64,000 nt of DNA, from positions 3,298,324-3,362,323 of the forward strand of contig NZ_ALVU02000001.1 of assembly GCF_000332075.2 (NCBI RefSeq), written 5' to 3'. This DNA comes from Synechocystis sp. PCC 7509. GTDB lineage: Bacteria > Cyanobacteriota > Cyanobacteriia > Cyanobacteriales > Chroococcidiopsidaceae. A program made the translations under genes and the position numbers. The notes under the pieces were generated by a model that saw only the letters and a list, made by a program, of their open reading frames with translations, made no database searches and was not told the DNA's origin. This document shows, piece after piece, positions 1-64,000 of the stretch; the first letter of the stretch is position 1; each line of letters starts with the position of its first letter.

Positions 1-100
1 TGGGAATCACCGCCCCATCGTCGCCAATAATTTCGGCGGGACAAAAACGCTGCAACTTTGCTAAAAGACCTTTTTCGCCAATGTCTCGAACTAATTGCAA
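1..100 (-). CDS. thiL: thiamine-monophosphate kinase, N-terminal part (runs off the window)
   Basis: The reverse strand reads about 33 codons from a probable TTG start at 100 to the window edge. The text includes VRDIGEKGLLAKLQRFCP followed by a GDDGAV motif, which is how cyanobacterial ThiL begins. The GDD acidic cluster binds Mg-ATP in this family. ThiL phosphorylates thiamine monophosphate to thiamine diphosphate in the cytoplasm. An in-frame TAA lies three codons upstream, so the start must be TTG or a nearby ATT. The gene follows the small acidic gene at 111-329 after only 10 bases, so the two are probably co-transcribed. Only the N-terminus is visible, so the call rests on this short motif. 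Confidence 0.72.
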   Translation of the reverse strand, partial: MQLVRDIGEKGLLAKLQRFCPAEIIGDDGAVIP

Positions 101-110
101 AATAATTTAC

Positions 111-329
111 TTATTCATCGCGTTTTAAGTCGTCTCTTTCATTGCCTGATTCTTCGTACATTTGCGGTGCTACTGCTGGGTTACTAACACGTTCTTCGGG
201 GCTTAACTCCATCATCGCATCTTCAATAGCTGGTGGATGCTTAATGCGATCGCGCATTTCTGCTGTTAGTTCGACTTCTTCGTTTTCTGTACTTTTCTCA
301 GCTTGGCTTGGAGTTGTTTCGCTATTCAT
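111..329 (-). CDS. small acidic hypothetical protein
   Basis: This is a 72-residue, highly charged protein (many Glu, Asp and Lys) with no hydrophobic segment and no cysteine. It is low in complexity and probably largely disordered. I do not recognise a family. It ends 10 bases before the probable start of thiL on the same strand, which suggests a two-gene transcript. The opposite-strand reading over the same bases is longer only at its 3' side and has no recognisable features. I prefer the minus strand because of its hydrophilic composition and position. Confidence 0.5.
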   Translation of the reverse strand: MNSETTPSQAEKSTENEEVELTAEMRDRIKHPPAIEDAMMELSPEERVSNPAVAPQMYEESGNERDDLKRDE

Positions 330-545
330 GAGTATTTTTTAAAAGGACTCTTTAGCTTAGGTTTTCTTCCATTACTAACCCACTATCAAAAGACAGAAAA
401 ACAGTCTATTTTAAAGCCCTGCTGACCCCCAAAACGTGCTAGAATTGTAGCAGAAAATGACATAAATATAGCAGCTATTTGGAATGATTTGGCGCTTTAT
501 TGAGTTTGTCTATTAAAATCTCAGGTTTTTGGAGCTTTTTGAGCT

Positions 546-3185
546 ATGACGATCTCTCAGGAGAGGATTATCCCCACCGATTTGCGTAATGAAATGTCCC
601 GGTCTTACCTAGAATACGCCATGAGCGTAATTGTAGGTCGGGCGCTTCCAGATGCCAGGGATGGTCTAAAACCTGTGCATCGCCGCATTCTTTACGCCAT
701 GCACGAACTCGGACTAACAGCCGATCGTCCTTTTCGTAAATGCGCCCGTGTAGTCGGGGAAGTATTGGGTAAGTATCACCCGCACGGAGATACGGCGGTT
801 TATGATGCTTTGGTGCGGATGGCGCAGGATTTCTCCATGCGATCGCCCCTCATCAACGGACATGGTAATTTTGGCTCGATAGACAACGATCCACCCGCCG
901 CGATGCGATACACCGAATGTCGCTTGCAGTCATTAACAGGGGACTCGTTATTACGGGATATAGAAGCAGAAACGGTAGATTTTAGCGACAACTTCGACGG
1001 TTCACAGCAAGAACCTACCGTACTACCCGCCCGCATTCCCCAGTTATTGCTTAATGGTTCTTCGGGAATTGCAGTCGGGATGGCGACAAATATTCCCCCC
1101 CACAACTTGGGTGAAGTAATTGATGGCTTAGTCGCCCTAATTCATAATCCAGAAATTACCGATCTGGAATTAATGCAATACATTCCTGGCCCAGACTTCC
1201 CCACCGGGGGACAGATCCTCGGAACTGCGGCAATTAAAGAAGCTTATACTACCGGGCGCGGCTCAATTTGTATGCGCGGGGTGGCAACAATTGAAACTAT
1301 TGAACAAAGAGGTCGTCCCGATCGAGAAGCGATTATTATTACAGAGTTGCCTTACCAGACAAATAAGGCAGCACTAATTGAGAAAATCGCCGAAATGGTG
1401 AATGAAAAGCGCCTAGAAGGGATTTCGGATATTAGAGACGAAAGCGATCGCGATGGGATGCGAGTAGTTATAGAACTAAAGCGCGATGCCTATCCCCGCG
1501 TAGTGCTAAACAACCTGTACAAACAAACACCTGTACAGGCAAACTTTGGCGCAAATATGCTGGCGCTGGTAAATAATGATCCGCAGTTGCTAACGCTGCG
1601 GCAGTTTTTACAGGTATTTTTAGACTTTCGCATCGTTTCGATTACCCGCCGCACCCAGTACGAATTGCGGAAAGCTGAGGAAAGAGATCATCTGTTGCAA
1701 GGCTTGTTAATTGCTCTAGCAAATTTAGACGCGATTATCATTACAATTCGTCAAGCCGCCGATTCACCCACTGCCAAAGTAGAATTAATTGAGTCCTACT
1801 CTCTTAGCGAACAACAAGCCGATGCAATTTTGCAGATGCAGTTGCGCCGATTGACAGCATTAGAAGCCGATAAAATTCGCCACGAACACGATGATTTGCA
1901 AGTGCAAATTAACGACTTGCAAGATATATTGGCAAGACGCGAACGAATTTTAGAAATTGTTGAAACTGAAGTAGGACAAATCAAAGCCGCCCACTCCACT
2001 CCCAGACGCACAGTAATTGAGCGAGACTTGGGGGAACTTGGAGATATTGACTTAATCGCCAATGAAAAAGCTTTAATTTTGCTAACAGAGCAAGGTTACA
2101 TTAAACGGATGCCTGTAAGCACCTTTGAGGCGCAAAGTAGAGCAACGCGAGGTAAAGCGGGAGCAAAAATTAAAGAAGATGATGGGATTGAGCATTTTCT
2201 AACTTGCTGCGATCACGACAGCGTACTATTTTTTAGCGATCGCGGTGTAGTTTATTCCCTCAAGGCTTACCAAATCCCCGCCGCCTCCCGCACTAGCCGA
2301 GGTGCGCCGATTGTGCAGATGTTGCCCATCCCCAGAAATGAAAAAATTACCTCTATCGTTCCCGTAAGCGAATTTACTAGCGAGGAATACCTAGTAATGT
2401 TGACTCGCAACGGCTACATCAAAAAAACTGAACTAACAGCTTTTAGCAACATTCGGGCAAACGGTTTAATTGCAATTTCTCTAGAAGATGGCGATCAATT
2501 ACGGTGGGTACGACGCGCCAGAAATGAAGACAGTATTATTATCGGTTCGCGTTCCGGGATGGCGATTCACTTTAGAACCAATAAAGAACAATTGCGCCCT
2601 CTAGGGAGAGCAACTCGCGGCGTAAGAGCAATGAAGCTGAAAGCTGGCGACGAACTAATTGGGATGGATATATTGCCTAGTGCAGTTCTTGCTACTTTAC
2701 CCGTTTTAGATAATGACACGGAAGAAGTCGAAATCGAAGAAGTAGAAGTTACGGACACTGAAGTAGAAATTGCTGAAGTAGAAGTTATAGAGACTGAAGT
2801 AGAAATTACTGAAGGTGAAGAAGTAACGGTTACAGAAGGAACAGGCCCTTGGGTGTTGATCATTACTATGGGCGGCTATGGTAAGCGAGTTCCAGTAGCT
2901 CAGTTTAAATTGTATAACCGAGCAACTAAGGGTAAAATTGCCACCAAATTTAAACCCCGTAAAATGCAAGACAAACTTGCCGCTCTCTGCGTTGTCAATA
3001 CTGATGATGAGTTGATGATGGTAACAAGTCGCGGGATTATTATTCGTCAAACCGTTAATGCCATTCCTACGCAGTCTAGAACTGCTACCGGGGTTAGAGT
3101 GCAACGATTGGATGAAGACGATGCGATCGCCGATGTTGCTTTAGTACCGCCTAATGTCATTGATGATGATGTTGAGGAAGAGTAA
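546..3185 (+). CDS. gyrA: DNA gyrase subunit A
   Basis: The protein has 879 residues, close to usual GyrA length. It is the breakage-reunion subunit of gyrase, which introduces negative supercoils with GyrB. The N-terminal winged-helix/tower region carries [20 protein letters not shown] and the DNA-cleaving tyrosine in AAMRYTE near residue 122. From about residue 500 the C-terminal domain shows six beta-pinwheel blades, each with a G-Y/V-x-K/R type signature. The GyrA box in blade 1 reads QSRATRGK, degenerate relative to the textbook QRRGGKG. An acidic tandem-repeat insert (residues about 725-770) lies between blades 4 and 5. A GGAG lies about 11 bases before the ATG. lnt starts inside the 3' end. 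Confidence 0.96.
2739..2810. repeat. 36-bp tandem duplication encoding an acidic insert in gyrA
   Basis: Two adjacent 36-bp units (2739-2774 and 2775-2810) differ at only a few positions. Each encodes the pattern EVEVxxTEVEIx. Each unit is itself built from two related halves beginning GAAGTAGAA. The insert continues with more Glu/Val/Thr on both sides and separates pinwheel blades 4 and 5 of GyrA. Confidence 0.85.
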
Positions 3186-4830
3186 ACAACTAAAAGCGGG
3201 GGGTTTGCTCCCGCTATTTATTGCTCTAATTGCTGGGGTGCTGATGGGTTTAACCGTCGCACCCTTTGGCGCATGGTTTTTAGCCTGGATTGCTTTAGCG
3301 CCGCTATGGATTCTTATTATTGAAGGGAAAACTAATACTTTCCTTTGCGCCTTGCTGTGGGGAATTGGCTATCACGGGGTAGCGATTTGGTGGATTACAG
3401 GGATTCACCCGATGACATGGATGGGAGTACCAATTCTTGCTAGTTTAGCGATCGCTACTTTTTGTTGGATATTCCTTACCCTGTGGGGAGCAGCTTTAGT
3501 TGCAACTTGGGCAACTTGCATAAGTTTTTTAGGGAAAAATTTAGCTTTTCCCCTGCGCGTTTTAGTTGGTACAACCTTATGGTGCGGTTTAGAAAGTCTT
3601 TGGAGTAGGGGCGCGTTGTGGTGGACTACACTGGCGTACACTCAAAGCCCCCACAACACAGCTATTTTACATTTAGGTCAAATATCGGGAACTACCGCAG
3701 TAACTGCCGCTCTAGTTACCGTTAACTTGTTAGTTGCTGAAGCTTGGCTGAATACACCTGTTGCACGAATCCAGGAACGCCCCCTAAATCCCCCAACTTT
3801 GGGGGACTTAAGATCCAGTCCCCCCCAGAATTGGGGGGTTAGGGGGGCAAAATATTATTTATGTAACCGTCCTAAAGGTTACTTAAATGCGATCGCTCTA
3901 CTAATCGGATTGCATTTACTTGGTTGGGGATTAGCCAGCCAGCCATTAATTCAACCTCCCGAAACCGCCTTAAAAGTAGGCATCATTCAAGGTAATATTC
4001 CTAACGAAATCAAGCTTTATCCCGGCGGTTTACGTCGGGCAATTGAAGGTTATACTACAGGCTACCAAACCCTAGCAGAGCAAGGAGTTGAGGCAGTTTT
4101 AACCCCGGAAGGAGCTTTGCCTTTATTTTGGCGAGATATCCCCAATAGTTCTTTTTACAAGGCGGTGCTTGAAAAAGGTGTTGTTGCTTGGTTGGGAGCT
4201 TTTGGAGAACAAGGAAGCAGTTATACAAATAGTTTATTTACACTCACAGGTACGGGACAAATTTACAGCCGTTATGACAAAGTAAAATTAGTACCTTTAG
4301 GCGAATATATCCCTTTTGCAGAAGTTTTAGGGGGATTAATTAATAGACTTTCCCCCTTAGAAGCCCAACAAGTTGCTGGTGCAGACAACCAAATATTTGA
4401 TACACCCTTTGGACGTGCGATCGCAAGTATTTGTTATGAATCCGCCTTTTCTGAGCATTTACGCCGCCAAACAGCTTTGGGAGGTCAATTTATCCTCAGC
4501 GCTGCCAATAACGCCCACTATAGCCCCGCTATGCCCGCTCAACACCACGCGCAAGATGTAATGAGGGCAATTGAGAGCGATCGCTGGGCAGTACGAGCCA
4601 CAAATACGGGTTACTCTGGCATTATCGATCCGCACGGCAAAACAGAGTGGATATCTAAGCTCAACACTTATCAATTACACGCTGCAACTATTTATCGCCG
4701 AGAAACCAAAACCTTGTACGTGCGCGCTGGAGATTGGTTAATGCTCTTACTATTGACGTTGAGCTTGATAGTTTTGGGGATAACTTTAAATAATAGTAGA
4801 AGTCACAACGAGCAACCAAGGCAACTTTAA
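3154..4830 (+). CDS. lnt: apolipoprotein N-acyltransferase
   Basis: This 558-residue inner-membrane enzyme transfers an acyl chain from phospholipid to the N-terminal cysteine of lipoproteins. About six hydrophobic helices occupy the first 200 residues. A nitrilase-like catalytic domain follows, with [10 protein letters not shown] (catalytic Glu), [15 protein letters not shown] (catalytic Lys) and ICYES (catalytic Cys). A final helix lies near residue 535. The gene overlaps gyrA by 32 bases. The first codons contain several ATGs, so the exact start is uncertain. Residues about 209-232 are encoded by an inserted palindromic repeat that stays in frame and falls between the membrane part and the nitrilase domain, where it is likely tolerated. 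Confidence 0.93.
3779..3848. repeat. palindromic repeat inserted in frame in lnt
   Basis: About 70 bp made of two hairpins: CCCCCAACTTTGGGGG, then CCCCCCAGAATTGGGGGG, bordered by CCCCCTAA and TTAGGGGG. It encodes [18 protein letters not shown] followed by GVRG. The same element occurs in inverted orientation at 57884-57953 inside another gene and is read there in the same frame. Confidence 0.9.
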
Positions 4831-4850
4831 AATTACCTCTAGTATCAGTT

Positions 4851-5474
4851 ATGATTCAGACCATATCTAAACAAGTGACCTTTGACGAGTTTATTGCTTG
4901 GTATCCAGAAAAATCAGAATCTCGTTACGAATTGCACGATCGCACTATTGTAGAAATGCCTAAACCGACAGGAAAACACTCAGAAATAGCAGGCTTTCTG
5001 GCAGCAGAACTTAATTTTATAATCAGACAGCAGAATCTCTCTTACTTTATCCCCAAAGAGTGCGTAATCAAGTCTGATAACGACAAATCGGGCTACGAAC
5101 CCGATTTAATAGTTTTAGATAGACAAGCTATTACAAGCGATCCTAGATGGGAAAGAGAATCAATTATCACATCTGGTAATTCTGTTAAATTAATTATCGA
5201 AGTTGTTAGCACTAATTGGCGCACGGATTACGGATATAAGCTTACTGATTACGAAACTTTGGGCATTCCTGAATACTGGATTGTAGACTATTTAGGTTTG
5301 GGTGGCAAGCGATACATAGGCGACCCCAAACAGCCGACAATTTCTGTTTATAGTTTGGTTGAAGACGAGTATCAAGTTAGTCAATTTCGGGGTAGCGAAG
5401 TTCTACAATCCCCAACTTTAAAAGACTTGAATCTAACCGCCGAGCAAGTTTTTAATGCGGGAATACTTATTTAA
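4851..5474 (+). CDS. Uma2 family (DUF820) putative restriction-like endonuclease
   Basis: A 207-residue protein of the Uma2 family, which is greatly expanded in cyanobacteria and has a PD-(D/E)XK nuclease fold. The N-terminus has the usual FDEFIAWYPE and YELHDRTIVEMPKPTGKHSE segments. The catalytic core is GYEPDLIVLD followed by VKLIIEVVS, with DYETLGIPEYWIVD after it. All expected core elements are present, so the protein may be active. Its biological role is not known; many copies travel as single genes. It starts 20 bases after lnt and overlaps the convergent HNH gene by 4 bases. Confidence 0.88.
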   Translation: MIQTISKQVTFDEFIAWYPEKSESRYELHDRTIVEMPKPTGKHSEIAGFLAAELNFIIRQQNLSYFIPKECVIKSDNDKSGYEPDLIVLDRQAITSDPRWERESIITSGNSVKLIIEVVSTNWRTDYGYKLTDYETLGIPEYWIVDYLGLGGKRYIGDPKQPTISVYSLVEDEYQVSQFRGSEVLQSPTLKDLNLTAEQVFNAGILI

Positions 5475-5926
5475 ATACTTATCTCACAACTATCGTCTTG
5501 GGGCGGATGCCAACCACCTTGTATCCAAAAAGTACGCGCTCTTTGAATAAATTTATCATTGTGCAATTCATCATTTAGATCGAGGCGATTATTAGTTGCT
5601 CTACCAACAGAAGTTAAACTAATAATTTTCACTCCATCAGCCGTCCAAGTAAAATGTTCTGCCCATAGTTGCTGACGTGGCTGAAATAAAGGACTTTCTA
5701 ACCCACTTTCTAAGTCAATTCCAGTTGTGAAATTATAGCGACGTTCATTGCAACGACGACAAGCTAGGGCTAAATTATCTAATTCGTTAGAACCACCTAA
5801 CGATTGCGGAAGCAAATGCTCTAATGTAAACAAATCGGCGCTACTCCATTCTGGGGAGTGGCAATACTCACATAAAAATTTAGCTCTTTCTCGCACTAAC
5901 TGACGAGTAAGCTTGTTAATTGTCAT
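5471..5926 (-). CDS. HNH endonuclease
   Basis: A 151-residue protein with a clear HNH zinc-finger nuclease core: CEYCHSPE, then TLEHLLPQSLGG, then NLALACRRCNERR. The two CxxC pairs would bind structural zinc, and the His in LEH is the expected catalytic base. The C-terminal half has no domain I recognise. The ATG overlaps the stop of the upstream small gene by one base (TAATG), so translation is probably coupled. It is the last gene of a minus-strand cassette with a SLATT-like membrane protein, which suggests a mobile or defence-type unit, but that is inference. Confidence 0.9.
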   Translation of the reverse strand: MTINKLTRQLVRERAKFLCEYCHSPEWSSADLFTLEHLLPQSLGGSNELDNLALACRRCNERRYNFTTGIDLESGLESPLFQPRQQLWAEHFTWTADGVKIISLTSVGRATNNRLDLNDELHNDKFIQRARTFWIQGGWHPPQDDSCEISI

Positions 5927-6162
5927 TATTGAGCCATAACCATAGCGTTAATCAAAGTAAAAATTCTAGATAACTCTGATATTCCGGCTAGTTCTGTTGC
6001 TTCGTCTAATGTAAGCAATCCATTTTTGTTGCGTTCTAATAGTTCATCAGAACGAGACTGTAGCTCGTCAGTAAACTTAAATAAATTGAAATTATTTACT
6101 TGTCTAATTTCAATACCATTAGGAAGTAGGGATGAAGGCTGTATCATCATTTGTGCAGTCAT
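5926..6162 (-). CDS. small hypothetical protein coupled to the HNH nuclease
   Basis: With the ATG at 6162 the protein has 78 residues. A TTG at 6183 would add seven residues and overlap the upstream gene. The sequence is mixed helical, with LQSRSDELLERNKNG and LTLDEATELAG segments and no transmembrane stretch. Small helical proteins of this kind often precede HNH genes in cyanobacteria, possibly as a partner or antitoxin-like protein. I cannot name a family. The stop codon overlaps the HNH start codon by one base, so the pair looks translationally coupled. Confidence 0.6.
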   Translation of the reverse strand: MTAQMMIQPSSLLPNGIEIRQVNNFNLFKFTDELQSRSDELLERNKNGLLTLDEATELAGISELSRIFTLINAMVMAQ

Positions 6163-6172
6163 TATTTTTACT

Positions 6173-6676
6173 TTATTTTTCAATAGTGCGTTTTTTTATT
6201 GATTCTGTTGCCGATTCATAATCTTCATTAGATGGAATACATAAGTTGTAGCTATTATTTGCCTCAAGATAATCTTTTTGTAACACTTTAAACTCTCTGA
6301 GTAAAGAGTCTTGCTCTATCATGCTATCTTCATATTCAGCCAAAAGTGTTCCCGCTTTGTGATAAATGCTTGCATATTTATCTCCAGCACTTAAATGTAA
6401 CTCTACATCTTTTTGAAAATTAAAAATTGTTTGAACTCCAGCCAAAGATGCGCTAAGAATGGCTAAAAACTTTACCCCGATAGCTAAATAATTAGGTATT
6501 ATTAAATCAAGTAGTGGAGAAAAAATTACAATATTAGCTAGGATAATACAACAGCTTAGGTTTCTGTAATAGCTTTGTTTTGTTTGCGCCGCTTTGAAGT
6601 GAGCAGTTTTTACATTTCTAGAATTCTTTTCTAAGTCTAATACTTCTTTGCAAATTTTTTCTGCGCTGTTAGACAT
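6173..6676 (-). CDS. SLATT-like two-helix membrane protein
   Basis: A 167-residue protein with a charged N-terminal helix, two adjacent hydrophobic helices (about residues 38-58 and 65-85) and a long charged C-terminal helical region with KYASIYHKAGTLLAEYE. This layout matches SLATT domains: two membrane helices followed by a cytosolic helical hairpin. They are predicted pore-forming effectors, often near nucleotide-signalling or conflict genes. No SMODS, SLOG or TIR gene is visible here. It lies 10 bases upstream of the next small gene. The family assignment is from pattern recognition and a profile search could overturn it. Confidence 0.6.
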   Translation of the reverse strand: MSNSAEKICKEVLDLEKNSRNVKTAHFKAAQTKQSYYRNLSCCIILANIVIFSPLLDLIIPNYLAIGVKFLAILSASLAGVQTIFNFQKDVELHLSAGDKYASIYHKAGTLLAEYEDSMIEQDSLLREFKVLQKDYLEANNSYNLCIPSNEDYESATESIKKRTIEK

Positions 6677-6850
6677 AGCTAAAAATTAGTAGTTGAGCAA
6701 TCTAATTTTGAATTATATCTTGCTAGTAAGCCACTGTATAATTACGGTAATTGTTTGCCCAACATTTTTTAAATTGGTAACAGTTAAACTAGGGTATGTT
6801 GCCCCTTCGTAGCGAGCAAAACTTAATTATTGAGTGAGTTTTTAAAGTTG

Positions 6851-7558
6851 TTAAGAAGCTCCATCACTAATTGTCTTTGCAGACTGATTAAATAATAATT
6901 GTCTCGACTTTTCAATATCAAGGGGTTGATTTTTAAACGCTTCGGCTTTTGCGTAAGCGCGAATAGTCGCGCTCCGTGTTTTAATTGCTTCAAACCAGCG
7001 CTTGAGATGGGGAAAATTATCTAAATTTTGACTCTGCATCTCGTAGCCTGCAATCCAAGGATAAGAGACAATATCGGCAATTGAATAAGTACCAGCAACA
7101 AACTCTCTGTCTTCTAAGCGCTTATTTAATACGCCATACAAGCGTCCAGTTTCATTAACATAACGGTCTATAGCATAGGGAATTTTTTCGGGTGCGTAAC
7201 GGTTAAAATGGTTGTTTTGTCCCGCCATTGGGCCTAATCCGCCCATTTGCCAGAATAACCATTCTAAAACTGACACGCGATCGCGTATATCAGTAGGAAT
7301 TAATTTATTAGTTTTCTCAGCTAAATACAGCAAAATCGCCCCAGACTCAAATACAGATATAGGTTCGCCGCCGCCCGTAGGTTCTCTATCAATAATCGCC
7401 GGAATCCGGTTATTAGGAGAGATTTTCAGAAATTCTGGCTTAAATTGGTCGCCCATGCCGATATTAATCGGAATAATGTTGTAAGGTAAGCCAGTTTCTT
7501 CTAGAAACATCGTGATTTTGTGACCGTTGGGAGTTGTCCAATAGTAAAGGTCGATCAT
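6851..7558 (-). CDS. glutathione S-transferase family protein, Nu-class (YfcG/YghU-like)
   Basis: A 235-residue cytosolic protein with an N-terminal thioredoxin-fold domain (about 1-85) and an all-helical C-terminal domain. The N-terminus has YYWTTPNGHKITMFLEE, the Thr-Pro-Asn signature of Nu-class enzymes, which act as disulfide-bond reductases using two glutathiones. NNRIPAI (cis-Pro) and VFESGAILLYLAE are the usual glutathione-binding motifs. The C-terminal domain holds VAGTYSIADIVSYPWI, the N-capping box and hydrophobic staple of GSTs. The substrate is not predictable. It stands alone between a SLATT cassette and a divergent DCC gene. Confidence 0.9.
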   Translation of the reverse strand: MIDLYYWTTPNGHKITMFLEETGLPYNIIPINIGMGDQFKPEFLKISPNNRIPAIIDREPTGGGEPISVFESGAILLYLAEKTNKLIPTDIRDRVSVLEWLFWQMGGLGPMAGQNNHFNRYAPEKIPYAIDRYVNETGRLYGVLNKRLEDREFVAGTYSIADIVSYPWIAGYEMQSQNLDNFPHLKRWFEAIKTRSATIRAYAKAEAFKNQPLDIEKSRQLLFNQSAKTISDGAS

Positions 7559-7713
7559 GGGGTTAATTCTTATATTGTCTTACTTCAATACATCGCGCCT
7601 CTGCTCAAAAACATTCTACCCAAGGACGTAGTTGTGGGATGGCAATAAATATCAACCCTATTGGTTGTTGATTAATTTTTATTAAGATAGTTAAGTAATG
7701 TCTATTTATATTT

Positions 7714-8184
7714 ATGTCCTTATCAGCGACACAAGAACCTAGAGTAACTACACAGCCTTGGCAAATTAAGCTCTTATACGATGGTAAATGCCCTTTGTGC
7801 CTGCGGGAAGTCAACTTTTTGCAGAAACGGGATGCTGGGCGAGGATTGGTAGCTTTTGTCGATATAGCCGATGATTTTTATAGCCCTGAAGATAACGGCA
7901 ATATTGATTTTAAAACAGCTATGGGAAGAATCCACGCCGTGTTACCGGACGGTACGATAGTTAAAGATGTTGAGGTTTTTCGCCGCGTTTACGAAGTTTT
8001 GGGGATGGGGTGGATTTACGCGATTACCAAGCTACCGATAATTGGGTTTGTAGCCGATAAGTTATATGGTATTTGGGCGGATTTACGGCTTAAACTTACG
8101 GGAAGACCAGATTTAGCTACAATTGAACGCGATCGCACTCAAAGGCTTTGTAACTTAGAAGGGCGCTGTAAAAAAGTTGAATAA
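7714..8184 (+). CDS. DCC family (DUF393) thiol-disulfide oxidoreductase
   Basis: A 156-residue protein with the family-defining motif YDGKCPLCLREVNFL near residue 25. The CxxC lies at the start of a thioredoxin-like helix. A later ITKLPIIGFVADKLYGIWA stretch is the hydrophobic C-terminal segment typical of the family. DUF393 proteins are predicted to exchange thiols and disulfides; partners are usually unknown. The stop codon overlaps the start region of the following methyltransferase gene by 8 bases, so the two are likely translated together. Confidence 0.87.
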   Translation: MSLSATQEPRVTTQPWQIKLLYDGKCPLCLREVNFLQKRDAGRGLVAFVDIADDFYSPEDNGNIDFKTAMGRIHAVLPDGTIVKDVEVFRRVYEVLGMGWIYAITKLPIIGFVADKLYGIWADLRLKLTGRPDLATIERDRTQRLCNLEGRCKKVE

Positions 8185-8797
8185 CCATCCCGATGCTAGA
8201 CAATACGCCCCAGCAACTGAACGCAACCGCGAGGCAATTTTAGAGGTATTGCTAGAAATTTTACCCCCCACAGGTACAGTTTTAGAAGTTTCTAGCGGTA
8301 CGGGAGAACACGCGGTATTTTTTGCCCCTCGCCTAACTCCTCGCTATTGGCTACCAACGGATCTTAATCCTTTGGCGATCGCTAGTATTAATGCTTGGAG
8401 AAGTTATACTAACTTTGAAAACTTGTATCCGCCAATTGTTATCGATGTTTGTCAGCCAAACTGGGAATTAGGTAGTATTAAACCAATTGTGGCGATCGCT
8501 AACATTAACATGATTCACATTGCCCCTTGGGAAGCTTGTCTAGGCTTGATGACTGGTGCAGGGCAGATTTTACCTTCTGGTGGCATTTTGTATCTTTATG
8601 GCCCTTTTACTCTCGGCGGAAAGCATACTTCACCGAGTAATGCAGCCTTTGACGAAAGTTTGCGGGAGCAAAATCCTAATTGGGGTGTCAGAGATTTAGA
8701 TGAAGTAGTCGCCGTTGCTAAATCTCAACAGCTTAATTTAGTTAAAACCGTTGCTATGCCTGCAAACAACCTTTCTGTTATCTTTCAACTAGAGTAA
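8177..8797 (+). CDS. DUF938 family SAM-dependent methyltransferase
   Basis: A 206-residue protein with the DUF938 opening DARQYAPATERNREAILEVL. The SAM-binding glycine loop is LEVSSGTGEHAVFFA. ANINMIHIAPWEACLGLM and LYLYGPF follow, which are also family hallmarks. The fold is class I methyltransferase; the methyl acceptor is unknown. A TTG start at 8177 is needed for the full N-terminus and overlaps the end of the DCC gene, a typical coupling arrangement. Family length is normally just over 200 residues, which fits. Confidence 0.87.
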   Translation: MNNHPDARQYAPATERNREAILEVLLEILPPTGTVLEVSSGTGEHAVFFAPRLTPRYWLPTDLNPLAIASINAWRSYTNFENLYPPIVIDVCQPNWELGSIKPIVAIANINMIHIAPWEACLGLMTGAGQILPSGGILYLYGPFTLGGKHTSPSNAAFDESLREQNPNWGVRDLDEVVAVAKSQQLNLVKTVAMPANNLSVIFQLE

Positions 8798-8862
8798 GAA
8801 AGTTTATCTTAAATAAGATAAGCGATTTCTCAATCTGGCTCATAGGCATGGGAGACATTTCA

Positions 8863-11814
8863 ATGAAGCGCAAACCTACATACTTAATTACTTTCCTGTT
8901 GTCTTTGAGCGTATTATCGTCATTGTCACCTGTTTTAGCACAACAAACCTCGCCTCAAAGTTCGATAACGCAAACAGAAGCAAATCGGGAGTTTAATCGC
9001 ACTGTCACGCTCTTTAATATATTACTGGGTGTTTTGGTGTTGCTGCTGGTAATTGCGATCGCAACTTTATTCGCAACCCGGCGCAAAATTGTTAAACAAT
9101 TAACTGAAGTAATTAAAACTAATCTCCACGATTTAGAAGCATTAGAAATAAAACTTGCTGAAGCAAATAAGTTAGTCGAAAGTACAATAATTTCTGCTCA
9201 AGATACCGCCGACGAGCTAAATATTGATGCGGAAGATTTACATCAAGAAATTACTGCTCAAAAAGAACAGTTATCTAAACATCAAGCAGAAATTACAAAA
9301 GCGAAACAACAGCTATTAACTAATTTAGAAACGCAAATAAATAGAGCAAAGCATACTTTAGAAGAATCGGAGACAAACTTTACAGAACGTTTGCAAGAAT
9401 TACAAAATGACGCGCAAAAACAACATTTTTTAATTCTTAAAGATTTAACTCAATTAAAATCAGAACTTCCTCAAGAATTAACAGTTCTTCAGCAACAAAA
9501 AGATGAGGTAGTAGCCAGCCTTAAACAATCAGAATCAAAGTTTATTAAAGCATTGAATCAACTGCAAGTTAAAACGGAAGAAAGACAGCAATCAATAGTT
9601 CAAAATTTAGAACAACTAAGTGCAGATTTTCCTAATCGACTGGAAGCAGATTTGCAAGGTCAAAAAAATGAGATTATCAAAAATATTCAACAATTAGAAG
9701 CAGAGTTTGCAGAAAAGATAAAAAAGTTGCAAATAGAAATAGATACTAGACATAATTTGTTGACGCAAAACCTTAGACAATTAAATACAGAGTTTGCCCC
9801 TCAAATTAGGACGGCTTTGCAAGAGCAAAAAGATATAGCTTTGCATAATATAGAGCAATCGGAAGCAGACTTTATTGAGAAATTAAGTACCGCACAAATC
9901 GAAGTTGAGACTAGACAAAAACTGTTGATTCAAAACTTAGAACAGTCAAGGGTAAAGCTTGCTCCCCAGTTGCAAAGCGAATTACAGAAGCAAAAAGATA
10001 TTGTATTGCAAAACTTTCAACGAGCAGAATCGGAGTTTAGCGAAGGTTTAAGTCAATTAAAAATAGCAACAGCAAACAGTCAACGCTCTTTAGTAGAAAA
10101 TATAGAGAATTTAGGGCGCGAACTTGCTCCCCAATTTAAAGCCGAGTTGCAACAAGAAAAGACAAAAATCTTGCAAAGCTTTCAACAAACTCAAGCAGAT
10201 TTAACTAAACAGTTAGCTAATATTCAATCGGAAACTCAAGAGCGAAAAAATGTAGCTTTAGCCAACCTAAAAAAGGTAGAAAATGAAGTAGCTCAAGAAA
10301 TAACGCAACTAAAATTAGAAGCACAAAAACAGCAGGATGTAATTAAGCAAAACTTAAGTCAGTTAGATGCAGAATTAGCGCCACAATTGGCAGAAATTCA
10401 AGCTCAAGCAAAACAGCAAGTTCAAAAACAACAAGACTCAAGTTTAAAACAGTTAGAACAATTGCATTTTGATGTTATTGCTCAAGTGGCTCAATATCAA
10501 ATAAAAATGCAAAGTCAAATAGAAGCAGAATTGCAAAACCTTAAAGCTTTAGAAACAAATTTTGCCAGCCAAATAGAAAAAACTCAAGAAACAATTAACT
10601 TACAAGAAAACAAAGCAGCAGAAAGTGTCAAGAAATTAGAAACAAATTTTGCAGCGCAACTTACAGAGTTGCAGACAGAAATTCAAACTCGCAAAAATGT
10701 AGCTTTAGATAAGTTAAATATCTTAGAAGATAAACTAGCCGCAGAATTAGAACAAGTACAAATAGATGCTAAAACCCAAAAAGAGCAAATCTTACAACAA
10801 TTAGCTAGTAATATTCCCCAATCGTTAGTAGAAGTAGCTTTTACAGAAATAACCCAAACAATTCAACCGCTATCAGCAGAAATAGAAAAGCTTAAATCTA
10901 ATCATCCTCAATTATTTGTCAATCCAGAAGACTATATAAATGAGGGAAAAGTACAACTAGCGACGGAAAATTACCCTGACGCGATCGCTTTATTCGACTT
11001 AGCTTTAGCAATCAAACGCGATCGCCCGGAAGTATGGCACGATCGCAGTATGGCATTTTGGCACTTAAAACAGTATGAAAATGCGATCGCCTCCTTCGAC
11101 AATGAATTAGAACTTAACCCGATTAATCCCGATAGCTGGTACTATCGAGGGCTAAGTTGCAAAGAGTTGAAAAGGTACGAAAATGCGATTTTTTCCTTCG
11201 ATAAAGTAGTAGAAACTCAAACAGACAACTACCAAGCTTGGTTTCATCGCGGGATTGTGTTAGGGAGAATGAAAAAGTACGAGGAAGCGATCGCATCTTA
11301 CGACAACGCGATTAAATTCTCGCCTAATTATCATCAAGCTTGGGTAGATAAAGGGGTAGCTTTAGGGAAACTCCAAAGACACCAAGAAGCCTTTGAAGCC
11401 TTCGATCGCGCCGTCCAAATTCAGAGCGAAGATGCGGTAGCTTGGTTAAATCGAGGAATGGCTTTAGAAGTAATCGAAAGATATGAAGATGCGATCGCAT
11501 CTTTTGACAAAACTATCGAACTTAACCCCAATTCCTATAAAGCTTGGAATTCTAAAGGTTATTTACTCGTGCAATTAGAGCGCGATGAAGAAGCCCTAGC
11601 CAGCTTTGACCAAGCTTTGACCATTGAACCCACCTATGCGCCTCCTTACTACAACAAGGCGCTCTCTTACGCTCTCCAGGGACAACCGAAGTTAGCTATT
11701 GAGAACTTGCAAAAGGCAATTGACATAAATCCTCGCTATAAAGAAGACGCAAAAACCGAACCAGACTTTGCAGAAATTGCCAATTCTCCGCGCTTTCAAA
11801 AATTGGTAACTTAG
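8863..11814 (+). CDS. membrane-anchored coiled-coil protein with C-terminal TPR repeats
   Basis: I prefer the ATG at 8863, preceded by GGGAG at 8-bp spacing, over the one at 8848; this gives 983 residues. A signal-like hydrophobic segment ending SPVLAQQ comes first, then a transmembrane helix (TLFNILLGVLVLLLVIAIAT). About 550 residues of Gln/Glu/Leu/Lys-rich coiled coil follow, which contain five tandem units of exactly 55 residues. From about residue 690 to the end there are about eight TPR units (pattern AWxxxGxALxxxxRYExAIASFDxAxxxxP). TPRs bind proteins, so this looks like a scaffold or tether whose partner is unknown. The N-terminal part resembles no enzyme. Confidence 0.83.
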   Translation: MKRKPTYLITFLLSLSVLSSLSPVLAQQTSPQSSITQTEANREFNRTVTLFNILLGVLVLLLVIAIATLFATRRKIVKQLTEVIKTNLHDLEALEIKLAEANKLVESTIISAQDTADELNIDAEDLHQEITAQKEQLSKHQAEITKAKQQLLTNLETQINRAKHTLEESETNFTERLQELQNDAQKQHFLILKDLTQLKSELPQELTVLQQQKDEVVASLKQSESKFIKALNQLQVKTEERQQSIVQNLEQLSADFPNRLEADLQGQKNEIIKNIQQLEAEFAEKIKKLQIEIDTRHNLLTQNLRQLNTEFAPQIRTALQEQKDIALHNIEQSEADFIEKLSTAQIEVETRQKLLIQNLEQSRVKLAPQLQSELQKQKDIVLQNFQRAESEFSEGLSQLKIATANSQRSLVENIENLGRELAPQFKAELQQEKTKILQSFQQTQADLTKQLANIQSETQERKNVALANLKKVENEVAQEITQLKLEAQKQQDVIKQNLSQLDAELAPQLAEIQAQAKQQVQKQQDSSLKQLEQLHFDVIAQVAQYQIKMQSQIEAELQNLKALETNFASQIEKTQETINLQENKAAESVKKLETNFAAQLTELQTEIQTRKNVALDKLNILEDKLAAELEQVQIDAKTQKEQILQQLASNIPQSLVEVAFTEITQTIQPLSAEIEKLKSNHPQLFVNPEDYINEGKVQLATENYPDAIALFDLALAIKRDRPEVWHDRSMAFWHLKQYENAIASFDNELELNPINPDSWYYRGLSCKELKRYENAIFSFDKVVETQTDNYQAWFHRGIVLGRMKKYEEAIASYDNAIKFSPNYHQAWVDKGVALGKLQRHQEAFEAFDRAVQIQSEDAVAWLNRGMALEVIERYEDAIASFDKTIELNPNSYKAWNSKGYLLVQLERDEEALASFDQALTIEPTYAPPYYNKALSYALQGQPKLAIENLQKAIDINPRYKEDAKTEPDFAEIANSPRFQKLVT
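9496..10320. repeat. five tandem 55-residue coiled-coil units (165 bp each)
   Basis: Starting with QKDEVVAS (residue 217 counted from the upstream ATG at 8848), the same pattern returns every 55 residues: Q/E-K-x(3)-L-x-N at the start, a Q-x-E-x-F near position 12-16, an R-x-x-L-x-x-N-L-E-Q near 30-40, and L-A-P-Q near 45. Fifty-five is five times eleven, so the spacing favours a hendecad coiled coil rather than plain heptads. The DNA has diverged more than the protein pattern. Confidence 0.75.
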
Positions 11815-11820
11815 ATAGAA

Positions 11821-12117
11821 TTATTGCTTGCTGCTCATTCTCCGCTTGATTCCTAGAGCGTATAGAGCAATTGATGCGATCGCGCCCGTTACTAAAAATA
11901 CTATCCCATCGTTAGGCTTAACAAAGGTTTCTTTTGCCAGCATAAAACCAACTGTAGCCATTCCCGCTAAAACTATAAGTCTTACAAAGTCTGAAAATAA
12001 AAGAGAATTGTTAGTTTTACTTAGGAGGAGTTTGAAAAATGCGATCGCGTCAACAATCAAAAACGAGCCAATACTTGCAAATATTACCAAGCCGACAAAA
12101 TATTTAACAGCATCCAT
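11821..12117 (-). CDS. small membrane protein, three predicted helices
   Basis: A 98-residue protein with three hydrophobic segments (about residues 5-32, 44-62 and 70-90) and a basic C-terminus, KRRMSSKQ. I do not recognise a family. The opposite strand also reads open over this region but gives a basic, low-quality sequence, so I choose this strand. Its ATG lies one base after the stop of a 28-codon gene for another small membrane peptide, which suggests coupled translation. Confidence 0.6.
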   Translation of the reverse strand: MDAVKYFVGLVIFASIGSFLIVDAIAFFKLLLSKTNNSLLFSDFVRLIVLAGMATVGFMLAKETFVKPNDGIVFLVTGAIASIALYALGIKRRMSSKQ

Positions 12118-12118
12118 T

Positions 12119-12205
12119 TTATTTCGCGGTAAAAACGCGCCACATCACAAAAACTGTAAAACCTACATAACCAAATACGGTTAGCCAATCAAAGGTATTT
12201 TCCAT
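12119..12205 (-). CDS. 28-residue single-helix membrane peptide
   Basis: A short reading frame starts MENTFDWLTVFGYVGFTVFV and continues MWRVFTAK before TAA. It has one hydrophobic helix and a basic C-terminal end, which predicts N-out/C-in or amphipathic membrane insertion. The stop is one base from the ATG of the 98-residue membrane protein downstream. Small single-helix proteins are common in cyanobacterial membrane complexes, but I do not recognise this one. The support is composition and position only. Confidence 0.4.
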   Translation of the reverse strand: MENTFDWLTVFGYVGFTVFVMWRVFTAK

Positions 12206-12480
12206 AAGTAAATATTATGTTGTCATTTAAACTATTACCTAATTTATTTTCTCTCGTATGGTTCTAGTTTTTCTCATATTTCTTTAATTCCTATAAACAC
12301 TTACTATGCTCTTTATACATGGATTTTAACCTATCTTTAACCTATTAGCTTTCTGAGAGTTCTATGTATGTTCGTTACAATTAGCATTTTTGGTTAATAA
12401 ATATTGCGGTTGCTTGCTTTTATTGTTAGCTTGTGCGTAGTAAAACAATTTACTGCCCATCTTTACAAGCAGGAGGCTTT

Positions 12481-12696
12481 ATGCTTCTATTTTTGATAAC
12501 TTTCGCTACCATGATGTTGTTTGGTGGCTGGATGTTTGGAGCAACTTTTCCTCGCATTAGGGATAGAAAAAATTTATCTCCCTATCCCACCATAACGACT
12601 AAAAAAATATCTCTGTATTCGCTGATTTATTTGCTGTTTTTCTACCAACTACCATCGCCAGAACCGTCCCCAAAATCCTGGAGTAAGTTTTATTAA
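12481..12696 (+). CDS. small membrane protein
   Basis: A 71-residue protein starting MLLFLITFATMMLFGGWMFG. The ATG at 12481 has an excellent ribosome-binding site, AGGAGG, five bases upstream, which decides against the upstream in-frame start at 12433. One strong N-terminal helix is followed by a charged loop and a weaker second hydrophobic stretch (SLIYLLFFYQLP), then a Pro/Ser-rich tail. I do not know its function. It stands alone, facing the convergent glycosyltransferase gene. Confidence 0.55.
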   Translation: MLLFLITFATMMLFGGWMFGATFPRIRDRKNLSPYPTITTKKISLYSLIYLLFFYQLPSPEPSPKSWSKFY

Positions 12697-12733
12697 ATAA
12701 TAGCGATCGCATTAGTTTTTGATCTTCCCTCTG

Positions 12734-13945
12734 CTAGAGATTTGAAGAGTTCAATCCTACGTCGATACTTTTATTGAGAGGGAGTAGCAAAACTCGTCTA
12801 ACCCGCTCGGCGATTTTAGTCCAGTTAAAATTAGTAGTAGCATACTCCCGACAAATATCGCGATCGGGTAAAGAAATTTCTCCACTAAGCAGAGCTTTTA
12901 ACTTTGTCGCGATCGCCTTGGCATCCGCAGAACTTGTAATTAATTCGGGAGAGAAGTTCATCAACACTTCTGGCATTCCTCCCACAGGGGTACAAAGCAC
13001 GGGCGTACCGGAGGCTAAAGACTCTAACAAAACCAACCCAAACCCCTCAAAGGACTGACTAGGCATAATTGTTAAATCCGCCGCTTGGTAAGCAACTTTG
13101 AGGTCTTCTTCCGGCACATAACCTAAAAATTTGACGTGGTTTTCTAATCCTAATTCTAATGCTTGCTGTTCCAAACTGTCTTTTTGAGAACCTTTCCCAG
13201 CGATCGCCAACCAAATATTTGGATGTTCTAGCTTAACTTCTGCTAGAGCATTTAATAGCACATCAATACCCATGCGCTGCACGAGACGACGGGGTGTAAA
13301 CACAATAAAGCGATCACTTTGCCATCCTAGTTGTTCTCGCGCTTGGGAGCGAGACAAACTAATTTGAAATTGGGTGGGATCGACTCCTCCGGGGATCACG
13401 TGAATTTTGATCCACGGAACTTTGTAACGTTCGTGGAGAATTGTCCCAAAAGCTTTACTTAACACAATAAAGCGATCGCACCGTTGATAAACTAATTGTT
13501 CTAGCCATGACTTAATCCACACGCTTAACTGATTACTTCCTTCTTGCTGGCTTTCTAGCGCCCAAGGGCCGTGAAAAGAAAAAGTAACTGGTACTCCTGA
13601 TGGTAGAAGCTGTAAAAGTGGAAAGCTATAAAGGGCAAAATGAAGATTAATTGCATCAGGTTGGATAGTTTTCTGGTTCATAAAGTGCAGGAAATTAGAG
13701 CGAATCCGCCACAACCGTTGCCATATTCGTTCCTCTGGTGCAGCTAAATTGATTAGTTCTATTGCAGAAGATTCCGGTGACATTTCTGGTAGCCCAACTC
13801 CACACAATTCAACTTTATCGTTACTCGCTACTAGATGATTTACCAGTTCGTATACATATCGTTCTAGTCCTCCAGGCTTATTGGGAAACCATGCCGAACC
13901 AATGCAAAGAATGTTTGCTGCTGTAGCTTTTTTTACTTCTATCAT
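12734..13945 (-). CDS. glycosyltransferase family 4 (GT-B fold)
   Basis: A 403-residue cytosolic or membrane-associated transferase with two Rossmann halves. The N-terminal half has WFPNKPGGLERYVYELVNHL, the glycine-rich acceptor-side loop. The C-terminal half has VFTPRRLVQRMGIDVLLNAL and the donor-binding E-x7-E motif in EGFGLVLLESLASG. It would transfer a sugar from an NDP-sugar with retention of configuration. A GT2 glycosyltransferase lies on the other strand about 400 bases away, so both may serve cell-surface polysaccharide synthesis; that link is inference. Donor and acceptor cannot be read from sequence. Confidence 0.9.
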   Translation of the reverse strand: MIEVKKATAANILCIGSAWFPNKPGGLERYVYELVNHLVASNDKVELCGVGLPEMSPESSAIELINLAAPEERIWQRLWRIRSNFLHFMNQKTIQPDAINLHFALYSFPLLQLLPSGVPVTFSFHGPWALESQQEGSNQLSVWIKSWLEQLVYQRCDRFIVLSKAFGTILHERYKVPWIKIHVIPGGVDPTQFQISLSRSQAREQLGWQSDRFIVFTPRRLVQRMGIDVLLNALAEVKLEHPNIWLAIAGKGSQKDSLEQQALELGLENHVKFLGYVPEEDLKVAYQAADLTIMPSQSFEGFGLVLLESLASGTPVLCTPVGGMPEVLMNFSPELITSSADAKAIATKLKALLSGEISLPDRDICREYATTNFNWTKIAERVRRVLLLPLNKSIDVGLNSSNL

Positions 13946-14343
13946 TTACAAGTACACGTTATTTAAGAGCAGTTTGGGTCGGACTTTCTTCCTAGATGTA
14001 GGAAATAAAGAGAGTGCAGGGTTTAGCATTAAATCGTTTTTGCCTCGTTATCCAGAAGTTCCAAAATCACTACGATTTATTGTTGGTTATACAATTGGTA
14101 CATCAACATACAAAATTTTAAGCATAAAAAGGCAACAATAATATTTTTAACCTCCTGAAATTTCTGCTGAAAAATCAAGATGGGTTAGGGGTTGTACTCT
14201 TATGTAGTATGTAGGAATAAGTTTTCGGGCAAATACTCAAGGGGTCGTATTGTCAAAAATACCTAGGTACTTTACTTTTGGTAATATGGTACTAACTTGA
14301 GCAACAGACAAATCAATATAAATTGCGATCGCCAACAGATACA
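13946..14343. other. non-coding stretch between divergent glycosyltransferase genes
   Basis: This holds the divergent promoters of the GT4 gene (minus) and the GT2 gene (plus). A plus-strand reading frame across 13881-14141 overlaps the GT4 start and resembles nothing known, so I do not call it a gene. A GCGATCGC site lies just before the GT2 ATG. I see no clear hairpin or repeat. Confidence 0.5.
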
Positions 14344-15285
14344 ATGATATTAACCAGCCCTCCTTTAGTTTCTGTAATTATTCCAGCTTTTAATAGTGAA
14401 AAAACGATTCAAGAAACGATTGAATCAGTTTTAAATCAAACTTGGAAAAATTTAGAACTAATCGTAGTTAACGATGGTTCTCAAGACGCAACTTTAGATG
14501 TTATTGCTAGTATAAAAGACCCGCGCTTGACGGTACTGTCCTATCCTAATTCTGGTGTATCAGCTAGTCGCAATCGGGGAATTTCTCAAGCAAAGGGTGA
14601 GTTTATTAGCTTTCTAGATGCAGACGATTTATGGACGTTGGACAAGCTAGAAACTCAATTAAAAGCCTTACAAGATAATCCACAAGCCGGAGTAGCCTAC
14701 AGTTGGACTGACCATATTGATGACAATAGCAAATTGTTAAGAGCCGGCGCTCACTACATTATAAATGGGGACGTATACGCAGAGCTATTGAAAAGTAATT
14801 TTGTAGCTAATGGTTCTAATATATTAGTTCGCGCCCAAGCTTTGAGAGAAATAGGTGGATTTAATCAGTCATTTACTCCTGCGGAAGATTGGGATATGTA
14901 CTTAAGATTAGCCTCCCGCTATCACTTTGTTGCAGTTCCATCGGCGCAAATTTTATACCGAATAATTTCTACCTCTGCATCCAGCAATGTTTTTAAGATG
15001 GAAGCGGTATCTTTACAAATTATTGAACAACATTATAGTCAAGGTTCTAAATTTCTTCAGCCTGCAAAAAAAGAAAGTTTAAGTAACCTTTATAAGTATC
15101 TAATCTACAAAGTATTTGAAGAACCAACAGGACGGGGAAAAGGATTTAAAGCAGCAAAATTACTTTGGCTTTATCTAAAAAAAGATAAAGCTAGACACCG
15201 ACTAATTCGCTCTAAGTTTTCCTTATTGTCTAAAGTTGTAGCAACAATTGTTATACCTAATTATCAGCCTAAGTTAGATTGGTAA
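14344..15285 (+). CDS. glycosyltransferase family 2
   Basis: With the ATG at 14344 the protein has 313 residues; a TTG seven codons upstream lies in a HIP1 site and is less likely. The GT-A core opens with VSVIIPAFNSEKTIQETIESVLNQTW. It continues with LIVVNDGSQDAT (nucleotide-sugar binding) and ISFLDADDLW (metal-binding DxD). GGFNQSFTPAEDWDMYLRLA contains the ED catalytic-base region. No membrane helix is evident. It inverts configuration while adding a sugar to an unknown acceptor, probably in surface glycan synthesis. Confidence 0.9.
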   Translation: MILTSPPLVSVIIPAFNSEKTIQETIESVLNQTWKNLELIVVNDGSQDATLDVIASIKDPRLTVLSYPNSGVSASRNRGISQAKGEFISFLDADDLWTLDKLETQLKALQDNPQAGVAYSWTDHIDDNSKLLRAGAHYIINGDVYAELLKSNFVANGSNILVRAQALREIGGFNQSFTPAEDWDMYLRLASRYHFVAVPSAQILYRIISTSASSNVFKMEAVSLQIIEQHYSQGSKFLQPAKKESLSNLYKYLIYKVFEEPTGRGKGFKAAKLLWLYLKKDKARHRLIRSKFSLLSKVVATIVIPNYQPKLDW

Positions 15286-15317
15286 AATATTGAATTATTG
15301 AATATTGTAACTGCAAT

Positions 15318-15794
15318 TTAAAGCTTAAATACTGCGCCGCAACTTAATAATTCCTGACGCTGCTTATTTGTAATCCCAATACCTACGCCAAAGTTGCAGT
15401 TTTTTACTATTGCACTACACCAGATAGTTTCGTTTAGGGTAGTTCCTTGAAGATTAGCGTTGCTCAAGTTTGCCTTAGTAAAATTAGCAAATATTAAATC
15501 TGCATCAACTAAGCTACTATTACTTAAATTTGCCCCAGATAAATCGCCACGAATAAAATTTACACCATCTAAAACTAAACCAGATAGTGCTACTCCTTGT
15601 AAGTTAGGAAATTTAGCCCTACTGGGATTACTAAAAAAACGCATTATGCAGGCTATATTAGCCTCAGTAAGGGGCATAATAGTTAAAAAATTTGCATATC
15701 GAGCTAATCCCATTTCTTTGAGAATTAACAGGCGTTTTTGCGGCGATCGCTCTAAAAAATCTATACTTATTTGATAAAGATTTTGAGTTAGCAT
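15318..15794 (-). CDS. pentapeptide repeat protein
   Basis: A 158-residue protein. After about 60 helical residues come about a dozen A(D/N)LxX units: LSGLVLDGVNFIRGDLSGAN, LSNSSLVDADLIFANFTKAN, LSNANLQGTTLNETI. These stack as a right-handed quadrilateral beta-helix. A short C-terminal tail follows. Such proteins are abundant in cyanobacteria; some act in protein interaction or the thylakoid lumen, but no signal peptide is present here. The function is unknown. It directly precedes the end of the radical SAM gene upstream by one base, so the two are probably co-transcribed. Confidence 0.87.
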   Translation of the reverse strand: MLTQNLYQISIDFLERSPQKRLLILKEMGLARYANFLTIMPLTEANIACIMRFFSNPSRAKFPNLQGVALSGLVLDGVNFIRGDLSGANLSNSSLVDADLIFANFTKANLSNANLQGTTLNETIWCSAIVKNCNFGVGIGITNKQRQELLSCGAVFKL

Positions 15795-17417
15795 TTATCT
15801 TGCTGCTAATAAACTATATTCAGATTCCGCCGTTGCTAAGTGTTTAATAAGCGTAGATTTTGGTAAAGCTATTTGCAAATGTTCCCAAGGCAATATTTGC
15901 TCAACAGACCAGGTTTGATAAACATAAAAATCCATTTCAGGAATTTTACCCCGCAACTCCTTAAAGGCGCGGCGATAACTACCCAAAGTGTCGCCATAGT
16001 GTCGCGTTAATTCTAGCAAATAAGACAATCTGCGATCGCCTCTAGACAATAAAGCTTGTATAACCGACCAATTATAGCTTTCTGGGCGAAAATTTATCCC
16101 TTGGGGTTTCAACTGTTTTTGTAATAACTGCAAACGTTTCTCGGCTTGAGGATTGACACCAAACCACTGAAAAGGCGTATGAGCTTTTGGTACAAAAGTG
16201 CTGCATCCGAAGGTTAAACGCAAACCAGGAGCAGCTTTTTTAATTGACCTCATCATCGCTACAGTTTGTTCTACGTCCTCTAATTCTTCCCCAGGTACGC
16301 CAACCATACCGTAAAGCTTTAAAGCGCTTAATCCCCCTGCTTTGGCGTTGATTGCAGCAGTAATAATTTCATCGTTAGTTAGTTTTTTGTTGACAATTTG
16401 GCGAATACGAGGAGAGCCACTTTCTACAGCAATTGTAAGCGATCGCGTGTCTCGTTTTGCTAGAGTTTCTGCTAACTTTTGAGTCACCGTATTTGTACGC
16501 ACCGAAGCAATGCTCAAACGCACATTATCGTATTGCGGTTTACTTAAATAATCGAGCAAAGTTGCAAATTCTGGATGTTGAGTAACCGACGCACCCAGCA
16601 AGCCTAATCTATTTGTTACCGCCAATCCGCGCTCAATGGCGGGAATTAAAGAAGATTCCAAACTTGCGGTGCGAAAAGGTAAAGTTAAATAGCTTGCAAG
16701 GCAAAAACGGCACATTTCTGGACAACTCCGCACCACTTCTACCATGTAAATGTTTTCCCAAGCGGCTTTCTCGGTGACAACTGTAGAAGCTGATAAAACA
16801 TTCCCGCGATAAGTCTGTTTATCTACATAGCTGGGAATGGCATTTGTAACAGGTTGAATCGATTTTATATCACTTGTGCGATCGTTGTAAGTTACTTCAT
16901 ACAAACTCGGAATATATACCCCTGGTATTTGGGCGAGATGAATTAATTGCGTCTTTTTATCAGCATTTCTAACTTGCTTATATGCGTCTAAAAAGTTACC
17001 TAACAAATTTTCCCCATCACCTAACAATATAATGTCAAAAAAATCTGCAAAAGGTTCAGGATTAGCACTAAATACCGTACCTCCACCAAAAACTAAAGGG
17101 TGATTTTCGTTTCGATTGGTTGCTCTAACTGGGATTCGCAGAGATTCGAGCAAATTGAGAATATTAACGTAATCTAGCTCCCAAGAGCAGGAAAAACCAA
17201 CTAATTCCGGCGAACGAGGTAATTGTTCGTGAGTATCCGTAAATAAGCGACTAACCGCCATATCTGAGCGCATAGCTAAAGTAGCCCATACTACTTGATA
17301 GCCTAAGCTAGTAATGCCTACTGTGTATTCGTTGGGGAAGGCAAAAATAGTTTGTATAGCGTCGATGTCGGGAGTAGCGGGCGTAAATAGCAGTTTTTCA
17401 GCAGCAAAAGCAGTCAC
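15795..17417 (-). CDS. B12-binding-like radical SAM protein (TIGR03960-type)
   Basis: A 540-residue protein. The N-terminal part resembles the Rossmann-like B12-binding domain of this family (FAFPNEYTVGITSLGYQVVW and VFGGGTVFSANPEPFADFFD). The radical SAM core is at VVRSCPEMCRFCLASY, a CX3CX2C cluster that binds the 4Fe-4S and SAM. TIAVESGSPRIRQIVNKKLT and KLYGMVGVPGEELEDVEQTV are the usual radical SAM strand motifs. The substrate is not known. Related proteins are often fused to or paired with a DUF2344 protein, which I do not see here. A pentapeptide repeat gene follows with no gap. Confidence 0.88.
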   Translation of the reverse strand: MTAFAAEKLLFTPATPDIDAIQTIFAFPNEYTVGITSLGYQVVWATLAMRSDMAVSRLFTDTHEQLPRSPELVGFSCSWELDYVNILNLLESLRIPVRATNRNENHPLVFGGGTVFSANPEPFADFFDIILLGDGENLLGNFLDAYKQVRNADKKTQLIHLAQIPGVYIPSLYEVTYNDRTSDIKSIQPVTNAIPSYVDKQTYRGNVLSASTVVTEKAAWENIYMVEVVRSCPEMCRFCLASYLTLPFRTASLESSLIPAIERGLAVTNRLGLLGASVTQHPEFATLLDYLSKPQYDNVRLSIASVRTNTVTQKLAETLAKRDTRSLTIAVESGSPRIRQIVNKKLTNDEIITAAINAKAGGLSALKLYGMVGVPGEELEDVEQTVAMMRSIKKAAPGLRLTFGCSTFVPKAHTPFQWFGVNPQAEKRLQLLQKQLKPQGINFRPESYNWSVIQALLSRGDRRLSYLLELTRHYGDTLGSYRRAFKELRGKIPEMDFYVYQTWSVEQILPWEHLQIALPKSTLIKHLATAESEYSLLAAR

Positions 17418-17438
17418 AATATTTTTTAAAATTAGATA

Positions 17439-17693
17439 TCACTTATATTTAATTTTAAGCCATACAATTATCATGTTGAAAATTAAAGTAAATAAATTAG
17501 CTAGAATAATTGGCAAAGCGTTAAGATAAATTCCATAAATTAGCCAAAGAAAGATACCTATATTAAAAAAAATTAGGGTATTAAAAGAAATATCTTTAGC
17601 CGATTTAGTTTGCCAGATTTTAAATAATTGCGGTAAAAAAGCAAGGGTTGTTAGTGTACCTGCAACTAATCCTAAAATTGTAATTAAATCCAT
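17439..17693 (-). CDS. SemiSWEET family small sugar transporter
   Basis: An 84-residue protein with three transmembrane helices, the size of a bacterial SemiSWEET, which dimerises to form a sugar uniporter. The PQ-loop motif is in LTTLAFLPQLFKIWQTKSAK at the end of helix 1. A conserved Asn appears in FFNIGIFLWLIYGIYLN and again in ANLFTLIFNMIIVW. It sits just upstream of the radical SAM gene on the same strand. The solute could be sucrose or glucose; no evidence decides. Confidence 0.88.
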   Translation of the reverse strand: MDLITILGLVAGTLTTLAFLPQLFKIWQTKSAKDISFNTLIFFNIGIFLWLIYGIYLNALPIILANLFTLIFNMIIVWLKIKYK

Positions 17694-17721
17694 TTAAAAA
17701 GTTGTAACTATTCTTGCTCAA

Positions 17722-17752
17722 TAAAAAACTACAAAACAGGCAAAATGCCTGT
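17722..17752 (-). terminator. intrinsic terminator after aroC
   Basis: On the minus strand ACAGGCA-TTT-TGCCTGT forms a perfect 7-bp stem and is followed by a T-rich run ending in six Ts. It lies 33 bases past the aroC stop, upstream of the SemiSWEET gene. Confidence 0.7.
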
Positions 17753-17784
17753 CTCAAAGTTAATATATAGATTTAAACCTAGTT

Positions 17785-18876
17785 TCAGGGTAACACCTTG
17801 CACTGTCCGTAATGTCGTAATAAATGGTCGCATAATACTAATGCTACCATTGCCTCCACCATTGGCACGGCTCTAGGAAGTACGCAAGGGTCATGTCTAC
17901 CTTTACCTTTTAATAACATTTCTTCTCCTTGCTTATTAACGGTGCGCTGCTCTTTACGAATTGTCGCCGTAGGCTTAAAAGCTACTCGTAAAATAATATT
18001 TTCACCGTTAGAAATGCCGCCTTGAACGCCACCAGAGCGATTAGTTACCGTGCGAATTTCCCCGTTTTCATCTGTATAAAATTCGTCGTTGTGTTCGCTC
18101 CCATTTAGCAGAGTTCCCGCAAAACCCGAACCAATTTCAAAGCCTTTAGTTGCCGGGAGAGACATTACACCTTTGGCAATGTCCGCCTCAATTCTATCAA
18201 AAACTGGCGAACCTAAACCTTTTGGAACGTTACGAACGACACATTCCACCACACCGCCAACAGAATCCCCTTGTCTTCCTACTTGCTCGATTAGTTCAAT
18301 CATCCGCTCGGCAGATTCTGGTTCAGGACAGCGTACAATGTTACTTTCAACTTGCTCTAAAGTTACCGTACTTGGATCGATTACCGCTTCTAAATCTTTG
18401 ATCCGCTTAACATAGCCAACAATTTCTACATTAGCAAAGGTAGCCAGAATTTTTTTAGCGATCGCACCCGCCGCCACTCGTCCGATAGTTTCCCTAGCTG
18501 AAGAACGTCCCCCACCTTGCCAATTACGGATTCCATACTTAGCATCGTAAGTAGCATCAGCGTGAGAAGGACGATAGGATTTTGCCATCTCATCGTAATC
18601 TTGAGGGCGAGTATCTTTGTTTCGCACTAGAATAGCGATCGGCGTACCTAAAGTTTTACTTTCAAATACTCCCGACAGAATCTCACAAGTATCAGCTTCT
18701 TTGCGCGGTGTGGTAATTTTACTTTGTCCTGGTCGCCTACGGTCTAATTCCTTTTGGATTTCTTCTGCTGTAATCTCTAGTAATGGCGGACAGCCATCTA
18801 TTGTCACCCCAACACCACCGCCGTGAGACTCACCAAAAGTAGTGACTCGAAACAAATGCCCAAAAGTATTACCCAT
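17785..18876 (-). CDS. aroC: chorismate synthase
   Basis: A 363-residue cytosolic enzyme of the usual length. It converts 5-enolpyruvylshikimate-3-phosphate to chorismate with reduced FMN, the last shikimate step. Signatures are [20 protein letters not shown] at the N-terminus, [36 protein letters not shown], and [14 protein letters not shown] near the end. The conserved histidines in GESHG and GKGRHDPCV, which assist the anti-elimination, are present. It is monocistronic by layout, with a terminator downstream and a MITE-containing spacer upstream. Confidence 0.98.
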
Positions 18877-18994
18877 GATGCGTCTTTAAGATAGCCTGAT
18901 GTTTTCTAGCATAAACAAGTTGCAAGTCAAAATTCATAAGTTTTAGTTTAAAAGTACGCATTTAATTGAATAATTTTTAGGTATTTAGATAAAA

Positions 18995-19081
18995 TGCCGA
19001 TCCGATATGATTCATAAACGTTAACTGTGGGGGCGCAATGCTTTGCGCCCCCACTTCACAACTGATTTAGGATTGCTATAT
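18995..19081. mobile_element. MITE-like element, copy 1 (supplies the VOC start codon)
   Basis: About 87 bp. A central perfect palindrome GTGGGGGCGCAA-TGC-TTTGCGCCCCCAC is flanked by arms ending in TTAGGATTGCTATA on the right and a diverged ATGATTCATAAA arm on the left. The right terminus TATA runs into TG, so the ATG of the following gene at 19080 begins with the last base of the element. Related copies are at 26148-26284 and 46511-46603. Confidence 0.75.
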
Positions 19082-19442
19082 GCAGATTATTGAGTGTTTC
19101 CATACCGCTTTGCTTGTAACAGACTTACAAAAAGCTGAGGAGTTTTACAGTAATGTCCTCGGATTAACCAAAATCGACAGAAGTCTCAATTATCCCGGTA
19201 CTTGGTATCAAATCGGTAACTTTCAACTTCATCTCATAGTTGACTCATCCATCTCAACGGACATCCACAACTCCCAAAAACTAGGACGCAACCCTCATCT
19301 AGCATTTAAAGTTGCAAACTTAGAAACCGCCAAAAGCCAGCTAATGGCTAACAATTGCTTTATTCAAACTAGCGCTTCCGGTCGAGCGGCTTTATTTACC
19401 AGAGATCCAGACAACAATATTATAGAACTCACCCAAAACTAA
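19080..19442 (+). CDS. VOC (glyoxalase/bleomycin-resistance) family protein
   Basis: A 120-residue protein of two beta-alpha-beta-beta-beta modules. Module 1 opens CFHTALLVTDLQKAEEFYSN and carries the metal-type His. Module 2 contains RNPHLAFKVANLETAKSQL and ends FTRDPDNNIIELTQN with the conserved Glu. Metal ligands are compatible with a dioxygenase- or lyase-like activity, but the reaction is not predictable. The start codon overlaps the terminus of a MITE, so an older promoter or start may have been replaced. It is followed 23 bases later by the XisF-like recombinase gene and may share its transcript. Confidence 0.87.
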   Translation: MQIIECFHTALLVTDLQKAEEFYSNVLGLTKIDRSLNYPGTWYQIGNFQLHLIVDSSISTDIHNSQKLGRNPHLAFKVANLETAKSQLMANNCFIQTSASGRAALFTRDPDNNIIELTQN

Positions 19443-19465
19443 ACTTTTTCTAGTACGGTTTGTTG

Positions 19466-20740
19466 ATGAAAATTATCGCCTACACCTATACAAACCCTCT
19501 CCTAGAACCCCCGCCAGAGCCGAATTTATGGGGATGGGAGCTAGATAAATTGTATCAAGACTTGGGAAAGCGATCGCAATTGCAACAACTCTTGCGTGAC
19601 GCAAAAACCGAAAGAGCAGACTATCTCCTCATTCGCCGCATTGAAGAACTTGGTGACTCTATCCCAGAAATTAACAGCCGACTAAGCGAACTTGTAGCGC
19701 TCAATATCAAGCTAATTACCACCGAACAAACGGCGGATATGCAGGCTGATTTAGTGCAACTGCAACAAATTCAATACGAACAACGCAGTCGCAGTATCCG
19801 CACTGGACACGCCCGCAACCGCCTAAATGCCCTCACCCCACCCGGTAAAGTTCCCTACGGCTACCGCAGAATCAAAGATCGTTATGCTATAGATCGCACT
19901 ACATCCCCCGTAGTTAAAGACTTTTTTGATCGCTTTCTTCTTTACGGATCTTTGCGGGGTGCGGTACGTTATTTAGCCCAAAAATACGGCAAAAAAATCT
20001 CTGTCACTACCGGAAAACGTTGGTTAATTAATCCCGTCTATCGTGGCGATACGGCTTACCAAAACGAACAAACTTTGTCTGATACTCACGCGCCAATTAT
20101 TTCTAGAGAAGAAGCCGCCCAAATCGATCGCCTATTACGCCGCAATCGTCGATTACCCCCGCGTACCGCCAGCGCCAACCGTTCTTTAGCGGGATTAGTT
20201 AGTTGCACTTCATGCTCGTCACCAATGATTGTTGTGAGCGTTACTAAACCCCGTAAATCTAACGAATATTTATATTTGCGCCCTACTTCTTGCCCCAACA
20301 AGCCTAAATGTCGCTCTTTAGCTTACGAAGAAGTATTGCAACAAACAATTTCCACAATTTGCCGCGATTTACCAATAGCAGTAAGTGGCATGAATTTTTC
20401 GCAATTAGATGGTGTAAAAAATTCTTGGTTAGCAGAAATTGCCACTAAGCAAGAAATTCTCGCCCAAATACCACCTTTAATCGATAATGGGATTTTGGAC
20501 TCGGAAACGGCGACACTACGCACTTACAACCTCCGTACCGAAATTTCGGATTTACAGGGAAAATTAGCAACTTTGCCGCCTGTAAACTTGCAATCAGTGG
20601 CTCAATTAGTCTCTATTCCTCAGTTTTGGCTCGATTTATCCGAATCGGAGCGACGATTTTATTTTAGGGAGTTTATCCGCCAAATTCAAATAGTACGCCA
20701 AGATAAAAGTTGGCAGTTGCAAATTATCTTTATTTTTTAG
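19466..20740 (+). CDS. XisF-like large serine recombinase family protein lacking the usual catalytic serine motif
   Basis: The ATG at 19466 gives 424 residues. The middle part (LTPPGKVPYGYRRIKDRYAI, then VRYLAQKYGKKISVTTGKRW) matches the recombinase domain of large serine recombinases. A zinc ribbon follows (CTSCSSPM and CPNKPKCRS), with a helical C-terminal part. The N-terminus begins MKIIAYTYTNPLLEPPPEP, where catalytic enzymes have Y-x-R-x-S. That serine is absent, yet LLIRRIEELGDSIPEINSRL still resembles the resolvase fold. The protein is similar in layout to XisF of heterocystous cyanobacteria, but a housekeeping or regulatory DNA-binding role is equally possible. No attachment sites are visible. 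Confidence 0.8.
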   Translation: MKIIAYTYTNPLLEPPPEPNLWGWELDKLYQDLGKRSQLQQLLRDAKTERADYLLIRRIEELGDSIPEINSRLSELVALNIKLITTEQTADMQADLVQLQQIQYEQRSRSIRTGHARNRLNALTPPGKVPYGYRRIKDRYAIDRTTSPVVKDFFDRFLLYGSLRGAVRYLAQKYGKKISVTTGKRWLINPVYRGDTAYQNEQTLSDTHAPIISREEAAQIDRLLRRNRRLPPRTASANRSLAGLVSCTSCSSPMIVVSVTKPRKSNEYLYLRPTSCPNKPKCRSLAYEEVLQQTISTICRDLPIAVSGMNFSQLDGVKNSWLAEIATKQEILAQIPPLIDNGILDSETATLRTYNLRTEISDLQGKLATLPPVNLQSVAQLVSIPQFWLDLSESERRFYFREFIRQIQIVRQDKSWQLQIIFIF

Positions 20741-20756
20741 AAGTCACTTCCCTTTC

Positions 20757-22355
20757 ATGGCTCGTTTGCGTTATAAAAATTTTACTCAAAAACTCCGCCC
20801 GATGGATTGGTTGTGGTTTGTTGGGTTATTAATCGCCGCTTTGATACTATTTACGCTCAATTTGGGCGGAGTAGCGCTGCGAGACTGGGATGAGGGTACG
20901 GTGGCTCAAGTGGCGCGGGAAATTTCTCGCCATCCCATTGCTTCGGAAGCTTGGATTTATCCCACTCTTGGCGGCGAAGCCTATCTAAATAAACCGCCGC
21001 TTATCCACTGGCTAATTGCTTTGACTTACCGTACTTTTGGGGTAAATGAATGGACATCGCGCCTACCTGGAGCAATTTTAACAGCGTTTTCTGTACCGTT
21101 ACTTTACAGCATTGGGCGAGAAATATTCCCGCAAAGAATAACGGCTATTTTTGCCAGTCTAGTTTACTTGACAATGCTACCAATGGTACGTCACGGACGA
21201 CTAGCGATGTTAGATGGCGCGGTAGTAAGTTTTTTTGTATTTACAATTTGGTGCGTGTTGCGAAGTCGGCGGAATCTGGGCTACTGCTTAGGTGTAGGCA
21301 TTGGGTTAGGGCTAATCTGTTTTACTAAGGGGCTTTTAGGTTTATTATTAGGGGCGATCGCATTATTATTTCTGTTATGGGATACACCGCGCCTACTCAC
21401 CAGTTGGCAAATGTGGTTAAGGCTGGCAATTGGGACAATTCCAGTAATTAGTTGGTATACTGCCCAATGGCTGCATTATGGTAGCTTTTTTACTCAAACC
21501 GCCTTAGTTAATCAATCTTTTAATCGCATTTGGCAAGGGGTAGAAAATCATGCCCAGCCACCTTGGTATTATTTATTAGAAATTGTTAAATATTCTTTCC
21601 CCTGGTTGCTATTTTTACCCCAAGGATTTCGTTTTGCTTGGATAAATAGCAATATTAGTTACTCCAAGCTAATTGTAGTTTGGCTGGGGGTTTACTTACT
21701 GGCAATTTCTATAATGACTACTAAATTGCCTTGGTACGTTTTACCAATTTATCCCGCCTTTGCTCTAGCGGTGGGAGTCCAGCTAACCCAAATTTGGCAG
21801 AAACCACACTTAAATTATTCTCGCAACGCGATCACAATTCTGACATTATTAGCAACAATTGCCTGGGGTGGTAGTTTATACTTTAGCCCTCTAAGTCCCG
21901 CCAAAGACTTGCAAGTACAGATAATCTCAACTTGTGTAGCGCTGACGATGACCATTGCCGCAATTTTAGCCCAAGAACGCGATCGCCAATTTATTGTAAT
22001 TTTATTTTGGGGTTGCTATCTTTCTATCGCTTTATTTGTCACTTCTCGTCATTGGGTATGGGAATTAGCGGAAGCTTACCCAGTAAAACCTGTAGCTGCA
22101 TTAATTCAAAGTAATACACCCATCAATGGGAAAATTTATACTTCTTTTCCTGATCATCGACCATCATTGGACTTTTATAGCGATCTCCACATCAGCCCTG
22201 CCACTAATGACGAACTTCAACTATACTGGCGACAGCAAACAAAAGCCTACTTTCTTCTGGATACAGCTACATTAAAAAGTCTCCAGTTAAAATCGGTTCA
22301 AAAACTGGGGACAAGAGAAGGTTGGAGCTTAGTTAAGGCTAATAGCAATAGGTAA
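20757..22355 (+). CDS. GT39/ArnT-like membrane glycosyltransferase
   Basis: A 532-residue integral membrane protein with about ten or more hydrophobic helices and a GT-C fold. The first loop after helix 1 has LRDWDEGTVAQVAREI, the acidic DE pair typical of dolichyl/undecaprenyl-phosphate sugar transferases. A KLPWYVLPIYPAFALAVG segment later on is also typical. It would use a polyprenyl-phosphate-linked sugar on the periplasmic side, for example to modify lipid A, a glycan or protein; the acceptor is unknown. It follows the recombinase gene after 16 bases on the same strand. Confidence 0.87.
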   Translation: MARLRYKNFTQKLRPMDWLWFVGLLIAALILFTLNLGGVALRDWDEGTVAQVAREISRHPIASEAWIYPTLGGEAYLNKPPLIHWLIALTYRTFGVNEWTSRLPGAILTAFSVPLLYSIGREIFPQRITAIFASLVYLTMLPMVRHGRLAMLDGAVVSFFVFTIWCVLRSRRNLGYCLGVGIGLGLICFTKGLLGLLLGAIALLFLLWDTPRLLTSWQMWLRLAIGTIPVISWYTAQWLHYGSFFTQTALVNQSFNRIWQGVENHAQPPWYYLLEIVKYSFPWLLFLPQGFRFAWINSNISYSKLIVVWLGVYLLAISIMTTKLPWYVLPIYPAFALAVGVQLTQIWQKPHLNYSRNAITILTLLATIAWGGSLYFSPLSPAKDLQVQIISTCVALTMTIAAILAQERDRQFIVILFWGCYLSIALFVTSRHWVWELAEAYPVKPVAALIQSNTPINGKIYTSFPDHRPSLDFYSDLHISPATNDELQLYWRQQTKAYFLLDTATLKSLQLKSVQKLGTREGWSLVKANSNR

Positions 22356-22379
22356 AAACTGTTATTTCTGCCTATACTT

Positions 22380-22769
22380 TTACAAGCTTGGTGGATGATT
22401 GCGATCGTTAATTTTTTCTACTACTTGATTAATAGGATTTTGCTGACGCTGGACGCTATCAATTGTAAAAACACTAGCACCCATAATTAACAAGCCTACC
22501 GCCACATACATAAACGGACGCTTGATTACACCTAAGTCACGAATAATTCTTGCCCAAGGCTTGCTTTGACGGCGCAGTAGTTGAGCAACTAATACTTGTT
22601 TACCACTAAAGGGGTCGCGGACATAATGACCGCTCCAAGTTACTACTAACTTCTCTTGGCATGAATTACAAGTAAATAATCCATTACACATTTTGACCAG
22701 CTTAAGGTTGCTGCTTCTTTGACAAATGGGGCAAGTAGTATTTTGATTACCAAAGGTGTGAGTATTCAT
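22380..22769 (-). CDS. zinc-ribbon membrane protein, hypothetical
   Basis: A 129-residue protein with two CxxC pairs (CPICQRSS and CNSCQEKL) spaced as a zinc ribbon in the first 40 residues. One transmembrane helix lies near residues 85-105 (FMYVAVGLLIMGASVFTI), with a short extracytoplasmic tail. No function is known to me. It is convergent with the GT39 gene. Confidence 0.7.
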   Translation of the reverse strand: MNTHTFGNQNTTCPICQRSSNLKLVKMCNGLFTCNSCQEKLVVTWSGHYVRDPFSGKQVLVAQLLRRQSKPWARIIRDLGVIKRPFMYVAVGLLIMGASVFTIDSVQRQQNPINQVVEKINDRNHPPSL

Positions 22770-23629
22770 ACGTCAGCCTAGTTTACGTGAGTCGCTTTGC
22801 TCCAACAGAATTTATTGAGCGTCCTAATTAAAGTATTGCCCTTTTTTTGTCATAGATCGCACTTTTGCCTTGCAGAAAATTTCTAATTTACTGCACCTAG
22901 TAAAACCCCATCTGCCAATAACAGCGATGCGTTAGCTTCTCTATAGGATTTGTTGCAAGGCATTTTGCCAATCCATTGAGCGAAGCTCTTTCCTAGTTTA
23001 AGCAATCTTTGCCAGCAATATTGAGCAACTTTTCAGTTGTAACACATTGCCTAGCCGTACCTCAAAAGCATACTGGTTGTATACCTAGGCAAGCTTGTTA
23101 TTTCTGGTAATTGGCAACAAAAATTAAAGATTTTGGCAGTTGCAGCCAAGCCCACAACCTATTGTTAATCTATCTTGGGAGGCAGCAAAGTTATAACAAC
23201 TACTTGCTAAGACCAAAATTCACTCGCAAAGCATTGTCTTGTCTTGTTTAAGATTTTAAGAGCAATGCCTGAAAGTTTTTAAATTTGTTCGTAACTCTAA
23301 CTGCACTATCTATGCATTAATTGCATATTGTAAATGTAACTAATGCATATTGTAAAAATTAATACAATTTGAAAACATAAATTTGTAATTGTTCCTTGCT
23401 AAAATTTTATCTAAAAGAGCAATCAAAAATTAGCACCGTTATCTAACTAGCGGAAACATCGACGCGGCTATTAAAAATGTATTGTTTCAATCGGTAATTT
23501 TGCAGCAACAAATAATGCTTTCAGGCATTAGTTATTGCTACTTTACCAGTGGTAGATGCTTGAAATTTGCGATAGTAGTGAGGAATGAGGTTGAGATTTA
23601 GTAAAAAACTTACTCCTCTTTTCTGTAGT
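22770..23629. other. long non-coding stretch downstream of the cyAbrB gene
   Basis: About 860 bases with no reading frame I trust on either strand. It contains a 13-bp direct repeat at 23322-23356 (separate entry) and an AT-rich patch around 23330-23420. It could hold an RNA gene or a long 3' region, but I see no known RNA signature (no tRNA, 6S or Yfr1 core). Confidence 0.5.
23322..23356. promoter_or_regulatory. 13-bp direct repeats spaced 22 bp, possible operator
   Basis: TGCATATTGTAAA occurs at 23322-23334 and again at 23344-23356. The 22-bp centre-to-centre distance is about two helical turns, which is typical of protein binding sites on one DNA face. A partial third match (TATGCATTAA) precedes them. 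No gene start is adjacent, so its target is unclear. Confidence 0.35.
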
Positions 23630-24028
23630 TTAGGCTGTAGCTTCAGTATCGTCTTCACGTTCTAATTGCTGCAACCGGATGTGTTTGCGCCCTAAAGTTA
23701 TTTTGAACTCGTCGCCCGGCTCCAAGCCCATTTGTTTTGTATAAGCTGAACCTATCAATAAGTTTTTATTTTGCTGAACGCTAATTTTGTAGCTGGCGCT
23801 ACGACCTCCCCGCCCATCGGAACTACTGTGGCTATCTAATTCAATGCCTTCTGCATCAATTAGAGCATTGAGAAACTTCATCATGTTGACTCGCTCAACA
23901 CCATTTTTGGTGATAGTGTAGTAGCCACACTCTTTAGCTTTTTGTTCTTTGCTAATACTCTCTAGCTCTTTAACTTTATCAAGAAGTTCTTGCCCAGTTA
24001 ATGGCTCTACTTTTTTCTTTTTATTCAT
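23630..24028 (-). CDS. cyAbrB-type transcriptional regulator
   Basis: A 132-residue protein of the cyanobacterial AbrB family, whose DNA-binding swapped-hairpin domain is C-terminal rather than N-terminal. The N-terminal part reads PLTGQELLDKVKELESISKE and then KECGYYTITKNGVERVN. The C-terminal AbrB-like part is LLIGSAYTKQMGLEPGDEFK with RKHIRLQQLE. These proteins (cyAbrB1/CalA and cyAbrB2/CalB) act in carbon, nitrogen and redox gene control. I cannot assign which paralogue with certainty. Long non-coding spacers flank the gene on both sides, compatible with complex regulation. Confidence 0.92.
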   Translation of the reverse strand: MNKKKKVEPLTGQELLDKVKELESISKEQKAKECGYYTITKNGVERVNMMKFLNALIDAEGIELDSHSSSDGRGGRSASYKISVQQNKNLLIGSAYTKQMGLEPGDEFKITLGRKHIRLQQLEREDDTEATA

Positions 24029-24733
24029 CGGCTTAAGTCAGGAAACTAATGGTTTAATGGTTCGGCTAGTTTTTATTCTAGCTAATCATAGCTTTAAAGC
24101 AATGGATTTTGTGGTTTAAGCCAGTAAAACTAAGCAAAATGCTGTATTCAAATAAAGCAAACTTTGAGTTTTATTTTTACTTTGACTCTTAACCAAACCT
24201 TGGCAAAAGTTAGTTATGCCAATTTTATGATATTACTTAGCTTTGCTTTAGCTTCACGAATTATACTACATTAATTTTGATTATAAAATGATAATATCTC
24301 GGAGATTAAAAAAACCTAAAAATAAAAATAATGATAATAATTGCCAAGAATAGCAGTAACTTAATAACATTAGATAGATGCTTGCAAAGCTGGCAATTGC
24401 TCTAGGTTAATAGATTTTATTGCCAGGGGAAGTAAACTAAAAATATAAACTCAGCAATAATAGTATTAAGTAGTATTACTAGGAAAAGAACTGATTTACA
24501 AAGAAAAAAGCGCAAAACAAAGCATAAACCCAAAAATTGGCATAAAATTCTCACTTTTAAAAAATCTTTTAGGCATTACTAGAAGAATAATCTAAATTAT
24601 TGAGCCTTAGCAAAGCTGGCATCATAGGTTTAGTTGTGTATATCTACGGTTAAGAATTTTGATTTGATATCAAAGAGTTGGCAAATAACTTCGCCTAATT
24701 GGCGATCGCATTGGTTTAATATTTAGCTAATAA
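24029..24733. other. long AT-rich divergent spacer between cyAbrB and Rrf2 genes
   Basis: About 705 bases with no credible coding region. It carries the promoters of cyAbrB (minus) and the Rrf2 gene (plus) and is strongly AT-rich, with A/T runs and TTTAG/CTAAA motifs. It could include a long 5' leader for either gene. No terminator-like hairpin or known RNA motif is evident. Confidence 0.5.
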
Positions 24734-25177
24734 ATGAAATTGACAACTCGCGGACACTATAGCGTCAAAGCATTACTAGATTTGAGCTTACAACCAATGG
24801 GGGAGGCGATCGCTGTAAAAACCATCGCTTTACGGCAAAATATCCCCGCGCCTTATTTAGAAAAATTACTAATAGAAATGCGTCGCGCGGGATTAGTAGA
24901 ATCAGTACGAGGAGCTTCGGGGGGGTACAAATTAGCCAAAGCGCCCGAAAAAATATCTTTAGGGCAAATTCTCGCCTCTGTAGGCGAAACCATCGAACCC
25001 TTACCCCATCACAGTCCAACGGCGGCGCAAGCAGAGGATTGGGTAACATTTACCTTGTGGCAGAGACTACACCAAAAATTAAAAGAAGCACTGTATGCTA
25101 TAACACTTGCCGATCTTTATTACGATGCCCGCAGTTGGCAAGCATCGCAAGGGGAATCTGCGAGTTTTGTTGTTTAG
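24734..25177 (+). CDS. Rrf2 family transcriptional regulator without cysteines
   Basis: A 147-residue winged-helix regulator. The opening MKLTTRGHYSVKALLDLSLQ and the helix LRQNIPAPYLEKLLIEMRRA with VESVRGASGGYKLAK (wing) are diagnostic of Rrf2. There is no cysteine in the whole protein, so it cannot bind an Fe-S cluster through the three cysteines used by IscR or NsrR. Cyanobacterial members of this kind (Slr0846 in Synechocystis) affect photosystem I gene expression. cbiB starts 31 bases downstream, so the two may be co-transcribed. Confidence 0.92.
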   Translation: MKLTTRGHYSVKALLDLSLQPMGEAIAVKTIALRQNIPAPYLEKLLIEMRRAGLVESVRGASGGYKLAKAPEKISLGQILASVGETIEPLPHHSPTAAQAEDWVTFTLWQRLHQKLKEALYAITLADLYYDARSWQASQGESASFVV

Positions 25178-25208
25178 GTGGTAATGGGTAATTGGTTGAC
25201 CAATATTA

Positions 25209-26174
25209 ATGATTATTTTGCTAGTGGCGGCGGTTTTAGATTATTTAATTGGCGATCCTTGGACTTGGCTGCATCCAGTGCAGGTAATGGGTTGGGTAAT
25301 AAATCGCTTTAGGCAACTAAATGGATTTAAGGAATGCGATCGCCCTTTACTACAACGCTTTTATGGAATATTCTTAGGACTGACTCTAATAATTGGTAGT
25401 GGTGGGTTTGGTTGGGCAATTTCTTACGGCTCAAACTTGATTCATCCCCTATTTGGCATTGTTACTCAAAGCATTATTGTAGCTAGTTGCTTTGCCCAAA
25501 AAAGCTTAAGACAAGCAGCAGATAACGTTTTACAAGTCCTTGCTACAGGGGATTTAGCCCAAGCTCGAATAAGTTTAAGTCAATACGTGGGTAGAGATAC
25601 CGAAAACTTGACAGAACCAGAAATCTTACGAGCGGTAATGGAAACTGTCACCGAAAATGCCACCGATGGGGTAATGTCTCCCTTATTTTATGCAATTGTT
25701 GGGGCGTTTACACCTCTTGGTAGCGCTGCTTTAGCCTTAGCCTACAAAGCTGCTAGTACCTTAGATTCAACGATTGGCTACCGGGAAGCACCTTACACTT
25801 ATGTTGGCTGGTTTAGCGCCAGACTTGAAGATTATCTGACTTGGCTTCCTTGTCGGCTTACAGTTTTAACTTTGGCATTATTATCTGGTAAGCCTAAGCA
25901 AGTTTGGCTTATTTGTATTCGAGATGCGGTAAAAGATGCGAGTCCCAATTCTGGCTGGAGTGAGGGGGCTTACGCGGCGGTGTTGGGTGTACAAGTAGGC
26001 GGAACAAATTGGTATCGTGGAGTAGCTAAACCCAAACCTTTAATTGGCGACGCTATTTATCCAATTACCTCCGAGCGGATTTACCAAGCGTTGCAACTAA
26101 CACAGTATTGTTTTTTGACTTGGCTAATAATTGCGATCGCGCTTGCTATTATCGCAATCCTAAATCAATTGTGA
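25209..26174 (+). CDS. cbiB: adenosylcobinamide-phosphate synthase
   Basis: A 321-residue inner-membrane protein of normal length with about five hydrophobic helices. It joins aminopropanol phosphate (or its analogue) to adenosylcobyric acid in cobalamin synthesis. Signatures are LIGDPWTWLHPVQVMGWVI near the start, VTENATDGVMSPLFYAIVG, and AYKAASTLDSTIGYR. The last codons (AILNQL then TGA) lie inside a MITE-like element, so the native C-terminus has probably been altered by its insertion. The gene is also known as cobD in aerobic-pathway nomenclature. Confidence 0.95.
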   Translation: MIILLVAAVLDYLIGDPWTWLHPVQVMGWVINRFRQLNGFKECDRPLLQRFYGIFLGLTLIIGSGGFGWAISYGSNLIHPLFGIVTQSIIVASCFAQKSLRQAADNVLQVLATGDLAQARISLSQYVGRDTENLTEPEILRAVMETVTENATDGVMSPLFYAIVGAFTPLGSAALALAYKAASTLDSTIGYREAPYTYVGWFSARLEDYLTWLPCRLTVLTLALLSGKPKQVWLICIRDAVKDASPNSGWSEGAYAAVLGVQVGGTNWYRGVAKPKPLIGDAIYPITSERIYQALQLTQYCFLTWLIIAIALAIIAILNQL

Positions 26175-26284
26175 ACGTAGTAGGGGGCGGCATTTTTGGG
26201 AAGAAGGATTCTCCCCAAAAGATGCCTTCGCAATGCATTGCGCCCCTACGGTTAATATTTATGAATTAAATAGGATTGTTATAG
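26148..26284. mobile_element. MITE-like element, copy 2 (supplies the cbiB stop codon)
   Basis: About 137 bp. The left arm GCAATCCTAAATCAATTGTG matches copy 3 at 46515-46534 exactly. The right arm, ATATTTATGAATTAAATAGG then ATTGTTATAG, matches copy 3 closely. The centre carries an enlarged hairpin region with GGGGCGGCA and TTGCGCCCCTAC. The cbiB stop TGA at 26172-26174 lies in the left arm. Confidence 0.78.
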
Positions 26285-26324
26285 TAAATACTTAAATTAT
26301 TCTACCTACTAGGGATTAATAACT

Positions 26325-26861
26325 ATGGCGGCTAAAGTCGTTGAAATTTTATCCTCTGAAGAAATCCGGCGGACGATGACGCGCCTCGCTTCCCAAGTTA
26401 TTGAGAGATCCCGCGATTTGTCTAACTTGGTAGTTTTGGGTATTTATACTAGAGGTGTAGTTTTAGCGGCAAATTTGGCTAAACAAATTGAAATCCTAGA
26501 AGGTGTAGCTGTTCCAGTGGGTGCGATAGATATTACCTTTTATCGAGACGATTTAGACCAAATTGGGGTCAGGACTCCTGCTAAAACCGATATTCCCTTT
26601 GATTTGACAGGGAAAACAGTTTTGCTCGTAGATGATGTTATTTATAAAGGGCGGACAATTCGCGCTGCTTTAAATGCCGTCAATGAATATGGTAGACCAG
26701 CAACTATATGGTTAGCGGTACTTGTAGATAGAGGTCATAGAGAATTACCAATTCACCCAGATTTTACCGGAAAAAAGCTACCTACTTCTAAAGATGAAAA
26801 AGTCAAAGTTTACTTGCAAGGTTTTGATAACCGAGATGGGGTGGAATTGATTAGTAGTTAA
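26325..26861 (+). CDS. pyrR: bifunctional pyr operon regulator / uracil phosphoribosyltransferase PyrR
   Basis: A 178-residue phosphoribosyltransferase-fold protein of standard PyrR length. The PRPP-binding loop is [18 protein letters not shown]. Other PyrR signatures are [29 protein letters not shown] and [15 protein letters not shown]. In Bacillus PyrR binds pyr mRNA to cause attenuation and also makes UMP from uracil. No pyr genes are adjacent here, and in cyanobacteria the regulatory role is unproven, so the UPRTase activity is the safer reading. It stands alone just after a MITE. Confidence 0.95.
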
Positions 26862-26943
26862 TTTAATTTTTATTTCTTAAAGTGTGGCAGTAGTTTTGAT
26901 TCCCGCGTCAAACTAGATAAAACCAGTATCAATATTTTTAGGT

Positions 26944-28467
26944 ATGCAAACTCTCGAAAAAACTCATCCCAAACTGCAAGAATTAAAAACTCGTTTGGCA
27001 GAAGTTAACGATATTGAATCCGCCGCTTCTTTGCTGTACTGGGATCAGGCTACTTATATGCCTCCCGGCGGTGCGGTGGCGCGAGGGCGACAAATAGCTA
27101 CTTTGAGACACATTGCCCATACCAAGTTTACTAATCCTGAAATTGGACAACTATTAGAAGACCTGCGCGATTATGAAGGCGATTGTGACTATAACTCCGA
27201 CGAAGCTAGTTTAATTCGGATTACCCGCCACGACTACGATCGCTCTGTCAAAATTCCCCCAGATTTTACCGCCAGATTTTCCCAACATAGCGCCGATTGT
27301 TACGAAGCTTGGGCAAAAGCCCGACCAGAAAATAATTTTAAGGCGATCGCACCTTTTTTACAAAAAACCTTAGACTATAGCCGGGAAATGGCTAATTATT
27401 TTCCTGGCTACTCTCATATCGCCGATCCTTTAATTGATGAGTCCGATTATGGCATGAATACCCAATCGGTGCGCGTCCTGTTTGCTCAATTACGCCAGCA
27501 ATTAGTCCCCATTGTTGCTGCTATTTCTTCCCAACCCCTCGCCGATGCGTCTTGTTTGCATCAATATTTCCCTGAAGCCGAGCAATTAGCTTTTAGCCTC
27601 AAAGTCATTCGACAGCTAGGCTATGACTTTAATAGAGGAAGACAAGATAAGACATTGCACCCTTTTATGACTAAGTTTTCTACCGGAGACGTGCGAATTA
27701 CTACGCGCATTCGCGAAAATGACTTAAATGAAGGGTTATTTAGCACTATTCACGAAACAGGTCATGCTTTGTACGAGCAAGGTATAGCTAGGAAATTTGA
27801 AGCAAGTCCTCTGGCTTCTGGGACATCTTCAGGAGTTCACGAAAGCCAATCTCGCCTGTGGGAGAATTTAGTTGGACGCAGCCGCAATTTTTGGCAATTT
27901 TTCTATCCTCAGTTGCAAGCTGCTTTTCCTAGTCAGTTTCAGCAAGTACCTTTAGAAACTTTTTACCACGCTATTAATAAAGTCGAACGTAGTTTGATTC
28001 GCACTGACGCAGATGAAGTTACTTACAATCTGCACGTGATGATTCGTTTTGACTTGGAATTGGATTTGCTCGAAGACAAGTTAACAGTTAAAGACTTGCC
28101 TGAAGCTTGGAAAAGCCGCTATCATTCCGATTTAGGAATTGTACCGCCTAATGATAGTAACGGCGTATTGCAAGACGTACATTGGTACGGGGGAATGATA
28201 GGCGGAATGTTTCAAGGTTACACCCTAGGGAACTTGATGAGCGCTCAATTTTTTGAGGCGGCGCTTAAGGCAAATGCAGACATTCCTCACCAAATTGAGC
28301 AAGGTAATTTTAATTTGCTCCATGACTGGCTTAAGCAAAATATCTACCAACATGGACGCAAGTACACGGCGGCGGAACTCATCGAACAGGCGACGGGTAA
28401 ACCTTTGAGTATTGACCCTTTTATTGGTTACATTAAACAAAAATTTGGCGAGTTGTACGCCTTGTAA
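26944..28467 (+). CDS. M32 family metallo-carboxypeptidase
   Basis: A 507-residue cytosolic protein of normal M32 (Taq carboxypeptidase 1-like) length. The zinc motif is STIHETGHALYEQG (HExxH form HETGH). The downstream GVHESQSRLWENLVGRSRNF region supplies the third ligand Glu (HES-x-R-x-WE) found in this family. The N-terminal AASLLYWDQATYMPPGGAVARG is another hallmark. It removes C-terminal residues from peptides in metal-dependent fashion. No operon partner is visible. Confidence 0.95.
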   Translation: MQTLEKTHPKLQELKTRLAEVNDIESAASLLYWDQATYMPPGGAVARGRQIATLRHIAHTKFTNPEIGQLLEDLRDYEGDCDYNSDEASLIRITRHDYDRSVKIPPDFTARFSQHSADCYEAWAKARPENNFKAIAPFLQKTLDYSREMANYFPGYSHIADPLIDESDYGMNTQSVRVLFAQLRQQLVPIVAAISSQPLADASCLHQYFPEAEQLAFSLKVIRQLGYDFNRGRQDKTLHPFMTKFSTGDVRITTRIRENDLNEGLFSTIHETGHALYEQGIARKFEASPLASGTSSGVHESQSRLWENLVGRSRNFWQFFYPQLQAAFPSQFQQVPLETFYHAINKVERSLIRTDADEVTYNLHVMIRFDLELDLLEDKLTVKDLPEAWKSRYHSDLGIVPPNDSNGVLQDVHWYGGMIGGMFQGYTLGNLMSAQFFEAALKANADIPHQIEQGNFNLLHDWLKQNIYQHGRKYTAAELIEQATGKPLSIDPFIGYIKQKFGELYAL

Positions 28468-28671
28468 TAGTTCGGAGTTGGGGAAATTTCTCTAACTCCT
28501 TTTTAATTAGCTGGTGTTGCTAAATTGGTAATGGGTAATGGGTAATTGGCAAGAAAATTATCGCACTTTCAGTAATGCCAAATAGTTTACTATCCTCTAG
28601 AAAGAAGCCGAAACTCGTAAAACTTTGTAAATTAATTGTTTGATAGTTATCAATCTATTGTAGGAGTTACC

Positions 28672-31092
28672 ATGTCAGCAGAATTGATCCAAAATGCGAT
28701 CGCTGAAGAAAAAAATGATTTGCGGTCTTTTATTAGCGAATTGCGTCATCAAGAAAACCGCTACTTGTTACGCAACGACATTCTTAACGCCTACAGAGAG
28801 TATTGTACTAAATACCAGAAAAGCGAAGAATTTTATAATTCTTCCAACATAGGTAAACTGATTTACTATACTCAAGAGATTATCCGCGAAGATGCTAGTA
28901 TTTGCTTGATTTTACGCTCAAAAATTGCTAGTCAGGAGGCATACAGACTAACGGAGGAATTGAATCTTGAACCGTTAAATGTCCAAGAATTGCTAGATGT
29001 GCGCGATCGCTTTGTCAACCACTATCACCCCAACGAAGGCGATATATTAGAGCTAGATTTTCAGCCTTTTTACGACTACACTCCCACAATCCGCGACCCC
29101 AAAAATATTGGTAAAGGCGTAGAGTTTCTTAATCGCTATTTATCTAGCAAACTTTTTCAAGATCCCAAACAATGGCTAGAAAGTTTATTTGATTTCTTGC
29201 GCTTACACAAATATGATAGTACGCCATTATTGATTAATAGTAGGATTCAATCTCAACAGCAATTATCAGAAAAAATTAAAAAAGCTTTGACCTTTGTAGC
29301 GGATCTTGATGTTGAAGAACCCTATGAAAAGTTCCGCTTTGTTTTACAATTGATGGGCTTAGAAGCTGGCTGGGGTAATACGGCAGGGAGGGTTAGAGAG
29401 ACTTTAGAAATTTTGGACGAACTAATCGATTCTCCCGATCACCAAACCTTAGAAGCCTTTATTTCACGGATTCCAATGGTTTTTAGGATTGTCCTTGTAT
29501 CTCCTCATGGCTGGTTTGGTCAAGAGGGCGTTTTAGGACGACCAGATACGGGAGGTCAGGTAGTTTATGTTCTTGATCAAGCAAAAAGTTTAGAAAAACA
29601 ACTGCAAGAAGATGTAACTTTGGCGGGATTAGATGCCCTTGGAGTTAAACCAAAAGTAATTATTTTAACTCGCTTAATTCCTAATAGCGACGGTACGCTT
29701 TGCAATCAACGTTTAGAAAAAGTTCACGATACTGATAATGCTTGGATTTTGCGCGTACCATTGCGGGAATTTAACCCCAATATGACGCAAAATTGGATCT
29801 CGCGTTTTGAGTTTTGGCCCTACCTAGAAACTTATGCAATAGATGCAGAAAGAGAATTATTAGCAGAATTTAAAAGTGCGCCAGACTTAATTATTGGCAA
29901 CTATTCTGATGGTAACTTGGTAGCATTTTTGTTAGCGCGGCGATTGAAAGTAACCCAGTGTAATATTGCTCATGCTTTGGAAAAGTCAAAATATTTATTT
30001 AGTAATCTTTACTGGCAAGAATTAGATGATAAATATCATTTTTCTTTGCAGTTTACTGCTGATTTAATTGCCATGAATGCAGCTAATTTTATTATTAGTA
30101 GCACCTACCAAGAAATTGTTGGTACGCCAGACAGTATAGGACAATACGAGTCTTATCAATGCTTTACAATGCCAGAACTGTATCACGTAGTAAGTGGCGT
30201 TGAATTATTTAGTCCCAAGTTTAATGTTGTACCACCGGGAGTTAATGAGAAAGCTTATTTCCCTTACTCAAGGACAGAAGAACGAGTAATTGGCGATCGC
30301 ACTCAGTTAGAAGACTTGCTATTTACTCTAGAAGATCCGGCGCAAATATTTGGTACTCTTGACGATCCAAGCAAACGCCCAATCTTTTCTATGGCGAGAC
30401 TTGACCGCATTAAAAATATGACTGGTTTAGCGGAATGTTTTGGTAAAAGCCCTCAATTGCAAGAGCATTGTAATTTAATTTTAGTTGCGGGTAAACTGCG
30501 CGTAGAAGAATCGGGAGATAATGAAGAACGAGACGAAATAGAAAAGCTGTATCGAGTTATTGAGCAATACAATTTGTATGGCAAAATTCGCTGGCTAGGG
30601 GTACGCCTTTCTAAGTCTCAGTCAGGAGAAATTTATCGAGTAATTGCCGATCGTCAGGGAATATTTGTTCAACCAGCGTTATTTGAAGCCTTTGGGTTGA
30701 CAATTTTAGAAGCAATGATTTCAGGATTGCCAACTTTTGCGACTCAATTTGGCGGGCCGTTGGAGATTATTCAAAACAAAGTAAATGGCTTCTATATTAA
30801 TCCGACAAATTTAGAAGAAACTGCCGAAAAAATTTTTGATTTTGTAACTAAATGTAACCAAAACCCTAACTACTGGTATGAAATTTCGACGAGAGCTATT
30901 GACCGCGTTTATAGTACCTACACTTGGAAAATTCACACTACAAAATTGCTAACTTTGGCGCGGATTTATGGCTTTTGGAATTTTACTTCTAAAGAAAACC
31001 GCGAAGACTTATTGCGCTACATTGAGGCGTTGTTTTATTTAATTTACAAGCCAAGAGCGCAAGCACTTTTAGCTCAACATAGTCATCGATAA
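28672..31092 (+). CDS. susA: sucrose synthase
   Basis: The ATG at 28672, preceded by TAGGAG at 5-bp spacing, gives 806 residues, the normal size; an earlier in-frame ATG at 28636 is less likely. The enzyme reversibly converts sucrose and NDP to NDP-glucose and fructose. The N-terminal regulatory region (about 1-260) is followed by the GT4 core: HGWFGQEGVLGRPDTGGQVV, then LARRLKVTQCNIAHALEKSK, then RPIFSMARLDRIKNMTGL. The E-x7-E donor motif is in EAFGLTILEAM. In heterocystous cyanobacteria SusA mostly cleaves sucrose. A strong intrinsic terminator follows directly. Confidence 0.97.
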   Translation: MSAELIQNAIAEEKNDLRSFISELRHQENRYLLRNDILNAYREYCTKYQKSEEFYNSSNIGKLIYYTQEIIREDASICLILRSKIASQEAYRLTEELNLEPLNVQELLDVRDRFVNHYHPNEGDILELDFQPFYDYTPTIRDPKNIGKGVEFLNRYLSSKLFQDPKQWLESLFDFLRLHKYDSTPLLINSRIQSQQQLSEKIKKALTFVADLDVEEPYEKFRFVLQLMGLEAGWGNTAGRVRETLEILDELIDSPDHQTLEAFISRIPMVFRIVLVSPHGWFGQEGVLGRPDTGGQVVYVLDQAKSLEKQLQEDVTLAGLDALGVKPKVIILTRLIPNSDGTLCNQRLEKVHDTDNAWILRVPLREFNPNMTQNWISRFEFWPYLETYAIDAERELLAEFKSAPDLIIGNYSDGNLVAFLLARRLKVTQCNIAHALEKSKYLFSNLYWQELDDKYHFSLQFTADLIAMNAANFIISSTYQEIVGTPDSIGQYESYQCFTMPELYHVVSGVELFSPKFNVVPPGVNEKAYFPYSRTEERVIGDRTQLEDLLFTLEDPAQIFGTLDDPSKRPIFSMARLDRIKNMTGLAECFGKSPQLQEHCNLILVAGKLRVEESGDNEERDEIEKLYRVIEQYNLYGKIRWLGVRLSKSQSGEIYRVIADRQGIFVQPALFEAFGLTILEAMISGLPTFATQFGGPLEIIQNKVNGFYINPTNLEETAEKIFDFVTKCNQNPNYWYEISTRAIDRVYSTYTWKIHTTKLLTLARIYGFWNFTSKENREDLLRYIEALFYLIYKPRAQALLAQHSHR

Positions 31093-31096
31093 ATTA

Positions 31097-31137
31097 CCCT
31101 AACCTTAACCTGCCTAAAGGTTAGGGCTTTCTTTTTT
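31097..31137 (+). terminator. intrinsic terminator after sucrose synthase
   Basis: CCCTAACCTT (31097-31106) pairs perfectly with AAGGTTAGGG (31117-31126) across a 10-base loop, followed by CTTTCTTTTTT. It begins five bases after the stop codon. Confidence 0.85.
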
Positions 31138-31159
31138 AGAATAAATTAATTGTTTAGAG

Positions 31160-31483
31160 CTAATTATCATTTTGACGGATTTTTTGAATGCGCTGACGAA
31201 ATAAACGTACTGCGGCTCTTTGACCAATCGTTTTAGCTTGCTCGATAAAACTAGGGACTTCAGCAATGGGCAAAAAGGGGAATACAATACTTGTTGTAGA
31301 TAACTCGTATTTCTCACCAATGAGATTATACACTTCTAAAGTTTGCTGACGATAGCGCCAAAGTTCAGGAACGCCAAAAGCAGCGTAAATATCAAATTTA
31401 TTAAGCGAAGAACTGGTATAGTCTGACTCTATAACTAAATTTGGTAGAGGATCGGCGGATAACTCAATATTTTTACTCCTCAC
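31160..31483 (-). pseudogene. Uma2 family nuclease, C-terminal fragment
   Basis: The 107 codons match only the C-terminal part of an Uma2 protein: PNLVIESDYTSSSLNKFDIY, then AAFGVPELWRYRQQTLEVYN. The N-terminal half with the GYEPDL-type catalytic Asp is missing. The 5' side of the fragment abuts the left inverted repeat of an IS remnant 20 bases away, which is the likely cause of the truncation. A GTG at 31483 is the only start available. The remaining fragment lacks a complete active site. Confidence 0.75.
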
Positions 31484-31501
31484 TACTAATTCATTTTGAA
31501 T

Positions 31502-32234
31502 ATAACCCTCTTTTGTCAGACTCCGAAAACTTTAATCATTTCTGAATTACCAAACTTTTGCCTAGAGAGCGTTATATCAATTTTTTAATAATAAAATTAA
31601 AAGCTCTAGCTCAAAAGCTGAAACTACCTCTCTGTAAGGGTTTATTTGGAAACTGACAGAAGAGGGATAAAAATAACTACAGACCCAGAAACCATGTCAG
31701 AGAATTCTACTTCCTTTGTAATGACAAATCTTCAAGGTAATTTCAAGAAAACTTCAGGTGACTTATATGGATTAAGAACCTAAGTAAAATATGGTTTTAG
31801 ACAGTGTAAATAAGAACTAGGGTGGACAGATTACCGTTTTACTAACTTCCAACATATTGAAAGATGGAGGGAGATTATTTTTTGTGTGTACACGATGATT
31901 AGTTTCAATTCTCCAGTTTTCTTCGCCTTAAATCAATCTCGTCAAATTGAGCTGGAAGCCCAAGAAAATAGTTATACTAATTTTTTTAATCATTTACAAT
32001 GGAACAATGTATAGGGATGGAAGAATACTTTAAATAATCTGCGTCTTATTATCCAACCATTTTTACTATTTTGGTTGACTTATCCCTATTTAAGTATTTT
32101 TCGTAATTCACATTTATTGCTGGGATTCAATCATTTCATTGGTGCAATGAATCAATTTAAACCCTATTATGCTTCTGGATAATTTAGCTTATTTACTACT
32201 TGCCTATTCTGGAAACTGACAGAAGAGGGGTAAG
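31502..32234. mobile_element. decayed IS701-like insertion sequence with terminal inverted repeats
   Basis: The left end ACCCTCTTTTGTCAG (within 31504-31519) is the imperfect inverse of the right end CTGACAGAAGAGGGG (32217-32231). A third copy of the end, GGAAACTGACAGAAGAGGG at 31648-31666, lies inside in the same orientation as the right end. The interior carries a transposase fragment with three in-frame stops. At about 730 bp the element is far shorter than a complete IS701-type element, so an internal deletion has occurred. Confidence 0.65.
31619..32182 (+). pseudogene. IS701/IS4-like transposase, C-terminal remnant with three stops
   Basis: One continuous frame reads ENSTSFVMTNLQGNFKKTSG, then YGFRQCK, ELGWTDYRFTNFQHIERWRE, LNNLRLIIQPFLLFWLTYPY and LLLGFNHFIGAMNQFKPYYA. 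The YGFRQCKQELGW region holds the C-terminal catalytic Glu (Y-x-R-x-x-K-x-E signature) of DDE transposases. In-frame stops interrupt it at 31781-31783, 31811-31813 and 32012-32014. The N-terminal half of the transposase is absent. The family name is from memory of similar cyanobacterial sequences. Confidence 0.7.
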
Positions 32235-32235
32235 T

Positions 32236-32343
32236 TGCGAGCCAACAAATGATAATGCTCTGCACTTGTATTAAAAACTAGGTTTCAAGCAAGTTGGCGT
32301 ACATATTATTCAAAACTGGATTATGAAAAAAGTTTTAAGCTGA
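32236..32343 (+). pseudogene. GNAT acetyltransferase, C-terminal fragment
   Basis: Directly after the right end of the IS remnant the frame reads EPTNDNALHLY, a TAA (32272-32274), then KLGFKQVGVHIIQNWIMKK and a TGA. NxxAxxLYxKLGF is the typical end of GNAT N-acetyltransferases, where the Asn and Tyr bind acetyl-CoA. Only about 35 codons remain and one is a stop, so this is a gene remnant probably cut by the IS. Confidence 0.6.
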
Positions 32344-32377
32344 CAAAATAGTAAGTATTGCTGGAGGCGATCGCACT

Positions 32378-32944
32378 ATGGTACAAGCACCCACAAAAAT
32401 TACCCTAAAGGAGTTTCTCAAACTACCCGAAACTAAACCCTGTAGCGAGTATATCAACGGTCAAGTTATCCAAAAACCAATGCCCCAAGGGAAACATAGT
32501 AAGTTACAAGGGAAGCTAGTTACTGCTATCAACAACCTAACCGAAGCAAAACAAACTGCTCTAGCATTTCCAGAATTGCGCTGTACCTTTGGTGGACGTT
32601 CAATTGTGCCAGATGTGACGGTTTTTGCGTGGGAGAGGATACCTGTTGATGAAGATGGAGATATTGCTAATGTATTTAGAATTGTTCCTGACTGGACAAT
32701 TGAAATTTTGTCTCCAGATCAAAGTCAAACCAAAGTAACAGGTAATATCTTGCATTGTCTCGATTGTGGCAGCAAACTAGGTTGGCTAATCGATCCAAAA
32801 GAAAAATCTGTGCTAGTTTATCCAGCAAAACAGCAAACGAGAATACTAACGCAAAATGATGTTTTACCTGTTCCCGATTTAATCTCAGACTTGCGGCTAA
32901 CGGTAGCAGATTTATTTAATTGGTTAAAGTTGTCTAGGGATTAG
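32378..32944 (+). CDS. Uma2 family (DUF820) putative endonuclease
   Basis: A 188-residue protein. The opening KITLKEFLKLPETKPCSEYI, the YINGQVIQKPMPQGKHSKLQ segment, then GGRSIVPDVTVFAWERI (catalytic Asp) and PDWTIEILSPDQSQTKV (E-x-x-S, with the Glu of the core) are typical of Uma2. Compared with the usual core, the Lys position is not obvious, so activity is uncertain. A C-terminal LRLTVADLFNWLKL helix is also usual. The start ATG follows GGAGGCGATCGCACT at a reasonable distance. It is convergent with the VanY-like gene and overlaps it by 11 bases. Confidence 0.87.
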   Translation: MVQAPTKITLKEFLKLPETKPCSEYINGQVIQKPMPQGKHSKLQGKLVTAINNLTEAKQTALAFPELRCTFGGRSIVPDVTVFAWERIPVDEDGDIANVFRIVPDWTIEILSPDQSQTKVTGNILHCLDCGSKLGWLIDPKEKSVLVYPAKQQTRILTQNDVLPVPDLISDLRLTVADLFNWLKLSRD

Positions 32945-33728
32945 GACGAGATTTGAGATTTTGAGCTTTGTAGAAAGTTTCTAAGCTATCGCGATTGCCT
33001 ACATAACGCCAATGCCAAGGCTCGTAACTTACCCCTTGACGATTATTCTTAGCAAAAGACAATTCAAAGCTATAACGCGCTGCATTGGCTGACAACCACT
33101 TATAGGCTCTAGTTGTTTCAAATTTGGTACTCAAATTTGTAGCCGGCGTACCATCACCAATATCTACCGCGTAGCCCGTATGATGTTCGCTATATCCGGG
33201 TGGGGCGCTGACTTCGGCGCGTTTGGTGGCAGTTTGTCCTCGCTGCGCCTTCACGTCGAAAAATAAGTGCTGTTGGTCTTTAACGGTGCGAAAACCGGAA
33301 ATTGGCACGATCGTCACCCCAGAGGCTCTAGCTGAGGCACTCATAGCTCTAAATTGCTGGGCTGCTGCTTTACGAAGCTTGATCTGGCGATCGCGTGAAA
33401 TTGGTTGTAAATCTTTTGGCGATGCTTCAGGATAAGCAAAGTGTCCTAATAGTACGTTTTCGTTACTAGGGCGATCGCTTGTTGTCGGTGAGGCTGTAGG
33501 AGTTGTAACAGAGGATTGACTAACTTTGCCTGGTGGTGAGTTGGTCAAAAACCATAATAAAGCGAAAGCGCCTATTACCCCTAATCCTATAAAACCACCA
33601 ACGATCGTCACCGATTTAGAGCGGCGACGCTGTGTAACTTTCCGATTGTCCCTTAAAGCCTCTGGAATATCATCTAAAGAGCGGGCGGGAACTTTTTTTG
33701 GTTTTTTAGAAAACCTTGCCTTATCCAC
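32934..33728 (-). CDS. VanY-like D-alanyl-D-alanine carboxypeptidase (M15B)
   Basis: A 264-residue protein with a basic cytoplasmic N-terminus, one transmembrane helix (about residues 42-65, VGGFIGLGVIGAFALLWFLT), a Ser/Thr/Pro linker and a periplasmic zinc-peptidase domain. The domain has SGFRTVKDQQHLFF, then SEHHTGYAVDIGDG (H-x6-D zinc ligands) and EPWHWRYVG (catalytic Glu and third ligand His). It trims the terminal D-Ala from peptidoglycan stem peptides. It is probably anchored to the inner membrane facing the periplasm. Divergent from the AEC transporter gene. Confidence 0.93.
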   Translation of the reverse strand: MDKARFSKKPKKVPARSLDDIPEALRDNRKVTQRRRSKSVTIVGGFIGLGVIGAFALLWFLTNSPPGKVSQSSVTTPTASPTTSDRPSNENVLLGHFAYPEASPKDLQPISRDRQIKLRKAAAQQFRAMSASARASGVTIVPISGFRTVKDQQHLFFDVKAQRGQTATKRAEVSAPPGYSEHHTGYAVDIGDGTPATNLSTKFETTRAYKWLSANAARYSFELSFAKNNRQGVSYEPWHWRYVGNRDSLETFYKAQNLKSRPNP

Positions 33729-33850
33729 AAACCAACTCCTGCAATTGTTGACTCGCCACTAGCCAATTTTAGTCTAAGGAGTAATTAACTGCCGAGATGC
33801 CTTACAGTCTTCACAACTATGCTTAAAGTATCTTTACGTTTCGGTGGTTG

Positions 33851-34762
33851 ATGAAGCTTTTACAACTTTATTTGCCGCTAATTGCCTTAGTTTTATCTGG
33901 GTTTATCATTAGTGGCAAACTTCCGGCAACCATTTCCCTCTACTTAGGACAATTTTTGTTTTGGGTAGGAGTTCCCCTCAGTATTATGGCGTTTTTGCGT
34001 CAAGCTGATTTGTCGGGAGCGATTTGGGTTGCACCAATAGTTGCTTGGATAGCAGTTTTTTTAGGGGCGGGTTTGGCGTGGGTGTGGATAAATTGGCAAA
34101 GCCGCCGAACTGCGTGGAGTAAACCTACTCAAGGTAGTTTTATTTTAGCGACAATGGCAGGAAATACGGGATATTTGGGCTATCCAGTGACGTTAGCTTT
34201 TGTGGGTACTCAGTATTTTGGCTATGCGTTGTTTTACGACTTGCTAGGTACAACTCTAGCTGTGTGGGGATTGGGAGTTGTCATAGCGGCGGCGTATGGT
34301 GGGGGGGTGCAAAGTCAATGGCAGTTAGTAAAAGTAATCGCCATTAATCCTAGTTTATGGGGTTTTGGCGTAGGGTTGCTCTTTCGTCAAGTTCCTTTAC
34401 CTACTGTTGTCGAGACAACTTTAAATACTTTAGGTTGGGCGATCGTTGCTTTATCGTTGGTATTGATTGGTATGCGCTTACGTCAGTTAGATTCTTGGCA
34501 CAGTTTACCAAAAGCATCTATTAGTTTAAGTATCAAAATGCTAGTAGTACCGTTACTTTTGGGAAGTAGCTTATCGTTGTTTGGGGTAACGGGGGCGGCA
34601 AAATTAGCGATCGTTTTACAGATGGCAATGCCCCCTGCTTTTGCTACTTTGGTAATTGCTGAAGTTTACAATCTTGACCGCGATTTAAGCGTTACGGCTT
34701 TAGCTGTGGGTTCTGGGGGATTGCTCGTAACTTTGCCAATTTGGTTATGGTTATTTAGTTGA
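33851..34762 (+). CDS. AEC family transporter (auxin efflux carrier-like permease)
   Basis: With the ATG at 33851 the protein has 303 residues; a TTG sits just before it. About ten transmembrane helices are visible, arranged as two five-helix halves. Conserved AEC features include FWVGVPLSIMAFL in helix 2, MAGNTGYLGYPVTLAFVG in helix 4 and LQMAMPPAFATLVIAEVY near the end, with helix-breaking Asn/Pro residues. It likely exports or imports an organic anion. It overlaps the convergent phosphoribosyltransferase gene by 12 bases. Confidence 0.88.
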   Translation: MKLLQLYLPLIALVLSGFIISGKLPATISLYLGQFLFWVGVPLSIMAFLRQADLSGAIWVAPIVAWIAVFLGAGLAWVWINWQSRRTAWSKPTQGSFILATMAGNTGYLGYPVTLAFVGTQYFGYALFYDLLGTTLAVWGLGVVIAAAYGGGVQSQWQLVKVIAINPSLWGFGVGLLFRQVPLPTVVETTLNTLGWAIVALSLVLIGMRLRQLDSWHSLPKASISLSIKMLVVPLLLGSSLSLFGVTGAAKLAIVLQMAMPPAFATLVIAEVYNLDRDLSVTALAVGSGGLLVTLPIWLWLFS

Positions 34763-35287
34763 TATTTTTCGGGTAGACGCGCCTACTTTTAAGCTTAATT
34801 CCTCTAGATCAATTTGTTCGTATTGCTCAAAAGGCTGATGAATCCAAGGATTATCGGGTAAATAATCTACATAATAATCTGGTACAACTTCCGAACAAGC
34901 TTTGTACCAAAGTACGGCGGTGCGAATCTCTTTAATTTGAGAGCTGTAATTCTGCTTTAACCAAGGAATAGTTTGCCTAATTGTTACGCCTGAATCAACT
35001 AAGTCATCAACTAACAAGATGTGAGAACCCAAATCTGTGCTAGTCATAGTCAAGTGTTGGGCAACAGTCAAACTTCCCCTTGTTTGCTTACCTTCTCCGG
35101 TATAAGACGAAGTTGCCAAAATTCCCAAAGGTAGATTGTAAATTCGAGACAGAATATCGCCAACTCTCAACCCTCCTTTAGCAAGACAAATAATTTGGTC
35201 AAACTGCCAGTTAGATTGATAAATCTTTACTGCTAATTGCTCGATTTTTTGATGGTATTCTGACCAAGAAACGTAAAGGTCTGGCAT
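34751..35287 (-). CDS. phosphoribosyltransferase family protein
   Basis: A 178-residue cytosolic protein with a type I PRTase fold. The PRPP-binding loop is ILLVDDLVDSGVTIRQTI. The N-terminal part has QIICLAKGGLRVGDILSRIY, as in Gpt/hypoxanthine-type enzymes, and a mobile-loop segment SSYTGEGKQTRG. The C-terminal DYLPDNPWIHQPFEQYE is typical of bacterial xanthine or guanine PRTase-like proteins. The purine used cannot be decided by eye. Confidence 0.88.
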   Translation of the reverse strand: MPDLYVSWSEYHQKIEQLAVKIYQSNWQFDQIICLAKGGLRVGDILSRIYNLPLGILATSSYTGEGKQTRGSLTVAQHLTMTSTDLGSHILLVDDLVDSGVTIRQTIPWLKQNYSSQIKEIRTAVLWYKACSEVVPDYYVDYLPDNPWIHQPFEQYEQIDLEELSLKVGASTRKISTK

Positions 35288-35351
35288 AAAAGTGGCAATT
35301 GTGAGCTAATACTTAGTGCAAAGCTAATATTTTAATCTTTCTATCCGTGCC

Positions 35352-36800
35352 ATGAGCAATCCTTCCTCAGATGCAGATTTTCTAATTCCCAAAACCAACA
35401 AACTTAGCCTCTCCACAAAACTAGCTTATGGTGCGGGAGACTTGGGCCCAGCGATTACTGCCAACATTAGCGTATTTTTTCTATTAATTTTCTTTACAAA
35501 CGTTGCTGGTATTCCTATAGGACTTGCAGGAAGCATTTTACTAATTGGTAAAGTTTGGGATGCAGTAAACGATCCAATTGTGGGACTACTAACCGATAAA
35601 ACCCAATCTCGCCGTTGGGGTCGTCGCCTTCCTTGGCTATTGTATGGCGCAATTCCCTTTGGAGTTTTCTTTTTTTTACAGTGGATCGTACCGCCTTTTG
35701 CGAACGATCGCACTGCTCAAGTATCGGGCTTATTTTGGTATTATGTAGCGATCGCCCTTCTATCTCAAGTATTCTACACGGTGGTCAATTTGCCTTATAC
35801 AGCAATGACTCCCGAACTTACCCAAGATTACGACGAACGGACTAGCCTTAATAGTTTTCGGTTTGGGTTTTCTATTGGGGGAAGCGTTTTATCGTTAATT
35901 TTGGCACAGATTATTTTTGCTAGTGTAAGCGATCGCGCTATGCAATATGTAGTCCTAGCGGCGGTATGTACAGTTATATCCGTACTCTCTTTATATTGGT
36001 GTGTTTTTGGGACACGCAAACGAGTTTTAGCTTTTGAAGCAAAGCGCATTGAATTACCTCAAACCCCATCTATCCCTATCGGCGAACAGCTAAGAATTGT
36101 TTTTACTAACGTTCCTTTTTTATTTGTAATTGGGATTTATCTTTGTTCTTGGTTAGCGGTGCAACTAACCGCCAGCATTATTCCCTACTTTGTAGTTAAT
36201 TGGATGGGTTTAGCAGAATCGAACGTTCCGACGGTACTTATTGGGGTTCAAGGTACGGCTTTGGCAATGCTATTTGTGTGGACGAATTTAAGCAAGCGGT
36301 TCGGGAAAAAAGCTGTTTACTTTATGGGAATGGGTTTATGGATTATTGCTCAAATCGGCTTGTATTTCATTCAACCTAATCAAATAGGTTTGCTGTACGT
36401 TTTAGCAATTATGGCAGGGGTAGGAGTTTCTACAGCTTATTTGATTCCTTGGTCAATGATTCCCGATGTAATTGAATTAGACGAACTGCAAACGGGACAA
36501 CGCCGGGAAGGAATTTTTTATGCGTTTATGGTGTTTCTGCAAAAACTAGGTTTAGCTTTGGGTTTATTTTTGGTTGGTCAAACCTTACAAGCTTCGGGAT
36601 TTAAAGAGGCTGTCCAAGGTCAAGGTTTACCGATTCAACCCGATTCAGCCATCCAAGCTATCCGTTTTGGAGTGGGCCCTTTACCGATGGTGTTTTTAAT
36701 TTGTGGTTTAATTTTGGCGTATTTTTACCCACTTACCCGCGAAGTACACGCCGGAATTTTACTAAAACTCAAAGAGAAGCAAAGCGCTAATGAAAGCTAG
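35352..36800 (+). CDS. MFS/GPH family sugar:cation symporter
   Basis: A 482-residue inner-membrane protein with about twelve helices. The N-terminus has LSLSTKLAYGAGDLGPAITA, then VWDAVNDPIVGLLTDKTQSR with RWGRRLPWLLYGAIP, which is the GPH (melibiose carrier type) signature around helices 2-3. DVIELDELQTGQRREGIFYA in the second half is also characteristic. It would import a glycoside or other small organic molecule with Na+ or H+. The substrate is unknown. It stands alone downstream of a divergent phosphoribosyltransferase. Confidence 0.9.
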   Translation: MSNPSSDADFLIPKTNKLSLSTKLAYGAGDLGPAITANISVFFLLIFFTNVAGIPIGLAGSILLIGKVWDAVNDPIVGLLTDKTQSRRWGRRLPWLLYGAIPFGVFFFLQWIVPPFANDRTAQVSGLFWYYVAIALLSQVFYTVVNLPYTAMTPELTQDYDERTSLNSFRFGFSIGGSVLSLILAQIIFASVSDRAMQYVVLAAVCTVISVLSLYWCVFGTRKRVLAFEAKRIELPQTPSIPIGEQLRIVFTNVPFLFVIGIYLCSWLAVQLTASIIPYFVVNWMGLAESNVPTVLIGVQGTALAMLFVWTNLSKRFGKKAVYFMGMGLWIIAQIGLYFIQPNQIGLLYVLAIMAGVGVSTAYLIPWSMIPDVIELDELQTGQRREGIFYAFMVFLQKLGLALGLFLVGQTLQASGFKEAVQGQGLPIQPDSAIQAIRFGVGPLPMVFLICGLILAYFYPLTREVHAGILLKLKEKQSANES

Positions 36801-36914
36801 GTTAAAAGACTGTTTATAGCTTTAACTTGCAAATAAGGAGCGATTTTCTTACCAAGATGCGATCGCTTACTATCTCTTTAATCTAACAACTTGCGATCGC
36901 TGGAGTCTCTTTAT

Positions 36915-38242
36915 TTATACCCCATGTTGCTCTTCAATAGCTTTAAGAACAGCACGTCCATCAATAATTGTTTCGTTAGGCAACATTTCTTTCAGTATTT
37001 GCTCAACTTGCGGGGCTATTTCGCCTTGTTGAAAAATAAATTATTTTTAATAAAGTTATTATGAGCAATTTCCGCCAGCATTATTTCTTTACACTTAGTA
37101 TCCAACCCTTTGTAAGATTGTTGACGGGTAATTTCTTTAGAAGCATCCCATTCTGATAAAAGCGTCTTTAAAGCATCATCGTAAACAGTAGCTCGTTTGT
37201 TCGGAAATTCACCGCGTTTTCTAAATAAAATACAGATTAAAGTCAATAAAAGAGGAGTTTTTGTTAGTTCCTTAGTAGCAGCATAATCTCGACTATTCAA
37301 TTTTTCCCAACACTGTTGACCCCACTCTATTTGAGAATGAGACTCAAACCATTTGTGAATAAAAGCTTGTATTTGCTCATCATTAAAATCGGCAATGGCT
37401 ACATTAGTAAATCTTTGAAAATTATGAAAATCATGATAAGCAGCAATGCGACAGGAAACAATAAAACGGTTGTGGGAATAAGTATCAACTAAATTCCTAA
37501 TAGCAGTAGTTATATCACTCATCTTTTCGGTTGGTACTTCATCCAAACCATCCAATATAATCAGTAACTTTCCCTGTTCTAAAAACTTATTAGTACATTC
37601 TTGATATTCAGGTAAACCGCAGTGTTTAAACTCCTCAGCAATTTTTTCTTTGAGAAATTCCAAATTAATTGTCTCTGACCGCAGCTTTCTTAGTTCTATC
37701 AAAACAGGAATGTAACTATGTTGATAATCTCCTACTCCTACTCCTGCGCCTTTTAAAGCTTCTAAACCCACTTTTCTTAAAAACGTGCTTTTACCTGTCC
37801 CCGGATTACCTAAAACCAGTAAATATTGGTTTTCATTAGCAACTTGCATTCCTGGTATTGGTTGCTCATTATCCTTAAATTGTCTGTTACGAAAAGCGTC
37901 TTCCTGAGCTTCAATAGATTCATAAAGGCGGATAGTTTCAGATTGACAGTTAACTTGTGTATAAACAGAATCTAAACTAACTGGTTTATCCATCCCCAAA
38001 ACCTTAAGGATACCGTGACGCTCAGTGTAACTTTCAATATACTTACGAGAAATGCTAAACAGTAAATTTTGGGCGGCTTCAGTCAGCTTTCCTGCTTTAC
38101 CTAGTATCGTTCCTCCGGCTTTACCCAGAATATTGATCCCAGATTCTGCGATAGGTTTGGCAAAACCCATTGCCAAACTTTTAACAGCAGCTTCAGCAAT
38201 AACAGGATCGATAGTGAAGTGTAAAAAGTTCATTTCTAGCAC
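36915..38242 (-). pseudogene. NACHT NTPase, frameshifted and truncated
   Basis: The first 408 codons (38242 to 37016) carry a helical N-terminal region of about 130 residues and a NACHT module. Walker A is GNPGTGKST near residue 148, Walker B is LLIILDGLDE, followed by RFIVSCRIAAY and a helical C-terminal part. The frame then ends abruptly. A shift of one base at the A5 run (37032-37036) restores homologous-looking sequence, QQGEIAPQVEQILKEMLPNE, ending QHGV then TAA at 36915. Intact relatives continue well past that point into a sensor region, which is missing. Bacterial NACHT proteins act in phage defence, so this is a probable dead defence gene. Confidence 0.78.
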
Positions 38243-38612
38243 GATTTAGATGACGAATTAAAAGTCTTTTTGCTGGTAGCCAATAATTGAGATATTACGA
38301 GCTAATTTCATTTGAAAAGGGGAGTTTTATATGTTTAACCCTTTTTAAGAGAGTTTAGGGTGGATGTCTTAGCAAGTATTAAAATTATCACTTAATTATT
38401 GATGAGGGTCGAAAACTCAATCGCATTTGTGCTGTAACCTTTGGCGCACCTGTGCGGGAGTGAGTTCCCGGTTATCCATTACAATACAATTACAATCTGT
38501 TGAAGTTTGAAGACAATAAGCTTACAGTAAATACCCGCCGCAGTGAAGAACTTATACCCTATAAAATTTCGCTCACATCCCATGATTAATTAACTTTGGG
38601 AAAAATAACTTT
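38243..38612. other. non-coding stretch upstream of the NACHT pseudogene and the methyltransferase gene
   Basis: About 370 bases. It contains a 20-codon minus-strand frame at 38417-38479 (starting MDNRELTPAQVRQRL) that resembles the start of a lost gene but has no ribosome-binding site. Otherwise I see only AT-rich promoter-like sequence. Confidence 0.4.
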
Positions 38613-39257
38613 ATGACATCTTCGCAATATTGGGAAAATCGCTATCAAGAAGGCAAAACAGGTTGGGATTTGGGACAAGCAGCACCGCCTTTTATTAGCT
38701 TGCTGGATTCATCAACAGCGCCAATTCCCAGAAAAATCGCAGTTTTAGGTTCTGGAAGCGGCTACGATGCTTTGTTATTTGCCCAAAGGGGTTTTGAAGT
38801 AATGGGGTTTGATTTTGCCCCCAGCGCGATTACGCAAAGCGTAGCGCTAAGAGCGATAGCGCCAGCGCGCTCGCAGAGCTTCGCATCCTCTACTGCTTTA
38901 GCCCAAAATAAAGGTATCTCTGCCCAATTTTTGCAACGCAATATCTTTGATTTACCCGCCGAATTTCCGCATCATTTTGACTATGTACTAGAACATACTT
39001 GTTTTTGCGCCATTGAAATGTGCGATCGCCCAGCCTATGTAAAATTAGTAAAATCTCTCTTAAAACCGTCTGGAGAGCTTATAGCTTTATTTTGGGCGCA
39101 TAATCAACCCGGTGGCCCGCCTTTTGGGGTGACAACGGCAGAAATTTGCCAGTATTTTGAACCAGATTTTAAAATTAACAGCCTAACTCTTGCCAAGAAT
39201 TCTGTACCTCAACGTCGAGGACAAGAGTATTTAGGTAGATTTCAAGTTAAAAATTAA
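38613..39257 (+). CDS. TPMT-like SAM-dependent methyltransferase with an inserted repeat
   Basis: A 214-residue class I methyltransferase of the thiopurine S-methyltransferase type. The opening SQYWENRYQEGKTGWDLGQA and the SAM loop KIAVLGSGSGYDALLFAQRG are characteristic, as are DYVLEHTCFCAIEM and HNQPGGPPFGVTTAEICQYF. Substrates are thiols, halides or similar small nucleophiles in related enzymes. Residues about 74-91 (SVALRAIAPARSQSFASST) lie after the acidic strand 2 and are encoded by a GCG-rich palindromic repeat inserted in frame. Homologs run directly from this helix into the QNKGISAQF strand, so the insert may affect activity. Confidence 0.88.
   Translation: MTSSQYWENRYQEGKTGWDLGQAAPPFISLLDSSTAPIPRKIAVLGSGSGYDALLFAQRGFEVMGFDFAPSAITQSVALRAIAPARSQSFASSTALAQNKGISAQFLQRNIFDLPAEFPHHFDYVLEHTCFCAIEMCDRPAYVKLVKSLLKPSGELIALFWAHNQPGGPPFGVTTAEICQYFEPDFKINSLTLAKNSVPQRRGQEYLGRFQVKN
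38833..38884. repeat. GCG-rich palindromic repeat inserted in the methyltransferase gene
   Basis: About 52 bp beginning CGCAAAGCGTAGCGC and ending GCGCTCGCAGAGCTTCGC. The ends are partly complementary and the base composition is far richer in GCG than its surroundings. It keeps the host frame open. Confidence 0.65.
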
Positions 39258-39328
39258 ATAGCGTTGCCCAAAGTGTGATATTTTTTTTTGTAACTCTGCT
39301 GTCTCAACTGTTTTTATCCTCTATTACT

Positions 39329-39360
39329 AAAAAAGGTGGGTAATTTATTACCCACCTTTG
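39329..39360 (-). terminator. intrinsic terminator after transketolase
   Basis: AAAGGTGGGTAA (39332-39343) pairs with TTACCCACCTTT (39348-39359) over a 4-base loop. On the minus strand the stem is followed by a T run. It lies about 20 bases beyond the tkt stop codon and also separates the convergent methyltransferase gene. Confidence 0.8.
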
Positions 39361-39378
39361 ACAATCAATAACCAAGTA

Positions 39379-41409
39379 TTAGCCTAATAAAGATTTTGCT
39401 TTAGCGACTACATTTTCGACAGTAAAGCCAAACTTTTCCATGCAAACTGGGCCAGGAGCGGAAGCACCAAAGGTATCAATACCGATAGCAATTCCTTCAT
39501 CGCCAACGTAACGACACCAGCCAAACGTAACGCCAGCTTCTACAGATATGCGTTTTTTCACAGCTTTAGGTAGTACAGATTCGCGGTAAGCTGTGTCTTG
39601 GTCTTGGAAGATTTCCCAACAAACCATCGAAACTACTCGAACTTTTTTCCCTTCACCGCGCAACTGTTCCGCCGCTTTGACGCAAAGCTGAGTTTCGCTA
39701 CCTGTACCCATCAATATTACATCGGGCGTACCATCGCTATCCGATAAAATATACGCGCCTTTCTCTACACCTTCAATCGAGGTATTGGCTAAATTAGGTT
39801 GCGCCAAACGAGATAAAGCAATAACTGTAGGACGGGTTTTGTTGCCAAATTTCTTGCCTCTAGCTGCTTTAATTGCTACTTTGTAAGCGCCACTGGTTTC
39901 GTTACCATCCGCCGGACGCATTACTAATAAGTCGGGAATCATTCTTAGCGAATTTACGTGTTCAATCGGTTGGTGGGTTGGGCCATCTTCCCCTAACTGG
40001 ATTGAGTCATGAGTCATGACATAAATTACACCAGATTCTGACAAAGCCGAAAGCCGAATTGCTGCCCGCATATAGTCAGTAAAGACCAGGAACGTTGCAC
40101 AATAAGGAATTAAACCCGAACCATCTAACGCTAAACCGTTACAAATAGCGCCCATACCATGCTCCCGTACCCCAAAGCGGAGGTTGCGGTTTTGGTATTG
40201 TCCTTTTTGGTAGTCTCCCGCGCCTTTAATCAACGTATTGTTAGAAGAAGCCAAATCTGCTGAACCACCAATTAGTTCAGGGAATACCGCAGATAAAGCA
40301 TTTAAAGTTCTCCCTGATTGGACGCGAGTAGCTTCGCCTTTGTCTTCAGGAGTGTATTTTGGTAAAACCGATTCCCAACCTTCGGGAAGTTCTGCTTTGT
40401 GCATCCGCTCTAAAGTAGCTGCTTCTTGGGGATACTGCTCTTGATAACGAGCGTATAGTTGATTCCAATCTTCTTCATACTTTGCGCCGCGTTCAATTGC
40501 CTTGCGCCAGTGATTCATCGCATCAGTGGGGATTTCAAATGGCTCGTATTCCCAACCTAAGCTTTCCCGTGTTGCTTGTACTTCTGCCGCACCTAAAGCT
40601 GCACCGTGAGCTTCGTAGCTATCGGCTTTATTGGGTGAACCATAACCGATAGTTGTACGAACTTTAATCATTGTCGGCTTGTCAGTGACAGCTTTGGCGG
40701 CTTCAATTGCTTTATGAATGGCATCAATATTAGTATTGCCATCTTCTACAACCAAAACGTGCCAACCATAAGCCTCATAACGCTTACCTACGTCTTCAGT
40801 AAAAGCTAGGTCAGTAGAGCCTTCAATGGAGATGTGGTTATCATCGTAAAGGGCGATTAATTTACCTAATCCCAAGTGGCCAGCTAAAGAACAAGCTTCA
40901 CTAGCAACTCCTTCCATATTACAACCATCGCCCATAATTACATAGGTGTAATGGTCAATGATGGGAAAATCAGGTTTGTTAAAAGTAGCTGCCAAGTGAG
41001 CTTCTGCCATTGCAATCCCAACACCGTTAGCAATTCCTTGTCCTAGGGGTCCAGTAGTGATTTCTACCCCAGGATTCATAAAGTTTTCTGGGTGTCCGGG
41101 GGTTTTTGATTCCCACTGACGGAACTGTTTAATATCGTCGAGGGTCAGGTCTTCGTAGCCTGTGAGATAAAGTAGGGCGTACTGTAACATACTGCCATGA
41201 CCTGCGGATAACAAAAAGCGATCGCGATTGAGCCAAGCAGGATTTTTGGGATTGAAGCGCATAAAGCGATCCCACAATACAAACGACATAGGAGCCGCGC
41301 CCATTGGCAATCCTGGATGTCCAGATTTTGCCTTCTCGACCGCATCAATAGCTAGAAAGCGGATCGAATTAATACAAAGTTCTTCGAGGGATTGGGTTGC
41401 AACAGCCAT
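39379..41409 (-). CDS. tkt: transketolase
   Basis: A 676-residue cytosolic enzyme of standard length. It moves two-carbon ketol units in the Calvin cycle and pentose phosphate pathway with thiamine diphosphate. Signatures are [35 protein letters not shown], the ThDP/Mg-binding [20 protein letters not shown], and the C-terminal pyrimidine-domain motif [15 protein letters not shown] with the catalytic Glu. It is the third gene of acpP-fabF-tkt on the minus strand, separated from fabF by 192 bases, with its own terminator. Confidence 0.98.
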
Positions 41410-41601
41410 AGTTTCTTAATTATCGATAACGGGTTAGCAAGCAGGTATTGGAAATGACACTTAAGTGCTATAGATTGCCCTATGCACGTATTACCGATCA
41501 TCCCATCAGGTGGGTTGACGGACAAGCCTTGTTTTTTTAGAAGTGAATTATCAACAATATTCCCCAACAATGTTTTAGTCGTTAAACCTAGTAAATAAAG
41601 T

Positions 41602-42852
41602 CTAAACGTACTTTTTGAAGGCTAAAGTGACGTTGTGACCGCCAAAACCAAAGGAATTGGACAAAGCAACATCAACTTTTAGGTCGCGGCTATGATTGGG
41701 AACGTAATCTAAATCGCATTCTGGGTCGGGGTTTTCTAAGTTTATTGTCGGTGGAATTTTATCATTAGCGATCGCCATTACTGTTGCCACCGCTTCAATT
41801 CCCCCAGAACCACCCAATAAATGCCCGGTCATCGACTTAGTAGAGCTAATCGCTACTTTGTAAGCCGCATCTCCTAGAGCTTTTTTAATTGCCGCCGTTT
41901 CCGTCGGATCGTTAGCCCCCGTACTTGTGCCGTGAGCGTTGATATAATTTACTTGCTCTGGGTTGAGTCCCGCATCTTTTAAAGCCAACTGAATAGCTCT
42001 AGCTGCGCCTTCACCCCCAGGGACGGGGGAAGTCATGTGGTAGGCATCGCACGTCAAACCATAGCCGATAATTTCGGCATAAATCCGCGCCCCCCGACTT
42101 AAGGCGTGTCCGAGTTCTTCTAATAGGAGAATCCCCGCCCCTTCACCCATGACAAAGCCATCGCGATCGCGGTCGAAGGGACGGCTGGCGCGAGTTGGTT
42201 CGTCGTTACGGGTAGACAGCGCTCTAGCGGCGGCAAATCCGGCAAAAGGCAAAGCTGAGACGGCGGCTTCAGTACCCCCGCAAATCATTGCCTGAGCGTA
42301 GCCTTGTTGAATTAGGCGAAAAGCATCGCCTACGGCGTTAGAACCCGCCGCACAAGCCGTTACTGGGCAAGAGTTGGGACCTTTCGCTCCCGTATGAATT
42401 GCCGTTAATCCGGCAGCCATATTGGCGATCATCATCGGCACCATAAACGGGCTACAGCGATCGGGACCTCGATTCAAATAAACCGTTTGCTGATCTTCTA
42501 ATACTTTGATGCCACCAATGCCTGTACCAATGATTGTGCCTACTTGATTAGCATTTAGTTGGTTGATTTCAAATCGCGCGTCTTGAATCGCCTGCAAGCT
42601 TGCGGCTACGGCAAATTGAGCAAACCTGTCCATCCGTTTAGCTTCTTTGCTGTCTATGTAGTCCTGGGGATTGAAGCCCTTAACTTCGCCAGCAATGCGG
42701 CATTTGTGCTTAGAAGCATCAAACAATGTAATCGGTACAATTCCACTGCGCCCGTCTAACAATCCTTGCCAGTAATCTCGAGAATTGTTACCTAACGGTG
42801 TAATTGCACCGATACCTGTTACCGCCACTCGTTTCAAATCAAAATCTGCCAT
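41602..42852 (-). CDS. fabF: 3-oxoacyl-[acyl-carrier-protein] synthase II
   Basis: A 416-residue condensing enzyme of fatty-acid elongation. It starts VAVTGIGAITPLGNNSRDYW. The active-site Cys is in VTACAAGSNAVGDAF near residue 167, and the two catalytic His are in NYINAHGTSTGANDPTE and KSMTGHLLGGSGG. It extends acyl-ACP with malonyl-ACP and in cyanobacteria also influences membrane fluidity. acpP lies 180 bases upstream on the same strand, the usual pairing for carrier and synthase. Normal length with no defects. Confidence 0.98.
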   Translation of the reverse strand: MADFDLKRVAVTGIGAITPLGNNSRDYWQGLLDGRSGIVPITLFDASKHKCRIAGEVKGFNPQDYIDSKEAKRMDRFAQFAVAASLQAIQDARFEINQLNANQVGTIIGTGIGGIKVLEDQQTVYLNRGPDRCSPFMVPMMIANMAAGLTAIHTGAKGPNSCPVTACAAGSNAVGDAFRLIQQGYAQAMICGGTEAAVSALPFAGFAAARALSTRNDEPTRASRPFDRDRDGFVMGEGAGILLLEELGHALSRGARIYAEIIGYGLTCDAYHMTSPVPGGEGAARAIQLALKDAGLNPEQVNYINAHGTSTGANDPTETAAIKKALGDAAYKVAISSTKSMTGHLLGGSGGIEAVATVMAIANDKIPPTINLENPDPECDLDYVPNHSRDLKVDVALSNSFGFGGHNVTLAFKKYV

Positions 42853-43032
42853 AGGTCTGTTAAAGTCAGCGATTACTCACCCATAACTCGGAAAAATTGT
42901 CTTAATATTTCGGGTTTGGAGTTTTGGGCATTGACGGTTTAGTTAAGTAGTAAAAGTCTTTTCTCTTACTAAACTACATCGCTCAGATTCGCCTGTGCTA
43001 AATCTACCGCTTCACCCGAAAGCTTTTAGTTT

Positions 43033-43284
43033 TTACGCTGAGGTAGCAACTTTATTGCTAATGTAGTCTACCGCTTGTTGAACTGTGGTAATTTGTTCTG
43101 CTGCTTCGTCGGGAATTTCTACATCAAATTCTTCTTCTAAAGCCATGACCAATTCAACGGTATCTAGGGAGTCAGCGTTTAAGTCGTCGGCAAAATTGGC
43201 GCTCGGTGTAACGCTATCGGGTTCGACACTCAACTGCTCGGTGACGATGCTTTTAACTTTAGCAAAAATTTCTGATTGGTTCAT
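43033..43284 (-). CDS. acpP: acyl carrier protein
   Basis: An 83-residue acidic four-helix protein of normal length. The phosphopantetheine-bearing serine is in [20 protein letters not shown]. It carries acyl chains in fatty-acid synthesis and is the substrate of FabF encoded next. The start ATG is preceded by AAGGACGTTGA, a plausible ribosome-binding site. The roughly 230-base upstream spacer separates it from the divergent HdrB-like gene and should contain both promoters. Confidence 0.98.
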
Positions 43285-43553
43285 ACTTCAACGTCCTTAG
43301 CGATTAACTAATCAATGGCTTGATAGCTCTAACATTTTGAGCATACTTATCTTATCGTAAAGGCGCGATCGCATAGCTCTTGTAAAGTGTTCAATTTTTT
43401 TGGGTGTCCCATTATACTGCCAAGTCTAAAGCTTATCAAAGCGGAACATACTTATAATTACAGGCAAAACAATATTTTTGAGCTATTTTTTGGTAAAGCC
43501 AAGTAACATTAATGCTTGCTGCCAATGCGATCGTTTCCTCTAATCTACTTACT

Positions 43554-44462
43554 ATGCTTAATCAAAAAATTTTAAAATATGCTTACTTTCCTGGCTGCGT
43601 TGCTCAAGGAGCGTGCAGAGAGCTTTATCAATCTACTCAAGCTCTGACTCAAGCTTTAGGAATTGAACTGGTGGAACTTAAAAAAGCTGCTTGCTGCGGT
43701 TCGGGTACTTTTAAAGAAGATTCTCAATTACTAGAAGATACCGTTAACGCCCGCAACATTGCTTTAGCTGAAGAACTAAACTTGCCTCTCCTTACTCATT
43801 GCAGCACTTGTCAAGGTGTAATCGGTCATGTTGATGAGCGATTAAAACAAGCGGCGCAAAAAGATCCCAATTATATTGAAAAAGTCAATAGCTTACTTGT
43901 TACTGAAGGCTGTTCGCCTTATCGGGGCAGCACTGAAGTTAAGCACCTTTTGTATGCTTTAGTTACAGATTATGGTTTGGAGGAAATTCAGCGCCGAGTA
44001 ACAAAAACGTTGCAAGGGTTGAAATGTGCAGCATTTTATGGTTGCTATTTACTCCGCGCTCAGTCTTCTATGGCGAACGATGACCCAATTAGACCAGAGG
44101 CAATGGAAAATGTGTTTAGAACTATTGGCGCAACACCAATTTATTATCGCGGTCGGACGCAATGCTGCGGCTGGCCATTGGCTAGTTATGCAACTACTGA
44201 ATCGTTTAAAATGGCGGGGATGCACATTCAAGAAGCTTTAGCCGCCGGGGCAGATTGTATGGTCACGCCTTGCCCATTGTGTCATCTTAATCTTGACTCT
44301 CGCCAGCCAGAAGTAGAAAAAGTTATCGGCAAAAAGTTAGGCTTGCCAGTATTGCATTTACCACAATTAATTGCTTTAGCGTTAGGAATTGAGCCAAAAC
44401 AGCTAGGGCTAGATCGCCATGTGGTATCAACAAAATTACTTTTAAAAAAGCTAGGACTGTAA
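43554..44462 (+). CDS. HdrB-like CCG-domain iron-sulfur protein
   Basis: With the ATG at 43554 the protein has 302 residues; a start at 43512 would add 14. Two cysteine-rich CCG domains are present: the first spans YFPGCVAQG and KKAACCGSGTF with HCSTCQGV, the second YGCYLLRA, RTQCCGWPLASY and TPCPLCHLNL. Such domains bind non-cubane or 4Fe-4S clusters in heterodisulfide reductase subunit B and in the SdhE-type subunit of some succinate dehydrogenases. Cyanobacterial homologs are annotated both ways. No partner subunit is nearby, so the electron partner is unknown. Confidence 0.88.
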   Translation: MLNQKILKYAYFPGCVAQGACRELYQSTQALTQALGIELVELKKAACCGSGTFKEDSQLLEDTVNARNIALAEELNLPLLTHCSTCQGVIGHVDERLKQAAQKDPNYIEKVNSLLVTEGCSPYRGSTEVKHLLYALVTDYGLEEIQRRVTKTLQGLKCAAFYGCYLLRAQSSMANDDPIRPEAMENVFRTIGATPIYYRGRTQCCGWPLASYATTESFKMAGMHIQEALAAGADCMVTPCPLCHLNLDSRQPEVEKVIGKKLGLPVLHLPQLIALALGIEPKQLGLDRHVVSTKLLLKKLGL

Positions 44463-44621
44463 CAAGTCTTAAGTTAATTAATAGTTGGTTGCTTTTAAGG
44501 TGCGCGGCGGTACAAAATTTTGCAAAAACTTGTTAGACTTAACTTTTTGAAAAGGTTAATTCAGACAATACGCAAAAAAATTGAACAGCTAATACTTAAC
44601 AACTAACTATTAATATATTTT

Positions 44622-46409
44622 ATGCAAGGTATAATACTTCGCGGGCGTTACAGAATTACCAAGCTGCTAGGGCGGGGAGGGTTTGGAGATACGTATTTAG
44701 CCGCCGATGGCGATCGCCCTGGAAAGCCAATTTGTGTAGTTAAAAAATTACAAGTTAATTCTAATTCTCCCAGTATCTTACAAGCGGCACAAAGATTATT
44801 TAATAACGAAGCAGAGATATTATATAAGCTAGGTAGTCACGAACAAATACCGCAACTTCTGGCTCACTTTGAAGAAGACAATCAATTTTATCTAGTTCAA
44901 GAATTTATTGACGGTCACGATTTAAGCGAAGAAATCAATCCAAATAGGCAATGGAGTGAAAAACAAATAGAAGAATTTTTACGTGAAGTCTTGACAATTT
45001 TAAAATTTGTTCACGAGCAAAACGTTATCCACCGAGATATTAAACCATCTAATTTAATTAGGCGCAAGCGAGACGGTAAGATTTTCTTAATTGACTTTGG
45101 AGTAGTTAAAGAGATTCAGTTACCAACTACTACTCAAATTAATAGTTATGCAACAATTTCTGTAGGTACTCCTGGCTACGTACCAAACGAGCAACTAGGC
45201 GGAAAACCTCGTTTTAGCAGCGATATTTATGCTTTGGGGATCACAGCAATTCAAGCGTTAACAGGGCTATATCCAGAACAAATCGCCGAACATCCTCAAA
45301 CTGGAGAGCTTCTGTGGCAACAGAGTGTAGAAATTAGCGATCGCCTAGCGGCTATTTTAACTAAAATGGTTAAGTCGCATTTTCGCGATCGCTATCAATT
45401 TATTGATGAAGTATTAGCAGACTTACAAAACTTTTATAGCCATTCTAGAAAATTTACTTCTGTATCAGATACTCCCAAAAATTCGGTATCTACACCTAGT
45501 CTTTTTGTACCTGAACAACTAAAGGAAAGTACCCGTAAATCGGAGACTTCCTCGCCCCAACTAATAAGTTTCCCTATACTTATTGGTTTAATTGCCGCTA
45601 CTATCGGAGCAACTTTTTATCTGTCTCGCTGGTTATTGCCGCCACAAATAGCTCAAACAATTGTGACTAAGGAAACTCCAAAAGTAAATTTTACACCAAC
45701 TCCAACGTCCGAAGTTGCCAGAGTGCGATCGCCTGCTGCTACATCAACACCACCACTCATTTCACCCAGCCCTAAAGTTGCCTTGTCTCCAGTAGCGCCA
45801 AAACTTCCAGAAACTGCCACGCTTCCAGAAATTTTATCGCCTACAATTACGACAAAAATCAGCCCGGAGGCGAACCTCGCCACACCAACAGCACTTCCTG
45901 TACCTTTAGAACAAGTTACCCAGCCTATTCCGCTCACAGAAGTTAAATGCTTGACTACAAGCGCTGACTCTAACAATCAATCCTTTGTTGAATCGTTGGC
46001 AAACTTGACTATTGGTAAAGAAACCGTTACAGCTATAGCTGAACTTGCTAGTCAAAATTCTCGTAATCCAATCGATAGTCAAATCAAAGCTGATACACCT
46101 GCGGGGGTAGATTGTTTACTCAATCCTCGCGACACTAACAATCAATTTAATACTTTAAAGTTGGCTTTTGGTATCAATGACACCAATAAGTATTTAAGCA
46201 ATACAAGTGCTGGAACTAAAGTAAGGTTGACTGTCTATCTCGATCAAAAAAGTATTGGCTCTAAAGAGGTAACTAAAGGCGAAATTAAAACTTGGGGAGT
46301 CAATATTGCGGATGTTGAAAATGTTGCTTTGGAAGCAGAGTGTATTAAAAGTAGTAATATTTCAAACACTTGTCCTGCGCTTGTATTTACTCAAGTAGAC
46401 TTAAATTAA
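44622..46409 (+). CDS. membrane Ser/Thr protein kinase with C-terminal extracytoplasmic domain
   Basis: A 595-residue protein. The Hanks-type kinase domain (about 1-270) has the glycine loop LLGRGGFGDTYLA, the ATP-binding Lys in CVVKKLQ, the catalytic loop NVIHRDIKPSNLI and IDFGVVKE. One transmembrane helix (about residues 308-328) follows, then about 90 residues of Pro/Thr/Ser linker. The last 150 residues form a beta-rich domain with RLTVYLDQKSIGSKEVTKG and WGVNIADVENVALEAECIK, which resembles NPCBM/NEW2-type sugar-binding domains. This would place a sensor outside the membrane; the ligand is not known. Stands alone. Confidence 0.9.
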   Translation: MQGIILRGRYRITKLLGRGGFGDTYLAADGDRPGKPICVVKKLQVNSNSPSILQAAQRLFNNEAEILYKLGSHEQIPQLLAHFEEDNQFYLVQEFIDGHDLSEEINPNRQWSEKQIEEFLREVLTILKFVHEQNVIHRDIKPSNLIRRKRDGKIFLIDFGVVKEIQLPTTTQINSYATISVGTPGYVPNEQLGGKPRFSSDIYALGITAIQALTGLYPEQIAEHPQTGELLWQQSVEISDRLAAILTKMVKSHFRDRYQFIDEVLADLQNFYSHSRKFTSVSDTPKNSVSTPSLFVPEQLKESTRKSETSSPQLISFPILIGLIAATIGATFYLSRWLLPPQIAQTIVTKETPKVNFTPTPTSEVARVRSPAATSTPPLISPSPKVALSPVAPKLPETATLPEILSPTITTKISPEANLATPTALPVPLEQVTQPIPLTEVKCLTTSADSNNQSFVESLANLTIGKETVTAIAELASQNSRNPIDSQIKADTPAGVDCLLNPRDTNNQFNTLKLAFGINDTNKYLSNTSAGTKVRLTVYLDQKSIGSKEVTKGEIKTWGVNIADVENVALEAECIKSSNISNTCPALVFTQVDLN

Positions 46410-46510
46410 TTATGATGGTAGCGACTGTTTAATATAAATAAAAAAATAGACTGGTGTTTACTTAAAGTACGATAAGAGATACATCGAGCCGCGATAAAGA
46501 TTCTTAAAAC

Positions 46511-46603
46511 TATAGCAATCCTAAATCAATTGTGAACGTTGTAGGGGCGCAATGAATTGCGCCCCTACGAGATCATATTTATGAATCAAATAGAATTGCT
46601 ATA
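46511..46603. mobile_element. MITE-like element, copy 3 (compact form)
   Basis: A 93-bp element with imperfect inverted termini: TATAGCAATCCTA on the left and the inverse of AGAATTGCTATA on the right. The centre is a palindrome GTAGGGGCGCAAT-GA-ATTGCGCCCCTAC. It is the cleanest of three copies and defines the element ends. It has no coding capacity. Confidence 0.82.
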
Positions 46604-46852
46604 TTAGAATTGATGTCTCTTGCCTTTAACTTATTTGCACTGTTGTTTAGGTGAGGTAAACTCTACCAACTAAGTAGTATTTTACCGATATTTGTAATTA
46701 CGTTTCACGTCGTTTTAGCAATTATTTAAGAGTTTCTGTTGAAGGAAGGTTGAGCTTTTGGCAATCAATTTCGATAATGTTTTGTCCAAACCGTCTAGTT
46801 TTGGGTACTTAAGCTCAATACCAAAAATACCTACCCATCTTACGGCAAAAAC

Positions 46853-46914
46853 AGGTACGGTAATCCCTACCTTAAAGGTAGTAGTTTACAAAACTTTATC
46901 ATTACTTTTGGGTG
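46853..46914 (+). repeat. 62-bp repeat near lpxD, copy A
   Basis: Begins AGGTACGGTAATCCCTACCT and continues with AAAGGTAGTAGTTTACAAA and CTTTATCATTACTTTTGGGT. It matches copy C (48110-48172) nearly base for base and copy B with more differences. Confidence 0.85.
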
Positions 46915-46961
46915 ATGTATTTCAGCAATTGCCTAAGAATTTGAGCCAATACCAATTAAAT

Positions 46962-47022
46962 AGGTATGGTAATTCCTCCCTTAAAAGTAGTAGTTTGCAA
47001 ATACTTACAATTATTTTTCACC
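46962..47022 (+). repeat. 62-bp repeat near lpxD, copy B
   Basis: A diverged copy beginning AGGTATGGTAATTCCTCCCT and containing AAAAGTAGTAGTTTGCAAAT. Its 3' end runs up to the stop codon of lpxD (minus strand), so it forms the immediate downstream region of that gene. Confidence 0.75.
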
Positions 47023-48048
47023 CAGTCGCTTTTGTAATTTTTTAATGGCTTGATACATTTCTGGCAAGCGACTATAAACCACAGCAGCTTTAATATGGAG
47101 TTTATGGGAAATTGCTGGAGTTCCAGAAACGATCGCCCCAGGTTCAACATCACTGAGAATTCCGGCTCTAGCTGCGGCGATCGCACCGTTACCAACTTTA
47201 GCTTGATTAGCAACGCCTACTTGACCTGCAAAAATAACGCGATTTCCTACGGTTACCCCCCCAGCAAAACCTACTTGTGCGGCGATCGCGCAGTTTTCCC
47301 CAACTTGGCAACCATGACCGATTTGGACTAAGTTATCAATTTTTGTTTGCTTGCCAATGCGGGTTTCGCCTACAGAGGGGCGATCAATGGTGCTATTACA
47401 GCCAACTTCTACCCCATCTTCTAAAACGGTAATGCCCGACTGCTCCATTTTGTACCAGCCCGTAGAAATGGGAACAAACCCAAAGCCTTCAGCGCCAATA
47501 ACTGCACCGCTATGAATTACACAATCGCAGCCGATAAGAGCGCGTTCGCTAATTGTACAATTGGCGTGTAAGGTGGTGCGACTGCCAATCTGGACTTGAG
47601 GATAAACGACAACGTTGGGGTGAATGCAAACGCGATCGCCAATTTGGACATCAGCTTCAATGACCACATGAGCGCCAATATAAACATCTTTCCCTATTTG
47701 TGCCGTAGGATGAATCACCGCCGTAGGATGAATCCCAGGCATGGGGCGGTAAGGTTGGTAAAATAAAGCGATTACCTTGGCAAATAATAATCGTGGCTCT
47801 GAGGTAGAAATCCAAGCTATATCGCGTTCTTGAGCTTGTGCTTGCAAAGCTTCGTTTTGGGGCAAAATCAAGGCACTAGCGCTAGTTTTAGCGACCTGGG
47901 AGGCAAATTTCCCCCCTTCTATGTAACTAAGAGTATTGGCAGTAGCTTCATCTATAGCAGCAACCCTAGTAAGTTCGACATCGTTCTCTGGCAGGCTGTT
48001 ATTAGTGGCACTGTCGCCTAGTTTTTGAACTATTTCGCTAAATTTCAT
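47011..48048 (-). CDS. lpxD: UDP-3-O-acylglucosamine N-acyltransferase
   Basis: A 345-residue cytosolic enzyme of normal length that adds the second acyl chain from acyl-ACP in lipid A synthesis. The N-terminal uridine-binding domain (about 1-100) is followed by a left-handed beta-helix of hexapeptide repeats, e.g. IGKDVYIGAHVVIEADVQIG and VGNRVIFAGQVGVANQAKVG. The catalytic His is expected in QIGHGCQVGENC. A C-terminal helix (YQAIKKLQKRLGEK) ends the protein. Repeat copies B and C lie directly downstream and upstream. Its presence means that this organism makes a lipid A-type outer membrane. Confidence 0.96.
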   Translation of the reverse strand: MKFSEIVQKLGDSATNNSLPENDVELTRVAAIDEATANTLSYIEGGKFASQVAKTSASALILPQNEALQAQAQERDIAWISTSEPRLLFAKVIALFYQPYRPMPGIHPTAVIHPTAQIGKDVYIGAHVVIEADVQIGDRVCIHPNVVVYPQVQIGSRTTLHANCTISERALIGCDCVIHSGAVIGAEGFGFVPISTGWYKMEQSGITVLEDGVEVGCNSTIDRPSVGETRIGKQTKIDNLVQIGHGCQVGENCAIAAQVGFAGGVTVGNRVIFAGQVGVANQAKVGNGAIAAARAGILSDVEPGAIVSGTPAISHKLHIKAAVVYSRLPEMYQAIKKLQKRLGEK

Positions 48049-48109
48049 GTTTTGCTCTTTTAAACGCTTGCAATATTATTGAACGCCCTAGGGTCAGCGA
48101 TGCGTAAAT

Positions 48110-48172
48110 AGGTACGGCAATCCCTACCTTAAAAGTAGTAGTTTACAAATCTTTATCATTACTTTTGAGCGA
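48110..48172 (+). repeat. 62-bp repeat near lpxD, copy C
   Basis: Begins AGGTACGGCAATCCCTACCT and ends with ATCATTACTTTTGAGCGAT. It lies about 60 bases upstream of the lpxD start codon, so it is in the promoter region of lpxD and downstream of the flavoprotein gene. Confidence 0.85.
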
Positions 48173-48217
48173 TTAACGAAGATGATCGTTAGATTTGATA
48201 CATTTTTAGCAATGTTA

Positions 48218-49453
48218 TTAGGTGCAAATATCACCGATCGCTTGTCCAGCGATCCACGCAGTTGTCCAAGCACTTTGAAAATTGAAGCCCCCAGTAACGC
48301 CATCAATATCTAAAATCTCTCCAGCAAAATGCAAGCCTGGTGTAAGGCGACTTGCCATTGTTTTGAAGTTGACTTGTTTGAGATTGACACCGCCGCAGGT
48401 AACAAATTCTTCTTTAAAAGCTCCTTTACCTTGGATTTGATAAGCGCCTTGGGTGAGTTCTTGAAGGAGTTGGTTTAAGCTTTTGTTAGATAGTTCTGCC
48501 CACCGTTCTTCGCTGCGGATACCCGCACGAGCGACTATATACTGCCAAAGACGATGAGGTAAATCTATTCCACGCTGCAAAGCGATCGCTTTTTTTGGAT
48601 TCTCTGTTTTAACTAACAGCAGTTGCGACTTTAGTTGGTCGCTATCGTACTGAGGTTGCCAATTAATTAATAAAGTTGCTTGATATTGAAAGTCGTGTAA
48701 CACTCTTGCACCCCAAGCTGATAGTTTGAGAACCGCAGGGCCACTTAATCCCCAATGGGTAATTAGTAAAGGTGCTGTTTGTTCTAAACAAGTTTTTTTA
48801 TCGACTAATAAGCGCAATTTTACAGGATTGGCGCTGATTCCAGCTAATTGTTTTAATTGCTTGTCAAGAATATTAAAGGTAAATAGAGAAGGTACGGGGG
48901 GTTCGATAGTGTGACCTAAACTCTGAGCAATTTGATAGCCGAGGGGATTGCTACCAGTAGCTAGTAAAATGCGATCGCACGTCAACTTTTCCCCGGTTTT
49001 TAGTTCGATTTCAAACCCTGCTGATTGCTTGACAACGGATACAACAGTTGTCCCCGTTCGTAGTTCTACTCCAGCAATATGAGCGGCTTTTGTTAGGCAT
49101 TCAATAATTGTTTCGGAACTATCGGTAGTTGGAAACATTCTGCCATCAGCTTCAGTTTTTAGCTCTACTCCTTGACTTGCAAACCATTTAACGGTGTCAG
49201 TAGCTTGAAAGCGACTAAAAGCACCCCGCAAAGCCTTTTCACCTCTAGGATAATTTTGCACCAGTCCCATAGCGTCGAAACAAGCATGAGTGACATTACA
49301 ACGTCCTCCACCAGAGACGCGAACTTTTGCCAAAGGTTGGCGACTAGCTTCTAATAAAGTAACTTGGGTATGGGGATGAGCTTTAGCACAAGCAACTGCA
49401 CCAAAATAGCCTGCTGCACCACCTCCAATTGCTACGACTCGTAAAAGCTGCAT
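48218..49453 (-). CDS. NAD(P)/FAD-dependent oxidoreductase (HI0933/BaiN-like)
   Basis: A 411-residue flavoprotein. The N-terminal dinucleotide-binding motif is VVAIGGGAAGYFGAVACAKA. Family hallmarks are RVSGGGRCNVTHACFD near residue 45, LLATGSNPLGYQIAQSLGH and the C-terminal GLHFAGEILDIDGVTGGFNF with QSAWTTAWIAGQAIG. Members include BaiN; most have no proven substrate. Length is normal. lpxD follows on the same strand about 170 bases away, separated by a repeat copy. Confidence 0.92.
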   Translation of the reverse strand: MQLLRVVAIGGGAAGYFGAVACAKAHPHTQVTLLEASRQPLAKVRVSGGGRCNVTHACFDAMGLVQNYPRGEKALRGAFSRFQATDTVKWFASQGVELKTEADGRMFPTTDSSETIIECLTKAAHIAGVELRTGTTVVSVVKQSAGFEIELKTGEKLTCDRILLATGSNPLGYQIAQSLGHTIEPPVPSLFTFNILDKQLKQLAGISANPVKLRLLVDKKTCLEQTAPLLITHWGLSGPAVLKLSAWGARVLHDFQYQATLLINWQPQYDSDQLKSQLLLVKTENPKKAIALQRGIDLPHRLWQYIVARAGIRSEERWAELSNKSLNQLLQELTQGAYQIQGKGAFKEEFVTCGGVNLKQVNFKTMASRLTPGLHFAGEILDIDGVTGGFNFQSAWTTAWIAGQAIGDICT

Positions 49454-49486
49454 TAATGTCCTTGATTTTTTACAGTTCCAGCCTAA

Positions 49487-49876
49487 CTAATTTAGGCGAT
49501 CGCACCACTCCAAAATATTAGGAAGATTAATTGCCGAGTATTCAATGAGGAGATAAATTGACAAGTTGAGTAATCCTAGGTTTCCCTGAAATCTTACCAA
49601 TCTAGATACTTGCTTAGACACCTCGATCAACTCTGGATCGTATTCTGTACCAAGCAAATTATTGTTACAGTTTCCGCAAATAGAGAGTAAGATAAGTCTG
49701 CTTTGAGAGATTGTTGACTTTTTATTTGGTTCACAGAGGTACTGTGATAAGTGGCTTAATTCGACAGGTGTTGGTTTAATGCAACCTTGTAGACGAATAG
49801 GATTTCGTGTGAGTTGAGAATGTTGCCCACAAATATTGCAGAATCCTTCTTTGTTACCCTTAAATTTTAATTGCAT
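49487..49876 (-). CDS. hypothetical protein with HNH-like zinc motifs
   Basis: With the ATG at 49876 the protein has 129 residues; an upstream start at 49918 is possible. Two Cys pairs are visible: FCNICGQHSQLTRNPI and LSICGNCNNNLLGTEYDPEL. The spacing and the ELSHLSQYL segment between them recall an HNH-type zinc finger, but the central His and Asn are not clearly conserved. A helical C-terminus follows. I cannot name its function. It is 33 bases upstream of the flavoprotein gene on the same strand. Confidence 0.55.
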   Translation of the reverse strand: MQLKFKGNKEGFCNICGQHSQLTRNPIRLQGCIKPTPVELSHLSQYLCEPNKKSTISQSRLILLSICGNCNNNLLGTEYDPELIEVSKQVSRLVRFQGNLGLLNLSIYLLIEYSAINLPNILEWCDRLN

Positions 49877-50121
49877 AATTTTTCTTAATTCTAGATTTGG
49901 ACAGTTAACTCTACACATTTCCTACATCTACCCCCGGAATTTTTCTATATATTTAGTTTATTTAGGTGTTAATAAAGAATTTTTCTAGTTAATGTCCTTC
50001 ATAACTATTTGCGGCAATACGATCACTTCAACGTCTATAGCTCTAGCCAAGTGCGATCGCACTTGAAGCTATAGGTGTTTGTAACTGATAATAGGTTAAA
50101 TACTATTTCGGGATTGCAATC

Positions 50122-52986
50122 GTGACAGAACAAGGTCGTTACAAAGATACTGTTAATCTGCCTCAAACAAAATTTGATATGCGGGCGAACGCTACCAAGC
50201 GCGAACCGGAGATTCAAAAGTTTTGGGCAGACAATCAAATTTACGATCGCCTGTCGCAAAACAATCCTGGCGAAATATTTGTGCTTCACGATGGCCCACC
50301 CTACGCCAATGGGGCGCTGCATATCGGTCACGCCTTAAATAAAATCCTCAAAGATATCATCAGTCGCTACCAGTTACTTAAGGGGCGCAAAGCTCGTTAT
50401 GTACCGGGTTGGGATTGTCACGGGTTGCCGATTGAACTTAAAGTTTTGCAAAATATGAAGCAAAGCGAAAGGTTAAACCTAACTCCCCTAGAACTGCGTC
50501 ACAAAGCTAGAGATTTTGCTTTAAAAGCTGTCGGCGAACAAAGCCAAGGTTTCCAACGTTTCGGCGTTTGGGGCGATTGGGAGCATCCTTATTTAACCAT
50601 GACTCCTGACTACGAAGCGGCGCAGATTGGGGTTTTTGGACAGATGGTACTAAAAGGTTATATTTATCGCGGTTTTAAACCTGTCCATTGGAGTCCTAGC
50701 TCTAAAACTGCCTTAGCGGAAGCTGAACTAGAATATCCTGAAGGTCATACTTCTTCAAGTATCTATGCAGCTTTTGCGATGACTAGCTTATCAGAGTCGG
50801 CGAAGTCTGCGTTAGAACCTTATTTACCTCAGCTATCTGTTGCTATTTGGACAACTACCCCTTGGACTATCCCGGCGAATTTGGCAGTTAGCGTCAATCC
50901 TAGGCTTGATTATGTAGTAGTTGAAATTGGTTCGTCATCCAAATATCTAATTGTCGCTGCTGATCTGGTTGGTACTTTGTCCGCCAAGTTAGAAACGCAG
51001 CTAACAGTAAAAGCAACGGTTAAAGGTAAGGATTTAGAACATTCTACTTATCGACATCCTTTATTTGACCGCGAAAGCCCGATTTTAATTGGTGGCGAAT
51101 ACGTGACTACAGAATCGGGTACAGGATTAGTGCATACTGCACCAGGTCACGGACAAGAAGATTATATCGTTGGTCAGCGTTACGGGTTGCCTATCCTTGC
51201 GCCAGTAGATGAAAACGGCAACTTTACAGAAGAAGCGGGAAAATTTGTTGGGTTGAATGTATTGGGTGAAGGAAATACCGCCGTTATTGAAGCTTTAACG
51301 GAAGCGGGATCTTTGTTGAAGATGGAAGCTTACGCCCACAAATATCCTTATGATTGGCGGACTAAAAAGCCGACGATTTTTAGAGCAACCGAACAGTGGT
51401 TTGCATCGGTAGCAGGGTTTAGAGAAGAAGCTTTAAAAGTACTCGCATCGGTGCAATGGATTCCACCCCAAGGAGAAAATCGCATTACGCCAATGGTAAG
51501 CGATCGCGCAGATTGGTGTATTTCTCGTCAACGTAGCTGGGGCGTACCTATCCCGGTATTTTACGATGAGGAAACAAACGAGCCATTGATGAACGAAGAA
51601 ACGATCGCCTACGTGCAGAAAATATTTGCAGAAAAAGGTTCTGATGCTTGGTGGGAAATGCCGTTAGATGAATTATTGCCCGAAAAATACCGCGATAATG
51701 GCAAAACTTACCGCAAAGGTACAGATACGATGGATGTTTGGTTTGATTCTGGATCATCTTGGGCGGCGGTAGCTAAACAAAGACCCGAACTAAAATATCC
51801 CGCAGATATCTATTTGGAAGGATCGGATCAACATCGTGGTTGGTTTCAGTCTAGTTTATTAACTAGCGTCGCTAATAACGGCATTGCACCTTTTAAAACC
51901 GTGTTAACTCACGGCTTTACCTTGGATGAAAAAGGCAGCAAGATGAGCAAATCTTTGGGTAATGTGATCGATCCCAATGTTGTGATTTCCGGCGGCAAAA
52001 ATCAAAAAGAAGAGCCACCTTACGGAGCGGATGTACTGCGTTTGTGGGTGTCGTCGGTAGATTATTCAACGGATGTATCTATTAGTAAAAACATCCTTAA
52101 ACAAATGGGCGATGTCAGGAGTAAAATTCGCAATACGGCGCGGTTTTTACTTGGCAATTTGCATGATTTTGACCCTAGCAAAGACGTTGTCCCTTACGAG
52201 CAATTGCCGGAACTCGATCGCTATATGCTGCACCGGATTACGGAAGTATTTACCGATGTAACTCAAGCTTTCGATCGCTTTCAATTTTTCCGCTTTTTCC
52301 AAGCTGTACAAAATTTCTGCACAATTGATTTATCTAACTTCTATTTAGATATTGGTAAAGATCGGTTGTATATAAGTGCTGAAAATACTTTGCGTCGTCG
52401 CAGTTGTCAAACGGTGCTGCACGTAGCTTTAGAAAATTTGACCCGCGCGATCGCACCTGTACTATGTCACACCGCCGAAGATATCTGGCAATTTCTCCCC
52501 TACTCTACGCCCTATAAATCAGTGTTTGAAGCGGGTTGGGTGCAATTAGACGAAAAATGGCAAAAGCCAGAATTACTAGCGTTTTGGCAGCAATTAAGAA
52601 CAATTCGCACCGAAGTTAACAAGGTTTTGGAGCAGGCAAGGGTACAAAAAGCGATCGGTTCGGCTTTGGAAGCTAAGGTATTGCTTTATATTGCCGATCC
52701 CCAGTTGCGACAACAGTTGCAAGCGCTTGATTCTACTTCCCTCACAAATAGAGTTGATGAACTGCGTTATATGTTTATCGTTTCTGGAGTGGAACTGTTA
52801 AAAACTCCTGAAGCTTTAGAGCAAGCTAAGTACAGCTACAAGTCTGATAGTTTGGGTATTGGCGTAGCGGCGGCTGATGGGCATAAATGCGATCGCTGTT
52901 GGAATTATTCAACCTATGTCGGTATGTCTGCGGAACATCCTTTGCTTTGCGATCGCTGTGTTGCTGCTTTAGTGGGAGAGTTTTAA
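50122..52986 (+). CDS. ileS: isoleucyl-tRNA synthetase
   Basis: A 954-residue cytosolic class I synthetase of normal length, starting at GTG 50122. It charges tRNA-Ile. The HIGH motif is in YANGALHIGHALNKILKDII, and KMSKS in DEKGSKMSKSLGNVIDPN. The CP1 editing domain lies between, with TTTPWTIPANLAVSVN. The C-terminal zinc finger is CDRCWNYST and LLCDRCVAAL. All parts needed for aminoacylation and editing are visible. A GC-rich repeat follows the stop. Confidence 0.98.
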   Translation: MTEQGRYKDTVNLPQTKFDMRANATKREPEIQKFWADNQIYDRLSQNNPGEIFVLHDGPPYANGALHIGHALNKILKDIISRYQLLKGRKARYVPGWDCHGLPIELKVLQNMKQSERLNLTPLELRHKARDFALKAVGEQSQGFQRFGVWGDWEHPYLTMTPDYEAAQIGVFGQMVLKGYIYRGFKPVHWSPSSKTALAEAELEYPEGHTSSSIYAAFAMTSLSESAKSALEPYLPQLSVAIWTTTPWTIPANLAVSVNPRLDYVVVEIGSSSKYLIVAADLVGTLSAKLETQLTVKATVKGKDLEHSTYRHPLFDRESPILIGGEYVTTESGTGLVHTAPGHGQEDYIVGQRYGLPILAPVDENGNFTEEAGKFVGLNVLGEGNTAVIEALTEAGSLLKMEAYAHKYPYDWRTKKPTIFRATEQWFASVAGFREEALKVLASVQWIPPQGENRITPMVSDRADWCISRQRSWGVPIPVFYDEETNEPLMNEETIAYVQKIFAEKGSDAWWEMPLDELLPEKYRDNGKTYRKGTDTMDVWFDSGSSWAAVAKQRPELKYPADIYLEGSDQHRGWFQSSLLTSVANNGIAPFKTVLTHGFTLDEKGSKMSKSLGNVIDPNVVISGGKNQKEEPPYGADVLRLWVSSVDYSTDVSISKNILKQMGDVRSKIRNTARFLLGNLHDFDPSKDVVPYEQLPELDRYMLHRITEVFTDVTQAFDRFQFFRFFQAVQNFCTIDLSNFYLDIGKDRLYISAENTLRRRSCQTVLHVALENLTRAIAPVLCHTAEDIWQFLPYSTPYKSVFEAGWVQLDEKWQKPELLAFWQQLRTIRTEVNKVLEQARVQKAIGSALEAKVLLYIADPQLRQQLQALDSTSLTNRVDELRYMFIVSGVELLKTPEALEQAKYSYKSDSLGIGVAAADGHKCDRCWNYSTYVGMSAEHPLLCDRCVAALVGEF

Positions 52987-53020
52987 GCCTTCCCAAATTT
53001 TACTATAAGAAAAACCAAGA

Positions 53021-53083
53021 CTTGGGGGGTCTGCCCCCCAAACCCCCCATTGGGGGACGGTTGCGTCCCCCAAACCCCCTCCA
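53021..53083. repeat. GC-rich hairpin repeat after ileS
   Basis: A run of nested palindromes: GGGGGGTCTGCCCCCC, CCCCCCATTGGGGG and GGGGGACGGTTGCGTCCCCC. It starts about 35 bases after the ileS stop. Repeats of this type are frequent between cyanobacterial genes and may act as terminators or RNA stabilisers. It is unlike the element inserted in lnt. Confidence 0.75.
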
Positions 53084-53235
53084 AACTAGAGTCCTATCTT
53101 TGAGCCAATAAGCTTTGTCTGGGGCAAGCGGAGTTTCGTCAGTTTTAAAGGTCAAAAGCTACATATAAACGACATACTTATGTCATATTTACCAAGCACA
53201 ATAGAAAATACAGAATATTTATAGGAGTGAAGTTA

Positions 53236-54513
53236 GTGCAACTGAAGCGATCGCCCACAAAGCGGAAAGTTTTGGGTGTGGCTTTGCCTCACCAAAACCT
53301 TTTCAAGACGAAGTTGCTGGTTGCAGGTGTAAGTGTTTTAAGTCTTGCTGTTGCTGGATGTAGCCAAGCAATAGATGCCCAGCCTCTCAAACAAACTCAA
53401 AGTCCCGTTACAACCAAGTCTGATAATGCCGATGTCAAAGCTTTAGTAAACTTCGGTGCTAGAGTTGCCGGAACGCCCGCTACAAAAAAAGCTAGTAACT
53501 ATTTGCTCCAAGAGTATCGTAAGGCTGGCTATGTGGCGGAAATTCAAACTTTTAGCTATCCCAAATTTGTAGATTTAGGCTCAAATCTAACTATTGATAG
53601 CAAGGTAATTGCCGGAAAAGCCTTAAATGGTTCTCAATCAGGAAAACTTACTGCACCCCTTGTTGTTGTACCTAATTTTGGACGCACAGCAGATTATGCA
53701 AACATTAATGTTAAAGGCAAAGTTGCTATTGTCAAGCGCGGTGAAATCCGTTTTCTAGAAAAGGCTCAAAATGCAGCTAATGCAGGGGCGGTTGGCTTAG
53801 TTGTCGTTAATACTAAGCCTGGTAATTTATTCGGTACGCTAGGGGGTGATGTCAAAATCCCCGTACTGGCGCTAACCAATGAAGCGGGTCAATCTTTACT
53901 AAATGCAAATCAATCCCCCCGTCAAGTAAATCTAGCTGTCAACACCCGTCAAGGCAATATCACTGGACGCAATGTTATTGCTCGTTTACCTGGCGTAACT
54001 CAACCAAAAGTAATTTTAGGCGGTCATTATGACTCGGTAATAGATTCTCCCGGTGCAAATGATAATGCTTCGGGTACTGCTGTTGTCTTGGCGATCGCCC
54101 GTAAGGCTGCAAAAACTCCCCTAGCCCGTCAAGCTTGGTTTATGGCTTTTGACGGCGAAGAAGATGGTTTGCATGGCTCTAAAGCCTTTGTAAGCAGCGC
54201 TAAACCGGAATTTTTGCAAGGGCTTAAAGGTATGCTCAACTTTGACATGGTCGGCGTAAATGATCGCCTACTTGTCGGCGGAACTCAATCTTTAACCAAA
54301 TTAGCCAAGTCTACCAACCCCACTATTACTACTTTTGGCAATCCAGGAGGTAGCGATCATGCTTCTTTTTCTAGCGCTAATGTCCCGGTACTCTTTTTCT
54401 ATCGAGGTGAAGACCCTAATTATCATAGTCCTGGCGATCGACAAATAGATCCCAAACTACTTGATGAAACAACACAACTCGGCTTTGATTTAGCTAACAA
54501 AATTCAAAAGTAA
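53236..54513 (+). CDS. M28 family zinc aminopeptidase, lipoprotein
   Basis: The GTG at 53236 sits 7 bases after AGGAG and gives 425 residues. A hydrophobic signal ends in LSLAVAGC, a lipobox, so the mature protein is probably lipid-anchored at the periplasmic side. A PA (protease-associated) domain lies near residues 100-220 (GKVAIVKRGEIRFLEKAQNA). The M28 catalytic domain has GGHYDSV, NDNASG, FDGEEDGLHGSK and GGSDHASF, which supply the two-zinc ligands and general base. It would trim peptides in the periplasm. The neighbour at 54560 may be in the same transcript. Confidence 0.9.
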   Translation: MQLKRSPTKRKVLGVALPHQNLFKTKLLVAGVSVLSLAVAGCSQAIDAQPLKQTQSPVTTKSDNADVKALVNFGARVAGTPATKKASNYLLQEYRKAGYVAEIQTFSYPKFVDLGSNLTIDSKVIAGKALNGSQSGKLTAPLVVVPNFGRTADYANINVKGKVAIVKRGEIRFLEKAQNAANAGAVGLVVVNTKPGNLFGTLGGDVKIPVLALTNEAGQSLLNANQSPRQVNLAVNTRQGNITGRNVIARLPGVTQPKVILGGHYDSVIDSPGANDNASGTAVVLAIARKAAKTPLARQAWFMAFDGEEDGLHGSKAFVSSAKPEFLQGLKGMLNFDMVGVNDRLLVGGTQSLTKLAKSTNPTITTFGNPGGSDHASFSSANVPVLFFYRGEDPNYHSPGDRQIDPKLLDETTQLGFDLANKIQK

Positions 54514-54559
54514 TTGTTTTACTTCCCAACCCAAACTCATCTTTAAACATACAACAACC

Positions 54560-54973
54560 ATGCTAAAACTTTTACCTCTAGGTGCGGTATTAGCTACTAT
54601 TATCAGCACCCAACTGCCCGGTTTTACTTCCACCCAGCGTTTACAATTAGCTCAATTACCATCATTTGCCGAACCCTACAATTCCACTTCACCAGAAAAT
54701 AACGATCCAAGTGGAAAATTAATAACTACGGCGCTAGTGGTTAGTGCTATTGCGACGGGAGGCTATTTAGCAACTAAAAAATCAAAATCTAATCCTGATA
54801 GTAAAATAGACCAAGCGAGTCCCAAGTTGCGAAAAAAACTCCTAATTCTCTTGTACAATGACAGCGAAACTGCTAACCGTTTATTAGCTCATACTCAACA
54901 AACCAATCCCCAAAAATCAGTTAATTGGGCGATGGAAAAAGTAATCTATGACTTAGAACGCGATCGCGCCTAA
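54560..54973 (+). CDS. hypothetical membrane/secreted protein
   Basis: A 137-residue protein with an N-terminal hydrophobic segment (LLPLGAVLATIISTQLPG) that could be a signal, a low-complexity stretch, and a second hydrophobic helix near residue 55-70 (ITTALVVSAIATGGYLATKK). The C-terminal 60 residues are helical and charged, ending VIYDLERDRA. I recognise no family. It follows the M28 gene after 46 bases on the same strand. Confidence 0.6.
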   Translation: MLKLLPLGAVLATIISTQLPGFTSTQRLQLAQLPSFAEPYNSTSPENNDPSGKLITTALVVSAIATGGYLATKKSKSNPDSKIDQASPKLRKKLLILLYNDSETANRLLAHTQQTNPQKSVNWAMEKVIYDLERDRA

Positions 54974-55136
54974 CAAGCATAATAACCTTCTTTAAAGGAT
55001 GAATTAAAAGCTTTTTAATTAGTATCTAATAGTTGCCCTCTTGCTTAAAAAGTGAACCATGAGATATTTTCTCCCTTTTTTAAGGGGGGATCTCCACATA
55101 TTCCATTTTTAAACAAACCGCCACCAGTGCAATGAC

Positions 55137-56042
55137 TTACGATTGCACTTGCGCCACTACCTTTACCTTTTCTAAAAACTCTTGCGTCAACTGAGTAAAA
55201 GCTTTTGCTCCCGCCGTACTAGGATTAGTCAAAACTACAGGCATAAAACTATCTACAGCTTTCGCCACATTAACGTCAATAGGTATATTAGTGCTAAACA
55301 GCTTACTTGCCCCAAAATCTTGATTAACCCGCGCAATCACTTGACGGTAATATCTCCCTGTTAGCAAATTACCCGACATTGTAAAAACTATCCCCAACAT
55401 CGAAACCTTGAGAATTTGGTCTTTTTGATGGCTTTCTTTTAAACTGGCAATTCGTCGCTCTAATAACTGAATCCCAATCACTGATAAAGGTTCTGGTTTT
55501 GCAGGCAATATATAAAAGTCACTCGCTACCAAAGCACTGCGAGTCAAAAGCGTATACCCCGGAGCGCAATCTAAAATAATAAAGTCGTATTCCCCAACTA
55601 GCGGTTGTAATATTTTTTTGATTAAAAACCTTTCAAAGCGATTCCATACAAATTCAAATTCGCACTTACCCAAATCGAGCGCCTCCTGATGAAGCATTTG
55701 CGATACTAAAAATTCGTCGTAAAGGTCAATATCTCCTGGTAATAAATCCAAACCTGGCAAGTTGCAAACGTCGTGTTGCACAACATCATGGCTAGAAAAC
55801 TTTGGGTTATCAACTGGACTAATAATTTGCTCAACTAAGTATCTCAAAGTCTGCTTGCGCTTTCTAAACTTGGCAAACTCCGATGGTGGCATCAAACTTA
55901 AAGTAGCGCTGATTTGCGTATCTAAATCTACTACCAATACTCGCTTACCATGCTCTTTAACTAAAGCTGTCGCCAAATTAACCGATAACGTTGTTTTACC
56001 AACTCCTCCCTTCATATTTGCCGTTGCAATAACATACCCCAT
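55137..56042 (-). CDS. ParA family ATPase, orphan
   Basis: A 301-residue MinD/ParA-type P-loop ATPase. The deviant Walker A is NMKGGVGKTTLSVNLATALV, and later motifs are VLVVDLDTQISATLSL and FIILDCAPGYTLLTRSALVA. The C-terminal part contains SMLGIVFTMSGNLLTGRYYR. ParA proteins position DNA or protein cargo with a ParB-like partner, but no parB or parS-like array is seen here. It sits beside the azoreductase and the nuclease/translocase operon; no functional link is shown. Confidence 0.92.
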   Translation of the reverse strand: MGYVIATANMKGGVGKTTLSVNLATALVKEHGKRVLVVDLDTQISATLSLMPPSEFAKFRKRKQTLRYLVEQIISPVDNPKFSSHDVVQHDVCNLPGLDLLPGDIDLYDEFLVSQMLHQEALDLGKCEFEFVWNRFERFLIKKILQPLVGEYDFIILDCAPGYTLLTRSALVASDFYILPAKPEPLSVIGIQLLERRIASLKESHQKDQILKVSMLGIVFTMSGNLLTGRYYRQVIARVNQDFGASKLFSTNIPIDVNVAKAVDSFMPVVLTNPSTAGAKAFTQLTQEFLEKVKVVAQVQS

Positions 56043-56197
56043 TCATCTATCCCACTACGCCAACCAACCAATTAGACTTTACCCGTCAATGCCTTTTTAG
56101 GCAATTTCCTGTCTTTAGATATAGATATCTCCCAAAGTAAGTAATGTAGCCTTAAGTTAGTTTGATGTTAAATTATTAGCCCAAGGATAACTAAGTC

Positions 56198-56818
56198 ATG
56201 GCTCATATCTTGCATATAGACTCTAGCCCACGCGGTGAAAGGTCGCATTCTCGCAGTTTGACTCACCGATTTGTCACCGACTGGAAAAATGCCCATCCTC
56301 AAGATACCGTCACCTATAGAGATTTGGGACATCACCCTGCACCCCATGTAGATGAGCCTTGGATAGCCGCCGCTTACTCCGAACCCAAAACCCATTCTCC
56401 CGAATTACAGAAGGCTATTAGCACCTCTGATACTTTGGTAGACGAGTTATTAGCCGCCGATCGCTATGTCTTTGGCGTACCAATGTACAATTTTAATGTA
56501 CCGTCTACTTTCAAAGCTTACATTGACCAAATTGTCCGCGTAAACCGCACCTTTGCAGTCAACGAGCAAGGTTATCAAGGTTTAGTACATGGTAAAAAAC
56601 TGCTAGTTATTACTTCTAGTGGCGGTAGTTATAAATCTGGTACTCCTACGGCGGGTTATGATTTTCAAGTGCCTTTTTTAAAAGCAATATTTGGTTTAAT
56701 CGGCATTACAGATATTACCTTCATTCACGCCGATAATATGGATAGAGGAGATGAAGGGCGCAAAGAGTCTTTGACGGACGCTAGTAATGCTATTAGTCAA
56801 GCGGTAGCTAACTGGTAG
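56198..56818 (+). CDS. azoR: FMN-dependent NADH-azoreductase
   Basis: A 206-residue flavodoxin-like enzyme of normal length. The opening HILHIDSSPRGERSHSRSLT is the FMN phosphate-binding region. PMYNFNVPSTFKAYIDQIVR and LLVITSSGGSYKSG are typical of AzoR. It reduces quinones and azo dyes with NADH, and probably serves in quinone detoxification. It is convergent with the large fusion gene, 11 bases apart. Confidence 0.93.
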   Translation: MAHILHIDSSPRGERSHSRSLTHRFVTDWKNAHPQDTVTYRDLGHHPAPHVDEPWIAAAYSEPKTHSPELQKAISTSDTLVDELLAADRYVFGVPMYNFNVPSTFKAYIDQIVRVNRTFAVNEQGYQGLVHGKKLLVITSSGGSYKSGTPTAGYDFQVPFLKAIFGLIGITDITFIHADNMDRGDEGRKESLTDASNAISQAVANW

Positions 56819-56829
56819 AAAGATCGCTT

Positions 56830-59487
56830 TTAACCCAAATCAATACTTGTAGCCAGCAAACTCTGTAACCGTTGCAGCGAAGCACCAAAAAGCAAATCTC
56901 CTTTACCCAATAAATAAGCGGCGGCGGTTTGCTTTCCTCCTAAAATAATCGCTGAATCCGCCTCACTAGCGGTTTTTAATGCTATTCTCCCCGGCAAATT
57001 TGAGCGGATAATTGGCGTAACAACTTTAGCTTCTGGGCGCTGGGTAGCAATAATTAAATGAATCCCCGCCGCCCTTGCCATTGCCCCCAAGCGCTTGATA
57101 TTTTGTTCTAAGGCTGTGCGGCTGTCTTTTTCGGTCATAAAGTCGGCGTACTCGTCAAATATGCAAACAATGCGCGGTAATGCTGAGGATGACTTTTGAT
57201 TGTAAGTGCTTATGTCTGCACAACCTGCGGTTTCAAAACGTTGATAGCGCTTATTCATTTCTGCTACCAATTGTTCCATTAATGCGATCGCGCGATCGCA
57301 ATCCTTAACAATGGGAGAATACAACCAGGGCATTTTCTCAAATTCAGGAAATGTTACCCTTTTAGGATCTACTAAAACAATTTTTAAGTTATCGGGCGTA
57401 TGGCGTACCAATAAGCTAAGTAAGAGACTTCGCAAAAACTCGCTTTTTCCGCTTCCGGTTGTACCGCCAACTAAGAAATGACAGGTATTGGGATCAGCTA
57501 AATCTGCTTCTACTAACTTACCTTCTAAATCTACACCAATGGCAATTTTTATCGGCGCGGTAGGGGGTAAAGTTGCAGGAATAACAAAGTTCTCAAAACT
57601 AGCAACTTGGCGGCTTGTACGTGGCAAATCAACGCTAATATAGCCTGCTTGTGTGGCAATTAAAGGTGTATTAGCGATGCCTAAATGTACCTTCAAGTCT
57701 TGAGATGTATTGACGATTGAGGTAAATTTTACGCCTAAATGGGGCTTAAGCTTGACGCGAATAAATGCCGAACCGACTACAGAACCCAGGTAATCTACAC
57801 CTAGCTTAAAGGATTTTAGGGTTTCTACTAATTGGTGGGCGATCGCATCGGCTTCAATAGAGATGCTATCGGAACTATCTATAGTCCCCCTAACCCCCCA
57901 ATTCTGGGGGGAACTTGAATTTAAGTCCCCCAAAGTTGGGGGATTTAGGGGGCTTTCCGCAACTGGTGCATCAACTTTTTGACTGGTAGGTTGGGGAGTT
58001 TTTATAACAGGTTTTGCTTCGCTACTAGCTTCAAAAAAGCTTTGACATTTGACTTTTTGCGGACAAATATTACATAACAAATCTGGCTGCGTTGTTGGTG
58101 GTGGGGGATTGGGTTGAGGAGAATCCCAAGCTAGCCATTGACGCATTTGTTGCAGCTTTTGCGGAATTAGCTGGTGTACAGTTTTTTCTAATTCATCCCA
58201 CGTAAAAGTTAATTCTTCCCAATTAGGCAAAACGCTATAAACGGCGGAATCTATAGCTACTCCTAGCTTTTCTTTCAGCATATAGCTGTAAAGCGCAACT
58301 TGAGCTAATTGGGCGGATTTATCAACGGCTGGATAAGTTTTGTATTCTATTACACAAAGGCGATGATGTTCAAAATCATAAACTACACTGTCAAAACGCC
58401 CTTGAACTAATTGCTGTGTACCATCTGTTAGTTGAAAAGAATGTTTTACCGTCGGCTTAATTGCGATTAACGTTTTACTAATTACTTCTGCACCGTTGCA
58501 ATAACGCCGATTTTGAACTAATAATTTTGCCCAGTGGTGAATAAGTCCTTTTAAGGCTTCCCAAAGCTGATACAGGGCGGCGGACTTACTTGGATTTGTT
58601 TGTACTATTGCTTTAAGATAGGGAAAAAATGATAACTCGTAAAATAGCTGTTGCATTTGCTGCGCGATCGCATTTATATTTAATTGTTCTACTTCTGGTT
58701 GCAATAACAAACTAAATCTAGGTTCTTGTTTGGCGATAAAAGCAAAGTTATCCGCTAATTGATGAAATTGAGTGCCAATTTTTGATGAATTTCCCCCTGG
58801 CAAAAACATCATATTTCCGCCCCAGCGATGTCCCAAATAAAACAAGCGCGGACACTCAAAAGCTACTCTAACTTTGGTAACGCTAAAAGAGCGCGAACGA
58901 GAAGAATTAGCAACTTTATTCACTGGCTTTATTTGATTTGGGTTACTTATTTCTAGTAAACGGCGATGGATTTGAGCTAAATAAACACTGTCCAGATTTG
59001 CATATTCTAGCTGCGAGTTTGTAAGTGGGCGCTGTCTCCAGTTACTTGACTGTTCTGTTTTATCTACATTAGAAAAACCACAAAGTTCTTCTGCTAAGGT
59101 TTTGAGCTTTAAGTTAGGTAATTGAGCAACTTCTTTGAAACTATGTCTTAATTTTCTTGCTAGTTGTAGCGTACAAGTAACATTTTTTGCTTGGTCTTTT
59201 CCTAAAAATTTCAAATCATAGTTGGCATTATGAAAAACTTTTTCAATTTTAGAATTAGCCATAACTTTATTAATAAAATAAGTTACCAGTTCTGGCTTAT
59301 CTAACACATCTAAAACATAAGCTTTAGTTCCCGTTGTATCTGTAAGATCGTCAGAAGCTTGAATTAGAGATATTTTTGGTTTTGAAGTTTGCCAGTCTGC
59401 TGTTTCAGTGTCTAGCCAAAGTATTTTGGCAAGAGCAAGTTTGTCAATTACTTTAGTAATTTCGTCAGGTTTTGTTAAATAAAACAT
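56830..59487 (-). CDS. fusion of DEDDy 3'-5' exonuclease, Cas4/RecB-like Fe-S nuclease and FtsK-type DNA translocase
   Basis: Three enzymes in 885 residues. (1) Residues 1-190: RNase D-type exonuclease with D26 and E28 in LDTET, D91 in HNANYDL, and Y162/D166 in LEYANLD, a complete DEDDy set. (2) About 200-490: a PD-(D/E)XK nuclease with H242 (GTQFHQL), D366 (GRFDSVV) and E381-x-K383 (IEYKT). C212 plus C472, C475 and C481 give the C-n-C-x2-C-x5-C pattern of Cas4/AddB 4Fe-4S proteins. (3) About 590-885: a soluble FtsK/SpoIIIE motor, Walker A GGTTGSGKSEF (K681), Walker B CIFDEYAD (D778) and IIATQRPEAKVVTPIIRSNL. There are no membrane helices and no FtsK gamma domain. A palindromic repeat encodes residues 512-535 in the linker. 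It is the last gene of a three-gene operon. Confidence 0.88.
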   Translation of the reverse strand: MFYLTKPDEITKVIDKLALAKILWLDTETADWQTSKPKISLIQASDDLTDTTGTKAYVLDVLDKPELVTYFINKVMANSKIEKVFHNANYDLKFLGKDQAKNVTCTLQLARKLRHSFKEVAQLPNLKLKTLAEELCGFSNVDKTEQSSNWRQRPLTNSQLEYANLDSVYLAQIHRRLLEISNPNQIKPVNKVANSSRSRSFSVTKVRVAFECPRLFYLGHRWGGNMMFLPGGNSSKIGTQFHQLADNFAFIAKQEPRFSLLLQPEVEQLNINAIAQQMQQLFYELSFFPYLKAIVQTNPSKSAALYQLWEALKGLIHHWAKLLVQNRRYCNGAEVISKTLIAIKPTVKHSFQLTDGTQQLVQGRFDSVVYDFEHHRLCVIEYKTYPAVDKSAQLAQVALYSYMLKEKLGVAIDSAVYSVLPNWEELTFTWDELEKTVHQLIPQKLQQMRQWLAWDSPQPNPPPPTTQPDLLCNICPQKVKCQSFFEASSEAKPVIKTPQPTSQKVDAPVAESPLNPPTLGDLNSSSPQNWGVRGTIDSSDSISIEADAIAHQLVETLKSFKLGVDYLGSVVGSAFIRVKLKPHLGVKFTSIVNTSQDLKVHLGIANTPLIATQAGYISVDLPRTSRQVASFENFVIPATLPPTAPIKIAIGVDLEGKLVEADLADPNTCHFLVGGTTGSGKSEFLRSLLLSLLVRHTPDNLKIVLVDPKRVTFPEFEKMPWLYSPIVKDCDRAIALMEQLVAEMNKRYQRFETAGCADISTYNQKSSSALPRIVCIFDEYADFMTEKDSRTALEQNIKRLGAMARAAGIHLIIATQRPEAKVVTPIIRSNLPGRIALKTASEADSAIILGGKQTAAAYLLGKGDLLFGASLQRLQSLLATSIDLG
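57884..57953. repeat. palindromic repeat inserted in frame in the translocase fusion
   Basis: The inverse of the 70-bp element at 3779-3848, with the same two hairpins. In the gene's frame it encodes [18 protein letters not shown] then GVRG, almost the same peptide as in lnt. It lies between the nuclease and motor domains. Confidence 0.9.
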
Positions 59488-59529
59488 TAAATAAGAATGC
59501 CTAAAATTTTTAACTCAATAATTTTATTT

Positions 59530-61572
59530 TTATTTAGATGCTACTACTAAACAAATTAATTGACTTTTTGGTTTTGCATGAGGATCAACAATTTGAACTC
59601 TACCTTCTTGACATAATTCTTCTATTAGCTGATTTATTTGTGTTTCTTCTACATTGGGAAAATAATCAGTCGCATTTTTAATCAATGTTTGTCTTCCTAA
59701 AAATGATTGTGTTGCTACAGTATTTAAAAGTAATTCTTTAACAGGTGTTAGAGGTGGTGAAGTTTTTATATTTCTACCTTGCAGTTGTTCTAATAAATAA
59801 CATTCTTCTAATACTTTTGACTCAAGGGTAATTTCTTTAAGTTTTTTGAGATTAATAGCTTCATTCCCAATAATTAAATCTCCCTCTCGCGCATCTTTGA
59901 CTAATTCATAGTAAGCCACTAAGCTATGTACTGATGCAATTTTTGGCTGAATTTGCCGATGATGAAAACCGTTAAATATTTGTGTATAAACTTTATACCC
60001 TTTATTATTTGAATTACCTAATTTTGAATCGCGAATCAAATATAAAATTTGGCATGATTTACGATCAATAGCTTTTTTGCAAGCTTCCATGACATGAAAA
60101 AAGGTAGTCATGTTTTGGTCTTCTGTCCATACAATACCTAAAGTTTCATATTTTCCAGGTAATTTGTAACTAAGAGAATAATTAGCAAATTTTGTTGCTT
60201 TTAAAAATGGTGATTTTATATCTTCCATTTCTAAAACACTTAAGGCTTCTTGCAACATTTGGATCAGTTCTGGCGATGATTGCTGATTTAGTTTAGTTAC
60301 TTGCTTTTGAGCTTTAGTTAATTCATCAATCCATTTCAACTTAAAACTCGCTACCAATTTTGAGCGATCGCCTTTATCTTGTACTACAGGCTTAAATGTA
60401 CCTATACCGCCAGCAACTAGCCATTCTTTGTATGCTTGTATTACCTCTCGTCCAAAAATTAAAACTTCTCTGGGGTTAGTCTTTCCGCGCGGAAATTGTT
60501 CTAACAAATATTGCTGATTTATAGGATAAATATTAGAAGCTGGTAGCGGGTTTGCTTGAGAATGTAAAAAGTGTAAGCGAGTTAATAAAATAGATTTTGC
60601 GTCAGTTAACGTAATCGGTTTTAAACGAGTTTTGATATCAATGCGATCTTTGTGCGACTGATCTACATAAGTTTCATTTTGTCGCCAAGTATCTGTAGTA
60701 ATGCTGATAATTACTAAAAAGTTTTGATAGTCATCATGAATTTTTGTCGCAGCACTAAATAAAGTTTGTAAATCGGGAAACCCATTAGCTAAACGAGCAA
60801 TACTTTCTAGTTGATCGAAACATAAGACAATTGGCTGGGTTTCAGTAGCAATTCTGCCAAAATTGGCTAAAGTCTCACAAGCTGCTTCTTCGGTATTGAT
60901 AGAACTTTTTACCCCTAATTCCTTTAAAGATTCTTCGCTCAAATCGTCGCCGCGCAGCCATTCGCAAGCTAAATCATACTTTTTAGGATTGATTAAATCA
61001 TGGAGTACCCCAAAAAAACTATCTGGATTATAAATAGCTGCATTGTGATAATTTTTTTTCAGATATTTAATAAACTTTTGGCGATCGCTTGTCAACCCTT
61101 CCCAAAAGTTATCTTGCATCAATCGCTCTTTTAAAGTGCGTTTGGTAAACACAGATAAGCTTTTTAGCCATAGCATCAATTGCGAATCTTTTTGTCCTGC
61201 GGGGATTTGGACTAAACTATCTACGGTATAGCGTAAAATATGCCACCAAATGCGATTACTTTGCGGAAACGGGCTAATATAAGCAAAAAAAGCTTTGTCG
61301 TTAAGAGTTTTCTTTAATCGTCCTAGTAAATAAGTTTTACCTGAACCTGGATCGCCTTCTAGCAACAATGTCCTAGTAGTGCGATCGCCAGCAACTTGAG
61401 CAAGAGTATCTGTTACTGTAGAAATCGTTTCTGTATGAATAGACTCTACTACAGGTTCAGCTTGTTGTTGACTGCGCCAAAAATTAACCGAACGATAATT
61501 ATCGAAGGGATTAGTGCTTTGTAAAATCAGGTTATCAATGGATGTCACAATTGAGGTATTTTGATTAGTCAT
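59530..61572 (-). CDS. P-loop ATPase (AAA/STAND-like), middle gene of the nuclease-translocase operon
   Basis: A 680-residue protein with Walker A LLLEGDPGSGKTYLLGRL (residues 73-80) and Walker B PIVLCFDQLESIARL near residue 253, followed by VIISITTDTWR and RLKPITLTDAKSILLTRLH. This order suggests an ORC/Cdc6- or STAND-type ATPase. A middle part with coiled or helical character leads to a C-terminal region (about 600-680) with ELLLNTVATQSFLGRQTLIK, which looks like a winged helix. No nuclease motif is visible. The ATG overlaps the stop of the upstream gene by 8 bases. It presumably loads or regulates the translocase/nuclease encoded 42 bases downstream. Confidence 0.8.
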   Translation of the reverse strand: MTNQNTSIVTSIDNLILQSTNPFDNYRSVNFWRSQQQAEPVVESIHTETISTVTDTLAQVAGDRTTRTLLLEGDPGSGKTYLLGRLKKTLNDKAFFAYISPFPQSNRIWWHILRYTVDSLVQIPAGQKDSQLMLWLKSLSVFTKRTLKERLMQDNFWEGLTSDRQKFIKYLKKNYHNAAIYNPDSFFGVLHDLINPKKYDLACEWLRGDDLSEESLKELGVKSSINTEEAACETLANFGRIATETQPIVLCFDQLESIARLANGFPDLQTLFSAATKIHDDYQNFLVIISITTDTWRQNETYVDQSHKDRIDIKTRLKPITLTDAKSILLTRLHFLHSQANPLPASNIYPINQQYLLEQFPRGKTNPREVLIFGREVIQAYKEWLVAGGIGTFKPVVQDKGDRSKLVASFKLKWIDELTKAQKQVTKLNQQSSPELIQMLQEALSVLEMEDIKSPFLKATKFANYSLSYKLPGKYETLGIVWTEDQNMTTFFHVMEACKKAIDRKSCQILYLIRDSKLGNSNNKGYKVYTQIFNGFHHRQIQPKIASVHSLVAYYELVKDAREGDLIIGNEAINLKKLKEITLESKVLEECYLLEQLQGRNIKTSPPLTPVKELLLNTVATQSFLGRQTLIKNATDYFPNVEETQINQLIEELCQEGRVQIVDPHAKPKSQLICLVVASK

Positions 61573-62368
61573 TGACCTTAATAAAAAATAACGGACTACC
61601 CGATCGCTGTTTGATTCCGGCGTTGACTTGCGCTGGCGAGTAACGGCTTGATTCTACCAACGCACTTAGTTCTATTTTGTCGCTTCCTTCCAAGCGATAA
61701 AGCGCTTGTTCTAAGTCTTCCCTAGATAAAGACGGTTGTAACTTTTCCCGCAAATAAAATATTGGTAAATAATTATCTGTACCAAATTCTTTGTCTAAGT
61801 CTTGGATAATCTGCAAAATTTCCCCATCGTTGGGTTTGTGTTTAGAATCTACTGCTATTAATGGCGGTTGACGCAAAAACTTTAAGTAGGTAGCCAGCAT
61901 ATTTTTGGTTAGGGTAATATTACCTTTCCCGCTAGGATCGTATTGTTGTTGTAAATATTCCTTTCCTCGCTCTGTTAGCCAAACCTCCTTAATTTTTTTA
62001 TCGGTTTTGTTAACTTGAATCAATCCCTTTTCTAGCAAAGCTTGAACTAGCTTTTGGGCTTCTGGGGCAGCAATACCCGTTTTGCTAGGTGAAATCGCTG
62101 CTTTTTGGCAAGAATTGAGAATTTTTAATTCCTGAGCCGTTACAGGTAATTGTACTGATTCTATTTTAAGTAAAGCCATACCTGCACTAGCAATTTTAAA
62201 CTTGCTAACTTCGTAAGTAACCCCCACTAATTCGCGCTCTAGAAGTTGACGACAAGTTTTATCGCGATCGCTTGCTTTAAGGGAACTAAGCTTAATTTTT
62301 GCCAAAGCTTCGCGGTAATTGGGAGCGTCAAGGAGTTTTAAGACAAATTTTAGTTCGATGTTTTCCAT
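61565..62368 (-). CDS. multi-winged-helix-like protein, first gene of the nuclease-translocase operon
   Basis: A 267-residue soluble protein with no enzyme motif. Several segments look like winged helices: about 1-60; about 75-145 with LVQALLEKGLIQVNKTDKK and VWLTERGKEYLQQQY; and about 185-260 with YLPIFYLREKLQPSLSREDL and LEQALYRLEGSDKIEL. It could bind DNA or act as an adaptor for the ATPase. The gene overlaps the next by 8 bases and is transcribed divergently from the membrane-protein gene at 62587. I know of no named family. Confidence 0.75.
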   Translation of the reverse strand: MENIELKFVLKLLDAPNYREALAKIKLSSLKASDRDKTCRQLLERELVGVTYEVSKFKIASAGMALLKIESVQLPVTAQELKILNSCQKAAISPSKTGIAAPEAQKLVQALLEKGLIQVNKTDKKIKEVWLTERGKEYLQQQYDPSGKGNITLTKNMLATYLKFLRQPPLIAVDSKHKPNDGEILQIIQDLDKEFGTDNYLPIFYLREKLQPSLSREDLEQALYRLEGSDKIELSALVESSRYSPAQVNAGIKQRSGSPLFFIKVND

Positions 62369-62586
62369 AAATAGCCCTCAAATAAGATTTGAGCGATCGC
62401 CTTATCTGTTTTAACAAGCGCGATCACTTTTTGTTTTAACTAAATTTCATCCAAATATTGCGCTTAATTTATACCAAATAGTCAAAATTGCTCATAAACT
62501 TAGAACGGCACAGAGTCATAAAAGTAATATTTTTTACTAATATGCTGCAAAAGTGTAGTTAATGTTACAAAGCAAATTTAACTCCG

Positions 62587-64000
62587 ATGGCGAAAAGAAC
62601 GCGCAAGCAAACACTCCCAGAACTAGAAAGTCTCCCTCCATCAATTATCTATCGCCCGGTAGCCAACAAAAAACCATCAAAAACTAACCGTTGGGGAAAT
62701 TCGTTACTAGCTCTGGCTTTAATATTAACGGCTGCTAGTGCAGTAGCTGGAGGAGCATGGTGGAGTTTGCAGCTATTTGTCAATCCTGACGCAGTTAACG
62801 ATGTCAACAAAATTTTGCCTGAAGGTGCAAAGTTCTCCGCTAGTAACCCCGAACAACAACCGCAAACTCTCAAACAAATTGAGGATTCCTTACGCACGCA
62901 AGGCAAAACAGCCGGGGAACTTTTGACGCTAGAAACTGATGCCAAAACTTCAGCTATCAAGTCTTTAGTTCTACCAGTATTAAAAAAACAGTCCAACTGC
63001 CAAACTGATTGTCAAGAAATTGTTGAATTACGAATTTATCAGCTAGTAATCAATAAGTTTAAGTTACCCTTTCAAAGCGAGCAAACTACTTATCAGCTAA
63101 TTAGTCAGCTACCTGTATCTGGCCCCGATGAATCTTTTGCGATTTCTCCAGTAGTAGACTCAGAAACGGCTAACTATGGTTCAACTCAACTATTACCCCT
63201 AACTCAACTGCAACGCTTTTCAGGCACTACACCAAAATCCGGTACTTGGTTATATTTAATAGGTCAACGCCAGCATTCCGATAATGGGATTGCTTACGGG
63301 CAGATTCTTCACTACGACAGAAGTCGCTCGGCGCTAAGTTTAGTATTAACTTGGACTAGCCCCACAGGACAAGCTCCCAAATGGCAAGAAGTTACCGGCG
63401 GCGGTTTTCCCGAACTCCTAGTCGATCGCACTAGCGAATTAGAGCCACAGTTGCAAGTGTACCAAGTTAAACCCGCCCAAGCCTCTTTTAATCAATTTCA
63501 GCTAGTCCCGATTTCTATTGAAGAACCAGCAATCAAAACTACCGCCTATCGTAATGCTTTATTTTTAGCTCGTAGCGGTCTTTGGACTCCAGCATGGCAA
63601 TGGTTAAAAGCACTCCCACAGGGCAAAAAACGCCCCTCCGCCGCCGCTCAAGCCCAAATTGATCTAATTGGGTTATACGCCAAATATACGAGCAAGAAAG
63701 CCGATACTGCTTGGGCAAGTCCCAGTCAACAAGCGATCGCAGCTTTGAGCGATGGACGTTGGGAAAAAGGTCTGCAAATATATCAAGCCTCACCGGAAAA
63801 TACCCAAGAAATTGCTACTTTTTTAGTCAATGATTCCGGTAGGTTGTGGAATCGGGTAGAAGCCGCCCTAAAAATTAACCCCCGTCGCCCGGAAGTCCAA
63901 GCTTGGGGGGCGCTAATTCTCGGCGCTCAAGAAGGACAAGCAAATGCTTTAATTTGGCTCAAAGCGCAACCTCATAGCCCAAAAACCTTAACATACGTCG
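62587..64000 (+). CDS. membrane-anchored hypothetical protein, N-terminal 471 codons (runs off the window)
   Basis: An ATG at 62587 opens a frame that stays open to the window edge. The protein has a basic N-terminus, one transmembrane helix (about residues 38-58, SLLALALILTAASAVAGGAW), then a large extracytoplasmic region. It contains GTTPKSGTWLYLIGQRQHS and EVTGGGFPELLVDRT. A later part (AAIAALSDGRWEKGLQIYQA and ALKINPRRPEVQAWGALILG) reads like TPR or helical repeats. It appears to be a cyanobacterial conserved protein of unknown function. The rest lies outside the window. Confidence 0.8.
   Translation, partial: MAKRTRKQTLPELESLPPSIIYRPVANKKPSKTNRWGNSLLALALILTAASAVAGGAWWSLQLFVNPDAVNDVNKILPEGAKFSASNPEQQPQTLKQIEDSLRTQGKTAGELLTLETDAKTSAIKSLVLPVLKKQSNCQTDCQEIVELRIYQLVINKFKLPFQSEQTTYQLISQLPVSGPDESFAISPVVDSETANYGSTQLLPLTQLQRFSGTTPKSGTWLYLIGQRQHSDNGIAYGQILHYDRSRSALSLVLTWTSPTGQAPKWQEVTGGGFPELLVDRTSELEPQLQVYQVKPAQASFNQFQLVPISIEEPAIKTTAYRNALFLARSGLWTPAWQWLKALPQGKKRPSAAAQAQIDLIGLYAKYTSKKADTAWASPSQQAIAALSDGRWEKGLQIYQASPENTQEIATFLVNDSGRLWNRVEAALKINPRRPEVQAWGALILGAQEGQANALIWLKAQPHSPKTLTYV

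Follow-up and report, generated by a model that had tools for sequence, protein, structure and literature searches.

Introduction

The closest described relatives of the locus reported here are the HerA/FtsK capture operons of Rakesh, Aravind and Krishnan (2024, PMC10853773). In its sections on these operons, the paper lists an Orc/CDC6 AAA+ protein, an inactive REase, an active REase and FtsK, along with two to four winged helices and, in some cases, a 3'-5' exonuclease as a fusion; sections 22 and 26 predict an anti-invader role for them. The same paper gives the make-up of DndFGH, where it is described, as a triple winged-helix protein, a P-loop protein and a protein that joins an REase to HerA/FtsK. 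SspFGH, as sketched in part of PMC8092258, comprises three genes, of which one encodes a Walker A protein and the third a protein with an FtsK-like C-terminus.

We analysed a 64,000-nucleotide stretch of Synechocystis sp. PCC 7509 (the window) that holds three genes, here called G, F and H. The initial annotation knew of no named system with this exact composition. Since the cited sections of PMC10853773 describe the same make-up, the composition is not unknown. A term search for 'cyanobact' found nothing in the main text of that paper, and the present members may be in its supplement. The three proteins very probably form a single machine which, once loaded onto DNA, both pumps and cuts it. 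Our best reading is an Orc/CDC6-coupled HerA/FtsK capture machine whose most likely role is the surveillance and destruction of unwanted DNA, and we give this reading about an even chance.

Operon layout and domain architecture

The initial annotation described three minus-strand reading frames with an 8-base overlap and a 42-base gap, and all of its coordinates are correct (Table 1). The overlap of G and F covers 61565-61572, and F and H are spaced by 59488-59529. G accompanies F at 76 of the 77 named F loci. Pairs closer than 1 kb, in the order G-F-H and with short spacing, number 80 for G-F and 56 for F-H; because of this, the linkage is not a matter of chance. The unlinked cases are few (G233, G051 and G101). 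The three genes are thus one conserved operon, as had been proposed.

Table 1. Features of the G-F-H locus, in window coordinates.
Feature	Position	Strand	Basis or remark
G (267 aa)	61565..62368	-	ATG ORF; first gene of operon
F (680 aa)	59530..61572	-	ATG ORF; middle gene
F residues 12-386, AAA+ module	60415..61539	-	Walker A GDPGSGKT; Walker B D253
F residues 403-600, middle alpha/beta domain	59773..60366	-	invariant W482, E484; model
F residues 609-675, C-terminal winged helix	59548..59748	-	model secondary structure; inferred from helix-strand order
H (885 aa)	56830..59487	-	ATG ORF; last gene of operon
H residues 4-178, DEDDy 3'-5' exonuclease	58954..59478	-	PF01612 6e-29
H residues 200-482, RecB/Cas4-type PD-(D/E)XK nuclease	58042..58890	-	PF12705 PDDEXK_1 1.7e-12; Cas4 models
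H residues 546-818, FtsK alpha + motor	57034..57852	-	Pfam; conserved residues
ParA1, conserved ParA-family ATPase	55137..56042	-	Pfam; frequent H-side neighbour; context, not claimed subunit

G models as a protein of three winged-helix domains. The AlphaFold model (pLDDT 88.4, pTM 0.55) contains three winged-helix-like units. The Pfam winged-helix matches are weak and below the cut-off (HTH_45, 6e-4). The Foldseek matches of the model are also weak (best E 2.7e-3), and the chains matched are, we presume, mostly winged-helix-containing.

F is a predicted ATPase of the AAA+ class with an ORC/Cdc6-like fold (AAA_16, 3.2e-9). Its structure model (pLDDT 88.5, pTM 0.87) has ORC/Cdc6 chains as leading Foldseek matches, with a best E of 7.7e-5 and a poor whole-chain superposition; p97 and FtsH-type chains also lie within the first 20 matches. 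The residue after the Walker B aspartate is Q in this protein and Q or N in its relatives. With the Walker B glutamate replaced in this way, F probably acts less as a fast motor than as an ATP-gated clamp. The middle domain has no ExK motif; lying between the AAA+ module and the winged helix, it is a candidate for the inactive REase that the published systems have in this place.

H is a predicted dual nuclease and DNA translocase; the models that matched it bear out the nuclease-nuclease-motor fusion of the initial annotation. Residues D26, E28, D91, Y162 and D166 of the exonuclease are invariant in 15 aligned H proteins. In the second nuclease, C212, C472, C475, C481 and Q396 are kept in 15/15, and H242, D366, K383, Y400 and E381 are each kept in 14/15. 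The four cysteines may hold a putative iron-sulfur cluster. FtsK_alpha (PF17854) matches residues 546-622 at 5.6e-7 and FtsK_SpoIIIE (PF01580) residues 644-818 at 1.5e-41, with the Walker A lysine K681 and the Walker B pair D778-E779 invariant among the 15. A phmmer comparison of H with solved FtsK gave 4e-47. No Pfam model of an FtsK gamma or membrane domain matched H at E values up to 1. H is the sole FtsK/SpoIIIE protein found in the Synechocystis sp. PCC 7509 genome. In a tree of 16 of 17 motors (the H of G002 was removed by the length filter), the H motor clusters with FtsK-like proteins, one of them on a conjugative Nostoc plasmid, which favors the surveillance of unwanted DNA.

Distribution and exchange with a nuclease-ParA gene

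The distribution of H is patchy, as the initial annotation expected of a defence system: among 104 genomes of the order Cyanobacteriales, H is intact in 32 and partial in 4. Together with the strong linkage, this differs from the universal, vertical housekeeping pattern, or the mostly unlinked genes, that would have spoken against defence. H was counted as intact when a single open frame of at least 840 aa held all three regions; G131 was included despite a degenerate nuclease region and a separate nuclease gene.

A second module, a nuclease-ParA gene (ParA2) with a ParB-like partner, is intact in 39 of the 104 genomes, intact meaning a full-length frame with both parts. No genome has intact H and intact ParA2 together (0/104; Fisher 6.7e-9, not tree-corrected). 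The test was made on 80 genomes and then on the remaining 24. Three genomes were not scored as having both: G300 (H intact, ParA2 split into two frames), G358 (H intact, ParA2 reduced to a stop-containing fragment) and G121 (H broken, ParA2-like frame of 526 aa). ParA-only frames without the nuclease (G111, G123, G213) and weak ParA relatives, such as those of G030 and G380, both with H, were left out of the ParA2 count. On an rpoC1 tree of 79 of the 80 genomes (G131 was left out, its rpoC1 giving no match within the limit set), the 14 supported contrasts ran in opposite directions 10.4 times on average and the same way 0 times (median p 0.001). For this tree, H was scored as present where partial (G101, G121, G159, G278) and as absent where interrupted (G305).

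The two modules also share a position. The ParA2-ParB pair occupies the place of H in several genomes, with leftover H or G genes adjoining. A site flanked on one side by a class I tRNA synthetase together with ParA1 and on the other by a glycosyltransferase holds ParA2-ParB at L186, L188 and L189 and G-F-H in others. F genes also adjoin ParA2-ParB in G072, G231 and G306; the F tree places them in a separate clade, and they are therefore not counted as remnants of a lost G-F-H. The reciprocal exclusion and exchange of the two modules appears to be new.

This exchange brings in the main rival to DNA-degrading surveillance, namely chromosome maintenance. In polyploid cyanobacteria without a canonical FtsK, G-F-H would then move and trim the ends of chromosomes or their entangled copies, and nuclease-ParA with its ParB-like partner would be a non-orthologous substitute in this work of segregation or copy quality. 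The exclusion and the tree contrasts are what such a substitution would leave, and the partner is partition-like, which fits a chromosomal role equally well; the shared site points the same way. Also in its favour, H is the only FtsK/SpoIIIE protein found in its genome, and a review, in the part concerned, has FtsK identified solely in Anabaena, on a plasmid (PMC7766704). The divergence of H also looks mostly vertical: it follows that of rpoC1 with a Spearman coefficient of 0.861 (32 genomes), compared with 0.824 for the ParA1 gene (19 genomes), and this weighs against surveillance. However, 29 of the 104 genomes, G305 included, contain no intact module of either kind and no partial H, which makes the job dispensable. 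Nuclease domains are found in both modules, the membrane and gamma domains of FtsK are missing from H, and H and ParA2 coexist at 7 of the 77 named loci of the wider set; ParA2 is full-length at 5 of these. Gain or loss is frequent, with 20 changes across 79 genomes, and decayed copies are present, as a surveillance role would suggest. We consider chromosome maintenance possible, although doubtful.

The ParA2-ParB module is often accompanied by a duplicated F1-F2 pair. G-F may then be a reusable ORC/Cdc6-like loading platform of cyanobacteria with two exchangeable outputs, H or nuclease-ParA/ParB-like, which would serve the same chromosome-maintenance job. As both outputs would do one job, an FtsK operon and a ParAB module, each armed with a nuclease, would have displaced each other repeatedly. 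This version is unlikely.

Genomic neighbourhood and mobility

The genes that recur beside the operon encode a ParA ATPase, glycosyltransferases and a tRNA synthetase of class I. ParA1 occurs in 70 of 80 genomes and lies near 39 of the 77 named loci, within the fetched stretch. We compared defence models with 128 of 182 listed neighbour proteins from 30 of the 77 named loci, without a background set, and none matched more than two. The 182 were proteins of 120 to 900 aa with no match to the query set, and the 54 omitted were picked by hand, mainly by their position where the common G-side genes lie. G-F-H thus sits among ordinary genes in these bacteria. The co-occurrence with defence islands that the initial annotation proposed to look for was not seen in these neighbours, which counts against surveillance.

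The evidence on mobility is mixed. In Pseudanabaena PCC 7367 a conjugative plasmid carries a G-F-H set whose H is without the exonuclease, and this supports surveillance; against this single plasmid copy stand mostly recurrent chromosomal neighbours. Relatives of F were found neither in 50,697 phage records nor by a pattern-based scan of viral contigs. These two results argue against surveillance, and a phage origin of the operon was set aside on the same grounds.

A further possibility is that the operon resects double-strand-break ends in place of RecBCD/AddAB. H joins a RecB-type nuclease to a translocase, and a search with the RecB model found 0 of 80 order genomes at the cut-off and weak matches in 13. 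However, RecB is missing with or without H, with no complementary pattern among the 80 genomes, and its absence therefore leaves the patchiness unexplained. As its motor H has an FtsK pump and no helicase, and no repair gene stands among the recurrent neighbours examined. End resection is quite improbable.

Proposed mechanism and significance

For the capture machine that we prefer, the domains suggest the following course. G, with three winged helices, and F, with its own, would bind DNA and load H, so that the recruiting or gating of the motor proposed in the initial annotation is plausible. H would form an FtsK-type hexamer and pump double-stranded DNA; its RecB/Cas4-type nuclease would cut, and the DEDDy exonuclease would trim 3' ends. 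We infer complex formation, loading, cutting and role alike from these features. The target would be DNA out of place in the cell, be it plasmid, phage or mis-segregated. Such a job would be dispensable in these cyanobacteria and inherited mostly vertically, and the PD-(D/E)XK-ParA fusion with its ParB-like protein can apparently take it over. The earlier view that the locus processes foreign or broken DNA is thus supported in part: its composition class is predicted to counter invaders in the sections of PMC10853773 cited above, but the association with defence islands fell away.

With G-F-H, a predicted class of DNA-pumping nucleases gains an anchor among cyanobacteria, and the repeated swap with the nuclease-ParA/ParB-like pair is a natural experiment. 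Whichever role holds, the exchange indicates redundancy or incompatibility between the two modules. A chromosomal role would bear on chromosome management in polyploid cyanobacteria; for Synechococcus elongatus, PMC6328274 notes, in the passage concerned, no obvious chromosomal parB.

Comparison with known systems

H shares the alpha and beta motor domains of cellular FtsK/SpoIIIE. Unlike in those proteins, two nuclease domains replace the membrane domain, and the gamma domain was not matched. HerA-NurA differs in that H scores FtsK models far above HerA; NurA was not among the matches listed for the neighbours scanned with Pfam.

SspFGH, as outlined in the source above, resembles the locus in its three-gene set, its Walker A protein F and an H with an FtsK-like C-terminus. 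Of the defence models, PADLOC SspH scores best on the H motor (2e-66), matching H at the motor alone (model positions 1446-1736 of 1766). H is, however, half the size of SspH. No PADLOC SspF or SspG model matched F or G, and hhalign of F with one SspF and G with one SspG sequence, from loci of the same phylum (L098, L099), gave probabilities of 4.5% and 0.3%. No sspBCD genes were seen beside G-F-H. H and SspH stand apart in the motor tree, and a grouping of the two is not rejected (AU p 0.29). Membership in SspFGH was rejected on the F and G comparisons and the tree.

These results also bear on the idea of PT-gated restriction, in which G-F-H would supply the restriction that the orphan Dnd phosphorothioation genes of Cyanobacteriales lack. 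Dnd clusters are reported exclusively from this order, with dndFGH absent, in the relevant part of PMC8569181, and the SspH match points the same way. DndC is above the cut-off in 35 of 37 H genomes (32 intact, 4 partial, 1 interrupted), which looked striking, but it is about as common without H (57/67; p 0.205). H or intact nuclease-ParA occurs in 72 of 92 DndC genomes versus 4 of 12 without (p 0.0026, not tree-corrected). Against a partnership, G051 (a single contig) and G159 carry H with no DndC match, dndC lies 2.8 Mb from the operon in Synechocystis sp. PCC 7509, and F, G and the H motor relate to SspFGH as just described. We regard this idea as highly improbable.

The likeness to DndFGH-type sets noted in the initial annotation is real at the level of make-up as PMC10853773 gives it: G has three winged helices, F a P-loop, and H a nuclease with an FtsK motor. 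F is AAA+ and ORC-like, unlike DndF, described there as a P-loop kinase, and the PADLOC Dnd restriction models matched none of F, G and H. A genome search with TIGR03238 (DptF) gave 0/70; it had no control match and is not used as evidence.

In two respects the locus may differ from the HerA/FtsK capture operons. The neighbourhoods that PMC10853773 describes are mobile, whereas G-F-H is mostly at fixed chromosomal sites, and the nuclease-ParA/ParB-like pair that G-F-H excludes is absent from sections 22 and 26. Other features are shared with the operons described there. F has an Orc/Cdc6-type AAA+ module, a further domain and then a C-terminal winged helix; the H motor has the FtsK alpha domain and carries a predicted active REase, whether or not of the two families that the paper names; a 3'-5' exonuclease is fused to H; and a separate G has three modelled winged helices.

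Architecture of the proteins

ORF calls reproduced the three minus-strand genes of the initial annotation, with the 8-base overlap between G (a 267-aa winged-helix protein) and F (a 680-aa AAA+ ATPase) and the 42-base gap between F and H (885 aa). The proposal that H is a nuclease-nuclease-motor fusion also held. From the N- to the C-terminus, it is made of a DEDDy exonuclease, a PD-(D/E)XK nuclease, an FtsK alpha domain and an FtsK motor. In sequence searches against solved structures, the motor came closest to FtsK and the exonuclease to RNase D/RRP6-like enzymes. Among 15 aligned H, the exonuclease residues D26, E28, D91, Y162 and D166 are invariant, as are Q396, K681, D778, E779 and the cysteines C212, C472, C475 and C481. 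The H of genome G131 is the only one that lacks H242, D366, K383 and Y400, and E381 is replaced by D in G358. The cysteines of Cas4- and AddB-type nucleases carry an iron-sulfur cluster, and from the four cysteines we infer a similar cluster in H. In G131, a protein kinase domain is inserted in H, whose PD-(D/E)XK region is degenerate; a separate 287-aa PD-(D/E)XK nuclease gene lies upstream of G. In the motor tree, the nearest motors belong to FtsK-like proteins of 676–727 aa at four loci, one (L282) on a conjugative plasmid and two (L094, L095) on one 6.8-Mb contig.

In the model of F (pLDDT 88.5, pTM 0.87), an alpha/beta domain lies between an AAA+ part and a C-terminal winged helix. ORC and Cdc6 chains lead its Foldseek matches, which are modest (best E 7.7e-5, poor whole-chain superposition). 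Walker A is intact, and in all 61 F adjoining H the Walker B aspartate is followed by Q or N, so that ATP hydrolysis is likely to be slow or gated. The model of G (pLDDT 88.4, pTM 0.55) has three winged-helix-like units with weak Foldseek matches (best E 2.7e-3). The anatomy of the proteins gives good support to the predicted reading of G-F-H as a loader and nuclease-pump machine.

Locations of the features discussed
Feature	Location	Strand	Remark
G	61565-62368	-	
F	59530-61572	-	
H	56830-59487	-	
ParA1	55137..56042	-	conserved ParA-family ATPase
Open frame	62587-63999		471 aa, runs off the window end
ParA2 + ParB-like pair	L085:4746-6859; L179-L198; L146:14297-16569		divergent from ParA1 in a number of genomes
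H of genome G131	L075:5925-13873		
FtsK-like proteins	L094, L095, L096, L282		
Exonuclease-AAA+ protein	L279:5536-7938		plasmid-borne
Tandem-F variant module	L119, L137, L143, L146, L147, L153, L154, L156, L161, L164, L167		
SspFGH loci	L098, L099		from the phylum; PADLOC models
dndC + dndD loci	L283-L294		chromosomal

Distribution and inheritance

In a phylum sample of 386 genomes, full-length H matches were confined to the order of the window (104 genomes), where H is intact in 32 genomes (one frame of at least 840 aa with all three regions) and partial in 4 more. A scan for F over 84,980 species, each represented by a single genome, gave 192 relatives, the best 80 of which represent 77 distinct loci. 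All but one carry a cyanobacterial label; the exception, a Tatlockia MAG (L103) whose F is 71% identical to that of the window, is probably a misbinned cyanobacterial contig. Within the stretches fetched for these best 80, G was present at 76 of the 77 loci, the H motor at 56 and ParA1 at 39, and absence is not proof at those loci where the contig ends early. The view of the genes as one linked set was upheld: they rarely part, H lying away from G-F in G233, G051 and G101. A conjugative plasmid of Pseudanabaena PCC 7367 bears G-F-H without the exonuclease domain, and its G matches that of the window at 3e-38. No relative of F was found in phage records or in a pattern-based scan of viral contigs.

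The pairwise divergence of H tracks that of rpoC1 (Spearman 0.861, 32 genomes), as does that of ParA1 (0.824, 19 genomes) and, with 29 genomes in each case, that of G (0.821) and of F (0.741). By this crude measure, inheritance of G-F-H thus looks mostly vertical. Such divergence and the recurrent chromosomal location favor chromosome maintenance as the role of G-F-H, as does the window's genome, in which H is the only FtsK-family match. The recurrent neighbors on the H side are ParA1, carried by 70 of 80 order genomes whether or not they have H, and a class I tRNA synthetase of about 960 aa (31 loci), which we take to be IleRS. On the G side, glycosyltransferases recur (53 and 33 loci). The open frame next to G matched nothing in Pfam up to E 1 and clusters with a gene of about 800 aa that 21 loci carry on the G side.

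Co-occurrence with defense islands had been named as a mark of a defense role. We scanned 128 of the 182 listed neighbor proteins with defense models (E up to 1e-10); 104 models matched some neighbor, none of them more than 2 of the 128. Among the 25 models listed are a type IIG enzyme, kinase-type PD-T4-6 models and Cas12f models, the last of which probably matched transposon-borne relatives. These 128 proteins, which are neighbors only and have no background set, show no sign of a defense island and do not prove that there is none.

A possible second partner for G and F

Many genomes without H have instead, often beside ParA1, a ParB-like gene and ParA2, a ParA of about 460 aa with an N-terminal HSDR_N-like domain in which the PD-(D/E)XK residues R-x-D-F and E-A-K are conserved. 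The ParB-like partner is about 245 aa, with a ParB_N match just under the cut-off in the copy scanned. Intact ParA2 (full-length, both parts) occurs in 39 of the 104 order genomes, none of which has an intact H (Fisher 6.7e-9; 2.0e-7 for the first 80 genomes; neither tree-corrected). An rpoC1 tree of 79 genomes, built from this single gene by a quick search, has 20 changes of H and 19 of ParA2. Across 14 supported independent H contrasts, ParA2 ran opposite to H in an average of 10.4, ran with it in 0, and showed no difference in 3.6 (median p 0.001, range 0.0002–0.016). Four genera (g6, g10, g16, g40) contain both states, g16 with a partial H.

An H exonuclease piece lies beside ParA2-ParB in G251 and, together with G and F, in G199; G062 retains an intact G, and G042 and G024 retain motor pieces. 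Such remains suggest that some ParA2 genomes have lost H. In Calothrix PCC 7103 (L175), the pair takes the place of the motor, with a 73-aa motor remnant behind it, and in G300 an intact H adjoins a split ParA2. The exclusion is nevertheless not strict: the H motor and ParA2 occur together at 7 of the 77 loci from the best 80 F relatives (ParA2 full-length in 5), and 29 of the 104 genomes have no intact module of either kind and no partial H. Among the titles listed by our search on ParB in cyanobacteria in open-licence PMC full text, none is a study of this pair.

Some loci carry two F in tandem. In a tree of 106 F, a clade of 16 rows unites the first copies and one of 14 rows the second, both separate from most F adjoining H. 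The Walker B aspartate is followed by Q in 16/16 first copies (F1, DQ) and by N in 14/14 second copies (F2, DN), and in 7 cases ParB-ParA2 comes after the second copy. The F beside ParA2 in G072, G231 and G306 fall in a further clade, which also holds one second F from a G-F-H-bearing genome. From this tree and the placement of F beside H or ParA2, G-F appears to occur with either of two outputs: H, or ParA2 with its ParB-like partner. A separate 800-aa protein (L279) joins an RNase T-type exonuclease domain to an F-like AAA+ part, and frames of about 800–850 aa with an F-like match recur in the phylum genome search.

Role and comparison with known systems

The partition-like character of ParA2-ParB, the apparent substitute for H, also favors chromosome maintenance. 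We rank DNA surveillance first, with about an even chance of being the role, on the basis of the nuclease load of G-F-H and a published inference (PMC10853773). Among the titles listed by literature searches of open-licence PMC full text, none is an experimental study of the operon in cyanobacteria.

Membership of the SspFGH family was rejected, as F and G match neither the PADLOC models nor the one SspF and the one SspG sequence compared with them. PMC8569181 reports that dndFGH is absent from cyanobacterial dnd clusters. DndC, over the cut-off in 92 of the 104 order genomes, does not track H (35/37 with H, 57/67 without), and a Dnd link was discarded. Most dndC + dndD loci have a dndE-like gene, and several have a second DndD-like (PbeC) ATPase.

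Extracts of PMC10853773 describe operons that combine an active REase and HerA/FtsK (with FtsK alpha in one set) with an Orc/CDC6 AAA+ protein, whose AAA+ part and C-terminal winged helix flank an inactive REase. Some of them also have a protein of 2–4 winged helices, and some a fused 3'-5' exonuclease. A counter-invader role is predicted there. The term 'cyanobact' is absent from its main text, and no ParA partner is named in the 12 of 22 main-text places covered; cyanobacterial members may already be in its supplement. The middle domain of F is a plausible candidate for the inactive REase, and the mobile setting is doubtful here. The initial annotation knew of no named system with this exact composition; in the domain features compared with these extracts, G-F-H fits the published operon description.
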